Part shown: positions 1-64,000 of the stretch, one piece after another
Layout of the letters: every line of letters begins with the position of its first letter
Position numbering within the stretch: position 1 is the stretch's first letter
Source: Allacma fusca
Taxonomy: Eukaryota > Arthropoda > Collembola > Symphypleona > Sminthuridae
NCBI GenBank assembly: GCA_947179485.1
Contig: OX359248.1
Coordinates: forward strand, 29,583,378-29,647,377
Reading direction: 5' to 3'
DNA length: 64,000 bases
The notes under the pieces: model-generated
What the model was told of the DNA's origin: nothing
What the model saw: only the letters and a program-made list of their open reading frames with translations
Database searches by the model: none
Translations under genes and position numbers: made by a program

Positions 1-3000
1 TACTCACTTTTACATACATGTAGATATACCTACATGTAAACAACCATTGCATGTTCATACCTACACTTAACTGCCAGCGGACACTGAAAACAACACCGGT
101 GTTTATTTGTACAGAGCGGATAATTTATTCCAGTGATTCCTTAAGGCACAAAGACACGTCTGCAAAGTCATACGTGAGCCCCGACATGAACACATGCTGA
201 AAGCCCACGTATTTATTTGACATTAGTAAGCTCCGCCGTGGTCCGACAATGAGATCAACCTACAGATTTTTAGTATCACACGCAACTGGACAGCTGATAT
301 CCTGCGACAAACTATGCAATTACCAGCTACTGTTTCACTATTACTTGAGTACAACCATAGGAAATATATATATACTTTATATCTAAATAAAGAACTATTT
401 CAGGCTAATTGTACCCAATAAAAACATATGCTCCTCAGACAACAAGCTCTCTCTGTACCATCTGCTTTCTAGAATCTTGATTTCTTCTATTTCCATAAAA
501 TGATACTTTCTTCAGAAACTCTTTCAGTTCTATTTTTGGCGGCTTCCTATATGCAGATTCTTAATGTGAGGAGACATGAGGCGGAAGACCAGCTCTTGCA
601 ATGTTACTTAAGCTATCGTGAGAAACATGATTTGCTAAAAGTCGACGGGAGTTCTGGGATCCTTCGAAGAATTTGCTCTGTGTACAAAATCAATTGGGGG
701 AAAATGTAAATCATATGCAGCTAGGATTCAAAAGCAACACATCTTGTTTTTATTCTTGGAACATTATATAGTACTTGGTAAAATGAGAGTAATACTATTA
801 CGATTGTGTTAAAAAGGAGTGATAATTATTCCATAAAAAGAACAAAGGCCCATCCTCTAATGTGCGATGTTCTAAAAATAGTAGGGAATGTAAAAAGAAA
901 TAATAGCATCCATTTCTACTACGAAACTTGGACGTTACTGCTAAAGAGGGCTGATGTTGACTTAATATTTCAAGTTCACTTGTGCATTCTTCTTTTAAGT
1001 GAACGGATTATGCTGGGCTGAATAAGCCTAAAAATAGTTTTGTTTTTACTTTATAATTCAGTCCTATGACGTCTGTGGGAATGAGTTTGTTATTATTACT
1101 AATATTATTTAGGATGCAAATTATAACTAAGGAGTAGGGATTAGCGGCTGCATCATAATGTAACTCACCCAACCAATTGTAATTATTGTAATCTTCTCAA
1201 ATGAATACAGGACATAGTGGACTGCAACCATTGTTGTGCTACTCATTTAATGTCTCTACGTAGGCGATAAAAACAAACTACACCTTGATGACTGAACATT
1301 GTTATTGTAATGCGTGCCTAACAATTTTCAAGTCATCAGCTGAGCCGCATTACGAGGGGTATGTTTACAAACGCCCAGTTATGTACGTATGTAAAAGCAT
1401 CTAAAAAGTTTGTACATCTTCAGCCAGCTGAAAAAATTATAGATAAAGCTATCCCCATATACTCCGTGCTGAATTCTCTCGAGTGCAATTACTGTACCTT
1501 GAAGTACCATTCACTTGACAATGACTGACAATGTTTGGTACTTGATAACTTGATCGTTTTGTCAGCTGCTCTCAAACTCAAGGCAGTTGTCGTGTTTTTG
1601 TTTTTATTCCGTAGAAAAATAGATAGTAGATAGGGGAAAAAATAGTCAATTTAATTCAATGTCACTCCTAGTACCTACGTAAGCGGTCACTTTTTCATAA
1701 TAAAATAGGAAATTACTATGCATTAATGCGCCTAGTCTAGTAGTGTTTATGTTGTCATTGTAGAGGCGAATGCCAATGCACCAAAAACATGCCATCATTC
1801 TGAGACGCATTTCCCCCCAATGCCCTCCCAATGGGTCATAATGAACATGCATTGTTTTATTTCCGAAATCCTCATGTTTGCTCAACCGACTCGGATTTCC
1901 CCGTATGCGTGTGATTGTGGGAGTCCTACTAATTGTAAACACAGGCAAATAGCAAAGTTCCTCAATCACTACATGCGTATTGTATATCAAAATTCATTGT
2001 GTAGTAAAATTTAGTGTTTGTATTTATATAAGTTTATTTAGTTACATAAGAGTAATTTGATTTAACGAGAAAGTCACTAAGACTCCAATTATTTAACTCG
2101 TGCGAGGGAAATGACTGAAAACTAAACACACAGATTCATAGTAATGCGCAAAATACAAATACTAGGACTTCATCCGTCGTAGTTTTATATTAGTACAATG
2201 GACAAAGGTATTTTCAATGCTCAATAATACCAAGGGTTTTATTGTCCTGTTATAATAACAGGACAACCCATCGTGACACAAGCATGTTTGATCCACGTGA
2301 TGGGAAATTTTTCACGGGTAATGTAGTAGGAATGTCGGCATTTTCCAGGTGCTAAACAAACACAAGACATCACGAGGGTGGACATGACAATGCAGGTCTT
2401 TAGGATTGTGTATAAAGTTCTTGACCATCCTTTCAAATGATCTCGGAGAGCTTCCGAGAATCAGTATGAGTGTTATTGCTTTTTGCCAAAGTGCGTGAGA
2501 ACCAGGTCCGCATTCTTGTATTTACATTTTCCATTCTAGGAATCATAATACATATTCTCTGGTACAGAATAAAATACTGGGATCAAGGAAGATTGAAGGG
2601 ATAAAAAATTCTAAAAATTTATAATTTCACATGATTCCTAAGAATGAGAAAAGCGTCTCCAGTATAATTTTTTGCTTCGCTGGAAATCTATAACCATTTA
2701 TGAATCCTCATTATGTACATACGTGTATAATGTGTAAGAATTGAAAATAAAACCTTTACTTGCGGAAATTTGCACGTCGTTCCTTTCCATGAAAAAGACA
2801 AATTGAATTTCAATGCTCAATAGAAAAGGAGTTTCATCCCACGATTTCTCTTACGTTGGATTTCACAAATTGAGGCTACAGTAACCATGAGAGCAAATTA
2901 AGGATAAAGATTCGATTATCCTATTTTTTATGAACGTTCCAGTGCATGCATTGTGCTACAAATGACACTTATTTTTAGCCCTCAATGATTTCAAAGTCCT

Positions 3001-3852
3001 GTCTCATTTCTAGGAAAATGGAATGGTTTCGGGTCTCAGATACTGCACATTTATTTATGTATGTATGTATGAATATTTGTTTGTGGACTCATATGTAAGG
3101 CGCAAATGAAACCAAAAGGAAAACCACAGATCTTGAAAAGCTATACTAAAAATAACGAATTGACATTGAAGATTAATTGTGGCTTTCCCGTCCCTCGTTT
3201 ACTATATACTTATCAAACTTCTGGGAGTAAATATAAGAATAGAAACTAAACCTTTAAATAAAACGATAAAAGTCATACGTACATATGTCTTCATTTTTTG
3301 TCCTTATTTCCCTATCAAGGATCAATTGAGGTCCAGTGTATTTCTTAATTTCAAGATGAATTGAGCAGGACATTGAATGCTTCTATAATTGCGTATACAT
3401 ATGGTAATTATATCCGACTTACTTGTCCATGTCGAGGGTATGCATAATTGATTTGTAATGAGGGCCTGTAGTATAATATAGTTACAATGAATCAACGTCA
3501 ATACTTTAGTCGAGGGCAGACCAGATTTTTTTTACGTCAACGGGCAATAGAAGCTATTTAGTAAATCATATTCTTCTGCTTATAATCTCCTCCGTATGTA
3601 GTACAACAGTAGGGCAGGAAACAGAGAACCCGTGAACGTTCACGTACATACACGTAAAAAATCTGTACATGAGCATGTATGTATGTATACACACATATGT
3701 GTATATCACTTAAGCTCACAGTCACAACAGCACACTATAACTATTCAATGAATCTTAATGCTTCTGGGTTCATGAACTGCTGACAGATTCCAAAGGTACA
3801 AACATACGTACATTTGTCGGTACACAAACTCTAATTTGGTCCCTTTATGCAG
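1..3852. other. Left flank, no gene recognised
   Basis: AT-rich non-coding sequence with short GTAT-type microsatellites (near 3053-3070 and 3640-3705). An 11-base perfect inverted repeat with a 3-base spacer is at 2242-2266. Exon-like pieces (134-173 plus strand, 3423-3465 minus strand) are too short to trust. A 114-codon minus-strand frame (1646-1990) has no family signature or coding look. Confidence 0.45.
2242..2266. repeat. Perfect 11-base inverted repeat
   Basis: The arms TTGTCCTGTTA and TAACAGGACAA are separated by TAA. It could form a cruciform or RNA hairpin. Confidence 0.85.
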
Positions 3853-3966
3853 ACACCTTGGACAACAAAATGTTTTGATCTACGGCTCACTGATCAGAGC
3901 AGTTGCTCAAGGAACTTTGGAAATCTGGAGTATGTCTGCACTGCCCACCTGAATACCCCAGATAGG
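3853..3966 (+). CDS. Candidate internal exon, unidentified plus-strand gene
   Basis: An acceptor (CCCTTTATGCAG) and donor (AGG then GTAAGA) frame 114 bases, open in one frame only and starting and ending on codon boundaries. The 38 residues include KCFDLRLTDQSSC and NLEYVCTAHLNTPDR, with three cysteines and balanced composition. I recognise no family and cannot connect it to a full gene. Chance exon-like segments are common in a window this size, so this stays tentative. Confidence 0.3.
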
Positions 3967-6900
3967 GTAAGAATCTTGAAGACGACCGATTACTGATTAG
4001 TTTGATTAAAATTTTATTACAACTTTCAGTCAAAGGATTCAGTCAAGGGACGCACGTGGACTTGAAATGTGAAACATCACGTTTTCACAACTTGTGCATA
4101 CCTTGACACAAGTACATAAAAAAAAATCTCTGTAGAATCTACCACTCTGTAAAATATAGATACATACGTACAATAGCTTCACAATTATTTCTGGAATTAA
4201 TTTGGATAACGGACGCCGGAATGCTTTCAGTAATTACGCCGAGGCCGATGAGGATTCATTAACACTTCAACACGCTTTTTCCTCAAGCGTGTAGCACCTA
4301 TACCTTCGCAGAATTGAGAATAATGATTTTCCAGTTTTAACAGCAAATAATGCTAAATAATAACTAGCCTCTGAACCGTACTCCACTTAATTAAGCACTG
4401 AACTGATGAATCCTCTTACTCCCACAGTATTTTCTAGCTCCCGAAAAATACTCCACAGACTCAATGGGCATTGAAACTGAATGTTCACAATATATAATTA
4501 CATCTCAACTGAATATTATGGATTGATATATCCTATAGTTTTTGTTATTTCAATTGAGTAACCTCCTTATGACTAATAAATATTCATTAAATTTCGAGAG
4601 ACCTATTGCCAAGTAGTGGTTCAATTTCGAGAGCCTTTCCATTTCCTACAAAGTACATATAGAATCATACCATAATAAATACAATACAAGGACTATGAAT
4701 ACAATCCCACTGAAGTTTTCAAAACTTGATTGATATTTTCAGTATGCAAGTTTTCAACAATGGTTATACAGATATATTTGCGTAGTATTCAAAACTGGGA
4801 AACTGGAACGAGTATCTCAGGGTTCTACTAATGGAGAAAATGTTGATATAAATATTATAAATAGTTTATAAATTCTACCAGTTCCGAAAACCCATTTACA
4901 TTTTGCTAGCATCAAAGAATTCTCCCTGGCTTCCTAATAAATAGTGTCTTTAATCTTGTGAGGGGGGACCCAACCAAAAATTTAGGCAAGTTCAACCAAC
5001 GAAAATTCAATTTCCTCCGTTCATTCTTCCAAGAAATGACAATGCTATATTCACAGTTTGTCAACGCAAATATCTGTATGTAAATACATAATTATGTATG
5101 TTGGGGCGAGAGTGGACAAACTTTTGGTTTTACTTTGTTCTTGTCACGCTTCCCATACCAAGCAGTTCCGCCATATTCCTTTCATTCAGGAAACTTTGGG
5201 TCCAGTGACTCGACCACAAGCAAAACGCAACGTAGTAAGAGGAACCACAAAAACTGGCAGTTATGTCATGTATGGGGTACCTATACATTTGTATGTACGT
5301 AGAGCGTCCTGCGTTCCCGAACATACTGGAAAAAGGACAAATTGTGTTTTTTTCAAAGTTAAGGACATGATAAATTGATGCGTCAGACTATTTACCTGCA
5401 CGAGACTCAAACGTAGGAATACCTGGATAAGCGTGCAGAAGGATAAACTAAATTTTTTTCCCATAACGATCCTAAAATTAGCCTCCGTCGTAGTTTCTAC
5501 TGGAAAAAAGGCAACACCAACGTCAATAATGGAGTAGGTTCTTGATTAAAACGCTATCCTGAAAGGATTACCAACTTTCCCTGGATACATAATTATAGAT
5601 TCCAGACCTTTGGGCAAGGAAAAGTTTGTATTTACGTCGCAGAAAGTTCCTTTACTATTTAGTACTTTGTTTCATCTCTCAGTTCCAAACGATCATCTCC
5701 TAGAAATTACTCTTTGATAGTAGTGCACAGTTATAGATACTTCTGAATGTAGGTCGTTCCAGTGGACTTATAGTAAGGGAGCAGGCCTTTGATCCTGGGA
5801 ATTTTTGAACTGCTCCTTTTGAATCCACAGATAGTGTTTATGCTTCGTTGACTTATTACACAAACTGCGGGGAGAACATTTGGAAGCGTTTACGTCAAAA
5901 CATGCATACGATTGCCGGAAACGAAGAACCAAGAGGTAACTTTCAACAGAACTGGGAAACATTTTGATGGAAATGCTGATATGGATCAGTTCCAGGATAC
6001 CTTATGGCTCTTTTTGAATGGACATACATATATACTTACAGGTAATTACATACATACGTGCCTTGACGTGACTTGCTAATTGCGTTTGTTTACACGTATT
6101 TTATGCCCACTTATGAATAAGTAAGGATAACAAGAGGCGAACAACGTGTTCCCTGTCCACGATTCATTTGCTGGGTAATTAATTTAGAAACGTCATTTTC
6201 ATTATATAGGCGGGGGTTGGGATACAAGAATATACTTACAATTTGCTCCTCTTCCTAATCCGTGTCTCCTCCGTGTCATCAATTTTTTGTAGTTGAGCAT
6301 CTCGTTCTCTGGAGGATGACTCTCCGGCACATTTCTGCAAACAAACAAAGGACAACAGAAAAGACATTAGTAGTAGGTCCACGTGAAGTTTTCCTATTTC
6401 TTTCCTTTTTAACACTTCCATGGGGTGCATTTCTCTGACAAGCACATTTATGGGCTTGAAGTCATTCTCCAGAAAATCTATTCTTATGATGGGCTATGTC
6501 GTGCCTTGAAGAACCGACGGATATCTATCCGTAAGCTACAGCAACGTGATAAAGTTTCATTGCATCAGCATGGTGTGTACGCATTGAGACTTGAGACATG
6601 TAGTCATTATTATACTGCCTCCGAGCGTACGTTACGACTGAGGCGTTGGTACTGAATTTGCATGTGACTTTGTGAGGCCTGTCCTCATACACTCAGACCA
6701 TCGGGGAAGTGGGTATATTAAACACGTATGTATATTTTTAATAATCATATATCCAAAATTCTTTCAAATAATTTCTCACCTTGCTTAAAGTTTGCTTGAA
6801 CTTATCTTAATTGCTTTATGTGATTTTGCTTCTTTCTTATTTGCAAACAGTTTATATTCTCAGTTACCGTATGTGCAAATACATACTCCATTTCAACTCC

Positions 6901-9305
6901 ATGACATAAATACGTGAAGAAAAGTTCATCCTAAAAATTATGTATATTCCAGTGGTTTTTTTAATTTGAGTCATTTTTATTAGCAAAAGTTTCAGGGATT
7001 CTGTCATACAGTTGTTTCCCAAAGATATAGTAACGCAAGTCCCAGTGACAAGCAACGTGCTTATTATGTTAATCATGATTCAGTAGAATATACATATCTA
7101 CGTACGGTCTGCAATGCTTACACAAGTAGAAGAATACAACCGAATTCCAATCTACGTACATGCTTCCTTCTAGGTAACGAAGAGGGAGGACAAATGAAAC
7201 TCAGAAAAAGTATTAGCATTGGTAGTTCCAGGAGTATGTATTTCAAGTATATTCTACGAATATGCAAAAACCAATCAACACCTTGCGACCGAAACCACTC
7301 ATACATAGAAGTCTCAACTGAAATGAGTTTTCTTTCACTGAATTCCTCTCCAACTGCTCATCCTCCATAGACTCATCCCGCATTGTGGGAAATATATATC
7401 TATGTGATCGGGTTCAAAGGAAACTTCATAAATGTACATTCACACTGCAGTCCATAAATTTCAGGGAATACTCGAATCCCTTACACAGATAGATATTTTT
7501 CTAGTTGACATATCCGTTACTGGTTTGTAAGAAGTAAAATCGTGGAAATAATCCCATTATTACCATTCACGGTAGTAGGGAAGCCATATGTACATATCAT
7601 ACATGCCAAACTCTACCGAACTAAAAAGAAAGCACGTTTGTCTCCCGTACGTTCAAGCGTGGTTGCATTAGAAGCGTGTGCATTTAGAATCATGTTAGAA
7701 ACGTTCTCAGGTACTGATATTGACTTTGAATCCCGTCTGATTCTTGGATTTATTGTTTATTGGTACATACTTAAATAAATGTTTCAGCTGAATCACTTCA
7801 ATCCAGGATCTCACTTTGTAAAATAAATTCAGTCAAAACTAAAATCTTGATTTGACATGTATTCCAAGGGTCAATAGGTAGAATATCGACGTGAATTGAC
7901 AAGCGCAGAGTTTTGAAAAACTAAGTTGACAGAGCTCGAGTGACGTCGTATTTACCAATAAAATGTGATCTCTTCAAAGAGCTCAAATCAAGTAAGGGGA
8001 AATAGATTCCAGTGAAATATTTATCGAATCCAGAGGTATTCAAAGAACTATCTGAGCTGACAGAAAAACAGCAAGGTACATACATATATCAATGATGAGG
8101 CAGCCCTGAGGATGGGACCGATGGATTCGAAGTCACCTTTGAAGATCAGGCTTGGCTCTTACTCCACACCTTCTCTCACGTTACGACTACATACGTGACT
8201 TTCCAAGTCACGTTTTAACTCTGAAGATTTGTATGTTTTAATGATAAATATCTCCATAGTATTATGAAGAATTGAAGGGATCGCTGATTAGTGCCTGGAA
8301 TAGGACTTTCCCCTTATATTAAATATCTACATATGTTTCATAATACAGAATTACAGCTAAATCCCTGAGCCATCCCGGCTTCAAAGATTTAAATAATTTG
8401 TGTATACCCTGTCACCACCTACATACTACTGTTTTGATTCTACGTTCCATGGAATTCCTCTGTTCTCGTCGTAGTAAAAGATGTTTTCCATGGACTTAGT
8501 ATTTAGGACTGGTAAAACATCTAACAACTCCCTTTTAGCTTCACAGCAAGGAACCATGGACTTAAGAGTCATGGTTAAGAATCCTTTCCAGAGAACTTAT
8601 CTTCCAGAGTAATGGCTTCATCAAGAGAGGGGTTCGTACAATGGGATAACTACTTTCACTGGTAGGAGAGAAAAACATTTAAGATACTTCAGGACTACCA
8701 ACTAAAATTTCCCAGAAGCTTTAATTGATTCGATTCATTATGACATTCATGGAACTCCAGCAAGGCCGTCTGACTTTCCCAGCTCAACATATTTATATGT
8801 AACTTTTCAAGGGATGTGCATACTGTCCGAACTTCGCGGCCTTGAGTGGAGTATTTCCACGAAAACTACCGGTTATTTAATATTATTCATTCCTAATGAA
8901 TACTTTTTTGTCAAAACACCTAAAAGGGAGGATCATTATAGGATGTCTGCGTATATAACCATTTAATGGATTCAAACTGGAAGGTAACAGAAACTCAATT
9001 TCCCAAGTATTGTTAAATTCATAATGTACACATCATCCTTTCAGCCAAAACCAACTTATGGTAGAATTATTCCCCTTCCTGAAATTTGATAAAGAGAAGC
9101 TCCAGATATTGATACGATTGTACGTTGCACTCCGCAGAGCCAGCAGCCCATAATGTTTGTAAATTTTACTTCCTAATCTCACAGTTTATGAGGGAAAGGC
9201 GGCTAAATCTGTTAAACATTCTACTAATACGTGAATAAGTAAATAATGAAATAAATACTCTACCATTGAACCAGAACCCCACACCTATTGACATTGACAA
9301 GTTAA
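3967..9305. other. Left flank, no complete gene
   Basis: Mostly AT-rich non-coding sequence. Short exon-like pieces with fair splice sites occur at 5190-5234 and 7174-7233 on the plus strand, besides the minus-strand candidate at 6240-6334. An imperfect hairpin (ACCATG..ACT / AGTCATGGT) is at 8552-8575. No gene can be assembled. Confidence 0.4.
6240..6334 (-). CDS. Candidate internal exon of an unidentified minus-strand gene
   Basis: The minus strand shows an excellent acceptor (CCTTTGTTTGTTTGCAG), 95 bases and a GTAAGT donor. The first frame gives a highly charged segment (GESSSRERDAQLQKIDDTEE, then TRIRKRSK). A second frame is also open (PESHPPENEMLNYKKLM). GC content is near 46%, above the flanks. 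The family is not recognised. Confidence 0.35.
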
Positions 9306-9323
9306 TTATAATACAATGAACTC
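9306..9323 (+). repeat. Left target-site duplication
   Basis: An 18-base sequence (TTATAATACAATGAACTC) is repeated perfectly at 9725-9742. The pair brackets a GC-richer 401-base insert. Confidence 0.75.
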
Positions 9324-9724
9324 GGCAGCAGGAGTAGTCCAGCACTGAATGTACTCAACTACCATCGCTGAGGAATGGCTTCAAAGCCCAGTGCCCCTGC
9401 TGTCGCGGAGGTGAGGGAAAGAGAGAGATAGATGTTGGGTTCTGTGGGATGTACTGCTAGTTAGCACACACCCAACGCTCACTTCAACGTGAGTGGATTT
9501 ACCGAGCCATTGGGATAGTGGTGTCCCTGCCATAGCTTGACAGTGCACCCACAGTTCGTCGTGGGATATTATCTCCTTCTATGTTACCTTGCTCTCTCTC
9601 CTCCATAGTTTAAGCAAATTAGGTTAAGATTATTGGGCTGCGTCCCATCCCCCAATTAACATGCAATGTAAACAATGAATTGTAAGATTGTCATAGTATG
9701 TGTACTTAAAGACAATAAAGAGAT
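9324..9724 (+). mobile_element. Probable tRNA-derived SINE or retroposed RNA
   Basis: A 401-base GC-richer block sits between perfect 18-base direct repeats, the hallmark of LINE-mediated retroposition. Its first 81 bases look tRNA-like. GGCAGCAGG (9324-9332) pairs with CCTGCTGTC (9396-9404). A weak A-box-like TAGTCCAGCACT lies at +12, and a B-box-like GCTTCAAAGCC at +55, which is the tRNA spacing. The 3' end carries AATAAA (9714-9719), just before the right repeat. No protein is encoded. A processed copy of another small RNA would also fit. Confidence 0.6.
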
Positions 9725-9742
9725 TTATAATACAATGAACTC
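9725..9742 (+). repeat. Right target-site duplication
   Basis: Perfect 18-base copy of 9306-9323, directly after the 3' end of the retroposed block. Confidence 0.75.
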
Positions 9743-10500
9743 CAACGTGGAACTGCTGGAAGAATATCCCTCAGAAATAAAATATAAAAAAACTAGTGAC
9801 CCATACGAGGGTACGAGATTGTATCCAAAATACAAATCTACAAGTCTCCCGAATACGCAAAACCACTCATGCATGTACAATACCCTAAATTGTAAGTGAA
9901 AATACGTTTTTACCCTGACACCAGTGCTGATACTTACAAACAGATGTAACACCGCAGAAATTCTTTATGTGTGGAGGAAGTAGGAACTTGAGGAACTCAC
10001 AGATGAGAGAGCTCTTCCTTATGGGTATTATACAATGTGACGTTGGAGGATACCCTACTCTTACTCAATTTCCCATTCTGAACCTCTCCCCCTGATTATT
10101 TAGACAAGTTGAGTTCCGTGGGTAGTGCCGTGTATAATAGCCACTGACAGTATTATCGGAGCTGCGGTTCAATAAGTGTTTCTACTACGACGTTCTTCTT
10201 CGTTCCTGAGACGTCATAAATTTATTTTTAATGGAATAAAATGATAACGCCCATTTCTCCGAATCCGTGTCTCAACATAGGGATTGTGGGGAGATGGAGA
10301 TTTGGAGTGTGGTCACTTGAGAAACTGAAAACCATCTCACTTATAAAATGTCACGTCAGAGTAAAAATAGGAATCATTCGCAGCAGTGCATAAGCATAAT
10401 CTTGAAAGTGTATACAAATACGGGTTTAGTAACATCGCTTGGAGGAATTGAAAGGATTCTAAAAATACTTCAAGTTCAAGAGAACTGTTTGCCAATTTTG

Positions 10501-10558
10501 AGGTATAATGCAAATGCATACCTCGGTTAAGGCGTTGGGCAATGCCTTAACAAGGTAT
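10501..10558 (+). repeat. Two overlapping, mutually exclusive hairpins
   Basis: GAGGTAT (from 10500) can pair with ATACCTC (10518-10524). The same ATACCT can instead pair with AGGTAT (10553-10558), closing a longer stem with GTTAAGGC/GCCTTAAC and an inner TTG/CAA. Only one fold can exist at a time. Confidence 0.6.
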
Positions 10559-13500
10559 AAATTTGATATTACATTTTCCCTTGTGAATAATTATTTAAAC
10601 AACAGTTTTACGATGGCTGTTTTAAAATCCATGTGTTTGCACTCTGGTCATTACGACGGGTGTTTGTTTGAAAATGGTGAATTTACTGTCACCAAAAATG
10701 TTAGTTAATGAATACTCCTTGTTTTGGTGCTGTAATATGAATTGCATATTGCAAGCGTTCAGGTTATGTAGATACTATCTACTACTATACCCTAATATTT
10801 TTGGTGGGGAAATCTAAGGAATCGTAACAACATTATGAACATTATATTATGGAGCCAATTTGGCTGGTTGTTTATTTGGTCGCCATAAAGTCTCTGCACA
10901 TGTACTACAAACTACAACCCACACTACAGACTCTTCATGCTATAATTAATGTGCTGACTGAGGCTTGTCCCTGTGTATATATACTGACTTCATACTGACT
11001 TCTATATTTGTATAGTTATAAAAGTCAAGACGTGATATTTGCATGTGGAGGAACACAAACACTATCCCACCACATTTCAAGACATGTAAATTAATAGATG
11101 CCCAAGTCAGACTCATCGTCTGCTTTTTTGGTGCAGATAAATGCTCTCATGAGATTAGTAGTACTAGATGGATGCTCCTATATTTTTTTTTACCTCAAAT
11201 AATTATTACTGCCAAGATATAACGTCCTTTAAGTCTCAAGTTTTGAACAGAGCATCAGACGATCAAGTACACTCCATAGGTTGTTGGTTGTTATTAAAAA
11301 GTTTTTCAACCTTGTGGATTCTTATTATTCACACAAAAATTGATTAAAAAAGTATTATTTATTGCACTATCACCTACTTATGATTTTAATAACCACATTA
11401 TGGTAGAATGTAAGAAAAACAAGCCACTTCCATAACATTCTCCAGATGCACTCAACCAGACAAGGGTGCGGGTCAGCAAATAAGGAAAAAATTGAATTGT
11501 TATGGTGGAATGGCTGATGAATGCAAAGTACCATTAAAAAAGGCACGACTCCGTAATGAATTGAGCTAACCAAGGTGCATAACCTAGTAATAACAATAAT
11601 AATCAGTAAAATGCCCAACCAACACTGTCGCAGTCAATTTTCTACATTATGTAGGGAAGAATTCCTAAATTCCCTTCCTAACATCCCCGTACACAGTGAC
11701 AGGTGCTGGTGTCATGTGTACACAACCCAAATGCAACCACTTTAATATGATAGATCAAGATTGGATTAAAAATGAGGCTCAGCCCAGGAATAAGAACATA
11801 CTAGACGAGAGGTCCCCTGCTAGAAAGTGCATACAATGACTTATCACTGGGATCTTATCCTGTCTAGACATAAATATCCGCAGTAAATTAATTTTCCTAA
11901 TACTAATAAACCAAGCGAGGCCTGCAAATATTGACAGTAAAAAGCCGCAAATAAAGCCCAGTCTCCTACTCCTTCCCCACCAACGTTTCATCCTTTCTTT
12001 CCGCCTGCATCCTAATTTGCATTTCCCTTGTATTTAATACCTCCACCAGCGAAAATAAATGCAAGAAGGATAAGTCAGATAAAGGTGAAATGCGACAGGG
12101 ATTGTTTTTATTACCCTCACAGACTCCACTGTGTCTCTCCTATCCTGACAAACCATCTACTGCGTTCTATTATTTCCTCCAAGAATTATTTCCATATACA
12201 TCCAAACGTCCCACCGTATCATCCGAGCCTATGAAATGAAATACCGAGATTTAGGGAGGAAAGTACGACGCATTTTCTGAGGAACTTATGAATGGAGCCC
12301 ACTCCCTGGCAGGACATTATTAATTGCTAAAAACCTCATTATGCCAGTTGCCAAAAATAGCTTCCAATTTCAAGCACACCCCCCAGAGACTCACAGATAA
12401 TAAGAGCCTTTCCGCAACACCCCAGCACCTTTTTGTGGTAAAAACTAGGAAGAACCGTCGCAGCTGCTAATGAGTAAGTGAGTACGAAATGTTCTTGCAA
12501 TGAGAGACGAAATTGAACTCATGACTGCATGTACGCTCATTTACTCCCTTACAAAGAATAGTTGAATGGACAAAATAATTTTACACTGTGGTGGATTAAA
12601 AGTTGGAGTTCTACTACTACTGTACAGTACATACAGTAATTCCTAATATTGTAAATTATGAGCATTGTACAATATGATCTCAAATGCTATCTTTCTATTT
12701 TGGACCTTCTACTAATGTTTTATATATTTGGCTTGCTAAGGTGTGTGTACGACTTTTTTGTCTGTATTCCAACAGGTTATTTCCACCTACGTCAACAACT
12801 TCTGGAGGATTCGGATTTCCCAATGAATGAATAAATCCACACCTTGCGTAATATGAGTCACGCTCGTAGGAATTTTTAAATTTATGAAAAATCGATAGAT
12901 ATTCAGATATTGTAAAAGTATGACTCGAGCGTGGGTTAGATAATATGTTAATTTTTTTGCAACTTATGCAAAAAAAATCGGTCAAATCGTAAAGTTATGC
13001 TGTGTTCGTGTCAGAGATAAGAGACAGCTGCAGGAATAGACCGACATTCTGTGCGTACATATGTAAATACATGAACCTTTTTTTGTATGTATTGTATATA
13101 GGACACCTCCACACTGGTACGTTTCATGATGAACACCTGCACTTAAAATATTCACCAGTAATGTATCTATCTATGTGTATGTATGTAGGTAGGCTCGCTC
13201 AAGGACTCGAAAATGCAATAAATCTTCCGTCATTGCATATTCGGAATGATATGAAAGTATCACCTGCTGTCTAAATTAAAAAGTAAGCTAGTATTGGAAA
13301 TTATAAGGGAAAAAATTTGAAAGTGGCAGAAACTGTAATGTTGAATAAGAGAAACGTGGAAAGTGTAATTCCACACAACAAAATTGTCACAGCAGCAGAA
13401 GCAGAAGTAGTTTCCTTGAAAAAAATAATTTCAATAAAAATTCATTGAGAGTAATGAAATGCCGCAGTTTCATTAGGGCATGTGGAATATGTACATAAAC

Positions 13501-13774
13501 AAAAGCTCGTTTTTTTTATTTTCAGTACAAAGAATACTCAATACTCCTCAAATGTGGTTCCACTCCCTCACGTCATATGAACTGCTTACAGACAAAACCT
13601 TTTTGTGTGGATTTTGAAGGGAAAAGATGAAATTATGATGCGGAAAATTATCTCGTTAAAAAACAGACCTGCCAGCCTCCTGCCAAAATACACTCCTCCA
13701 ACCAGCAACTGATATTAAGAAGTGCCGAAAAACGTAGTACAGATTCAAGCTGAGGCTCAACGCAGCTCCTTCAT

Positions 13775-13810
13775 TCTCTCTCTCTCTCTCTCACACACAC
13801 ATACACACAC
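13775..13810. repeat. (CT)n/(CA)n microsatellite
   Basis: A CT run passes directly into a CA run. Confidence 0.9.
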
Positions 13811-14061
13811 TGCATGTTCCATACCTATTTCTTTCCTGGGGTCATCGACTCCCTCTAAGTTACAAAAGTGTGTGCTTTACTCAACTCATATACATGAGGA
13901 CTTCAGATTTAGATTGCAGACTGAATTTAATGAGATGTACCTGTTGAGTATTTGAATTAGATCCTTTCGTGACGTTCACGTATTATTCCTCATTTAGACA
14001 GTAAAATCCTCATCCAGAATTAACTCAAATCCCACAAGATGACAATCTATAACTTTTACAT

Positions 14062-14091
14062 CAACCCATGCAAATTTGTGAGCGTGGGTTG
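14062..14091. repeat. 10-base-pair hairpin
   Basis: CAACCCATGC and GCGTGGGTTG pair along 10 positions with one G-U pair, around a 10-base loop. Confidence 0.7.
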
Positions 14092-16403
14092 AAAATGTGA
14101 AATTACTATCTCTGGAATGTAAATTATTTCCAGGTTACTATAACATTCAAATCACATTTTAATACTACAAGGTAATAAAGTATAAAATATAACTCATAAC
14201 ATTTTACACACTAATAAAAAAAAATTAAACATTTATTACTTGCAAGATGCTATGACTGTGAACTTACCATTGGAACAGCAATTGTCTCACTTTAAGATTT
14301 ACAACAAAACTCTCCTCTCACAATAGGCCTATTACCATAAAACTATGTAAGTGAGCATGCCGCATGCACACTCCAGAATTGAATTGAAAAATGTGCACGT
14401 CATATCATATCTACTGCCCCCCAGCTCCGACCAGGTACCCAGTCCTCCAACATCCCTAAACGATTTCAATTATGGTAAGAGCAACTTAGCCTTTGAACTT
14501 CCTTATAAGGAATCCTAAGTTGCTTGGTTTTGGTTTGACATTCCTCAAGTCAACCATGCGGCCATGCCTTGTGGCCGGAGTTTCTATTTCCTATCCACAT
14601 AACACAATACTACTAGACATGCACTCATCACCCAGTGAACAAAAACACCTCTGTCATGCCTTTCACCTCAAACGAAACAAACAGTCGCATGGAGCTATAG
14701 TTGAAGTGACAGGGATGTACAGACGTAGATACATACATACATACATATTTATATTTTGAGGATTACATATTCGCCGACTGTACGTCAAACCCTTTACTCT
14801 CAACGTGTGCACATATTCTTGCAGACATTATGCAACATTCAAGTTCAAATCTCTAGACAAATAGAAATCTCAGCCCAGGGTTTTGCAGCCATCTGCCAAT
14901 TTTATTGAGTGTGCTTTCACTGCTTACAAGCCTTGCCAGACATTATGTCAGTAGGGGAAATTTATGAAATTGAAACTTCCTCTTTTAGAGTATAAAATTA
15001 AAAGCTTGTTATGCATTAGGAGCCAGCGAAATAATATTCATAATTCCAAGAGAATCTTCCCGTATTATTTCATATCTTGAATTATTATATTCGTGCTCAA
15101 TTCATTCCTACAAAAGAGACCATTCAGACGTCGGAGCCGTACAGGGCCAGCATGACACATAGGGATAGATTACCAAGGACAAAGATTATGTAGGTTAATT
15201 TCACTTAACTGGAAGAGTCAAGACTGGAAATGGAGATACATTCCTCAAGGAATCCCAGTATCCCCGAGTCGGGTAACTATGGGACGGTAATTTAATAAGG
15301 AATTATAGAAAATCCCGCATTACGGAAGTAACACTCTGGAACGCACTTGACACTGTGATATATTACACGGACCTTCCACCATAGCTACATACATACAGTA
15401 TAAGTGTGCCTAAAGAACCGCTCGTCACCTCAACCTACAAAGGAATGTGGAACATGATTACGCACTTCCCTTCCTAGTACGTTCCGGGGTTGAAGCAAGT
15501 AGTCGGCTAGTTTCAGGATACACACAGGAAGCATCTCTGGAAAATTGCCTCACTGGATGAAATCCATACCTTCTACATACACGATCAAGTACAGACAAAA
15601 CTTGGGATGAAATATGAATCTATTTGTTCCCTACAGCCAATGACATCCGATCATTCTTCTCCTTGAACAGCTCACATATGAACATCTTGTAATATCATAA
15701 GAGAAGGTAACCATGGCGGAAGACGTCCCTGGATTGAATGTGTATAATTATTGGTATTGGAATACCTTTTGGATGTAGCCACTGCTCTACGTGTATTTAT
15801 GTATCTACAGCCTCCAGTACTATTTTCCCAGACAGAGGATTTTACGAGCTGGAGACAGAGAGCTACTAGTGAAAGGATTTGACCAACAATATTTCCTCCT
15901 TGGATGTGAGATAGTATCCTTTATACCCTACAGATATAATCCCTACATGTATGTACTAGGATAAGAATTGTCTCCAGCGTTCATTCCAGTCTAGTAGATA
16001 CGGAAGGATGCCAGGAACGCGGACTACATAGCCACTGAGAAAGGAAACTCATTGAGAATTTTTACGCACCGTGTGCGTAGTTTTACTATGACCAAAGCTA
16101 TCTTGGAAGGAGCACAAGGTAGTATTAGTATTTGATAGCAAGTCAGCTCAAAGTGCAAAGGGTGAGACACGTGGAGAGTTCGAGAAAGGAGGGAAGGAGT
16201 ACCATCCATGACGTGGAATACTTTCTTCATGACGTCATCATGGTCTCCTCAATCTACACAATTCCACGTGGAGGCCATCGATCCATCTCCCAAAACATTG
16301 TAACTATATACAGAACAGAGATGCGTACGAAGGGACCTTTACACACTTTCCCCGCTCTCCCAATGAGTCTGCTCTTTCAATCTACGCACATAAAGTACCT
16401 TGC

Positions 16404-16432
16404 ACTCTCTCTCTCTTTCTCTCTCTCTCTCT
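16404..16432. repeat. (CT)n microsatellite
   Basis: A CT run with one interruption. Confidence 0.9.
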
Positions 16433-16697
16433 CCCTCGTTCGCTCCATGTGCTCCTCTTGTGCCTTCAACTCGTAAACATCAGCTGGCAGGCTAGACACC
16501 TCTCTTGTTCCCTATAAAGAGGCATGAGAGCCCAGCCTAAGGGTATAGGCTATCTTGCTTATATGTATATACATCTGACTCTGCAAAATCTCTGAAAGAA
16601 ATGCTGGGATAGAGTTTTTATTCCAAAGACGCTGTATAAAGTCCCTGATAGTTATCTGCGTACCTTCAATGCTTCCAATCAAAGTTTTTACAGCCTT

Positions 16698-16747
16698 CCT
16701 CACAAGGAGATTCTTCCCAGATCCTCACAAGGAGTTTCTTCCCAGAT
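16698..16747. repeat. Recent 25-base tandem duplication
   Basis: Two adjacent 25-base units starting CCTCACAAGGAG differ at one base (A/T). Confidence 0.85.
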
Positions 16748-19700
16748 CCCTCAAAAGAAGTAAATCAAGTATGTGGGGTAGTTATATGTAAACTTCATAT
16801 TTCAAAAATTCTAAGACTTGAGTATGTACGCCTTCCAATAGACACAGGACGTTAGTCATCTCTAGTCAATCGGAGTAAATTAATCCCAAAGTTAAAAAAT
16901 TGCCTCTTATTTTTCTCCAGCCAACATTCCCTGTCCTGTTTTAAGCTCTATGTATTTATAGATAGGGAAAGTTGATGAATGACCTCGATAAGTATGCTTC
17001 AGCTTGGCTCGGAGGATGACCTATGTGTGTAAGTGAATCCTAGGTATAATGTGGATCGTGATATGTGTAGATACAAGATGGGCATTGTATGTAATATGGT
17101 CAGTGTCCGTTAGTAGTATCTAGTATGTCTGGTACACTGCGTAGAGGCAGAGGTCCTGAAATAGTCCCAATGTAATCTTTTCCTCGACCTAAAAGCAACT
17201 TTCATCAATAATATTTTTCCAAGTGCTGTGCCAGGGTATAAGATTCGTTCCAATATTTGTGGCACTTCGTCGTTCTACGATCACTCAACGTTATAGCGAT
17301 TGGAGAGAGAAAGGAGGAGAGAGCCAGATGATAAGGAGTAAATTAATGTCTTGGATTTTCTCATGGTAAGATTGCCTTTTAGAAGGGCGGCTGGGAGAAG
17401 GAAGGAATGAAGTAAGTGATATCTCTAAGACTTGACAGTATTCAATTCTACTGTAGTATCTGTATAGCTGGCGGACCTTTGAGAACACACAGGTTGCGAT
17501 ATCATCCTTGCCGAAAGAAACAGCTCGTCCATTAACTACCACCTTTTTTATTAGGGTATCTTTCCAGCACAGAAACTACAATGCAGATGCTCACTCAGCC
17601 TCTCCACAAATCCAATACATATGCAGACGTCCATACCATAGGAAATAGCTACTTGTCCTCAATCTCGAAATAGAACTTGACGATAGAGCCGCGGAGCTAA
17701 TTTACATAACCTATTTCACCTCCTGACGTAAATACTTGTTTTACTAGTTTCTTTTTCCCATTACGCAGATATTACTACTACCTCATGCATATATACGTGG
17801 ACATACTCACTCCAGGGGCTGCAAACAAGTTGCATTCAAAGCATCAAAGCTTCAGTCTCAATGTAAGCAATCAAGGAGAGATATGTTTAGCACAGTGAAT
17901 CCATTTCCATTTTTATCCATCATATTTGCATTACGCAGTGACTAATAATAATCCTCGATAATTTTTTTCTGGTTAGTTACTTTTTTTTTGTAGCAAGATG
18001 CACATAACGATCATGAAACAGATGTGGGCACTTAAAAGTATCTCTACTGTAGTCCCAGCTGAGTTCATTTATAACCCCAATGTTCCTTATTATTAAATTC
18101 AGAGAAATCCTGAGGAGAGACAACGAGAGATATACATATAAATGTTCTAAAACTACTATCCACAAAGCACTTAAACCCTCAGTGCTTCTTCCGTAATGTT
18201 CCATTTGGCTAAAACTTGCAGTTCATTTCACTCACTGGAAATAACTATTTTATTGCTAGTTAAGCCAACTATCTGAAGGCCCACGTTATTAGTACTGTCA
18301 TCCATGTAGTGTGACTGTATCCAGCAAATTCTATTTATATGTTACTCGCAATCAGTAGTTTTCCGAATTACTGTAGTTTATTTAAGATTTTTTATCCAGC
18401 ATCGTTTTTTACCTGGTAGTTACTGACTCTTGCTACGGGGATGTGAGGATTAAAACATTCATTTGGCCCATTAGCAAGCATAACTACCCTCCTACAATAT
18501 TTTAACAACTATCAGCTGCTGACAGAATATTTGACCATGAACTCATCCTGAACCATCCGGATATGTACTTTTGTACACAGTTCCCTGGAACAAGTATTTT
18601 TGATTCCCAGAATTTACTTGTTGTTTAATGAAATTATATATGTACATATGTGTAAATACACAGCACACATAAATCCTAACGTTCATTAAACCAATGTGGA
18701 TATGTCGAATGGGTCTCCGAATTCCAGGGCTAGGATGTACCATGCATTAAATACAAGAGAAAATGGCCAGACAAAAGACTGACAGAAAGGCGGATCAGTC
18801 GGGTGTGGCTAGCAATTAGCAAGTACAGGGTTAAATTGAGTAATAATAAGCTGCCGTTGCTTCGAAAATGAGGTATCAATACACAAGTGTTTAGGACTGC
18901 CCTCAACTCCGAATTATAAGGTTATTTCTGTGGATGGGATCTTATTTCGAGAATACATCTGAGAATTCTCACTGACGTATATGAACGTAATGTACATTAG
19001 ATACTGTTCATCATACGGTCATATGTACCTCGATATTCTAAACAGAGTGGGGATTTCCTGGATGGATTCACAAGAGACATTATGTTTAACAGAATATATA
19101 ATCTGCATAATGATGCCGATGGTGAGTGTGACTTCTGACGTCCAAGTCTATTTATTTATAGTCGGCCTCTGTGACCGTCACTGTACATATGCACACACTC
19201 GAGAAACCAAAAGCATTTACCAAGATTTAGAATTAGGATCTTAGTGGGCAATCAGCATCAGACTGCATCGCAGCAGTCTATAAATTTAGGTGGTCAGGAA
19301 AAAATTGGACTGCTAAGTGGAAACACGTGATCAGACTGCTTGTTGCTTACGGAGAAAAAGTTTGCTTGCGCACGTTCATCTGCAGGTGCAGAACTATTCA
19401 AATTAAATTGAAAAGTGTAAAATTGTATGTATGTAGATACATCTAAATACTAAATAATTTTTCTAAAGATTTTTAGTTCCTGGGTAGGATTTTTGTTCAA
19501 AACTAGATACTTTCATACTCTCTTGCTCCACATACAATTTTTCGTGACTTGGGGCTTCTTATGACAAAGTTGTTCGTTCCGGATGCTGTTCCACGTAATA
19601 AAGGGAAAGCTCACAGGAGCTGAGTGAGTGTATAGATCAGCGGGGGGAACGAACTGAAGAAAATATTTCACATCACCACAGCAACGCCAAGGCTGGATCT

Positions 19701-22700
19701 CGAAAGAAAGACCAGCAGGAATAGTATAAAATACATAATCTTTTAAATACATACATATGTACATGTGAACTACAAAAGAAAATACTCTCAGTTTTTTTCC
19801 ATACAAACTAGAGAAATCAGATGAAATCCCATGCTGTAAGAAAGGTATTCAGTGTGTAATTCCGTTTAAGTAGATACAGTATGTAACATTTGAAGGGAGG
19901 AAATCTCAAGTCGGAATGTAGAACGTTCAAAATACAGATCGTCAGCTGGAAGATTCCTGTATTATTGCAACTATGACCACCAACAAATAAGATTGCTTTG
20001 ATGGGATGACGTCCAAGACGGCCGCCACTTCCAACCAGGCATAAAAGAGTATGTACATAAACAAAATGAGTCTTCAAAAGGAAAAAGCACGTAAGGAAGG
20101 AAACCTTGCTTAAAATAAATTTAAATAAATAAACCATCTCATTTTAAAGATATGGATTAGACAGTCCACCTACAATCCCAGATCGTTTCTCCTGTTTATT
20201 TATCCTAGTGTCTAGGACATGGCTGCGGGAATCATACCAAAAACCTCACATGGGATACATACAGACCGATTAAGATACATTTTGAAAAATATGTTTATAG
20301 TAGATACTCATGCCATTATATTATTGCTTCCTAGTAGTCCGACCTTCAGAACAATTTTTAAAATCGTAGTAAGTTTGTAAAACCTTTGAGTAAGATTTTA
20401 TTTTAACACTAAGTTTCAGTATATTTCCTGCAAAGGGAACATTTGCAGGACGTGTAAGCACGATAAGCAACTAATCAAAGTCGTCTGCATTACTTACAGT
20501 CGAGGAATAAAAATGCTTGAAGGGTATCCACCATTGATTTAAAATATTTCCTTACTGGTTCAACGGATAATAATAATAATTACAGTGTGGTTTCTGAATC
20601 TATAAAAATTTACATGAGTCATTAAATGATTAATTAGAACGTGTCTGATACTCATACATACGTACGTAAGTACAAACGGCTTATAACAGCTTATACACAC
20701 GCGTACAGCTTTTGAAATGATTAATTTTGAATTTCAGACTTTTCCCCTCAACTTTGATGCCTGACTCCGGATCACTCATGTACAAAATGAAAAAAGTACA
20801 CATGGACATGTTAATCGAGAGTACCTTATCCTTTTTGGCCTAGGGTTGTAGTTGAAAGCTCCATTTAATCAGCTTGTGTGCACATGAAAGATTATAGTAC
20901 ACGTTCAGTCCCATCAGACACATGTCTTTCACTGTAATTATTCCCCCGCACCGCAATCCCAGGCTTTTGTTCTACAGTCCCAGCATAGGTAGGTAGACTG
21001 CTTACTTTACGAATTTTTGATTGCACACCCAACACCATCCGACCAGCATGTTTTAAGCTCGTCTCAAAGCACGTGGCAATTGGCAATTCATCCCGATTTA
21101 ATTGCACGGGACTGTAACCCAGGACAGTGAGTTATTTGTATTATTTGTGTAGGTATTTACATTTGTAGTTATATATAGTGAGCAAGGTAAAATTTAATAT
21201 TTTCCAATAAACATGCGTGTAACAATCATTCCACACGGGTTTCAAGGGACATAAAAAGCTCCTCATTATGGATTTGACATGGAGAGGTGAACACGAGCAA
21301 GGTTTTTTCCCTTTGCTTTTGCTATTGAACTGACAATTCCTTACGCGTGATTTTTCTGTCGTACTGGTTTCCAAGGTTTCTGTGACCATTTAAATTAACA
21401 AAAATAACAAACTACCATTACACTTTGATCTTTATGGTGAAAAGCTTTGAATTCTTTTTGTGGGTACTCTGATCGGATGTTTTTAAAGTGGTGAAAGTAT
21501 CACCCATCAAAGGGATATATCAATAGCAGAAATGTCAGCAAAACAGAAAACACGGGGTTGGAAGCTGTCACAAATTCAGAAATAAGTACATAAAAATTAA
21601 AAAACGAAAATATGTCAAGCGAAAGGTTCTGACAATCTAGAAAATTATGGGTAATAATAGAAATCCCGATACTGCAGCCTTGGACAACTTCTGTCAATAT
21701 CGTGTTTTGCTCCAATAGATCTCCTATAAGATTCTAACTTTTGCAACGTGCTCTCTCTCTCTATATATGCTGAGGAAACTAAAAGAGCACAATACCAGGA
21801 ATGTTAATTTAAGATTGATTTTTAATACCCTCCTCCTCCACCGTGGGGACAAGTTATTGTAACATAAATGACAAAAAATAATTTTCTTGGGGGAAAGGAG
21901 GTCAGAAAAGTTTAGCAACTTTGCGGGTACACATGTATACTACTTACGATGATGCTCATACATGCATCTATTCAATATTGAATTTTTACAAAGTTTGTTT
22001 CTTCATTGAGAAAGGTTTATGTAGAGCGTTGAAAACAGTCTCTGTTTTATTTACAGTGGTGTATGAACATATACAGATTGAGTATGTCATACGTATACGT
22101 ATTTATAAACGTGGAGGGAATTAGTATGTATGTACCAGTCATAATAAATTGTATAGGCTCATAAGCAGCCTTGCTTACAAGTGACTCCTAGTGCATCTCT
22201 GTATGACAAATGGGAGTGTGAGTGATGAAAAATAAACAATACTGATGTGGGAAAGGTTCCAAAACATTTGCTATCAGGGAAAGCGTTACATGAAAAGTTA
22301 CTTTACTTTAATTTGATAACATGGACAGATTTCATTACTTGATGTCAAACACCTTTCAACAGGACTTTTCATTTCTCAATCAGTGGGGATAATCATATGC
22401 AGAAAAAAAAACTATCTCTGACTCGACCGAATTGAGTTGATATTTTTCTCTTGGGTAAGTCTTTCCCACACGTCATACCATGGGGACAGAAGAGTAAATC
22501 AAATTGAATTAGGACTTTTCCCAACATTCCTCATCTCACCGATCACGAGCCCATCAGCTGTCAAATTATCAAGCCATGATCAACTTTCCCCCCTGGGTCC
22601 AACTTCCAATAACCTCTCCTTAACAGCATTAAATAAACACTGTATTGACACGATTGCAAACAGCAAGAATCAAACCCCGTACTTGATACACTACTAAAGA

Positions 22701-23211
22701 GCATGCACAAAAAGCCAGATTTTTCATGTATTGTTAGCTTACAGTCTATATATTTTAGCAATAGGAAGAACCCTCTCCGATGCAAATAATTAAAGTAACC
22801 CGTCCCTCAACTCCGGTGCATGTTAACATGCAAGTAGAATGTACCTCATTACTCAACCCTAGAGCCAAATGACATTTGAAATCCGGAATCAGTCCGAGAA
22901 ATGAAACTCCAAAGTCCAAGACTCAATCATTTTATTTGAGCGTGAAAGGAGCAATGAACTGGATGACATGAAGCCATGATAAATAATAGACACCTGTAAC
23001 TTAATTTAGCCGAGTATCTCTTTAGGGACAATGCATTATGCAAAAAGGTCCAAAGTACACTCCGAGAAATTTTGAAGCTCCTTCTCCTAATTATTATTAC
23101 CACATAGTCACTTGTTACATTACACAGCATTCAAGAAAATCCCCCATCCCACACAATCCTTAATTGGGAATCAACTTCAGCTCCCATCAATATATTCCAT
23201 AGGTATACAGG

Positions 23212-23242
<31 letters not shown>
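23212..23242. repeat. (CTA)n microsatellite
   Basis: About ten uninterrupted CTA units. Confidence 0.9.
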
Positions 23243-24103
23243 ATGAGGTTGTTCAACTCAAGTCCCAATCCCCTCAAGCCCTGTCATTAATTTCTTCCAG
23301 AGACCCAAGTGTCAAAAATAACGGGAAATTCTAAGAATACTCTTAAAATCATCCTTTGTTGGGAAACTCAAATTTAATTATCAAAGTTAGACACTCAAAC
23401 CTACATATTGATATTATGGTCACAAATTTCATAACCCACAGAAAAAAAAAGTGGAATAAAACCCATACCATGTACTACCTCAAGTATTAACTTCTGACAA
23501 TTTACTGCCCCCGCTGTAAAAAAAAACCCCTCTTGAGAGAATAATTATTACAGAGAACTAAAACAACGATAAAAGATCAAATATAAAATAAATAAAAGAG
23601 AGTGGCCTGATTGTTAGATATTTTTTTTGCGAGAGTAAACATCTTCCGAAGGGTTATTTTTTTGTAATGACAGTATACCGAAATGAGAACGGCTCTGAAA
23701 TTAGCTGGATTTTGCACTCGCTGTTCCCTGCACTTGTACAAACGTACATGGCTCCGTTGAAAGGGAAAGTTGGATGTGGTGAGATACATAAGTAAGTTGT
23801 AAAAGAAGCAACAAACAATCCCGCATCTTATGTAGGTCCCCTACTGTACTCTAGTCTGGGTTACATACTACATACAGTTGGGAGGTCTCGGGTGTAAAAA
23901 AAAGAAGAGGAAACATGAAATAAACAGAAATGAAGGATTGTTTAAATGAAACCGAAAGTGGATTCATCTTCTGTCCTCATTTTCCTCTTTGGGTGGAGAT
24001 GATATCCATGCACTCATGTTTACAACCAAGTTGACACTCATTCCCTTCATTTGTCTATTTTACTACTGGAGCTCAGTTTACAAACTGGCTTTCACCTACT
24101 TAC

Positions 24104-24149
24104 TCACCCCTCCAGGCTCTCTGATGTCCTCCTGTGTATCAACAGTAAG
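24104..24149 (-). CDS. Candidate 46-base exon, minus strand
   Basis: The minus-strand acceptor (AAGATTTCCCAG) and GTAAGT donor frame 46 bases with a single open frame, reading LTVDTQEDIREPGGV. It starts on a codon boundary, which fits the phase of the candidate exon at 46833-46877. It is very short, so chance is a real possibility. Confidence 0.22.
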
Positions 24150-27100
24150 CTGGGAAATCTTTGAATGGATGTGCTTACAGTTACAGTTTATATATGCATG
24201 AGGCTCTTATGAATCTAGTCCAAGTATATTAGCTTCCGTCACTCCTCCAAGTATCTACTGATAGATGGTCGTAAACATGGAAATGAGGGAAACCCAAAGT
24301 ATGTAAGGGGCCATAAACGTATGGAAGTTGATATGAAAAGCGAGAAGATTTTACGACCAGCCCAACTTGCATCAACTACCTTTTCATTACTACTGCACAG
24401 TCGAGTGCATACACCATGGATGCTTTCTCAATATTTACGTCTGAAAAAAGTGTTTATTTTACTATGCTCTTCGCTTATTTTACTAATAGAACGTATTCTC
24501 TTCACATCCCCACAGAAATAGTACACAGTCCATTTTCCTCTGTTTGTCGTGTCGAGAGCGTGCCTCATTATTTGAGCTTGTTTTCCAATGAGAGTCCCAC
24601 ACCGCTTCCAAATTAGCCTTTAAATATTTGCATCTAGTTTCATTACTTGTCCTACATTGGTTTCCTGTTTTAAAATCTGAATCTAAATTTTAGTTGAAAT
24701 AGTAGATAGTAGTACTCATGATATGTAGATACATACATATGTAAAATAGCTCCGACCTTATCACAATCAGCCCTTACTCCTTCCCCATACACAGCCTACA
24801 TATTCTATTGACGTATTCACGAAGATTCACTGTGGGCTCAAATTTTTTTAAAGGATATATTTTTTAACGACTGATAATAAATTTTTGACAGGAAGGAAAC
24901 TATCCTTGAAAATAATAACAACATATTTCCGAGAAATTGCACCCAAAACAATTTACCCTTCCAAGACTGAAAGTCTGAAAGAGTTGGGAAATATTGAAAG
25001 TGTGGTAGAGTATCTATGTTTATAACCTCCGAATTTACAGTCTTTACTCAAACCCAAACTGTGGTAATGATTGAACACATCTCCAAACGTGCCCGCCAGT
25101 TTATTCCGAGATGCATATGTAAAAACATGTCATTGGGAGAGGAACTTCCAAGAATAGTTGAACACTTGAACAAATAGTGTGTAAGAACGGTTACTGGAAA
25201 CATGCAGCCGCATCCCTGCAAATCCTGATTTTTTTTCTTTAATTCAATATTCATTTGTGAAGGAGCTGCAGAGTTACATGTGAGCCGTCTAAGTAAAAGC
25301 TACACACCATTTGTATGGAACTCACGAAAAACTTATATTTACACAGGATAAGTCCTTGTCCCACGCGTTGGGTTTTAGTAGTTCGTGAACCACGTCAGTC
25401 AATATGTACAGAGACAGAGTGCTGAGGAGGAGGAGAAGAAGAAGAAGAAGATCTCAGAGAGGAGAATTCCCTGGATTATAGAAGTATGGATTCTCTCCTT
25501 CCTCTTAACTCTTTTACCATGAGAATGTGACACTAGGCACGCTTTTAAATAAAAAAAAAGACATCCCTACAGGCGGCGGAAGCCTTTCGAATGAATAAAA
25601 TATTTTGAGTACAATAACCGCAGAAACATCCACTGAACTACTGGTTCAGTTCCTGTCAACAACAAAAACAAGTTTCTAGGAAATTATATGTTGGGTGGAG
25701 AAATGCGTCAAACACAATATAAACAGAAAAAAGTCTATTCATAATACTATAATAGGGACATTAGAATTTCAAAAATCATAATATTTTGTACAAGGCTGAA
25801 CATGTGAAAAACTGTTTTTATGGAAGGATCCAATGGTTGGGATTCCCAGTTTCTGGAATCTATTTTCATCTTATATTTTCTGGGAAATGCCCCAAAACGT
25901 ATTAGGGCAGTGGTTGCGCTGCTTTTAAACAATTAAGGTTCCAACTGACAAATATAACTCCTGAGTCGTGTGGAAGTTAGAGATAATTTTTGAGGCTAAA
26001 ACACAAGCCAGTCTCCAGCCTGGAATAATAAGTGCGTAGTAGTAAATAGTCAGAAGGTCATGTTCATACACGAGGAGATTTTTGTGATGGCATTCATTTG
26101 GCATTATGAGCTACCAAGATAATTATTGCATATACTTAGACCCCTATTAATTTATGTGCACATACATACATAAGTAACACAGGCTGATGAGTACGGCCAT
26201 ACACTTATAAATTCGGGAACGATCGTTGCTCTCCATCAATTTATTCTTGAGTAAATGAAATTAGGGATTCGGTCATGTTCATGCGATTATTCCCACACGA
26301 CAAAATACCCTCTCACCACTTGTCTTGATGCCGTCGGAACGTGTACATGTGCCGCGGTTCCCATGGCCATTAAGCTTTCTTTGTATCCTTCCACGTACAT
26401 ACGCCTTACAGGAAGGATCGGAAAGCATAATCACATGTGACAAATTACATTTCCCTGAGAGAAAGTACCTTTCACATTTCCCTACGTTCACTCAAGTTAA
26501 AGTGCGAGGACCTTCTGCTCTCTATTCCACAATAATTTCCAAATGGAAATCCATGACAGCGTGATCAGGGATGATACAACGCAATTCTCCCACTCATGCT
26601 CTCTTTTGTGAGTCCCTTCTCCGCGTCTAGTAACAAACAATAAACTACGCACCCAAGGAGGAAATTGTAATGAATAATCATATGATCAAAGGCAAGTTCA
26701 CGTGGATTTCATAAAAAATTGACTGATCGTATTCCTCTAAAGCCTTATTTCTGCAGGCTTGTGTGCACACCAAGTCTCTACACGGCATTACATTATCAAG
26801 TTTCTTGAGAAGATAAAAAGAGCCTTATCATATAAAAATGGATCTCACACACACACAAATTCCTAAGGCAATGTACCCTTCTCACGTTGAGCTGATAAAA
26901 CTATCAAATGTGAATCCAAATCAGGAGTTCGATGTCCTCAGGAAGTTCTATGTGTCTGTCGAGATGTGTATACTTATTCAGAAGTAGTATCATATGCACA
27001 TATCTATCTACCTATCCTCCAATAAAAAATTAGTACTGGACATCTCCAACAAGTAACTGTAATAATCCTGGAAATATATTCTTAACTTTAGCTCTGACTT

Positions 27101-30100
27101 CCAATCATATCCGGAGTAATAAGAGGAGGCAGCACAAGAAAGGGAACTGCCAATGAGATAAGGAGGAAATGAAATCATATTGAGCACCGATTTAAGGAAT
27201 GATCATTAGACCGTGGAGGCAATGTGAGGGCGTAATTCCATTCCTATTCCCAATAGAGATAAAGTCGACCGTACCACGTAACACAAGGAAGCCCCTACCA
27301 AACAAGCCAAACTCAAGTCTTTTCTAGGAAGGATGAGATAATGGAGAATATGTAAGAATCTTGGAGCAACTTTCTTTCTTATTTCAACTTTTCCTATATA
27401 CTAGAATCATTCAATGAGAACCTGTCTTTCGGAAGAAAGTACAACTTGTGCTTGAAATTAGCTTGTATTGAATCCTTATTCTTTTCTGACAGCTCCGAGT
27501 TCTATTTTAGTTGATCCCATTGCATGGGACAATGGCGTCAAATTAACAATCTTTCATTCCCGTAACAATTACATTTTTCAGTCTTAAAAATCAGTTCTTT
27601 TGGGGTGAACGACCTCGTCTCCAGTCCTAATAATTGTTTTTTTTGCGTACACAGTCACAGGGGATAGGGTTTCCTTCCCCGGATTTTAAAATAGGATCTC
27701 AAAGAAGACATTTCAAGCAGACAACACTCAGACTCCACGTGGTCTTGGGGGTATCTGATCTTTTTGTGTGTAGATCCGCTTGAATTCCCTGTTTGGTACT
27801 GCAGTTGTAAAAGCTTGAGTCAACTGGAGCGAGCTGCTGTGATGTAGACCGAAGATAAAAGAGTTTCGGAATGAGAAGTCTACGCCGTTTGTGTCAATAC
27901 CAATTAAATTTTGAGCCGTAACTATAAATAGTGACCAGCACTACAAAAGTACTGCACACAAATCACAAAGTTTTTGTCTGGAGGTGTTCCATTCATCTTG
28001 TGTACTTACAATTACCTTGCTAAAGCGATGGAAATTTAAGTTTACGTGTAGTAATGAATGAATGGTGTAAACAATTTTTTACTTTTAGTAATTATTAATT
28101 ATTTTGGTCTCATTATATTTATTGCGTATAACCTTATCACTATCAAGCACGTGTCCGGTCGAGACAATGCGAGCTTCCTCCCACATCCTACAACTGTAAC
28201 CCAAGAATACACGCAATTCCCTAAAAGATAAATAAATATGCGGCTGGTTGACAATCTTGAACTGGAGTTTTCATTATGCAACAACCCACGCCTTGCTTAA
28301 GGAGAACCGAAACAGGAAATTGCGCAATGGCAAGGAAGATAATAATGAATGAACATCGTAGTTTGAGGGAGAGGAGACTATAAACTAATGGTAGTGTAAG
28401 TCACGTAGATACAAGTACGTGTACTTACCAGCACTCTCTCTCTCTGAAGTAAGCCCTCAGATCAGCACAGGGCTTAATCTTCCAAAGGAGCATCGGGAAA
28501 GATACGTACTATGTACTATAATAGGGAAATTCGGATGAAAGATAAATAAGGTGTAGAATCTTCTATAGATACAGTTAGAAAGTCATAGGTATCTAGCCAT
28601 TGAACTACGCTTGTGATGGTTAAAACTGAACGCAACCTTCAGAACGTTATCTATTCCTGGAAATCTATTTGCTAAAAAATTACACTAACAATTTTCTTCA
28701 CAAACAGCGGAAACTGACTAGACCTCCAAGGACTCGGTGTTCCTTGAAGACTCCGAAGAAGCTACACCTCCTCAGGAAACCAAAGCAGCTCCGGCTCACT
28801 TGAAAAACACTAAACCAAGGGAAAGTCAATGGGCTGTATTATCATTATACATAAGCATGCATCAGGGCACTTCAATACCAATTTTACATAGTACGGTGCA
28901 ATGGGGATCAAACCGTAACCATAGATCTAAGTTGATCCTCAGATGTACTTCTCTGAACCCTCTCCGAGTGTAGTGAGAGCTGTTGAGCTTAAAATGTATA
29001 TCCGTCAGGACGGATCCTTAATTTTCCAGTAAATCTACTTCCTCAATTCGCCTCTTCCCATATATGCTCCTTACGTTTTTACATAATATGTAATACCTTG
29101 CAACAAAGCTATTGTTTATGTAATAGTAATAATATAATTAATTATATTAATACGACATATACAGAACATTGAAATTCCTTTCATTTTCCGTGAGCCTACT
29201 TTCTCAACTTTTTCTGGGGTAGTAATGGCAAAGTTAAACTCAATGTAATCTATAATTTACTCGGATAATTTTCTTCCAGGAGTTGTGTAACAATCCAAAT
29301 AGGTATACCCAATCCAAATAATATAAAAATTGCAATCTTTCAAAATCCCTCGAAATACGAAAGCCCTCGCCCTCGCAAAGATTTGGATGAAGGTTTGGAT
29401 GAAGCCGTAACATACACTCATGTAACAGATAAGTATACTAAATTGCTCAGCTTTTCTAAAAGCAAGCTACTTCTATCAGAACATTATTTATAAGGTGCTT
29501 CAGATCCCTGTGAGCAAGAATAAGCCAAAGTGTAGTGTTGAAGATATTGTGTAACTTTTCTCCATATTGGTAAACATGCTTTATATAATACACATAAAAA
29601 TTCAGCTACCGGAGATTTGTGATTTGAGAGGAATAAGAGGACAAAGTGTGTCATCAGATAGGTACTTCCATAGGTGTAGGTTGTCCCAGTCTTCATGTGA
29701 TTCAAAGTGTCTGTCTACGTGTCTACCTATTGGGTTAACTGCAGCCTCCTTTGATCGACAGGTCTCATAACATGACTCAACTTACTGATACTTCAGTTTT
29801 CCCAGATTTTGCTATAATTGAGCATCCCAGGCCGACGGTTCCTTTCATCAAAAGTAATACAGATATAGTAGAGACTGAAAGACGCGCAGTTGTACCTTGG
29901 AACGTATGTAGTCTGGAAGTTTTGGAAGCTGGAGAAACGTGAGACGTGCTTGATTAATTACAGAGGGAAATTACAGTGTGCATGTCATTATGCGATCAGT
30001 ATTTCTGAATTATACCTTAAGTAATCCCGCTTGTGCCACATTTACTTTAATCAAAGAGATTAATTTGAGCATTAGATTCTTCTAGTGAATCTATAATCTC

Positions 30101-33100
30101 CACCACATGGAAACTCCGGATGACCTACTTATGACACTCCTGATGACTGAGTATGTTCAATCCTATTTTCTCCCTGTGTCCTAGATTCTCTACCCCAACT
30201 CATCATCATTTCTTACTGGGAATAAAATTATCTCTGGTAAAATTTTATCAATGTCATATGAGGACTCAACTATTTCTGTATATCTACCACTACCACACAG
30301 TTAGCTAAAAACCACCATGCGAGCAAAACCTACAAGTAATCAGTTACCCCGTGGAACAATACTGGCAAAAGCTTCCTTTCCAAACCACTTCACTCACTCA
30401 GTCCTAATCCAAAACACTGGGGTATATAATGGTTATATGTACTGCTTAAGAAAGTCTTCCATTTGAGAAGAATAGAATTTTACCATCGGTTTTTTTCCTT
30501 ACTCAAACCGATCTCTATTGCGTCTCAGCCAATCGCAAAGCTATAAACTTGTGTCGAAGCTAAAATGCCCCTTGGAGGGGTTACACAAATTACCCCAAAT
30601 ACTATGTACATAATTACATCAGCACAGGATCATCAAATGACAATAAACCTACATTTCGGACAGAGGCGGAGTACTAAGACAATAAAATTCTATGGGACAA
30701 TACTCGAGTTTACAATCCCCACATCCCCAGGCAGTGCCGGCATACATATACAAATAGAACCAGTGACGTGAAGAATTAAATTGCACACAAGTTATTAGTT
30801 AGAACCTCACGCCTCATTTGCATATCTACAGATACACGTAGCGCTCTCGTCGTGTTGCATAATATCCATCCCCTCATTCTGCCATTCCAGGGTATTTGAA
30901 CTGATGAGCTGCACCACGAAGTTCGGGTCTCTCTCCCCGACCTCAATACTTGACAGAAAATTGTAGTAAACAATGCATGAAATTGCCCCTTTCAGTTAAT
31001 GAACAAACTACAGACACATCTACAGATCCCACTTTGTTACACAATTCAGTTTCTTATTACAACCCGAGTCAGTTGACAATAACAAATACCCTCGGTCTTA
31101 TTGACTCTAGAAATTCGAGGGGCTACACAAAATATCCTCATACCAGGAAATGCCCTAAGTTTACAATACCTATGAGTTTAAGCGTACTTGTAGTAATTTG
31201 TAATTACACAACCCTTCCCGTTTATACTTTTCAAATTCGTACTTCATCTCATTGACATACTTCTCGCTGACTCTGGGCTACGTTTACAAAGGTGAAACTG
31301 ACTACAAAATTAAACCTTATGCTGTAATGGAATGAGGAGGAAACCTACCACAACGTATCTCTTTGAGCCCTTTCGTTTTCCATGGATTCCTGAATGAAAT
31401 TATTTCATTGGTAAAGTCATGAGAGAAATTCTGAGTGAATCACTCGTATGTATGGATATTTGTAGATATACAGCTTGTCCTGAAAACATGTCGGGATTGA
31501 TTTTGTTCCGGGATGTCACTATTATATTAGTCTTTGTTACTGACTTTGCATGCAGTTCTAAACCAGATGGTCCACGTCAAAAATAAATTGCATATATGTC
31601 GCTGCGGGGGGACAAACGTCGAGAGTCTATTGTGCTATTGTGAAAGCAACGAGGAGCTTGTCATTGTTGAATATCTTTACTTTACATACATCAATTGTAA
31701 TTATTACGAGCAACAGAACCTGCAACCTCATCTCTTTTCAGAACCTTAACGACCATCATATAACATGTGCAATAACATTTTTTAAGTGAGCTGAGCATGT
31801 ATGTACATAATTACATACATAGCTCTCTTCCGCAATCACTTTCAATCATGAGAGTACACTTTCATAGAGAAAAGTTCCTACACATGGATATTGACTTTCC
31901 CAAACCCGGAAGATGATTAGATTCCTAAGTATAGAAAAAATCTATGATTTGGGTTGACTTATTCGGAAACTAACAAAGTTTAGGGGATACTTTGTGTGAG
32001 GGATATTCTCGGGCAAGACCTCAAGATATCTAGTTACCATTTGAATAATATGTTCTGTAGGAAATATGAATTCCTTTCTATAATTTTCTATGGGTACCCC
32101 CAACATGGCAACATACTGAGATTTTTTATTGCCTCTGTTTCTAAAGAATAGTTCAGTTGAACGGAAGAGAATAGCACCATAAAGAAATGTTCGCTTGTAA
32201 AGTTTTTGTTGAGATTTGGTGTTTGTCTACTATCTACTAAGCTCCAACAAAAATAAGGAATGAATTTTGCGGAAAGTTATACCTCATTTTGTTGCTGGGT
32301 CTCTTCCAGAGACCAAAAAGTCACGTCTAGGGCAATGACACCAACATTTCGGGAACAAAGCAAATGTGCCACAAAGGGGTTGATACTATTTGCTCCAGTA
32401 AAAAAAAATGTCCAGTCAAAGACCATTTTTTCTACTCAGTTTACTGCATTTGTCTACTTCAACCCCGTAAAATACGGGTTTGCCAACGCAAGGACAACAA
32501 AAAGCTTTAAGAGGCTAAAAGTAAAACTTCAAAAAGACTTGTTAGAATAGTGTTTACATTAGTGACTTCCTTCATAATAAATCATTCAGTATGTAGTAGG
32601 GGGGAAGACACACATGGTAACTGTCACTTGTCTCCCTGCGCTATTTTACTTTCAAATTTCCTATCCTCCGTCTTATTGAAACTGTGTTAAGAAGTCCGCC
32701 AATTTTATTTACAAATACTAGTCTCACTTTCTTCAATGGAAGCCCACCACGGCGTCAACCTGCAGAAACTTTTTGTAGGCTACTGATAACAATCGGTTTA
32801 TCTCAATATTGTCACAAGTCCCAACAAAAAGGATAGATACTTTCCGGATGTTTTCGTCTCAGAGACAGTCTCTTCCTACAATCAACAGTCCAGAGAGTCA
32901 ATGTACGTTTAAGTACAGTTTCACTCAAGTTTCAGAGCTATATACGACGCTCATCCCAGCTAATTGTAGGTTTAATTGTGCAATTTACAGTGTCATGTAA
33001 TCTATACCCTAGACAGTGCTAATAGATCCCAAGATGATGATGCAAGCCCAAACAATGCTCCAAGTCATGACGCAATGATATGGCTACAATAGTGTCTGTA

Positions 33101-36100
33101 TAATGTAACTCTATCTCTTCCCAGCTCTCACAATAATAGGACGTGATGTTCCCTAAGCTTCGTAGTCCTCCTGTGTTAGTCAAAATAATGTCTTGTGGAG
33201 GCACTGCAGTGCACAGTTATTATAATATGACATCAGCTGCCGGAAATGAAAACACGGAGGGAGTTACGTATATACAACGGTAAGTTCATCCACATGCTCC
33301 TTTAAATCTGCACCAATGCGGTTCGCTAAAGCTAAAGTCATCATCATCTGGACAGTCAATGAGGAAGAAGATGCACTCAAGAAAAGCAACTTCTCTAGAG
33401 TATGAAGCATGGATCTTCAATTTGAATTTTAATGAAGTGTACAAGGAACGCCTCAAATATTAAAAATTATTTTCAGGCTGCAGATGCATTTACGAGCTAC
33501 GATTTATAGTCACATTGCTGCTCTTAACTTATTTTGTAAAATTTGAGAAATAAAATTATAACAACGAGAGAGGAAAAAAAGAAAAAAAGGAAAGTCTCCG
33601 TCTATACTACCGACCGGTCAATTTTTACAGTTTGCTCGGAAGTTCCTCATCCCTGCGGCTTGACAAATTATTTAACCTTTTGCTTAAGGGTTTTCATTCC
33701 TGTTAGTAAATTCTAGTTATTAGTCTTGAAAGTAAATGTACTTTACAAAGGGTAACGTTCAAGGAATATTACAGCTATCATTTCATAACATCTGTTAGCC
33801 GAGCTGATGTTTGTTTCCTAGCTTTCTTCCGTACATACATAATTAGACACTGCAAATAGCTCTTGGGGTAATTATCTTTAGATCCTTAAACACACAATTT
33901 TTGAGAGCATGTAAAAATTATGTAATTTTACATGATCAGCGTTACAGCTGGTCCAACGAGTGGGTGGTTACTGCTGATATCCCAAGGGCAGATTCCCGTT
34001 TTCATTTATACTCTTTTTACTTTGGTACTTGCACTTGAAAACATAAATGTAATTATAAAGACTTGTATAATATTTAATTGTATACATCTGTGAGAGTGTG
34101 TAAACATTTAAAATGTGGTTTACGGAAAGAGTAATAATAATTAAACGCTACTTCATTTGCTTTGAGTTGTTGGTTATTTCATTGAGGGGAAATACATATA
34201 CTTGTGTTTGAATTTTGGTTGAAAGCTGTCATTGTATTGAAATTAAATTCCCGTGGGTGTTTATCCTTTTATAGAGTATATGTACATCAAGAAGAAGATA
34301 CAATGTCAACAACCAAGAGGAGCCAGATTTTCCAATGTAATTCCTATGTGCATAAGGTCTTTGATGTTTATGGTCTCGCACTATCCTTCTCCTGTTACAG
34401 TACAAGTTGTACAAGCATACATAAAATTCCTTTCACTTTTACTACACCGTATCCTTACACACTTCCTTTATAATAATTACTTGAGCAAATTACTTGCTAA
34501 ATTTGGTTGAACTTACTATGTTGGTTGGGGCAATAGGGCGGAAGATCACAAATGACTAAATATCAAGCCTTGCAAAGCATCAATTGTGAGTCGGAATTTA
34601 TGAGACTTGTAAACAATGTAAACTACAGGTATACTGCTCTATCCAGATATAGATTCTCATTGCGTTGGGATCCTATAAAGCAATTTTTCTAGACAAGGGC
34701 ACAGTTCCACTGTTTAAAGGTTGTCAGAGATAATAAACAGTTTGATTTTAATTTGTATTTACAATAAATGTCTAGCAGTGTCAGGGAATAAAAAATATAC
34801 TCTTAATTGCCGCTTCTATTTCTGTATCTAATGATCTCCAAAGTTGCTTCCCACGGAATAATTTTTAATGCTGCTAATAAATATATCGGCACATGGCATA
34901 AGTATGTAACTTGAGCTGTCCATCTATAATCTAATCTACATATGTAAACGTTGCAGGAAATTGACGATGATGAAGCCAGTCAAAATGGTTCTTCACATGT
35001 ATTACATACTTATGCAATTGTATGTATGTATGTATATGCTCCCATGCCATGAAAACCTTTCAGTAGTCATCAGATTAATAGTCATTGTTTGAAGGGCAGC
35101 TGATGAACGTTCTGTTGTAGTGGTGATTAAAACAAAAACGGTAAACTGAAGAACTAACTTGTGAAATTTTATCCCAAAGCAGTTTACGTAATTAATACTA
35201 CTAGATACGCAAGGAAACGCATTTGCACCAATGATTACCCTTCCGTCCTTGAAGCTATTAATCCACCGATGCAAGAAGGATTTTCAAAATTGAGCTGAAA
35301 ATATACGCTATAGCTAATTATAACACGATATTTACCCGGCCATAGTACAGATCATATGGGAAATATCAAAATGTATTTATCATACACACATCATCTCCCA
35401 GCCTTGGATAAGTCTGCCACGCTCCCGATTATAGATTATGATCTAATGAGTTTGGTGGCTTCCTTTAATTACAAGTCGTTATTTGTTATTAAAGTCGTAA
35501 AATGAGCATAATCCACTTTTGAACTGCTCTGCGTATCCTCACCAGAGCTCATAGTCTGATACATAGGGACGAGTGAGATCCTCACAATCATACCCGGCTA
35601 CTACTCCGACATCCCGCATCCGACGTGTTTATTATGTTCATCCTAACAACCGTCACAACGGTTACCATTCAACACTTGAGGTTAATGATAGCATTTGCAA
35701 AAACAAATAAATGTGGAATGCCAACATGTGGACCCGATGCTTCCACGTGCCTCCCATTTCACAAATCCTTAATGATATTCAAACACAGAGAAAATTTAAC
35801 CTTCCTACTTCCAGCTTGTGATATCCATTGAATAATTTTTTTTAAATGGGAACTCAAAATTTTTGATTTGCATTTAGTAATTACACTATGCCTGTCCTGC
35901 ATTGTTGTGGATTACAACGTCATTAGCAAGCCTATTTGAAATCAAGTCCTTTCTCCAACTTTTATCATAAACTTTATGCCGGATTCATATATTTGAGCTT
36001 GCAAGAAACCTTGGTTTAAGTTTCATAGCCCCATTATTGTTAGCTCGAGGGAAATAACGAAGGCCGAGCAGAACCGATGTCGCATGGATGTAGCCAGTAG

Positions 36101-36365
36101 CTATTCAATTTATTCCATACCAATGAAATAATATTTCCAAAGTGTTTTCACCCGTCTCCATTTCAACTTTAAGGAGCTTCAATCCTAAGAACCAGCGTAT
36201 ATAACCCTAACATCAAAGAGGATTCCGCATACAATACGCCCTCCCTCTTATGCCTGTAACAATGCTTGAATTAGATTCAAACTCTAGGAATTTAAGAGAG
36301 TGGAAGTATTTGTCAAGAATATTAGTTTATTGAGTGTAGGATAACTCGGATAACTCTAGTGCCTC
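24150..36365. other. Long stretch without a recognised gene
   Basis: AT-rich DNA with a GAG/GAA repeat at 25424-25450 and a hairpin at 33908-33934 (CATGTAAAA/TTTTACATG). GC-richer islands occur at 26255-26564 (open on both strands) and 28708-28830 (open in two plus-strand frames after a strong acceptor). None matches a known family. Confidence 0.42.
25424..25450. repeat. GAG/GAA trinucleotide repeat
   Basis: Purine-only trinucleotide run, GAG units followed by GAA units. Confidence 0.85.
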
Positions 36366-36395
36366 GTGTGTGTGTGTTTGTGTGTGTGTATGTGC
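36366..36395. repeat. (TG)n microsatellite
   Basis: TG run with minor interruptions, the first of several simple repeats between 36.3 and 38.1 kb. Confidence 0.85.
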
Positions 36396-36819
36396 GTAAT
36401 ACGAAAAAAGAGAAAATAGACCAAGTGGAAAAGTTTTAAGTTGGACTAATTTCCAAGGAAGCATTGAACCCGAGATGTTCTGTCGGCATACACAAGTGCG
36501 TGCGTGCGTACGTTATATACATTCATACCCTTTGTAATGAAACACATATCCTCAACTAGCAGAGGACGACGAGGAGCTTGACAAGCAAAATATTACGTAT
36601 TTTGTGTCCTACTGAAACCCAATGTTAAACCTGTAATCCGGATATTGAACCGTGAGGGGGAAAGCGCTGCAAGTATAGAACATGCTGTAGAAGCAAATCG
36701 GAGATGATGACGAAGGAGAAGAATATAAGTTGGTAATATAAAAGGTAAACTTTCATCAGGAGCTATTACATATCAGCCTTTGGCTCCGCTCCGTCTGACT
36801 CTGTAGTATATATAGTGTA

Positions 36820-36824
<5 letters not shown>

Positions 36825-36855
<31 letters not shown>
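36825..36855. repeat. (GT)n microsatellite
   Basis: About fifteen uninterrupted GT units after a TATATA stretch. Confidence 0.95.
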
Positions 36856-36858
<3 letters not shown>

Positions 36859-37108
36859 CAAGAAAGAAAGTCAAGTGGATTGTGCGTGCAATCCTGAATG
36901 TAAATTTGTCTACGCACTTCCTAGTAGTGACGTCAGTAGCCGGAGTTTCTAAAGCGTTTCGCAAGTCCTCAACCGTATCAATGGGCAAAAACTGGAGAAA
37001 ATATAGGTCATCAAACTACAATCGTCTCCCTCCATACTTTCACTCCAAGGCTATTGCGTAGCCATGAAAGTATCTACGTATGTACTTCCATGTGGACCAA
37101 GGTACTCT

Positions 37109-37127
37109 CACACACACACACACACAT
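37109..37127. repeat. (CA)n microsatellite
   Basis: About nine CA units, in opposite strand sense to the GT run at 36825-36855. Confidence 0.9.
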
Positions 37128-38013
37128 ACCCAGAGATATGAGCCCCGCACGCAGTTTCGGGTGCGGGATTGAGGCCGAAGACCGGAATGGGGAAGGTGAA
37201 TGAAATTCTGAATGAAGTCCCAGTAAAATGTGAATGGATGGTGGTTGGGTCATCGAGTGCAGTTCACAATACCTCACTCGGAGGATTTGGTAGGGACCGC
37301 GTGTGTGCCCCAGCTCCAGCTCCATATATGTATTCCACGTGCAGAAGGCGGACCCGCCGTTTCCACCAAATCAACACCAAGTCCAGGAATGACGTCAAAC
37401 GACGCTAACAATCTCTCCCTCCAGATAGATACTTTAAGACTGGGAGGAAAATAACCTTAGCGGGTAGGAAAGATTTCGGGCTCTAATTTTAGTAGGACGC
37501 GTGTGGCCCGCTTTGTCTTTTTTCTTTCGTCTCTTCTCCTCAGACTCCAACTTCTCTCCAGACATATGTACGCACGTACGTACTTGGCTGAGAAACTATG
37601 TTTTCCTTTCATGTACAACTTCTCCATAATTCTCATCAGCACACTCTCAAGTTCCCAGAAGAAAATCTCCGGAATGTCAACATGGGACGGAGGGGTATAG
37701 CTTATATAGCTCCTTACGCTTTTGAAAAGACGTTTCACAGAGGCTGCTTATAGATCGATTACTTTAAAAGAATGGCAGCTACAGATATGAATAATAGCTG
37801 GAAATATTATTTACTATATATTATCATATAATTACTAAGTTAGAATTTCTAACAATAGGTTAAGTTTGATGTAATTCCCAGAATATGGTTCAGTTTCACA
37901 ATGTACTTATGCATGTAATGTAATTACATACATATCAATTGTATATAATAACATAGACATATCCACACTGAGTCAGTCTATGCTTTTGCCGCTCCATCAA
38001 CGATGATGCAATA

Positions 38014-38033
38014 GTGAGAGAGAGAGAGAGAGA
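38014..38033. repeat. (GA)n microsatellite
   Basis: Ten uninterrupted GA units. Confidence 0.9.
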
Positions 38034-41000
38034 CTGTCCCACTTCTGGCGTAGACTGTTCCTTCACCAAATTTTCTCTTCCGAGAACCTCAGAGAGCTCA
38101 CTCTAACGCACTATTTTGGTATCTCAACCTAAAAGGAACACCCGAAATTCCACATGGGGTCCTTTCCGAACAGTTGGTCTCGGACGCTTTGAAGCTCTTG
38201 CCTTTGTTCATCCCTCGTCCATTCCTTCTGTCGCTCTCTTGCCAGCATCCTTACATAACTTTCATTTGCCGGGCTATGTCATTGAATTGATTACAAACTA
38301 ATGAAACTACTTTTGTAGTAAACAAAACAGCATTTAAAACAGTAGTAAAACTAGGACTTGTTTCCGTCGTCAGGTCATAAACCCATTTCCTAAAGAGGCC
38401 TTTATTTGGAAGGATATTTAATAAGTGAATGCTTCTGTCACAAACTAGTCAGCAAGTTTTTAGCAAGTCTGCAAAAAAAACCAGTCTCAAGAATTTCCTT
38501 TTCAAGTCTAAAAACTCCGGAAATAGTCACTTGACCGAGTATCAGGATTCTTTTTCTTCTTAGACTTCCTTCTTCTCCTATAAACTTTAATATTGCTCGT
38601 AGGAGCCCTCCCTTCTTTTGTATTCAACAGTTATCTCAAGTTGACTCAAGAGAGCTTTAACATAGGACTTCAAAGGAAATAAGTGGAAAACAAGGAGCAT
38701 TGGGTTCCTTCAATAGCTCTAATATTGAACTACTGTAGCCTACTTTATTACAAATAGATTTTCCTGTTACGAAACTGACATCAGTATTCCAAGGATTTAC
38801 TGCCCAATCACGTACATAGCTCTGCACGTGAGATGGGTGATGAAAAGGGTCCAGTTTCGTATTTCAACATTCACTTTCAGTAATGCATAATCTACATGGA
38901 ATTCAAGAAAAATGATACTTATAAATTTAAGTAGAACTTGAAAAACTAATACGGTGACATACACATATTTATATATACCTTTCAGGGAAAATTATTTTAC
39001 GTAAAATCATAACTTGGTTCGAAAATTCCACGCCAACTGGAAAAAGACATTCAATTGTATCCATGTTCTGGAGAGGACATCCCCAGTAAAAAAATTGCTT
39101 TCTCTACAAAAGTCTATTTATGAATGTGGAACTGCTCAAGACAAATAGCACTCTATATAGACACAAGAGTACCTGAGTCTAATGGGGCGTTTATTAACTG
39201 GATCCAATCAGCCCTTCCTTCAGAACTGTAAATATCAGTTCTTATGAGGAGGCGAACGTGCTTATCACGAAAATTGAATGTATTTTTGTCCATGACTAGA
39301 TATAGATACTTGACGCACAAGTTGATAGAAATATATCTGTGTATAAGGAACGTGCCTAAAAATAGAATGAAAGAAGTTGTTAAAAATTATCTACAGAAGA
39401 ATGATTGATCATTCTGCCTTGAGTTTGAATAACTGATGAAAGAAAATGTATTTTTAGAATAATGAAAGGAATCTACGAGTCGATTTCTCTTCCCAGATTC
39501 CGATCCCTTTGAACCAAGTCCATTGAAATAAGGTCTGGTCTCCAGTGCTCTTATTTTTTGGCGTTGGTAATTCAAAATGAATCAAGTGTGGCAGAGACAT
39601 AAAAGAGTAATGCATCTTCAAGTGTATGATTCCATCTGCGGCCACAAGGTAAAAGAGTTCTCTTACAAATTGATTGGAAAAGGGCTGGAGCGAGTAAAAC
39701 GTATAACACCATTTATTATTTGCGGCATGGTGGGTTAGAAATATACTGAATGGACCTGAGCTTCAATTTCTTTACAGAACTTCTTACACAACTTCTTTTT
39801 CTATTCCGTCATAATGATTGAGAACAGTCTGGTGAACTTCAGGGAAAATTCCTTTTTGCTTTCCCCAAAACCAGCCGTGGCAATTGGACTTGTTAGTTGA
39901 TTATCTTTGGATCTATATCCTGACTATGGATTTACCTTGTGGGAAAAACCTTGATTCCTCAACTGTGAAAGTCTCAAAGTACGAAGTTCCATATGTTGAC
40001 GACTTGACTTGTATTAACGAGCTAATTTTATTGTTCCCTCTAGCTTCATAGACTAGATAAAGGAAAAGGAGATACTAGACGTCCTTACGAAGATCTATTA
40101 CTTCTCTGGCCTTCTCAGCCCTTCCGTTTCTTACAATTTTCCCACTCTATGTCAAATGGAGTCTATTTATAGGACCACCTTGGCTAATATTTACAACTTG
40201 AGCGAACCTCCCTTTTTATGCATAAATACAGCATTTTATGCATGTATTGTATTATTGGGGTAGCCGCATATATTTATATTTTTGCGGGCAAGAAGAGATA
40301 ATTCTCTTGGAAACAAGCATCAAGATCTTACAACCACAGACATACATACATACATAATAGTAAATAGCTGTTATAAGTATCTATCTTGGCAATAAATACT
40401 CCCTCCAGCATTTTCACAAGGATGTTTCCTAGAGCTGGAGTCTGCACAAAAATTATGTGGTCTTAGGGGCACTTCAAAGTAGGTTAAACAGATACTTCTA
40501 GTTTCTAATTGTAAGCCGCAGCTCCTTGTTTCGAATTCAACATGTTAACATCCGCTAAGACTAAGAGGATCCCCAAAACGCCTAAACTCTCCCAACATTG
40601 TAATTTATATACACGAGTTTACTATCTGTATAACAGGAATTCCCTGCTTTGGAAATGTTAAACTTACACAATTATGCATAGCTATATAGTGAAAGCCCTT
40701 TTACAGTATTGAGTTATACTTAGTTATATGGTTCTCCCTAACCAGCAATATCTGAGTAACAAAAATTTAACTTGAATAAAATCCTGACTTGTGGCTTCCG
40801 TTAGGCTAGAGTTCTAATTTAAATTGCCCTTACTCTTAGTCTTGAATTGCTGACTGAGTGTATGTAGTGTAATTATAAGAAGCTTCTTATTTCCAGAGTT
40901 CCGGTAAATTTCGTGGTTTGAACAGGGCGAGACTGAAATGACCTTAATTTAAATCCAGATGGACTATAGAATTGTATCATCTGTGACTGCACTGGCAGAA

Positions 41001-44000
41001 TGGACTGGGGGAAAGTTTTGGCAAATGCAGGGAGAAAGAGGCTTATAGTGCAAATGCATACGAAGCCAGTCACAATTATTGGACTTTTAAAAGACAACCA
41101 AGACAAGGTCTCTTGGAGAATTTCAAGTGGGTAGAAAAATCTACAGCTCAGTGAATTGTACTGATCACCAAGCCCAGCTCTGTGATGCTCTAGACCGGTA
41201 AGAGATATGGAGCCTCATTGTACGTGGCAGCTATCTGGTATAATAGTGACGGAATGAAGAATAAGATATATTCCACAATAGAAATCCCTAGAGCTCCGAT
41301 TTTGGCTCATCATGTCGAGTAAGATATTGGAAAAACAAACGAAGCCAAAACCACCAATGAGGATGGTATTTGAAAGCGCCAGAAAAAACAAGCTCTCTAT
41401 TACAATTAAGCCCTGAATCCCCTCCAGGAAATCCACCACCAGATGAGTCCTTGATTAGAACGGGCTCTGACATCCTCTAAGACTAAAAACAACATGTTGT
41501 TTTTGATTATGTACATACATACATACATCCAGATGAATGTCCCATTGAAGGGCGAAGGAAGGAACTACTTTTTCTGGCTGGAATATTTATATTTTTTATT
41601 GCTATGTATATATATCCTACTGGAGCTCTCTGTATGTATTCAAATGTTAATGACTACAAGCTTTCTTGACCTACAGTGATTACGTAATGGCTTAATGCTT
41701 ATATCTGACACTTACAATTATTAGCTCCGGGAAACAATCAAAACCTTTCAAGGTATGTTTAATCAAGAGCTTTCTATGAGATCTAACTCAATTAGTGGGA
41801 AAGTTGAGAGTTAATTTTAGCTTCTAGTAATTACTTTCTGACCAGTAGTCTCAATTTCAGGGTCCTGGCCTGGGATAACATACAATGACTAATGTAAAGG
41901 TAAATTTGAATGTCACCAGAGCTCAATAAATAACAAGTCAAAGAGAGTATTGAATGGGGAAGAATAAATTGTACTTTTCCTATGGAAATGGGAAAAGGCT
42001 GGCCATGGCATGACAATCATTAGATTCTATTTCCGAAGGAGTAAATGTACCAGAAATAGAACATTGTGAGGTATCAGGATGCTCTTACAGCGCCAGAGGT
42101 AATCCTGGGTGACACCATAAATAGATGTGAAACTATTTTCTGAAGGAATCAAGCGTGATGAGCAAATGTGAGGGAGACTATAGACATGTATATATGTATA
42201 CAATTCGTTTAAGGACAATTTTTAGAGGACGGAAACAACCTCCAATTGCTTTTCATATTTATAGCCATTTAATCTAGTGAGAGAGTTTACGTGAAAGTTA
42301 CATTTGTACTTCTTTCTCCCCTCATGGAGCGTTTTTTGTCAATGTAATCTCCATTGACAAAACTTCCAACACTGGAGTTGAGACTTTGTATTCTTATTTT
42401 TCAGACTTAATGACACTTGCGAGAACCTCATCGCTTCCTGGGAATTTCTTGATTAGAAATGAACACCTAAAGCCATTCAAACGCACGCATCTTCATACAT
42501 ATTTATATGCAAAATATATACTCTTGCCCAAGGAATTATATCTTAGAATATAAAACGCAAGAGAAACTTAATTTTTGCACTGACATAAACTTGCACTAAT
42601 AAAACTCTAAAGAAATCTCGTTCTCGGGAGTCTGGAGTACAATTACCCAGTTTGGTATATTTATCTATGGATTCCTCGTTCAGCATTAAAATTAATCAAG
42701 TTCGAGCATGCGATGAGAATATGAAATATAATTTACATTTTCATTTATGTATATCTATCGAGGTTAATAATATCATTCAAACGATTTTTATCAGGTGAAT
42801 ATAATTAATTATGTGCACATATAGATAGATATGCATTACTTAAGATTTATTAATATTATGTAATGACATTATGTACGTATGTATGTATGTATGCAGACAA
42901 TTACAGTATTGTTGAAATTTCTTACTCTTATTGTAATTTTTTAGTTGAGAAATTTTCACGCTTTCAAAATACAATTTAAAAGTCAGTACACCAAAATACA
43001 TTGCATACCATTGACTATGTAATAAATCAAATGCTATATCAGCCCAATTTCGATTATGCAATAGCTTACATTATTTTCATAGATACAGAATCATTTTAAA
43101 AAAGTAATTCTGTGGCTAATTATCACTTACCTTAGCTGTTACTTTGAATTGCAATTATTATGTAATATTATTACCATCTAATATAGATATTTATACTGAA
43201 TATAGAATAATGAGCGACAAGTGTAGAAGCAAGAAGATGAAATTGTTCGATGTTAAAATTCAACTCATTAATGTTAAAAAACTTAAGAAATAAATTGAGA
43301 TATTAATAGCACTGAATGTACCAATAATGTCATAATTAAATTTCCAATAGGCTTTCTGGTAATTACTAACAACAAGTATGGAGAATCATAATAGGGAAAT
43401 ATACGTTGAAATATCTTTGAGCAGTTTCATAAAGCAAAAGGCTTAATTGTCCTCTACTGGATGAAGCTATATCTACACAAAGGCTTTTTCTTATTTCCGG
43501 AGATGCACTATTTTAGTTCAAACGCACAGCAATAATTAGTCACTTTCGTTCTACAAAACGAAACAATGTCAAAAGTGAATGACCGACTGTTAAGGGACAC
43601 TCTTTTGAAGCAGCGTTGTCCAAATGCATTTAAGAAGATGTGCCTGACAGTATATCCATAAAGTTGGAATTATATCATTTATTACATTATTTAGAACATG
43701 AAAGTGATAGAAATACCAGTGAACCCACTGAAACATTAATATATCAGCGAAATTTCTTAGAATTCCCTAATTCAATTTGTGCATATGGTGTTACACACAA
43801 AAGAAAAACTACATATGTACGTACCATCAAAGGTAAAATTTCCCATGAAAATCTGAATACCTTGATTTTCATACCTTTTTCCTAGAAATTATGGCTAGGC
43901 AGCCACCTCCAGTTCGAATTGAAATGATTCGATTCAAAGGAATTATTGAGCATGTATGGTGAAGAGTGGAACTGTAAATTGTAATTCATGGAAAACAATC

Positions 44001-46832
44001 CAATAAGTGTGATCATTCATGTGTCATCCTATTGAATTTCATACAACTCGGAAATTTAATTTAGTACTAAAAGAATCAATACAATATGGTTCATAATTTC
44101 CTCAGCATTCCAAGAGTTTCCTGAAAACTGATCAGATGCAAATCGAGGTCTGTATTTTAATATGATTTCTTGTCTCCCTGGAAATTCCATAAAGTTGCGT
44201 GTGCATGTGTTCATAACAATTGTTTGAAAAATTGTTTTCTAATCCTTATTTGCCCCTACATTTAATCTACGAAGTTAATTTAGACTGAAGCTCAGTAATA
44301 ATTGCTTTGAATATTTCGACAATGAATTTGATATGGGTAAGGTAATAACTATACCTTCATATTTTACTAATTACAATTGTGCAAAGCTATCCATAACCTG
44401 AAAACCTGAAGGTCTCATATTTTGAATGAAAAAAACAAAGCGTGGAGCTAAAAATAAGGCAAAATGTCCAAATTCCCAGGGAATTTATTTCCCTATAAGT
44501 TTGTGAACATTTACTGCCCTACAGACGGACTGAATATTAAGCAAAAAATAGAACCTTAAGATATACACTAGAAACTTAAAATCCCAAGAGAATTTATCTT
44601 CATGAACAAGATGAGCTCAAGTATAAACCAGTACTCCAAATTCCGCAGAAAAACGTTAGAACCTCTTTTGTGGGAGTGGGAAGGATTTCCTGAGAATACT
44701 TCCCTTGAGCTCCACTAAGCCACAAAAAAGAAACCCTTTTTAAACCAAAATAATTGAGGGGGCCATGTTTTCCAAACCAATTTCAGGTGAAGTGCATGTG
44801 CAATGAATCTTAACTTTGTGACCAAGACTTCCGAAGAGAATGGTTTACCGGGAAACGGAAATGACCACAGCCTCATATATTTCCTGAGCATATTTTTAGA
44901 CCGAGATCTCAGTTCAAATGGGATTACTTGAGTAATATCATTCCCCCCAAAGTACTTGCTTACCACTCACTCGGAGGATAAGGTACGTTCTCCAGGAAAC
45001 AACAACCATTAGACATTCCTCCGGCTTAACTTTATTTTCATCACACTGCCAAACTATTCTTAGAACGACTCCAATCTGCCACCTCAAATCTCACGGAGCT
45101 CAGCCTCAAAAAGTACGAAGTTACGAAAAACTCCTAAAGCAGAAAATAGAGAAAAATAGGGTCAGTAGATATAATTAAATTTTTGTATAAATATTAAAGC
45201 TACTATCAGCTTTCTCAAAGCTCCTCATCCATTACAGAAATAATGGCACACTTCTGGAAATGCGCAATTAGATTTAAAATAGTTAATAAAAATTCTGAGG
45301 GTACCACTCAACGTGAATAATGGAAATCGTGAATAATAGCTTTCATTATAAAACAAGGTCATATAGCATATATAGAAAAATCCATAATTAAGTTGTACAA
45401 TGAAGGCTTTAGTATGTCTCAACTTCTCCAAACCTGGATTCAGCTACGGCCAAAGATTGAATCGAGTCTCCTCAACCATGCCAAAACAAAGGGAGTATTT
45501 TCGCATAAATTACTGCACCCATCAAATCTCTACAAACTAATTACTTGGAGAACATTAAGATCCGTTACTGCAGGCTTAAAAAATACTCAAGATAATGATT
45601 CAGCTGGAGAAGTACTTTCTTTATAAGCACATGACTGTAACTTCATATATGTATGTAGATATACATTAAACATGCATGCACTGTTGTTACTCAAGTGTAG
45701 GGAGATTGGAAACCGCGTGTAAGAAAAATGTAGGCGTGATTATGTACAAACATAATTACTGGATGCAGGGAGGTCGAGATGAGTAACATGAGGTGACAAC
45801 TTTGTCTGTTACAATGAGCAGGAATCTGTTAATTGAACCTTTTATTCATAGGCAAGTGCCTTTGCTAATTTAGATTACTTATTTTGTTTCGTCCAGGCCG
45901 GGTTTCCTTCGATAATACATACAAACTTGGTCTATTACTGTTGTAAATTGCATGCGGCAGAAAACGTGGTTTTGTCCCACTGATCTCAACATCTGACAAT
46001 ATCCCCCCATGCCCTTGTATACTGGAAATACAGGTGAGGCACGGATTATCCGGAGAGGGAAGAAATGCGACAGACTGAAGATAACGGAGGGTATCCCGTC
46101 AATGGAGGAGCAGACAACTCCTTGTATTGACATTTCACATGTTAAGACGATGACTCTGTTTGTGTGAGGTTGAAACGCTAATTACCAGTGGTAGACATAG
46201 TAGACAGATTATATTCATTGCAGGTAACGCAATGTTACGTGCACTGCTGGAAATGGTAACGGTGGTTTCAATTAAACTTATCCAAGTGTGATTGTCCCAT
46301 TCTGAACTCTGTATGTACTATTAGGCATTCTGAGCATGTATTAATGGGCAGTGGTAAAGGGTTCAAAGGTGATTTGCCTGTCTTGACTGGATCCTTGACC
46401 TAGGAAGATCATTCCTTTAAATCTAAGAGCACACTATGGGGTTTTAAAAACGTCCTAATAAATACGTAATTTTAAGTGGAGTGTTGTTCAAAATCATATC
46501 ACGTTCTAGTGCCGTGTCCGACGACAACAACTCAATTATTATCAGAAGACAAACAAAAACTGCAGAGTTTTAGTTTGTCAAATTTGAATCGTTAGCAGTA
46601 TAGTTTCTTCATTCCGTCCAATTTCTGTCACATGCACAACTCTTTAGGAAGGAAATGTTCAAGGGGTGCAGGTTCAATTAGGAGCAATGCAGGGGCGGAA
46701 TCAGCAGGGTTAAATTGTCCTAGGATAATTCTGAGCTTCAACATCAAACAAATACTTTAACACATTCCATTACTTCTAACAGCGCAGTTGATTACTATGC
46801 CTGGAGTTTTTGAAATGTTGAGTATTACTTAC
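38034..46832. other. Long stretch without a recognised gene
   Basis: Mostly AT-rich with CATA/GTAT tetranucleotide runs (40341-40357, 41513-41529, 42878-42894). A perfect 11-base hairpin (TTTTGTCAATG/CATTGACAAAA) is at 42334-42362. No open frame here has a recognisable domain. Confidence 0.45.
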
Positions 46833-46877
46833 TTGGAAAGAGCAACGTTCAATATCTCTTATCTTATCTCTCCTAAG
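46833..46877 (-). CDS. Candidate 45-base exon, minus strand
   Basis: The minus-strand acceptor (GTTTACTTTCCAG) and GTAAGT donor frame 45 bases, open in only one frame: LRRDKIRDIERCSFQ. Both ends fall on codon boundaries, matching the end phase of the candidate exon at 62690-62811. The composition is charged and helix-like. It is short and not recognised. Confidence 0.27.
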
Positions 46878-48105
46878 CTGGAAAGTAAACGTAAATAGTT
46901 ACAAGTACATTTTTACTTCTTCCAAGAGCAAATAGAACGTTTGTAAAAACGTTCCTCAGGTCGGCTGTCTCATTAGATCCCTCTCACCTTACAAGTTATT
47001 TTAAAATCCCAAAAATGGGACCAAAGTACTATTTATATCTTTCGCTCCGATAAATACATTTGAATTGTAATTTTATATTGAACAGAAAATTAACAACATG
47101 AACTGGAATTGCGGAGGAGGGGCTCCATATATGGATATTCCCTATAGGGGAAGACATCCCACGCATTCTCAAATATCTTGTTTCAAATATGTAGCCACAT
47201 TAACTCAACGGAGCAATTTAATTCAATGTTAAGATTCTGCTAAAAAAGGATCAAGCTATCCCTGGGAATTTGTACTTGCTGCACAGAGCACTCATTGTGG
47301 AAGTATGAGATTGGTGTAATTGATACAGTATTTATTCTCCGGGAAATTATAAGCCACGTGGAAGTAAATATTTTTCAATAATATATCTCCCATGAGATTG
47401 AAAATTCTGGAAATACCCCGTACAGTTAAAACTACCGAAATCATACAGAACCATCATCAGGAGTCAGGATCAAATGTCAAAAATGAATTTCCACTTGGGG
47501 CGTTGGGGCTTACCAAGTTCGAAGCACCAAAGCGCGTGCAGAGGATCCAGGAAAACAACATTTTAATAAACAGTTAGGGTGAAATGGTTGCATTTACCAA
47601 TGTACTTACGCGTACAATTAGGTTTGCAGACTCTTGCATTAAATAGTAAAATCCCACCTCAGCTTCCCATAAATGAATGGGTTTCTTGTGCAAGCAGCAT
47701 CAAATACTGCGGTACATACTTACATACCTTCAGATGTATGTACATGTAATGTACTATTATTAAAGAAGGAAAAAATGTAATTATTAATCCTGTGTGATAA
47801 AGAATCATATTGTATGGTTACATTTCCCTGGAAAGGATTCCGATGACGTATGTCAAGCTTCACACTTCACCAAATTCCATTAAAGTAGCAAAAACGTTTG
47901 CAAAATATTATGTACACTACATGTTTTCTACTACACACGTTTCTAGCATGCAATCTCACTCAAAGCTCACTGTCATGAAAGAGTTACAAAGAGCTTGAGT
48001 GTATACAAAACGTTCTTAACTCATGAATTGTGCAAACTTGTTATCTGCATGCAAACATTCAGTGCCGTATAGGATGGGATGAGCCAGGCCAGAAAGTGGC
48101 CAGTC
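46878..48105. other. Upstream region of the cluster
   Basis: No gene was seen. AACGTT palindromes at 47893 and 48009 and CATGCAA motifs near 47949 and 48047 lie within about 220 bases of the copy 1 TATA box and recur upstream of copy 2. Confidence 0.45.
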
Positions 48106-48112
48106 TATAAAA
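48106..48112 (+). promoter_or_regulatory. TATA box of copy 1
   Basis: TATAAAA lies 141 bases before the copy 1 start codon. This puts a transcription start near 48136 and gives a short 5' UTR without an upstream ATG. Confidence 0.6.
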
Positions 48113-48252
48113 GCTCACGACAAGAGAAACTTCTGACCGGTTTATTGGCAAATTTTTGTCATTTAGTCCCTGCAAGATTCATAATTCCACTCGTATTTTT
48201 CCCACCGAGAATATTTATTTCCTTCATAATATTGTAAATTAAAAAGAACATA

Positions 48253-49943
48253 ATGGGGGACCCCATCCCGTTCCAATTTGAGTGTCCGGTTTGTTTTGAC
48301 CCCATAGTCCCTCCCTTTAACCAGTGCACTAGTGGGCACTTGCTCTGCCATAACTGTCTCCCAAGACTGGAAACATGCCCCGTTTGTCGAGTGGCAATAG
48401 ATAAAAAAATTCGTATACGAAACCTTCATTTAGAGAATTTGGCAGGTCAGTTTACGTACCCTTGCCCATTCAAAAGCTTAGGGTGCGAAGTTGCACTGCA
48501 ACTGGGTGAAATAGACAATCATAAGTTGGACTGTCCATTTTCGTAAGTTAATATTTTTTACCTTATATTTTTAAATTAAATTAAATGTTATGCTTCCACA
48601 ACAGTGGCTGAATAGTCGGCGTTAATTTTTAGATACAGTCCGAGTTTCATCTTCTCATTTCTATTTTCATGAATACAGAATACAAACCTACTGCTCTATT
48701 ATGGGGATCCAACGGTGCAAACTTTTGATGACAACTGGGAACATAATCAGTCATCTGCTGGAGAAGCATGAAATCTCTGCCTTGGTGTCAGAGTCGGGTG
48801 ATATTGAAATCCATCAAGTTGGGGATATATCTTCGCATTATGGAATCTCTAAGCATTACTGGAATCCAGTGGTTTTTACCTACGAAGGATATGTATTTTG
48901 TACCCAAACTCAATATAAGGAAGGAAGCATATCCTGGAATGTTGTAGTTCTAGGAAGTAAAGCAGTTGCGAAAAAATTTACAGCTACTATTTCCATTGTG
49001 TCCTTTGACGAGGTATGTTTCAATTCTTCCCATATAGATATTGATTCTTCATAGATACTGTAAATTAATTTATTGTAATTCAAAAAATCTTTTTTTCCTT
49101 TACAAAAGAATCGATTCCTTGAATGGAAGGGAGAAGTCGCTTCCGTTCACACACAATCCACTAGTACTGGGAGAGACTACAGATTTTCTGCTCCAATCAG
49201 TACAATTGCAAACTTCTCCCGGAAGACAGAGGACGCGGGTAGGAATTTTTATTGGAATTATATTACGTATCTAATGTGTGCAGTAGCTTCCATTATGTCA
49301 CGCTTATTTACCATGATTTAAGTCTTGGACCGTATTCAATTTACTAATTATTTTCTTTTCACCAATTTTTAGAAAAGTTCTGGTGGTCCCGCCGATGCAA
49401 TAAGAACAACGAACAATGGATGCTAAAAATACGCGTTCAAAATAAAAGTCAAAATGGTCCTGAAAGTCTGTCCCAGAACCTACCAATTGTTAAAAGTCAA
49501 GCTTCAGAAATAGGATGTCACTGTGACACAGATTGTGGGTGTAATAAACCGCACTGCTTTTCTTGCGGTGTCAATTTCCAGGACGAGATAACTTACAGAT
49601 GTATAAAATGTCATATGTACCTCTTGTGTCAAGCGTGTGTTGATAATGGTGTTCATAGTCGACATTTATTTTTTCGTATCCCCAAGAATCGCTCGTTCGA
49701 TGATGCTATTATTACACTCAAAACTTGTAAGTTCAACAATAATTATTACACAAACTCTAACTTCCAGCTAACTTTTGAGTATTTAGAAGCTATGGTTTTG
49801 CAAATTCCTAAGAGTTACTGGAGATTTAATTTATCAAAATATTTTCAGATGGAACTACCGAATTTGTGATCTCACTCCCACCAGTCGTAGCCCCACCTAG
49901 TACCGATGATGGCTACGAAGAACCTCAACCTGATATTGAATAA
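48253..49943 (+). CDS. SIAH/SINA-like E3 ubiquitin ligase with C-terminal ZZ zinc finger (copy 1)
   Basis: Five coding exons (48253-48542, 48679-49012, 49109-49238, 49373-49726, 49849-49943) join in frame to 400 residues, with GT-AG introns of 136, 96, 134 and 122 bases. The RING is complete: C11, C14, C25, H29, C32, C35, C42, C45, with SIAH spacing. The SINA double zinc finger follows, with C71, C78, H90, C94 and C102, C110, H122, H127. Intron 1 splits it. Residues about 128-275 match the SINA substrate-binding fold (SWNVVVLGSKAVAKKF, then FLEWKGEVASVH, then WMLKIRV). A ZZ finger at about 313-349 has CxxC, CxxC, CxxC and HxxH pairs. A proline-rich acidic tail ends in PQPDIE. Known for the family: SIAH proteins are RING E3 ligases that choose substrates through the SINA fold. 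The ZZ addition is not part of canonical SIAH; its role here is inferred to be extra ligand binding. The ATG is the first after a TATA box 147 bases upstream. Confidence 0.88.
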
Positions 49944-50040
49944 GTTATAGGATACATGTGTTTTAATATCTGTATTATTAAGAGAAGACTGAAAGTTTTG
50001 TAAGAATCCCAGATTTTACTTCTGAATGGCATTTTCGTTC

Positions 50041-50046
50041 AATAAA
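50041..50046 (+). terminator. Poly(A) signal of copy 1
   Basis: A canonical AATAAA lies 98 bases after the copy 1 stop codon, which fits a short 3' UTR. Confidence 0.65.
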
Positions 50047-51369
50047 ACTTGTACCAAAGTTAATTGATAAGAGTTCTTCCTTAACATAATCATGCATCCG
50101 TCAATTTCGAGAATGAAGTTATCAATGAGCATACTGATTTTCCCAGGAAATCATCAAAGTTAATTTTAATACATACATAATAGGAGTAATTCACCTTTAA
50201 AATCAGCTTATGTCATATGCACGAAATATGAAGATAAGGAACATGCTCCTTGTAATTAGCTCATATATTCCTACACACTTTATCAGTGCCTGGATACTCC
50301 CTTCTGAGAAACTCCATAGCTAATTTAATACCAGCAAAAATCTCTTCACGGAAAAGTTATGCTTTGATCAAAGGATTGATTTTTTCTCCTAAAATACTCC
50401 CATTACACAAATACTGCACACACACACTTCCCCAGATCATATAATCTATCATAGATATCCGTCATTCCTCCCAAGAAAAAAATTAATAAATTCATCTTCC
50501 GCTAGTTAACCCTCGTTTGATACTCATTTCATGGGAAGTTCCCCTTGTAATAAAACAGATCCAGGAATACTGATCAGCTCTTAATATTGAATCAGCCTCA
50601 AATAAATGTTCCGTAATTCTAAATGAACTTACACTTCAGCTGACTGATCCTCCAAAGACACGGCTATCTCCCCAATATACACATTCACAAATACACACAT
50701 ACACACATCATATAAATAAAATAAATATATCTAATCAGCAAATAAACAGCAAACTTATTTTCTCATATTGCCCATTTCTGCCATCATAAATTTTTAATGA
50801 ATTATTGAAAATAAATTGATCCTAATTAACCTAAAGTAATTATCATTAGAATGAAAAATATATTTCGAAATAAATATCAAAGCAAAAGAATTTTTCCTTG
50901 CTTGTTCAAACTATCTGCATGACATCATAAGTTCTAATTTACAAGCGAATTATTCCTGACCGGTACAGCTGGATTTAGCCATGCACACAGTGCCTATTAA
51001 CTTGCAGAATGGCAAAAGAAACTGTTTTTTTAAAGGTACTGGTGCAAGTATCTACATATGTAGAAAAACCCATCCAAAATTCCCTTTATAAACATTACTC
51101 ATCAGCAATTCAGTGGGGCTCACCAGAAAGTCCTTGGAAATCTATTGAACGTACGTAATGTTCCGAACGTTTTGCAAACATTGGATGTTTGGAGCACTAA
51201 ACCTCCTCTGCTTGCATTTGAGCCCATTAACATGCAACGTTTGACGTTCCACTTTGCCCCATTAAAAAATATTCGTTGTGAAGCTTATCCCTCTTTACGT
51301 GTACAATTGTTAACATAGCATGAAACGTTCACCCTTTCCTTTCTGCTCTTCTGCACCTACAGTTGTTGT
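50047..51369. other. Spacer between copies 1 and 2
   Basis: No coding region was recognised. The sequence is AT-rich with short CA-rich runs (about 50415-50430 and 50688-50706). Its last 200 bases are the upstream region of copy 2, with AACGTT palindromes at 51166, 51236 and 51324. Confidence 0.6.
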
Positions 51370-51377
51370 TATATAAG
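51370..51377 (+). promoter_or_regulatory. Candidate TATA box of copy 2
   Basis: TATATAAG lies 404 bases before the copy 2 start codon. The distance implies a long 5' UTR or a 5' UTR intron; a good acceptor (T-rich, then AAG) sits near 51745. Copy 4 has the same octamer at a similar distance. Confidence 0.4.
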
Positions 51378-51773
51378 GTTCATTTGTAACTGCTCGAGTT
51401 GCAGGCAATCGTCAGTGTCTGTTCTGACTGTCCACATATCAAGAACTGCCGGTTGCTCATATTTATCAAGACTTGCATTTCAAAGGATGATTATTTTTAT
51501 CATCTTGACCAGCACCAAGTATCAAAATATATTTTTCACCAAGCTTAATATTTAATTTACATAATAATTTAAAATACAATTTGATTGACTGTGCTAGTCC
51601 TCGGACGTTATAATTACTATACTCGCAATACCACCAAAATAAATCAATAAGAGTAAGCAGATTATTTTTTACCTTTGACCTTCACATTTTGATTTCACTC
51701 ATCTTGCTAATTCATCTAACATCTGTTGTATTTTTTTTTATTTAAGGATATTTCAAGGACTTATTTTTTAAAA

Positions 51774-53567
51774 ATGGATATGTCCAAGTTGATAATATCC
51801 GAGAGGCTGGAGTGCCCACTTTGCAACAAACCCATTGACCCCAGAAGTTCGAATAATAATAAAGGGAATGCAATTTGCAGTAACTGCTTCCCTAGCCTTA
51901 CATTATTGGCGTGTAGCAGTTCTAGTAATAAACGGGCTAAGAAATCCTCGGTAGCTGTAATAAGTGAGACTACGAATTCGGATCAAAATGAGGAGTCTGA
52001 CAGAGGTCAGAGTAATCCGGATCAGACTTGTCCATTTAGTGGGTCAGGCTGTGAAGCTGTTTTGAGTTTAGGCGAGGTCGAGAGTCATAAATTGGATTGC
52101 CTATTTTCGTAAGTAATTTGATGTTATTGTTGTATTCAGTATGTAGATGATTTAAATTCATATATATTTTGGATAGTAAAAAACGGATTGGGTTCCGATG
52201 TGGTTTGGCACAAACGAACTGGAAATAGTTGAGGGCATTGTGGATTTTGTCTGGTGTTTATCAACTGTCTGATGTGGTGGTTCAAAATGTAGTGAACTAG
52301 TTGGAGTAAAATACTTTGCCAACTCTGTAGGTGCATGAACTTCTGCTCGTTTCTCGGGATCCAGGATCCGAGATGTGATGAAACCGCATCTGTTGACCTC
52401 TTGGACCATCTGGTGAGCAAGCACTCATTGGAAAGTAGGAATGCAAGTGTCAATGGATCTGTTCAAGTTCATCAATGTGGAGATATCGGGGACAGAGTTG
52501 GGGACCTTCGCTGGAATCCGATTGTGATAATGTGTGAAGATGTGAAATTTTTCTTGAGAACAACGCTCGTTAATAGTAAAACCATTTCTTGGAATGTGTC
52601 AGTTCTTGGAAGCCCTGAGACTGCTGGGAGGTTCATTGCCGTCATCACTATTTTATCTCAAAGGGTAAAGACAATTTATTTGGAAATGTTTGAGATGAAG
52701 GCTATTATTACACAGAGTATACATGAGAGCATTTAGTTCATACTCAAATGAAACATTTCGGGTTATTTACACACGTAGGGTAACTCATTAGGGTGGAAAG
52801 GTCAAGTTGTGTCCATTAAGGAGTGCGACCAGCCTTCCTCAGGTTTCGCCCTGCCCATTACCGAACTGAAAGAGTTTTCTTCGCTAAGTAATCAATCTGG
52901 TATGATATTATACAAATATATTGATCTTTAAGAAAATGTAACGGAAGTTAGGCTACGTAATAGTAGTTTTTTCATGTGAATTGGATACATATGTATGTCT
53001 TAAGTAAACAACTAAACTTTTGATCACAGATGACGATGAATGGCGACTGGAGATTCTAATCAAAAACAAATCCACTCAGTACCCTTCAACCTCAAAAGAA
53101 ATTCCCGTTTCTGCCAGTCAAGCTTCCCCCATTAAAAGAAAATATGACTTTACTGAAACTGCAGACGGTATTCCCAAGCACAACGGCTTCCACTGCGATA
53201 GTTGTTCCATGGACCCTGTTGTTGGTATTCGGTACAGGTGCATGGCATGCGAGAATTATGATCTATGTCAGACTTGCATGGACTCTGGCAGCAACTCTCA
53301 TGCTGACCACATATTCCTACGAATCCCTAAGTATGACCATATCACCTGGTACTGCAGTTCAGTGTCAGCTGCTCTTAACTACGGTAACCTTGATTTTCGA
53401 TAAATAACTCTATCTTCATATTTCATCAGTTCTGAATATTATTCTCTACCGAATTATTCCTTCTCATATAAAATTTCAAACATTTTGATATATTTTCAGG
53501 TCGCGTAACTTTTGAAATTGATTCTGAAACAGAGAATGAGGACAGTGATTCCGATGCCGACAGCTGA
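51774..53567 (+). CDS. SINA-ZZ protein with degenerate RING (copy 2)
   Basis: Five exons (51774-52108, 52331-52664, 52779-52899, 53030-53383, 53500-53567) join in frame to 403 residues. Exons 2 and 4 are 334 and 354 bases, exactly as in copy 1. The RING is damaged. The first pair (ECPLC) and the third pair (ICSNC) remain, but the third cysteine, the histidine and the final CPxC pair are gone, replaced by serine/asparagine-rich sequence and an acidic linker. The SINA zinc finger (CPFSGSGC, HKLDC, then C, C, H, H) and the SINA fold (ISWNVSVLGS, LGWKGQVVSI, WRLEILIK) are intact. So is a textbook ZZ finger (HCDSC, GIRYRCMAC, DLCQTC). The tail is acidic (EDSDSDADS). It probably cannot recruit an E2 and could act as a non-catalytic binding partner; that role is inference. 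I chose the ATG at 51774. An in-frame alternative is at 51780. The longer frame upstream begins in what looks like an intron acceptor. Confidence 0.85.
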
Positions 53568-53855
53568 TGCCACTGAGACATGCCATTCACATAACTTTTA
53601 CATTCACACCATATTTTTAAGACTTTTACTTACTGAACGCCATAAATACCTTCCCTTATTTCCCTGTATCCCTCTAAAATACAGAAACTAATCACCTTTA
53701 TGTTTGGATACGAATTCCAAAACAAGTAGCTAATGTCTAGTCCAGATTGTCTAGATAGTCCAACTTTACCAAGTACGATTTTAGTCAAACTCAACAAGTT
53801 TCAGTACGTACTCGCTCCTGATCTCAGAATAATAAGACTGTAGTAACGTAAATGT

Positions 53856-53861
53856 AATAAA
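53856..53861 (+). terminator. Poly(A) signal of copy 2
   Basis: AATAAA lies about 290 bases after the copy 2 stop codon. No better signal was seen closer to the stop. Confidence 0.5.
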
Positions 53862-54480
53862 CATCCCAGTCCAATGAACCCACTTTTACTATTATTAAAG
53901 ATCAAATTTCCTTCGTACCCTCAAGCCTCAAATCCACATAACACTTTCCCCTAATTTAACCTATTTCGCGGAAGCAACAATAAAAGTAAAATATACGAAA
54001 CATCTCCAGTGTTTCCCCACTGCTGATTTACCTCACATCCAAACCTTTCAAGTGAATTTATAACACGTATTATTATACTCCATATACCTACCAAACATCT
54101 CTCAATCATACGTGTCACACTCTCGATCCCTTTCCCGAGATTGCATATATTGCATCATGAGTCACTCCAAACAATAATTATTATTCCTGCTTCCCCATTA
54201 TAATACCTAAGTAAGCTATATCAAATACAAGTTGACAGATAATATGGGACCTCCAACCCATTCTGCAGATATGTATTCTTACTGTAAATAAATACTGTTA
54301 TATTGCACTGATTGATCATTGTCTGATGCAGTGCCATTTTCCGCATATAATTCCAGCACACGGATTGTCTGGTTTCAGTAATACATTTTTTTGTATTTGT
54401 TTTGCTGTCATGCGAGTCATATAATTTTACGTTGATGAGATCATCAATCCAACTTGCTATAAACACAGACAAGAGGCAGC

Positions 54481-54520
54481 GCTCTTATACTGTGGTCCGA
54501 GATAGCCGGAGTTTACTGTA
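54481..54520 (-). mobile_element. Possible pogo/Tigger-like DNA transposon end
   Basis: Read on the minus strand, the sequence starts at a TA dinucleotide followed by CAGTAAACTCCGGCTATC and a GG-ACC segment. This resembles the CAGT-starting terminal repeats of pogo/Tigger elements, which insert at TA. The matching second end was not found, so this is a fragment or a chance match. Confidence 0.3.
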
Positions 54521-54531
54521 CTATACGCATA

Positions 54532-54561
54532 TTGCAGTTGCAGTTGCAATTGCAGTTGCAC
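54532..54561 (+). repeat. Short TTGCAG hexamer repeat
   Basis: Five consecutive units of TTGCAG/TTGCAA/TTGCAC lie directly beside the transposon-like terminal repeat, upstream of copy 3. Confidence 0.7.
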
Positions 54562-55375
54562 TTTGAAGTCATTTCAGGCTTCGGGCTCACTCAGACCCTA
54601 GTTTGGGAACAGATGCGTTAAAATTATTGCATTCCATAGAAATGCTTGATGCTTCCTTTCCTACTTTTTCTTTGAACGGAACGTACGTACTGCCCCAACG
54701 CTAGCTGCTGTCACAAAATAATAGTAAGCCAGTGCTCGTGCTTACTGTCTACATAGTGCTTAAGCCCTATACCATAAGGGAAAGTTACGCTTCGTTCATT
54801 CCGTTATTGTTAGGTTTAGTTACGTGGGGTTTCTAAAAACCTTCTCTTTAATAATTATTAGTTCGTAAGCACACCTGCATTATTTTGTTTTGTTGGGTGT
54901 CAATAGCTTATTATCTAGCTTCTATACATAACTATAAGAGTGGAATTTAAGAATAGTACCATTTGTAGTTACATTTTTTTGATTAATAATTTTTTACAAG
55001 TAGAAATTCCTGGTTGTCATTTGGAAATGACAACGTACAAATAAATGTTTCCTGTATTTGCTTAGTATCTTATCTTACCTATTAATTTAGTTGTATCAGT
55101 TCATCAGCTCCAATGGAAGGTAGTATTTAATGTGACATCGTTTGTATTTCGTTAGTGTATTAAATGAATCACTGAATTCCAATTAATGACAGCAGAGCCA
55201 GGACGTAACTCCTCGAGTCGTGTTTATCTCAAGTTCTCTCAGGAAGTGATAATTTATGAATTCGTAAAGTTAGAGTAGATTGAATTTGATGTAGTTTTTT
55301 TTTTGCGAGACAGTGGTATTGTGTACTTGATACTTTTAATTTAAATAATTTCGCTAGAGCAGGATAGACTGTAGT

Positions 55376-55383
55376 TATATATT
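55376..55383 (+). promoter_or_regulatory. Candidate TATA box of copy 3
   Basis: TATATATT lies 125 bases before the copy 3 start, a spacing close to that of the copy 1 TATA box. Confidence 0.35.
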
Positions 55384-55500
55384 GGGTGGGGAGATCTACA
55401 CTGTGACAGTGACCTGTGGGACTATTGACTCGGTAGGTATTAATAGTGAATTTAATTGGCTTCCATCGAGCTTTTTATCAGGACCAGACTGGGAACCACC

Positions 55501-57131
55501 ATGGCTGACTTTCATGATGACCCTCACAAATACGAGTGCCCTGTTTGTTTCGAAATCCTGGCCGCTCCGATCTTCCAGTGCAACAATGGACATTTGCTGT
55601 GTGAAGTTTGCATTCCGGAATTGCAAACCTGTCCGATTTGCCGGCAAGAGTTACCGAAGAAGAGGGTGAGGAATTTAGAAGTGGAAAAAATTGTCAAGAA
55701 GCAGAAATTCTCTTGCCCGAATCGGAGTTCGGGATGTACGGCAATGTTGAAATGTGACATGATTGAAGACCACCGGATTGATTGCTTGTTTTCGTGAGTG
55801 AAATATGTATATTGGGAGAGGGTGCGTTTTGATGGAGTGGATTGTGTTATTTGGATGTGTGTGTATTTTTTTGTGTATAATTTCAGTATTATGAATTTCT
55901 GTCCGTACTTGGGAATCGACTCTTGCCATGACAGTGTGGCGCTGACGGATTTTGTTGTTCATCTCATGGGGAAGCATAAACTTTTGGGGGAATTTGTTCA
56001 GGAAGGAACTACGGTGGAAATATGTCAGTCGGGTGCTCTGGCGAGGGATATTCAGTGTGGGAAAGTAGAATGGGCACCTAACTTTATTGTTCATGGGGAT
56101 AATACATTTTTCCTGCAAACCAAAGTAACGTCGTATGGAATTTCCTGGATGATTTCATCCCTTGGTAGCTCTGAAGTCGCAAATAATTTTATAGCAACTA
56201 TCAAACTAGTATCTCCTAATGAAAATCAGGTATAGAGGAAATACTAAAAAGAGTAGTGGATTTAAGATTTGTATTAATTATTTTATTAATGGGTGTGCCA
56301 GGATTTGCCTAGTGGTGATGATGTGTGTCGTATGTGTTAATTCAGGGCTGTTCGTTGTCATGGCGAGGTCGGGTTTGTAGCCTGAGGTCAAAGTTTGACG
56401 ATAACCCAAACGTGTTTTGTGTATCGTTTCTACAGACAAGGTTTTTCTGGAAGAATGAAGATCAAAATGGTGATTTTTTTTTGGATAAAATTGACAAAAT
56501 ACATTCGTTGGTTCGTGTCTTTTGTCAAGAAGTTCGTAAGTTGATGGTTGAAGATATGTATGTATTTATTTTAGATCTAGTGTCTCTGAAACTACAACTT
56601 TGTATTACTAAGAATGGTGATCAAAAGCCTTCCACCCGCGGGATTTGGAGGATAAACACACCAGCTCAACCAACCGATTCTGTTCAAGCCCATGGTTCTC
56701 AAGATCCAACTGGACTGGTCGTACATGAACATGTTGGCTGTGATGGCTGTCATGCGAACCCGTTGATAGGGCCCCGATACAAATGCATTGAGTGTCAGGA
56801 TTTTGATCTTTGTAAGGACTGTATTGATAAAAATGTCCACTCCCATCATTTATTTTTAAGGGCTTCTGGGCGTAATATGAACGAAAGACTGGAGCAAGCA
56901 CACCGGGGCTTCAGAGGTATAAACTAAAGTAATCTTACTAACAACAACTAACTATTATATTTTAAATGAACCCTGCCTTAATAATAAAATACAATGCCTT
57001 GTTTCGTCGTTACAGCTGAAGCTAGTGGCTCTAATTTAGGGAATGAAATGCAAGTAGCATATGATGCAGAAGAGTGGACTGACTTAGATGAAGAATCTGA
57101 TTTCTCGGAAGATTCCGACTCCGATATATAA
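55501..57131 (+). CDS. SIAH/SINA-like E3 ubiquitin ligase with ZZ zinc finger (copy 3)
   Basis: Five exons (55501-55793, 55887-56229, 56346-56469, 56575-56916, 57016-57131) join in frame to 405 residues. The RING is complete (ECPVC, CNNGHLLCEVC, CPIC), followed by the linker NLEVEKIVKK, the SINA zinc finger (CPNRSSGC, HRIDC, then CPYLGIDSC and H, H) and the SINA fold (ISWMISSLGSSEVANNF, LSWRGRVCSL). The WxL strand seen in copies 1 and 2 reads VSLKLQLCI here, so the tryptophan is lost. The ZZ finger is close to consensus: GCDGC, GPRYKCIEC, DLCKDC, HSHH. The tail is strongly acidic (DEESDFSEDSDSDI). The start ATG has a good context (ACCACCATGG). Intron 3 is 105 bases and has no in-frame stop, so retention would insert 35 residues. 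By family it should be an active RING E3. Confidence 0.87.
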
Positions 57132-57421
57132 TTTTTATTACCCTCTGGTGCCAGCTGCGAATTAATGTACGTAGACTTCCTACATTTGTTATCTTGTTCT
57201 TGCCTCTTTAGATTTGTAATTTGTACACTATTTAAATACCTGTGCGAATTTTTAGCTCCATGGATTGTTTCAATCATCGAAAAGACGAGTAGAGAATAGT
57301 GTCTGTCATATTATAGTGTTATGATGCTCAACTTTTATTTGTGTTTCCAAAGGAAGAGTTCTCTATTTTCGGTAGAATAGTGTAATATAATGTGTATTTA
57401 TATATTCTTCAAACCCCGCCA

Positions 57422-57427
57422 AATAAA
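57422..57427 (+). terminator. Poly(A) signal of copy 3
   Basis: AATAAA lies about 290 bases after the copy 3 stop codon, the same distance as for copy 2. Confidence 0.5.
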
Positions 57428-57923
57428 CGATATTAAACAAATTGGTTAATCAAGTACTGTACATTGCCGTCGCTCAGGATTTTAATCCATGTATATAAGT
57501 AGCATTATCGGCTGTTAACTGGCATTTCAAACCTGATTTTGTATAAACAAATTTTCGAGGCATTCATGCCTGCCTGTAATAACAATTAACCTTATCAAAA
57601 AATCGTTATACCCAAAAATTTGCTTTCATGAACACAAGTATTTCTTTGCTTATTCAAATGATCGAAACTAAAGTCTCCAGATAAACAAGTAGTTCTTTGA
57701 ATACGCTTGAAATATCTTTCCAATTATCAGATATTCTGATTAAGATAGCTGGGGGGTCTGCAAAGCGATAATTTTCAACAGTTTCTAACGACCCATCCTT
57801 TCATACTACTTAAACCTGAACTCAGCGTGATTTCCACAGTCATTTTTCAAAATCTGAAATTAGGATCTCACCGTTTCCTTAAATATTTATTTGCCAAGCA
57901 TTCCCTTCCATCATTAGTTAAAA
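57428..57923. other. Spacer and upstream region of copy 4
   Basis: No gene was seen. A TATATAAG octamer at 57492-57499 lies 432 bases before the copy 4 start. It could be its promoter, as the same octamer precedes copy 2. Confidence 0.5.
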
Positions 57924-59606
57924 ATGTTCGCGTTTCAGTTCCCTGCTATCAAGTTTGACTGCCCTGTGTGTTTCGATTTACTTCTACCACCAATATTTCA
58001 GTGTTTCGAGGGTCATCTGTTATGTAAAAATTGTGTTGATAAGCTACAGAGTAAATGTCCTATCTGCCGTGGGGATCTGCCTGAAAAAAAAATCAAGGCT
58101 TTAGAAGTGGAAAAAATAGTTCGACGAAGCCCCTTTGGATGCAAATTCCGTAAATTCGGTTGCAATGCAGTCATGCCATTGGAAGGTATCATCGATCATG
58201 AGCTTGACTGCCAATTTGCGTAAGGGATTTCAATACTATAAATATGCAGTAGTAAAATAAAGCAAGCTATTTTATTTACTTCCAAATACGAAATCCTACC
58301 TAACCAACCACTTACTGTCTATACCTTTCACAAATCTTCTTGCCTACGAAAGCAATTGACTACAGTGCAATCTGTCTATAAGAGCACCCCTATAGGCAAA
58401 ATTTGGCTCGTATAAAGGAATCTGGTGGGGAGGGGGGGATTAACATTGCAGTAAATGTTTATGTGCCATTTTTGCTCTGACTCTTATAGCAAGATTGTAC
58501 AGTATGACTTAGAGCTTCCAGTAGCTAAATATTATATTCCGTGCATCTCCGTAATTGAATTTGTGGTAAACCTACTAATTTTTAGGTCCTCAGTTAACTT
58601 TTGCAAATGTCTGGGCCTGAACTGTAAGAAAAAGGTCCAATTCCAAAACTTACTTTCTCATCTCACAACTAAGCACGAAATATCAGTAGGAACTTTGAAA
58701 TATGACCTCGGTGAGGAAATTGAGCTTTCCCAAGACTTGCGACTCGACGGTAGATTTGTTGCTCCCAGCCCCGACTGTTTCCTACTGCCGACGTATTTCA
58801 TGCAGTCGGAAGAAACTTTGTTTTTCTTAAAAACCGAGTGGACGCAGCGGTACTATGTTCGCTGGATGGTATTTGCCGTTGGAAGAGGAAATATTTCCAA
58901 CAAGTACACAGCAACTATTGCTCTACAATCTCTACGTGACCCAGTTAATTCTTTTCAAAAACATTTACTTATTCATCAGTAATTTTCCTGGAAATTTTTC
59001 CCATTAAAAGTAATTACCAACTTAAATGAATGATAATGCTTGGTTTACTTCATTCAGAATTATTCCCTCAAATGGGAAGGGAATGTATTCAGCGTCCATA
59101 GCAAAAACAAAGATGTGAAGGAAGAATGTCTCACACTCCCCTGTGATATACTATGTCCGACGTATATGCAAGAAACGGAAATGGGTTAGTGTGTAATGTA
59201 ACAAAATCTCTAGACAATCTTAGCGAACATATATCTATGTATTGATTTATTACATACTATCCGAACAAGAAACAAATTGATGAAACATAAAACACAGTGG
59301 ACTAATACATTTTCAAAATGTCATTTCAGGGGACTTCCATTGGAAACTGCGCTTAAAAGTAACCCGGAAGTCGGAAGTATCCTTTCAGTTATTTAAGTAT
59401 GTATTGCTTCACGTTATCGCTGTTGTCATTGTTTACGAAATTCTATCCTCCATTTTTTAAAATTCAAATAAGTATAGGTGAACATTCCCTTTGAACATGT
59501 TACGCTTTCTGATGAAAAACCTTTTGTTATGCAAGTAGCAATTAGTAGTAATTACTGATGTAATTCCAGGAGAAAATGGTTCATTCGAAATTTGAATATT
59601 GTGTGA
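57924..59606 (+). CDS. SIAH/SINA-like protein lacking the ZZ finger (copy 4)
   Basis: Firm exons are 57924-58219, 58586-58943 and 59058-59184, with a fourth from 59330. The RING is complete (DCPVC, CFEGHLLCKNC, CPIC), followed by ALEVEKIVRR, the SINA zinc finger (CKFRKFGC, HELDC, CKCLGLNC, H, H) and the SINA fold (LFFLKTEW, VRWMVFAVGRG, LKWEGNVFSVHS, FHWKLRLKV). No ZZ finger follows in any frame before copy 5. Two ends are possible. The fourth exon may stop at a GTATGT donor (59397) and splice to 59570-59606, giving 294 residues and a tail ending RKWFIRNLNIV. Or it may read through to a stop at 59458-59460, giving 303 residues and a hydrophobic end (YVLLHVIAVVIVYEIL). The AATAAA at 59627 serves either. 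Intron 1 (366 bases) is the longest of the cluster and carries a transposon-like end. The intron 2 donor (CCA then GTTAAT) is weak but is the only phase-correct one. Confidence 0.75.
58363..58440 (+). mobile_element. Transposon-like end inside intron 1 of copy 4
   Basis: After a TA dinucleotide comes CAGTGCAATCTGTCTATAAG and a further TATAAAGG-like segment, a style typical of pogo/Tigger-related miniature elements. It lies in the longest intron of the cluster, which fits an insertion. No second end was identified. Confidence 0.3.
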
Positions 59607-59626
59607 ACAAAATTAAGACATCTGGA

Positions 59627-59632
59627 AATAAA
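59627..59632 (+). terminator. Poly(A) signal of copy 4
   Basis: AATAAA lies 21 bases after the stop of the spliced model and 167 bases after the read-through stop. Confidence 0.5.
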
Positions 59633-60040
59633 AATTCGCATTCCTCCTAGCAAACTATTTTACTTCCTTTTGCAGAAGCTTCATTCAAATAGAACGATAG
59701 CATTGAGTGACCTTACAAAATATTTCCATACATTAGAATATTGTTCATTGACTTTTTGCAATTCTATCGTTTGTACATAATTTGGAGCGTTGTGTTTTCT
59801 TCCCTTTCTCTTTACTTAGAATATTATATTTCGCTACTATTCTCAGTTAGTCTTTCTCATACAAAGGTACGGATTTTGTTCCCAGCAAGAATTTATTTCT
59901 ATTCATCATTTATTTATTCACTCGATGAGGCATTTATCTCACAAGCAGAAGCCAGTTTAAATCCAATTGACAAAGTAATTTCCAAAGTCCAGTAGAAAGC
60001 CGAAATTTTATTTTAAACTACATTGTCTTCAAGTGTTAAA

Positions 60041-61279
60041 ATGTCCTTTTACAAGCGCAGTGTAACATACAACTGTCGGTCGTGTTTGAAGGATTTATTA
60101 CCTCCGGTTTATCAGTGTCCGAACGGGCACTTGATTTGCGAGGGCTGCCTCAGCACTGCGACAATCTGTCCAGTGAGAGTGTCAAAAGAATCTAGTAGGC
60201 GAAAAAATCTGAAATTTGGAAGTTGAAAATGCAATCTCGAATTTAAAATACCACTGCAGACGAGTAGGGGACGGGGAGGGATGTCTCGCTACAATGAGCT
60301 ATGAAGAATTTATTGAACACAAGTTGTATTGTCCTAACCGGTAAGCCATGTAGTAATAATAAGATTGGAGACTGGGAACCTAAAAGAAGTAGAACTGTAT
60401 TTTTAATCTGTATCTTGGTTCTAATTATTACCACTTATTTTTACAAACAAATAATTTAGAGCGTTGAAACTTTGTTCCCTATCGGAAATTGACTGTGAGG
60501 CGAAGATGAAGCGAAAATATCTGGCTGATCATTTGGTTAATGCCCACGATTTGTCGGTCTTTCATAATTATCACATGGGGAAGACTCTCAAAAATTGTTT
60601 TGTATCAAAACATATTTTAACGCTTCCTCAATTTCCTGGATGGCTGTATTAGTGGGAAGCAAAGCTGAGGCTCAGAAGTATCAAGTATCTTTTCAAATTA
60701 CTTCTCCGTCAAGGGTATGCACATATGTAATTACCTTAAAAAAATTATTGTCTATCCTCAATTATCTATTAGTTACAACTCTTGGTTTAATTTGAAACAA
60801 GGGGTATTACTTTAATAGAATTCGGAATATCAATGGACCGGCCCGGTCTCAGGCATTGAGAGCGATTTCAATAATTCTACTAATTACTTCAGTATTTCGA
60901 AGGAAGTATTTAAATCGTATATCAAAACTGATGTGATCGTGAACCATAGCGGATGTAAGTTGTAAAATATATGCATGCGTAGGTCCAGCTATAATGCTTA
61001 GGTTTTCTAAAACATGCTTCAAATAATATTACCAATGATATTTATTTTGCAGATACCGCATGGTTCATCAAATTTAGGATAAATCATGCCCTGTTGCCTT
61101 CAACTCAGGATACAGAGCCGTTAAGGCAGGGACAGGATGAATATGAGGTTCAAATGGATCCCGATCAAAATGTGGTGCCTAGAGGGTTTTCACGGAGTAT
61201 TCATCTGGAAAGCAGTCTCAGCTTCATCAGTGATTCCGAGCAAGGTTCAATTGTTTGTAGAGAAATTAATGAAGAATAA
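60041..61279 (+). pseudogene. Decayed SIAH/SINA-like paralogue (copy 5)
   Basis: The homologous exons are 60041-60340, 60460-60714, 60819-60954 and 61053-61279, with the same intron phases as the other copies. Several lesions are visible. The RING keeps six or seven ligands, but its last cysteine is missing (CPVR instead of CPVC/CPIC). About seven extra bases before the conserved LEVE linker shift the frame into a TGA at 60224-60226. The downstream frame resumes (YHCRRVGDGEGC, HKLYC). In exon 2 about 25 codons between the zinc finger and the SINA fold are missing, with a frame change, so the first frame stops at 60650-60652 and the fold continues in another (SISWMAVLVGSKAEAQKY). Exon 3 (YQWTGPVSG) and exon 4 (AWFIKFRI) are open, but no ZZ finger follows. 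The end is acidic. An unusual gene with rescuing introns is possible but not seen. Confidence 0.72.
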
Positions 61280-61352
61280 TAATACAGCGTCAAATATTTT
61301 CCCCATGTCTAAGTGCTATGCACAGTATTCGGATCTCAGAAATATTGTAGTT

Positions 61353-61410
61353 AGTTTCATCCAAAAGATCTTTTACAAAATCTTATTTAAAAGATCGTTT
61401 GGATGAAACT
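61353..61410. repeat. 25-base inverted repeat (hairpin) after copy 5
   Basis: The left arm at 61353-61377 and the right arm at 61386-61410 match as reverse complements at 23 of 25 positions (core AGTTTCATCCAAA and GATCTTTTA), with an 8-base spacer. It begins 74 bases after the copy 5 stop codon. Confidence 0.85.
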
Positions 61411-62689
61411 GTACGTGAGAGTTTTTCAAATGTTTCTCATAGTTCAAAAACAATAGTTAATAAGCGTTTTTTACGAGAATTTCTTAGATGTTAGTACAAG
61501 CAATGCTAATTAAAAGCAATTATGTCTCTTTTAGATTTTTTACTTAGAAATAAATTTGACTTGAGTCTAAAGCGAAACTATTTACTTGTAACCTCTTTTT
61601 CCCATCCTGTTCATATGAGGTTCATTACTGACCCACTCTGGGTTAAATTATTCCCTAAAGTCCCATCCCCAAGGCAGACATACAAATTTGAGTCTGGGTT
61701 CTTATGATCTAACCTTGAAAATTGACTTATGTACGTGGCGAATATGCTGTAAAGGCCAAAACGCGTGACCTTTCTATAAAATTCATTTGTCTATAAGAAG
61801 CATATACACAGTACTGGGATTGAATGTGGAATGAGTTTTTGAAAAGACCCTGGAAGTCTAGTAATATCTACGTGACTCTATACTGGCGACTTTGACGGGA
61901 AGAAAGCTCTGGATGAAGAAGTACCATATGCACCCAGATGCTCATTCAAATAGGAGTTGAATATAATAACTTGAATCTGAGTGTTGATTCTGTAATGATA
62001 TTACGCCAGACGGGGTTTAATTCTTCTAGAGTCTCAGTCTTTTCCAGCAAAGTTGAGGCCATTTGGTTGAAAATCCCTGTCACTCTCCCATACCAGCTCC
62101 TATAGTGATTAGTTTTCCTCTGACTCTAAAACAAGATGTACTTACAGTGTGGAACAGTACACCCTGATAAAGAAACCAGTGGCCCGCATCTCATAATTCA
62201 CTCCCGAGGTGAGTGTGCGTCCCCAAAATAGAGCGACACCAGATGAGACGACAGAAACAAGGAGAATCCCCGAGATTTACACAAGACTATACTTTTTTTT
62301 CGGGGATGAAGGCCAAGATTAATTTATTTGCATGCAAATCCCAAATTCCCTTCTCTCGTCACTTTTTCATTCTTTTTTTTCTGAGACAACTAACTCGGAA
62401 ATTACTCTTTTCATACAATTATTGTAGAAAAACACTGGGGATATGTCCTTGCGCCCAGGTCTGGGTCCTACCCAACCGCAGTCCCAGTTGAAGCCCAACA
62501 AGGACTTCAATAATCAGAATCTTATTCAAATCCATGTTCCTTACAGCTTTCGGGTGTAAAAACTTTTGAAAAAGTTTAATTATTCCATTGCAGAATGTCA
62601 ACTTCGGTCAGAAGAATGTCCCCATGGAATCCTATCTCTGATGGGAAAAAAACATGCAGTACAATGTACATTTTTTTGTTTTTACTTAC
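61411..62689. other. Downstream flank of the cluster
   Basis: No gene was recognised. A possible 18-base minus-strand microexon (62146-62163) has a good acceptor (TTTCTTTATCAG) and a GTAAGT donor, but such short matches occur by chance. Open frames here lack any family signature. Confidence 0.4.
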
Positions 62690-62811
62690 AGTTGAAGTTG
62701 TTGTTGTCGTTGCTGCTACTGCTGATGAACAATGATCTTCATTTGCGCTCTGCGTTCGGCGAAGGAACTTCGCTATTTTCGACTCACTTTTTGCCGGCTT
62801 ATTTTGCTCAT
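62690..62811 (-). CDS. Candidate internal exon of an unidentified minus-strand gene
   Basis: The minus strand has an acceptor (TGTGTTACAG), 122 open bases and a GTAAGT donor. Only one frame is open. It starts with two leftover bases and ends on a codon boundary. It encodes a polar, charged segment including KSESKIAKFLRRTQSANEDH and an Ala/Thr-rich end (AATTTTTST), which looks like a disordered linker. GC content is about 47%, clearly above the flanks. I recognise no family. The rest of the gene is not established; see the finding on a large-intron gene. Confidence 0.4.
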
Positions 62812-64000
62812 CTGTAACACACAAAACCATGTATGTACATACATCCCCAGTTTACATCAAGCTATCATTTGTATACTATAATATTTTGTGGACGGGACAT
62901 TTTGTAATACTGTTCCAGCACTGCTGTGGTGCTCGGACGTAATCATTGTGTAAGTATACTGGTACTTTCGAAATACGAGATTCATTTAGCTGAAATAATG
63001 AAGCAAGCTTAATTATGGAAAACATCTCCTCCACAAGTATCAGTAAATACACATATGCTACTACAGACGAGATTAAACACTGTGCTATTAGGGATATACA
63101 TACATATGTACATCCTTCCTGCGTTTTACAACTCTCATGAAATCGAAAGCTAGCCTGCTCGTAGAGACGTCAGCATCAGCACTCTTCACTGTGAGTTGAG
63201 TAATTTAGCTAAACCGCAAAAGCAAGAGTAATCTAAAACCGAAAGTCAAAACTCACATCAAGGAAGATTTAATCCCTGAAGTGCCTATTAGCCTTGTGAA
63301 GTACTTATTTTAAAAACTAACTATTAAATATACTGCGTACAGACTCCCTATTTTACTTATGCATGTTCAAAGAAATATAAATTACTACATATAGTTGGGT
63401 CGGTTGGATTTTGGGGAATGTCCCTTTTCTGTCTCGAATTTTCAGCATCCAGCTGACTTTATTCAACGTTCATGCTTCTGCTCGCCATGCAACAAGAGCA
63501 CATTTTTCCCTTGGAATGCTTAAGAGTCCCAAAGACAAGTACGTGAGATACATAGTGTCTACTCAAATTGCTTTGAAAAAAAGGTAATGAATTCTGACTT
63601 TTTCAAAAAGTTTTAATGGGGAGCAGAGGGCTTCCCAACCTATGCACTACTATACATTTGCCTTGCGGTGACAACACTTACTTTTAGTACATTCCCCTTT
63701 TCTTTAGACAACCCACCATATGTCAGATTAAGTTCAAACTTGAGAACCTACAGCTTACCATGCCATGTATGTATGTACGTAGATCATGCAAATAAGTTTC
63801 ATTAATTTTCTGTGAATTAAATTCTATAGATGTACTCAAAACGTTTGACTTTTAAACTCCGGGGATTAGTAAACAGCCTAAGAGTCATACTTGTATCAAA
63901 GTTTTAGGTGAATTCTTTTTCAACGAGGAGATCAAGCGACATTTGTGGACACATCCCCTGAGTCCTGCAAATAAAGTTTTAGAGCCCTGTGCTTAAAAGA
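62812..64000. other. Right flank, nothing recognised
   Basis: AT-rich sequence with short CATA/GTAT runs (about 62830 and 63100). One exon-like plus-strand piece at about 62921-62951 (acceptor GTTCCAG, donor GTAAGT) is only 31 bases and is not called. Confidence 0.45.

Follow-up and report, generated by a model that had tools for sequence, protein, structure and literature searches.

What a SINA-type ubiquitin ligase does with a ZZ zinc finger at its C-terminus is the question raised by a gene cluster in the springtail Allacma fusca, on chromosome 4 at positions 48253-59460 of the window, the 64,000-nucleotide stretch that was analysed. PMC5547486 presents the SINA/SIAH ligases as a family under high conservation and gives invertebrates a single sina gene. 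The genes of the cluster resemble these E3 ligases in having a RING, two SINA zinc fingers and a SINA fold in identical order. Canonical proteins stop after the SINA fold, as the earlier note held and as the SIAH of the springtail's own genome does; in contrast g1, g2 and g3 of the cluster, and four relatives on chromosome 3 (A-D), add one or two ZZ fingers, with g4 ending like the canonical proteins. Flies also have sinah, which is named in Pfam's description of Sina_RING. The account that we favour, with moderate confidence, is that these are SINA-like RING ligases of Allacma fusca that acquired a ZZ at the C-terminus, perhaps a reader of N-termini, and that are found at two loci. The features of the cluster, in window coordinates, are these:

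48253 to 49943, plus strand: g1, with RING, SINA zinc fingers, SINA fold, divergent ZZ and weakly acidic tail; five exons (48253-48542, 48679-49012, 49109-49238, 49373-49726, 49849-49943), 400 aa, intron phases 2,0,1,1
49552 to 49674, plus strand: ZZ finger of g1, exon 4, residues 312-352, from the family ZZ profile, with coordinates reckoned from the gene model
51774 to 53567, plus strand: g2, with degenerate RING, SINA part, ZZ and acidic tail; five exons (51774-52108, 52331-52664, 52779-52899, 53030-53383, 53500-53567), 403 aa, intron phases 2,0,1,1
53176 to 53301, plus strand: ZZ finger of g2, exon 4, residues 313-354, from Pfam ZZ; whole-genome match C12:29636553-29636678
55501 to 57131, plus strand: g3, with RING, SINA zinc fingers, SINA fold, ZZ and acidic tail; five exons (55501-55793, 55887-56229, 56346-56469, 56575-56916, 57016-57131), 405 aa, intron phases 2,0,1,1
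56724 to 56849, plus strand: ZZ finger of g3, exon 4, residues 304-345, from Pfam ZZ; whole-genome match C12:29640101-29640226
57924 to 59460, plus strand: g4, RING-SINA without ZZ; four exons (57924-58219, 58586-58943, 59058-59184, 59330-59460), 303 aa, intron phases 2,0,1
60041 to 61279, plus strand: copy 5, remnant of a RING-SINA gene with pieces in different frames, its end placed by eye

In these hand-made models the frame of g1-g4 is uninterrupted from ATG to stop. The first three intron phases are 2,0,1 in all nine models made in this way, an agreement that is partly non-independent as exon ends were placed by hand with the copies guiding one another. The least certain point of g4 is the exon 2 donor, put after 58943; a donor after 58978 would disrupt the frame. 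Five adjacent same-strand paralogues with five-exon models had been proposed; five starts do occur (48253, 51774, 55501, 57924 and about 60041), but only g1-g4 are open, and five exons apply to g1-g3 but not to g4. Copy 5 as an intact fifth gene is ruled out by frame changes that break its RING-SINA pieces: tblastn with nine family proteins places, within one exon, the RING in frame 1 (60041-60175) and the first zinc finger in frame 2 (60204-60335), and pieces of the second exon in frame 1 (weakly, E 0.59) and frame 3. These matches, none of them a ZZ piece, reach 60929 in the third exon, and the stretch from there to 61279 was placed by eye only.

With Pfam cut-offs of 29.3 bits for Sina_RING, 21.4 bits for ZZ and 32 for Sina_ZnF, Sina_RING is above its cut-off in g1 (46.4 bits), g3 (50.9 bits, E 1.6e-13) and g4 (51.6 bits, E 1e-13). 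Among the window genes Sina_ZnF is above cut-off only in g1 (33.9 bits) and g4 (E 5.1e-10), and g3 is slightly under it at 30.6 bits. Both scores of g2, 16.6 bits for Sina_RING and 20.2 bits for Sina_ZnF, are below the cut-offs, and its RING is degenerate, aligned zinc ligands being missing in a nine-row alignment. The same alignment has C72, C79, C95, C103, C111, H123 and H128 of the two SINA zinc fingers invariant, with the histidine of the first finger absent from the invariant positions. The Pfam model of the SINA fold, PF03145, has no match in g1-g4 at E<=1 or in any of the nine models at E<=0.01, and across the genome it picked out nothing but the canonical SIAH (5 candidates scored, 2 of them matches). 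Profile comparison nevertheless indicates that the SINA (TRAF-like) substrate-binding fold is present in the family. The nine-protein profile matches a solved SIAH1 chain comprising the RING and first zinc finger (9g0l) at E 4.3e-24 and, over profile positions 62-224, SIAH1 substrate-binding chains at E 9.1e-5 to 7.8e-4; against the genome's own canonical SIAH, hhalign gives a probability of 99.7 (E 4.9e-26) over columns 7-250 of 272. Fold prediction for exon 2 was poor and uninformative (mean pLDDT 46.0). The RING and SINA parts that the earlier note gave to all copies are thus right as to RING, zinc fingers and fold order, except that the RING of g2 has lost zinc ligands. A secreted effector like the RING proteins described for phylloxera in PMC6892190 was considered; short stretches precede the RING in the models.

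Pfam recognizes the ZZ of g2 (51.2 bits, E 1.1e-13) and of g3 (42.0 bits, E 8.1e-11) and misses that of g1, whether given the whole protein (E<=1) or just exon 4 (E<=10). With a ZZ profile made without g1 the g1 finger scores 30.4 bits; 470 of 1000 shuffles of its C-terminal part scored at all, the best at 12.4, and all eight of its ZZ ligand positions align with those of g2 and g3. Pfam finds no ZZ in g4 at E<=1, and a sample of seven paralogues showed none either. The proposed domain check of the assembled proteins, made with Pfam for all nine models in full length (E<=0.01), returned Sina_RING in 9/9, ZZ in 6/9 and Sina_ZnF in 4/9, the g1 ZZ coming from the family profile. In g1-g3 the ZZ lies with the last SINA strand in one exon, exon 4, and one frame, with no stop or intron between them, and in A, B and C the first ZZ likewise lies in one open exon with that strand. 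Because of this shared exon frame a separate ZZ gene or ZZ exon is rejected, so that, as far as the reading frame goes, the junction is real and the notion of a ZZ exon of its own falls. The linker from SINA strand to ZZ is 29 to 135 residues in the six genes measured. Six cysteine columns are invariant across ten ZZ fingers and one histidine column is 90% conserved, the histidines aligning more poorly than the cysteines. Codon differences in the ZZ are 0.446, 0.358 and 0.636 at positions 1, 2 and 3 (1886 codon comparisons), and TGT and TGC both occur in each of the six invariant columns. An acidic tail had been claimed for copies 1-3 along with the ZZ. Counts of D+E to K+R in the last 35 residues (g2 9/1, g3 13/0, g1 7/1) bear this out for g2 and g3, g1 being weakly acidic.

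The zinc-binding cysteines and the domain order recur at a second, unlinked cluster on chromosome 3, in the intervals 21858094-21859971 and 21869598-21879150, where A-D have the architecture RING-SINA-ZZ-ZZ, the first ZZ of D being incomplete (20.7 bits with the family ZZ profile). A further chromosome 3 gene, F (41.97 Mb), was dropped as a ZZ carrier, its exon 5 being cysteine-rich by eye with no match to the ZZ profile. F had been labelled ZZ in the tree, in which four branches are long and no fork is starred; so labelled, a single gain of ZZ has weak support (73/83, and 72% of 200 bootstrap trees), and when the count was redone with F lacking ZZ there are two changes. The ZZ was probably gained once, with multiplication at two loci thereafter. 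C1 of the assembly has another array, whose exons encode MIB_HERC2 and ZZ; a link to it was rejected, as MIB_HERC2 was detected in the frame tested and no Sina_RING match lies in that array. The expansion suggested for this lineage is supported within the one genome covered, that of Allacma fusca, with 46 Sina_RING places above cut-off and two ZZ loci.

On the favoured account, copies that had gained a ZZ would have come to carry one ZZ and a tail on chromosome 4 (g1-g3) and two ZZ on chromosome 3 (A-D). The RING of the family would recruit an E2; the SINA beta-sandwich would, like that of SIAH, dimerise and bind part of a substrate or of an adaptor; and the ZZ would read something further, most probably a free N-terminus, in the manner of p62, KCMF1 and PRT1. 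Where the RING is dead, as in g2, a copy could serve as a non-catalytic partner. Catalysis, dimerisation and ZZ ligand are what we infer here; the anatomy is compatible with the idea that such an E3 may have two recognition modules.

For the ligand, the ZZ profile compared with solved chains has HERC2, MIB1, p62, KCMF1 and PRT1 among 54 sequences, though ranking of domains as small as ZZ does not decide ligands. p62 is an autophagy receptor in which D129, D147 and D149 are each required to bind N-terminal arginine (PMC6197226). The equivalents are all D in four of the ten fingers (g3, A1, A2 and C2), two are D in another four (g2, B1, B2 and D2), one in the first finger of C and none in g1. 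Acidic pocket positions are part of the general ZZ pattern, and by themselves are no proof of N-terminus binding. A different target, histone H3 or SUMO1 tails, with the ligase acting on chromatin or SUMO-marked proteins instead of N-degrons, has in its favour that the SUMO1-linked HERC2 ZZ tops the sequence profile ranking (E 1.1e-15) with the H3-linked HERC2 ZZ near (8.6e-15). We consider it decidedly unlikely, as p300/CBP and ZZZ3 score far below HERC2 and, by predicted fold, p62 chains lead: they make up 19 of the best 20 matches of g3 exon 4 (TM-score 0.75-0.90 by target length, 38-45% identity, from a weak model of mean pLDDT 52.3 with only 3 matches at E<=0.001), with HERC2 at rank 21. 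That the ZZ is instead structural, capping the SINA fold or binding its own tail with no free N-terminus read, is unlikely, but has this in its favour: g1 keeps zinc ligands yet lost all three acidic positions, the first ZZ of D is incomplete, g4 and the sampled paralogues do without, and g2 and g3 end in acidic tails. Against this, eight of the ten fingers retain two or three acidic positions, the linker lengths suit a mobile reader, and many matched ZZ chains were solved with N-terminal, histone or SUMO peptides.

These readings overlap, and confidence in one does not exclude another. The cluster may be a decaying by-product of the birth and death of SINA-like genes and mostly functionless, a view to which the broken copy 5, the dead RING of g2, the divergent ZZ of g1 and of D (first finger) and the many Sina_RING places lend something, but we judge it very unlikely given that g1, g3, g4 and A-D are open across 303-549 residues in four or five exons and that ZZ cysteines are retained despite codon change. 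An artefact, either neighbouring SINA-like and ZZ genes read as one or an assembly error, is hardly credible even with gene models drawn from genomic sequence alone and a silent PF03145: ZZ and last SINA strand run on in one exon frame in six genes (g1-g3 and A-C) spread over two chromosomes, whose first three intron phases agree, and an assembly QV of 58.7 is given in PMC10427803. A bolder extension of the favoured account, quite unlikely in our estimation, would make these a new class of N-terminus-reading ligases, built on a SINA scaffold by a branch of the springtails, where SINA would pick the substrate, one or two ZZ would check its terminal residue or tail, dead copies such as g2 would tune active ones by pairing, and fast turnover would proceed as if chasing changing targets.

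Among known systems, PRT1 of Arabidopsis is a RING-type E3 with no known SINA fold. It is alike in that its ZZ is among the matches, PRT1 ZZ chains having been solved with Y-, F- and W-degrons, and the likeness is limited to the pairing of RING with ZZ. The ZZ of p62/SQSTM1 is closest in fold to that of g3, KCMF1 and BIG being further, and the pocket residues are partly common; p62 is not known as a ligase, and neither it nor KCMF1 nor BIG is known to have a SINA part. MIB1 and HERC2, ZZ-containing E3 ligases high in the sequence ranking, carry MIB_HERC2 and other domains and not SINA. Searches of the open-licence PMC literature found no SINA/SIAH with ZZ and nothing on expanded SIAH E3 ligases of Collembola. 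In looser searches there, among the papers listed (8 of 221 and 8 of 32), none was by its title about springtail SINA genes. The Folsomia candida genome was published in PMC5490193, whose main text nowhere mentions ubiquitin, seven in absentia, SIAH, SINA or zinc finger.

The Sina_RING places of this one animal genome stand against the single invertebrate sina stated in PMC5547486. The RING-SINA ligases with ZZ may select their targets in two ways simultaneously and, if the ZZ reads N-termini, there would be animal N-terminus recognition inside a SINA-type ligase, with a logic comparable to that of plant PRT1. If this is true, the natural series with one ZZ, two ZZ, none and a dead RING would make the contribution of each module measurable.

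Proteins in which RING and SINA parts are joined to a ZZ finger form a real family in Allacma fusca, and it is present at two loci, which is beyond what a single window could show. The genome searched (392.74 Mb, 91 contigs; an RNA-seq-based annotation has been announced as forthcoming, PMC10427803) has Pfam ZZ matches at 35 places, 32 above cut-off, and these include two in the window, on contig C12 (58.81 Mb, chromosome 4), and seven at 21.86-21.88 Mb on C10 (chromosome 3). Exon ends were placed manually at frame-keeping GT/AG sites with the copies as mutual guides.

Gene models of the family (g1-g4 in the window; A-D and F on chromosome 3)
g1, 48253-49943: 400 aa, five exons, intron phases 2,0,1,1
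g2, 51774-53567: 403 aa, five exons, intron phases 2,0,1,1
g3, 55501-57131: 405 aa, five exons, intron phases 2,0,1,1
g4, 57924-59460: 303 aa, four exons, intron phases 2,0,1
A, 21.86-21.88 Mb, plus strand: 448 aa, modelled
B, 21.86-21.88 Mb, minus strand: 466 aa, modelled
C, 21.86-21.88 Mb, minus strand: 549 aa, modelled
D, 21.86-21.88 Mb, minus strand: 467 aa, modelled
F (locus L047), C10:41974283-41976817: ninth model, close relative of A-D

The earlier note described five adjacent five-exon paralogues, each with RING and SINA parts. Four open genes bear this out, but the fifth copy is broken, its RING and first zinc finger, from the same exon, being in different frames in tblastn; the five-exon structure holds for the hand-placed models of g1-g3 but g4 has four exons. 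With the nine family proteins as tblastn queries (E<=0.01) no further copy was found anywhere in the window. None of the frames listed for window positions 1-48000 reaches 130 codons from stop to stop, and so the cluster is preceded by a long tract poor in long exons. Sina_RING is above the Pfam cut-off in g1, g3 and g4, but the RING of g2 is degenerate; Sina_ZnF is above it in g1 and g4, and the SINA-fold model matches none of the four at E<=1. Against solved chains, a profile of the nine proteins has SIAH1 9g0l as its top match, at E 4.3e-24 across the RING and the first zinc finger, with substrate-binding chains of SIAH1 at E 9.1e-5 to 7.8e-4 over profile positions 62-224, and hhalign aligns columns 7-250 of its 272 with the canonical A. 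fusca SIAH (probability 99.7, E 4.9e-26). These matches make it very likely that the proteins have the SINA fold, in a form too diverged for Pfam to detect. Fold prediction for exon 2 alone (mean pLDDT 46.0) was uninformative.

That copies 1-3 carry a ZZ finger, as had been proposed, is upheld. Pfam ZZ is above cut-off in g2 and g3, and while g1 has no Pfam ZZ match, its finger scores 30.4 bits with a profile of the nine other family fingers, the best of 1000 shuffles, 470 of which yielded any score, reaching 12.4. In all three genes the finger shares an exon with the last SINA strand, 36 to 41 residues apart and with no intervening stop, so a product lacking ZZ would require an additional splice site within the exon. 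Across the ten fingers aligned six cysteine columns are invariant, each with both TGT and TGC codons, and one histidine column is at 90%. Codon differences are highest at the third position (0.636 vs 0.446 at the first and 0.358 at the second), the pattern expected under protein-level selection.

In genes A-D the RING is followed by the SINA zinc fingers and the SINA part and then by two ZZ fingers, one encoded in exon 4 and the other in exon 5. In D the first of the two is incomplete, scoring 20.7 bits where shuffles gave 8.9 at best. An extra Sina_RING match, without a gene model, adjoins them at C10:21881389-21881493. All nine models agree in the phases of introns one to three (2,0,1), given hand-placed exon ends guided by the other copies. 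At the fourth intron g1-g3 have phase 1 but A-D and F have phase 2, so that the single- and double-ZZ forms diverge exactly where one has its tail and the other its second ZZ. The cysteine-rich last exon of F has no score with the family ZZ profile; it may represent a finger that has decayed or been rebuilt.

In a 15-row tree built on the stretch from the RING through half the SINA fold, one branch (support 73/83; 72% of 200 bootstrap trees) separates g1-g3, A-D and F from the remaining rows, and A-D group with F (88/92). Four of its end branches are long, and none of its forks is starred. Loci L053 and L054, which are more diverged and lack a clear single second exon, were excluded. With F scored as lacking ZZ two changes are required, and a single gain of ZZ followed by loss is the simplest account, though unproven.

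Flies have sinah besides sina. Elsewhere in the A. fusca genome SINA-like genes are numerous: Sina_RING matches at least 60 places at E<=1, at least 46 above cut-off (one counting only together with its same-frame neighbours), though a Sina_RING match by itself is not proof of a SINA fold. The canonical SIAH on X1 (C5) is the sole place that the Pfam SINA-fold model matches. At E<=1 exon 2 of A finds the nine models and eleven other places, 20 in total (weakest E 0.13). No ZZ was seen in the listed frames of seven other RING-SINA loci (1.5-3 kb each), and when positions were compared by eye, every ZZ match outside the two clusters was more than 100 kb from any Sina_RING match. A further SINA-like cluster on chromosome 2 (C8:23689488-23906596) has six Sina_RING matches above cut-off in 220 kb; in one member, L052, ZZ was looked for and none was seen in the frames listed. 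At C12:45521003-45587936 eleven equal weak Sina_ZnF matches follow one another at intervals of ~6.4-6.7 kb; the frame around each has 1244 codons, and a large gene or element may be repeated in tandem here. A published survey states a single sina gene for invertebrates (PMC5547486); A. fusca deviates from that statement, which concerns canonical sina genes.

A second ZZ expansion, unrelated to RING-SINA-ZZ, is on the minus strand at C1:11448623-11503866 (L023-L029), where 16 of the 35 Pfam ZZ matches lie, 15 above cut-off; MIB_HERC2 was found in the frame tested, and a 497-codon HSP70 frame lies inside at C1:11474855-11476345. Among open-licence papers we found no description of SINA or SIAH combined with ZZ. 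The combination first noticed in the window is real and extends to a second locus, with corrections to the g2 RING, copy 5 and the exon number of g4.

In the sequence-profile comparison the solved ZZ chains closest to the family are those of HERC2, a fission yeast ZZ protein, MIB1 and p62. Chains of p62 ZZ are 19 of the top 20 fold matches of predicted g3 exon 4 (TM-score by target length 0.75-0.90), in a search with only 3 matches at E<=0.001 and a model of mean pLDDT 52.3, 62-74 across most of the ZZ. In p62, D129, D147 and D149 are each reported as required for binding N-terminal arginine (PMC6197226). Their equivalents are D/D/D in g3, in both fingers of A and in the second of C; D/N/D in g2 and both fingers of B; N/D/D in the second of D; E/D/N in the first of C; and F/M/L in g1. 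Such positions are commonly acidic across ZZ fingers, and for that reason are no proof of N-terminus reading. As to the function that we infer for the RING-SINA-ZZ family, the residues of the g1 finger argue against N-terminus reading there, and in most copies the acidic positions allow it.
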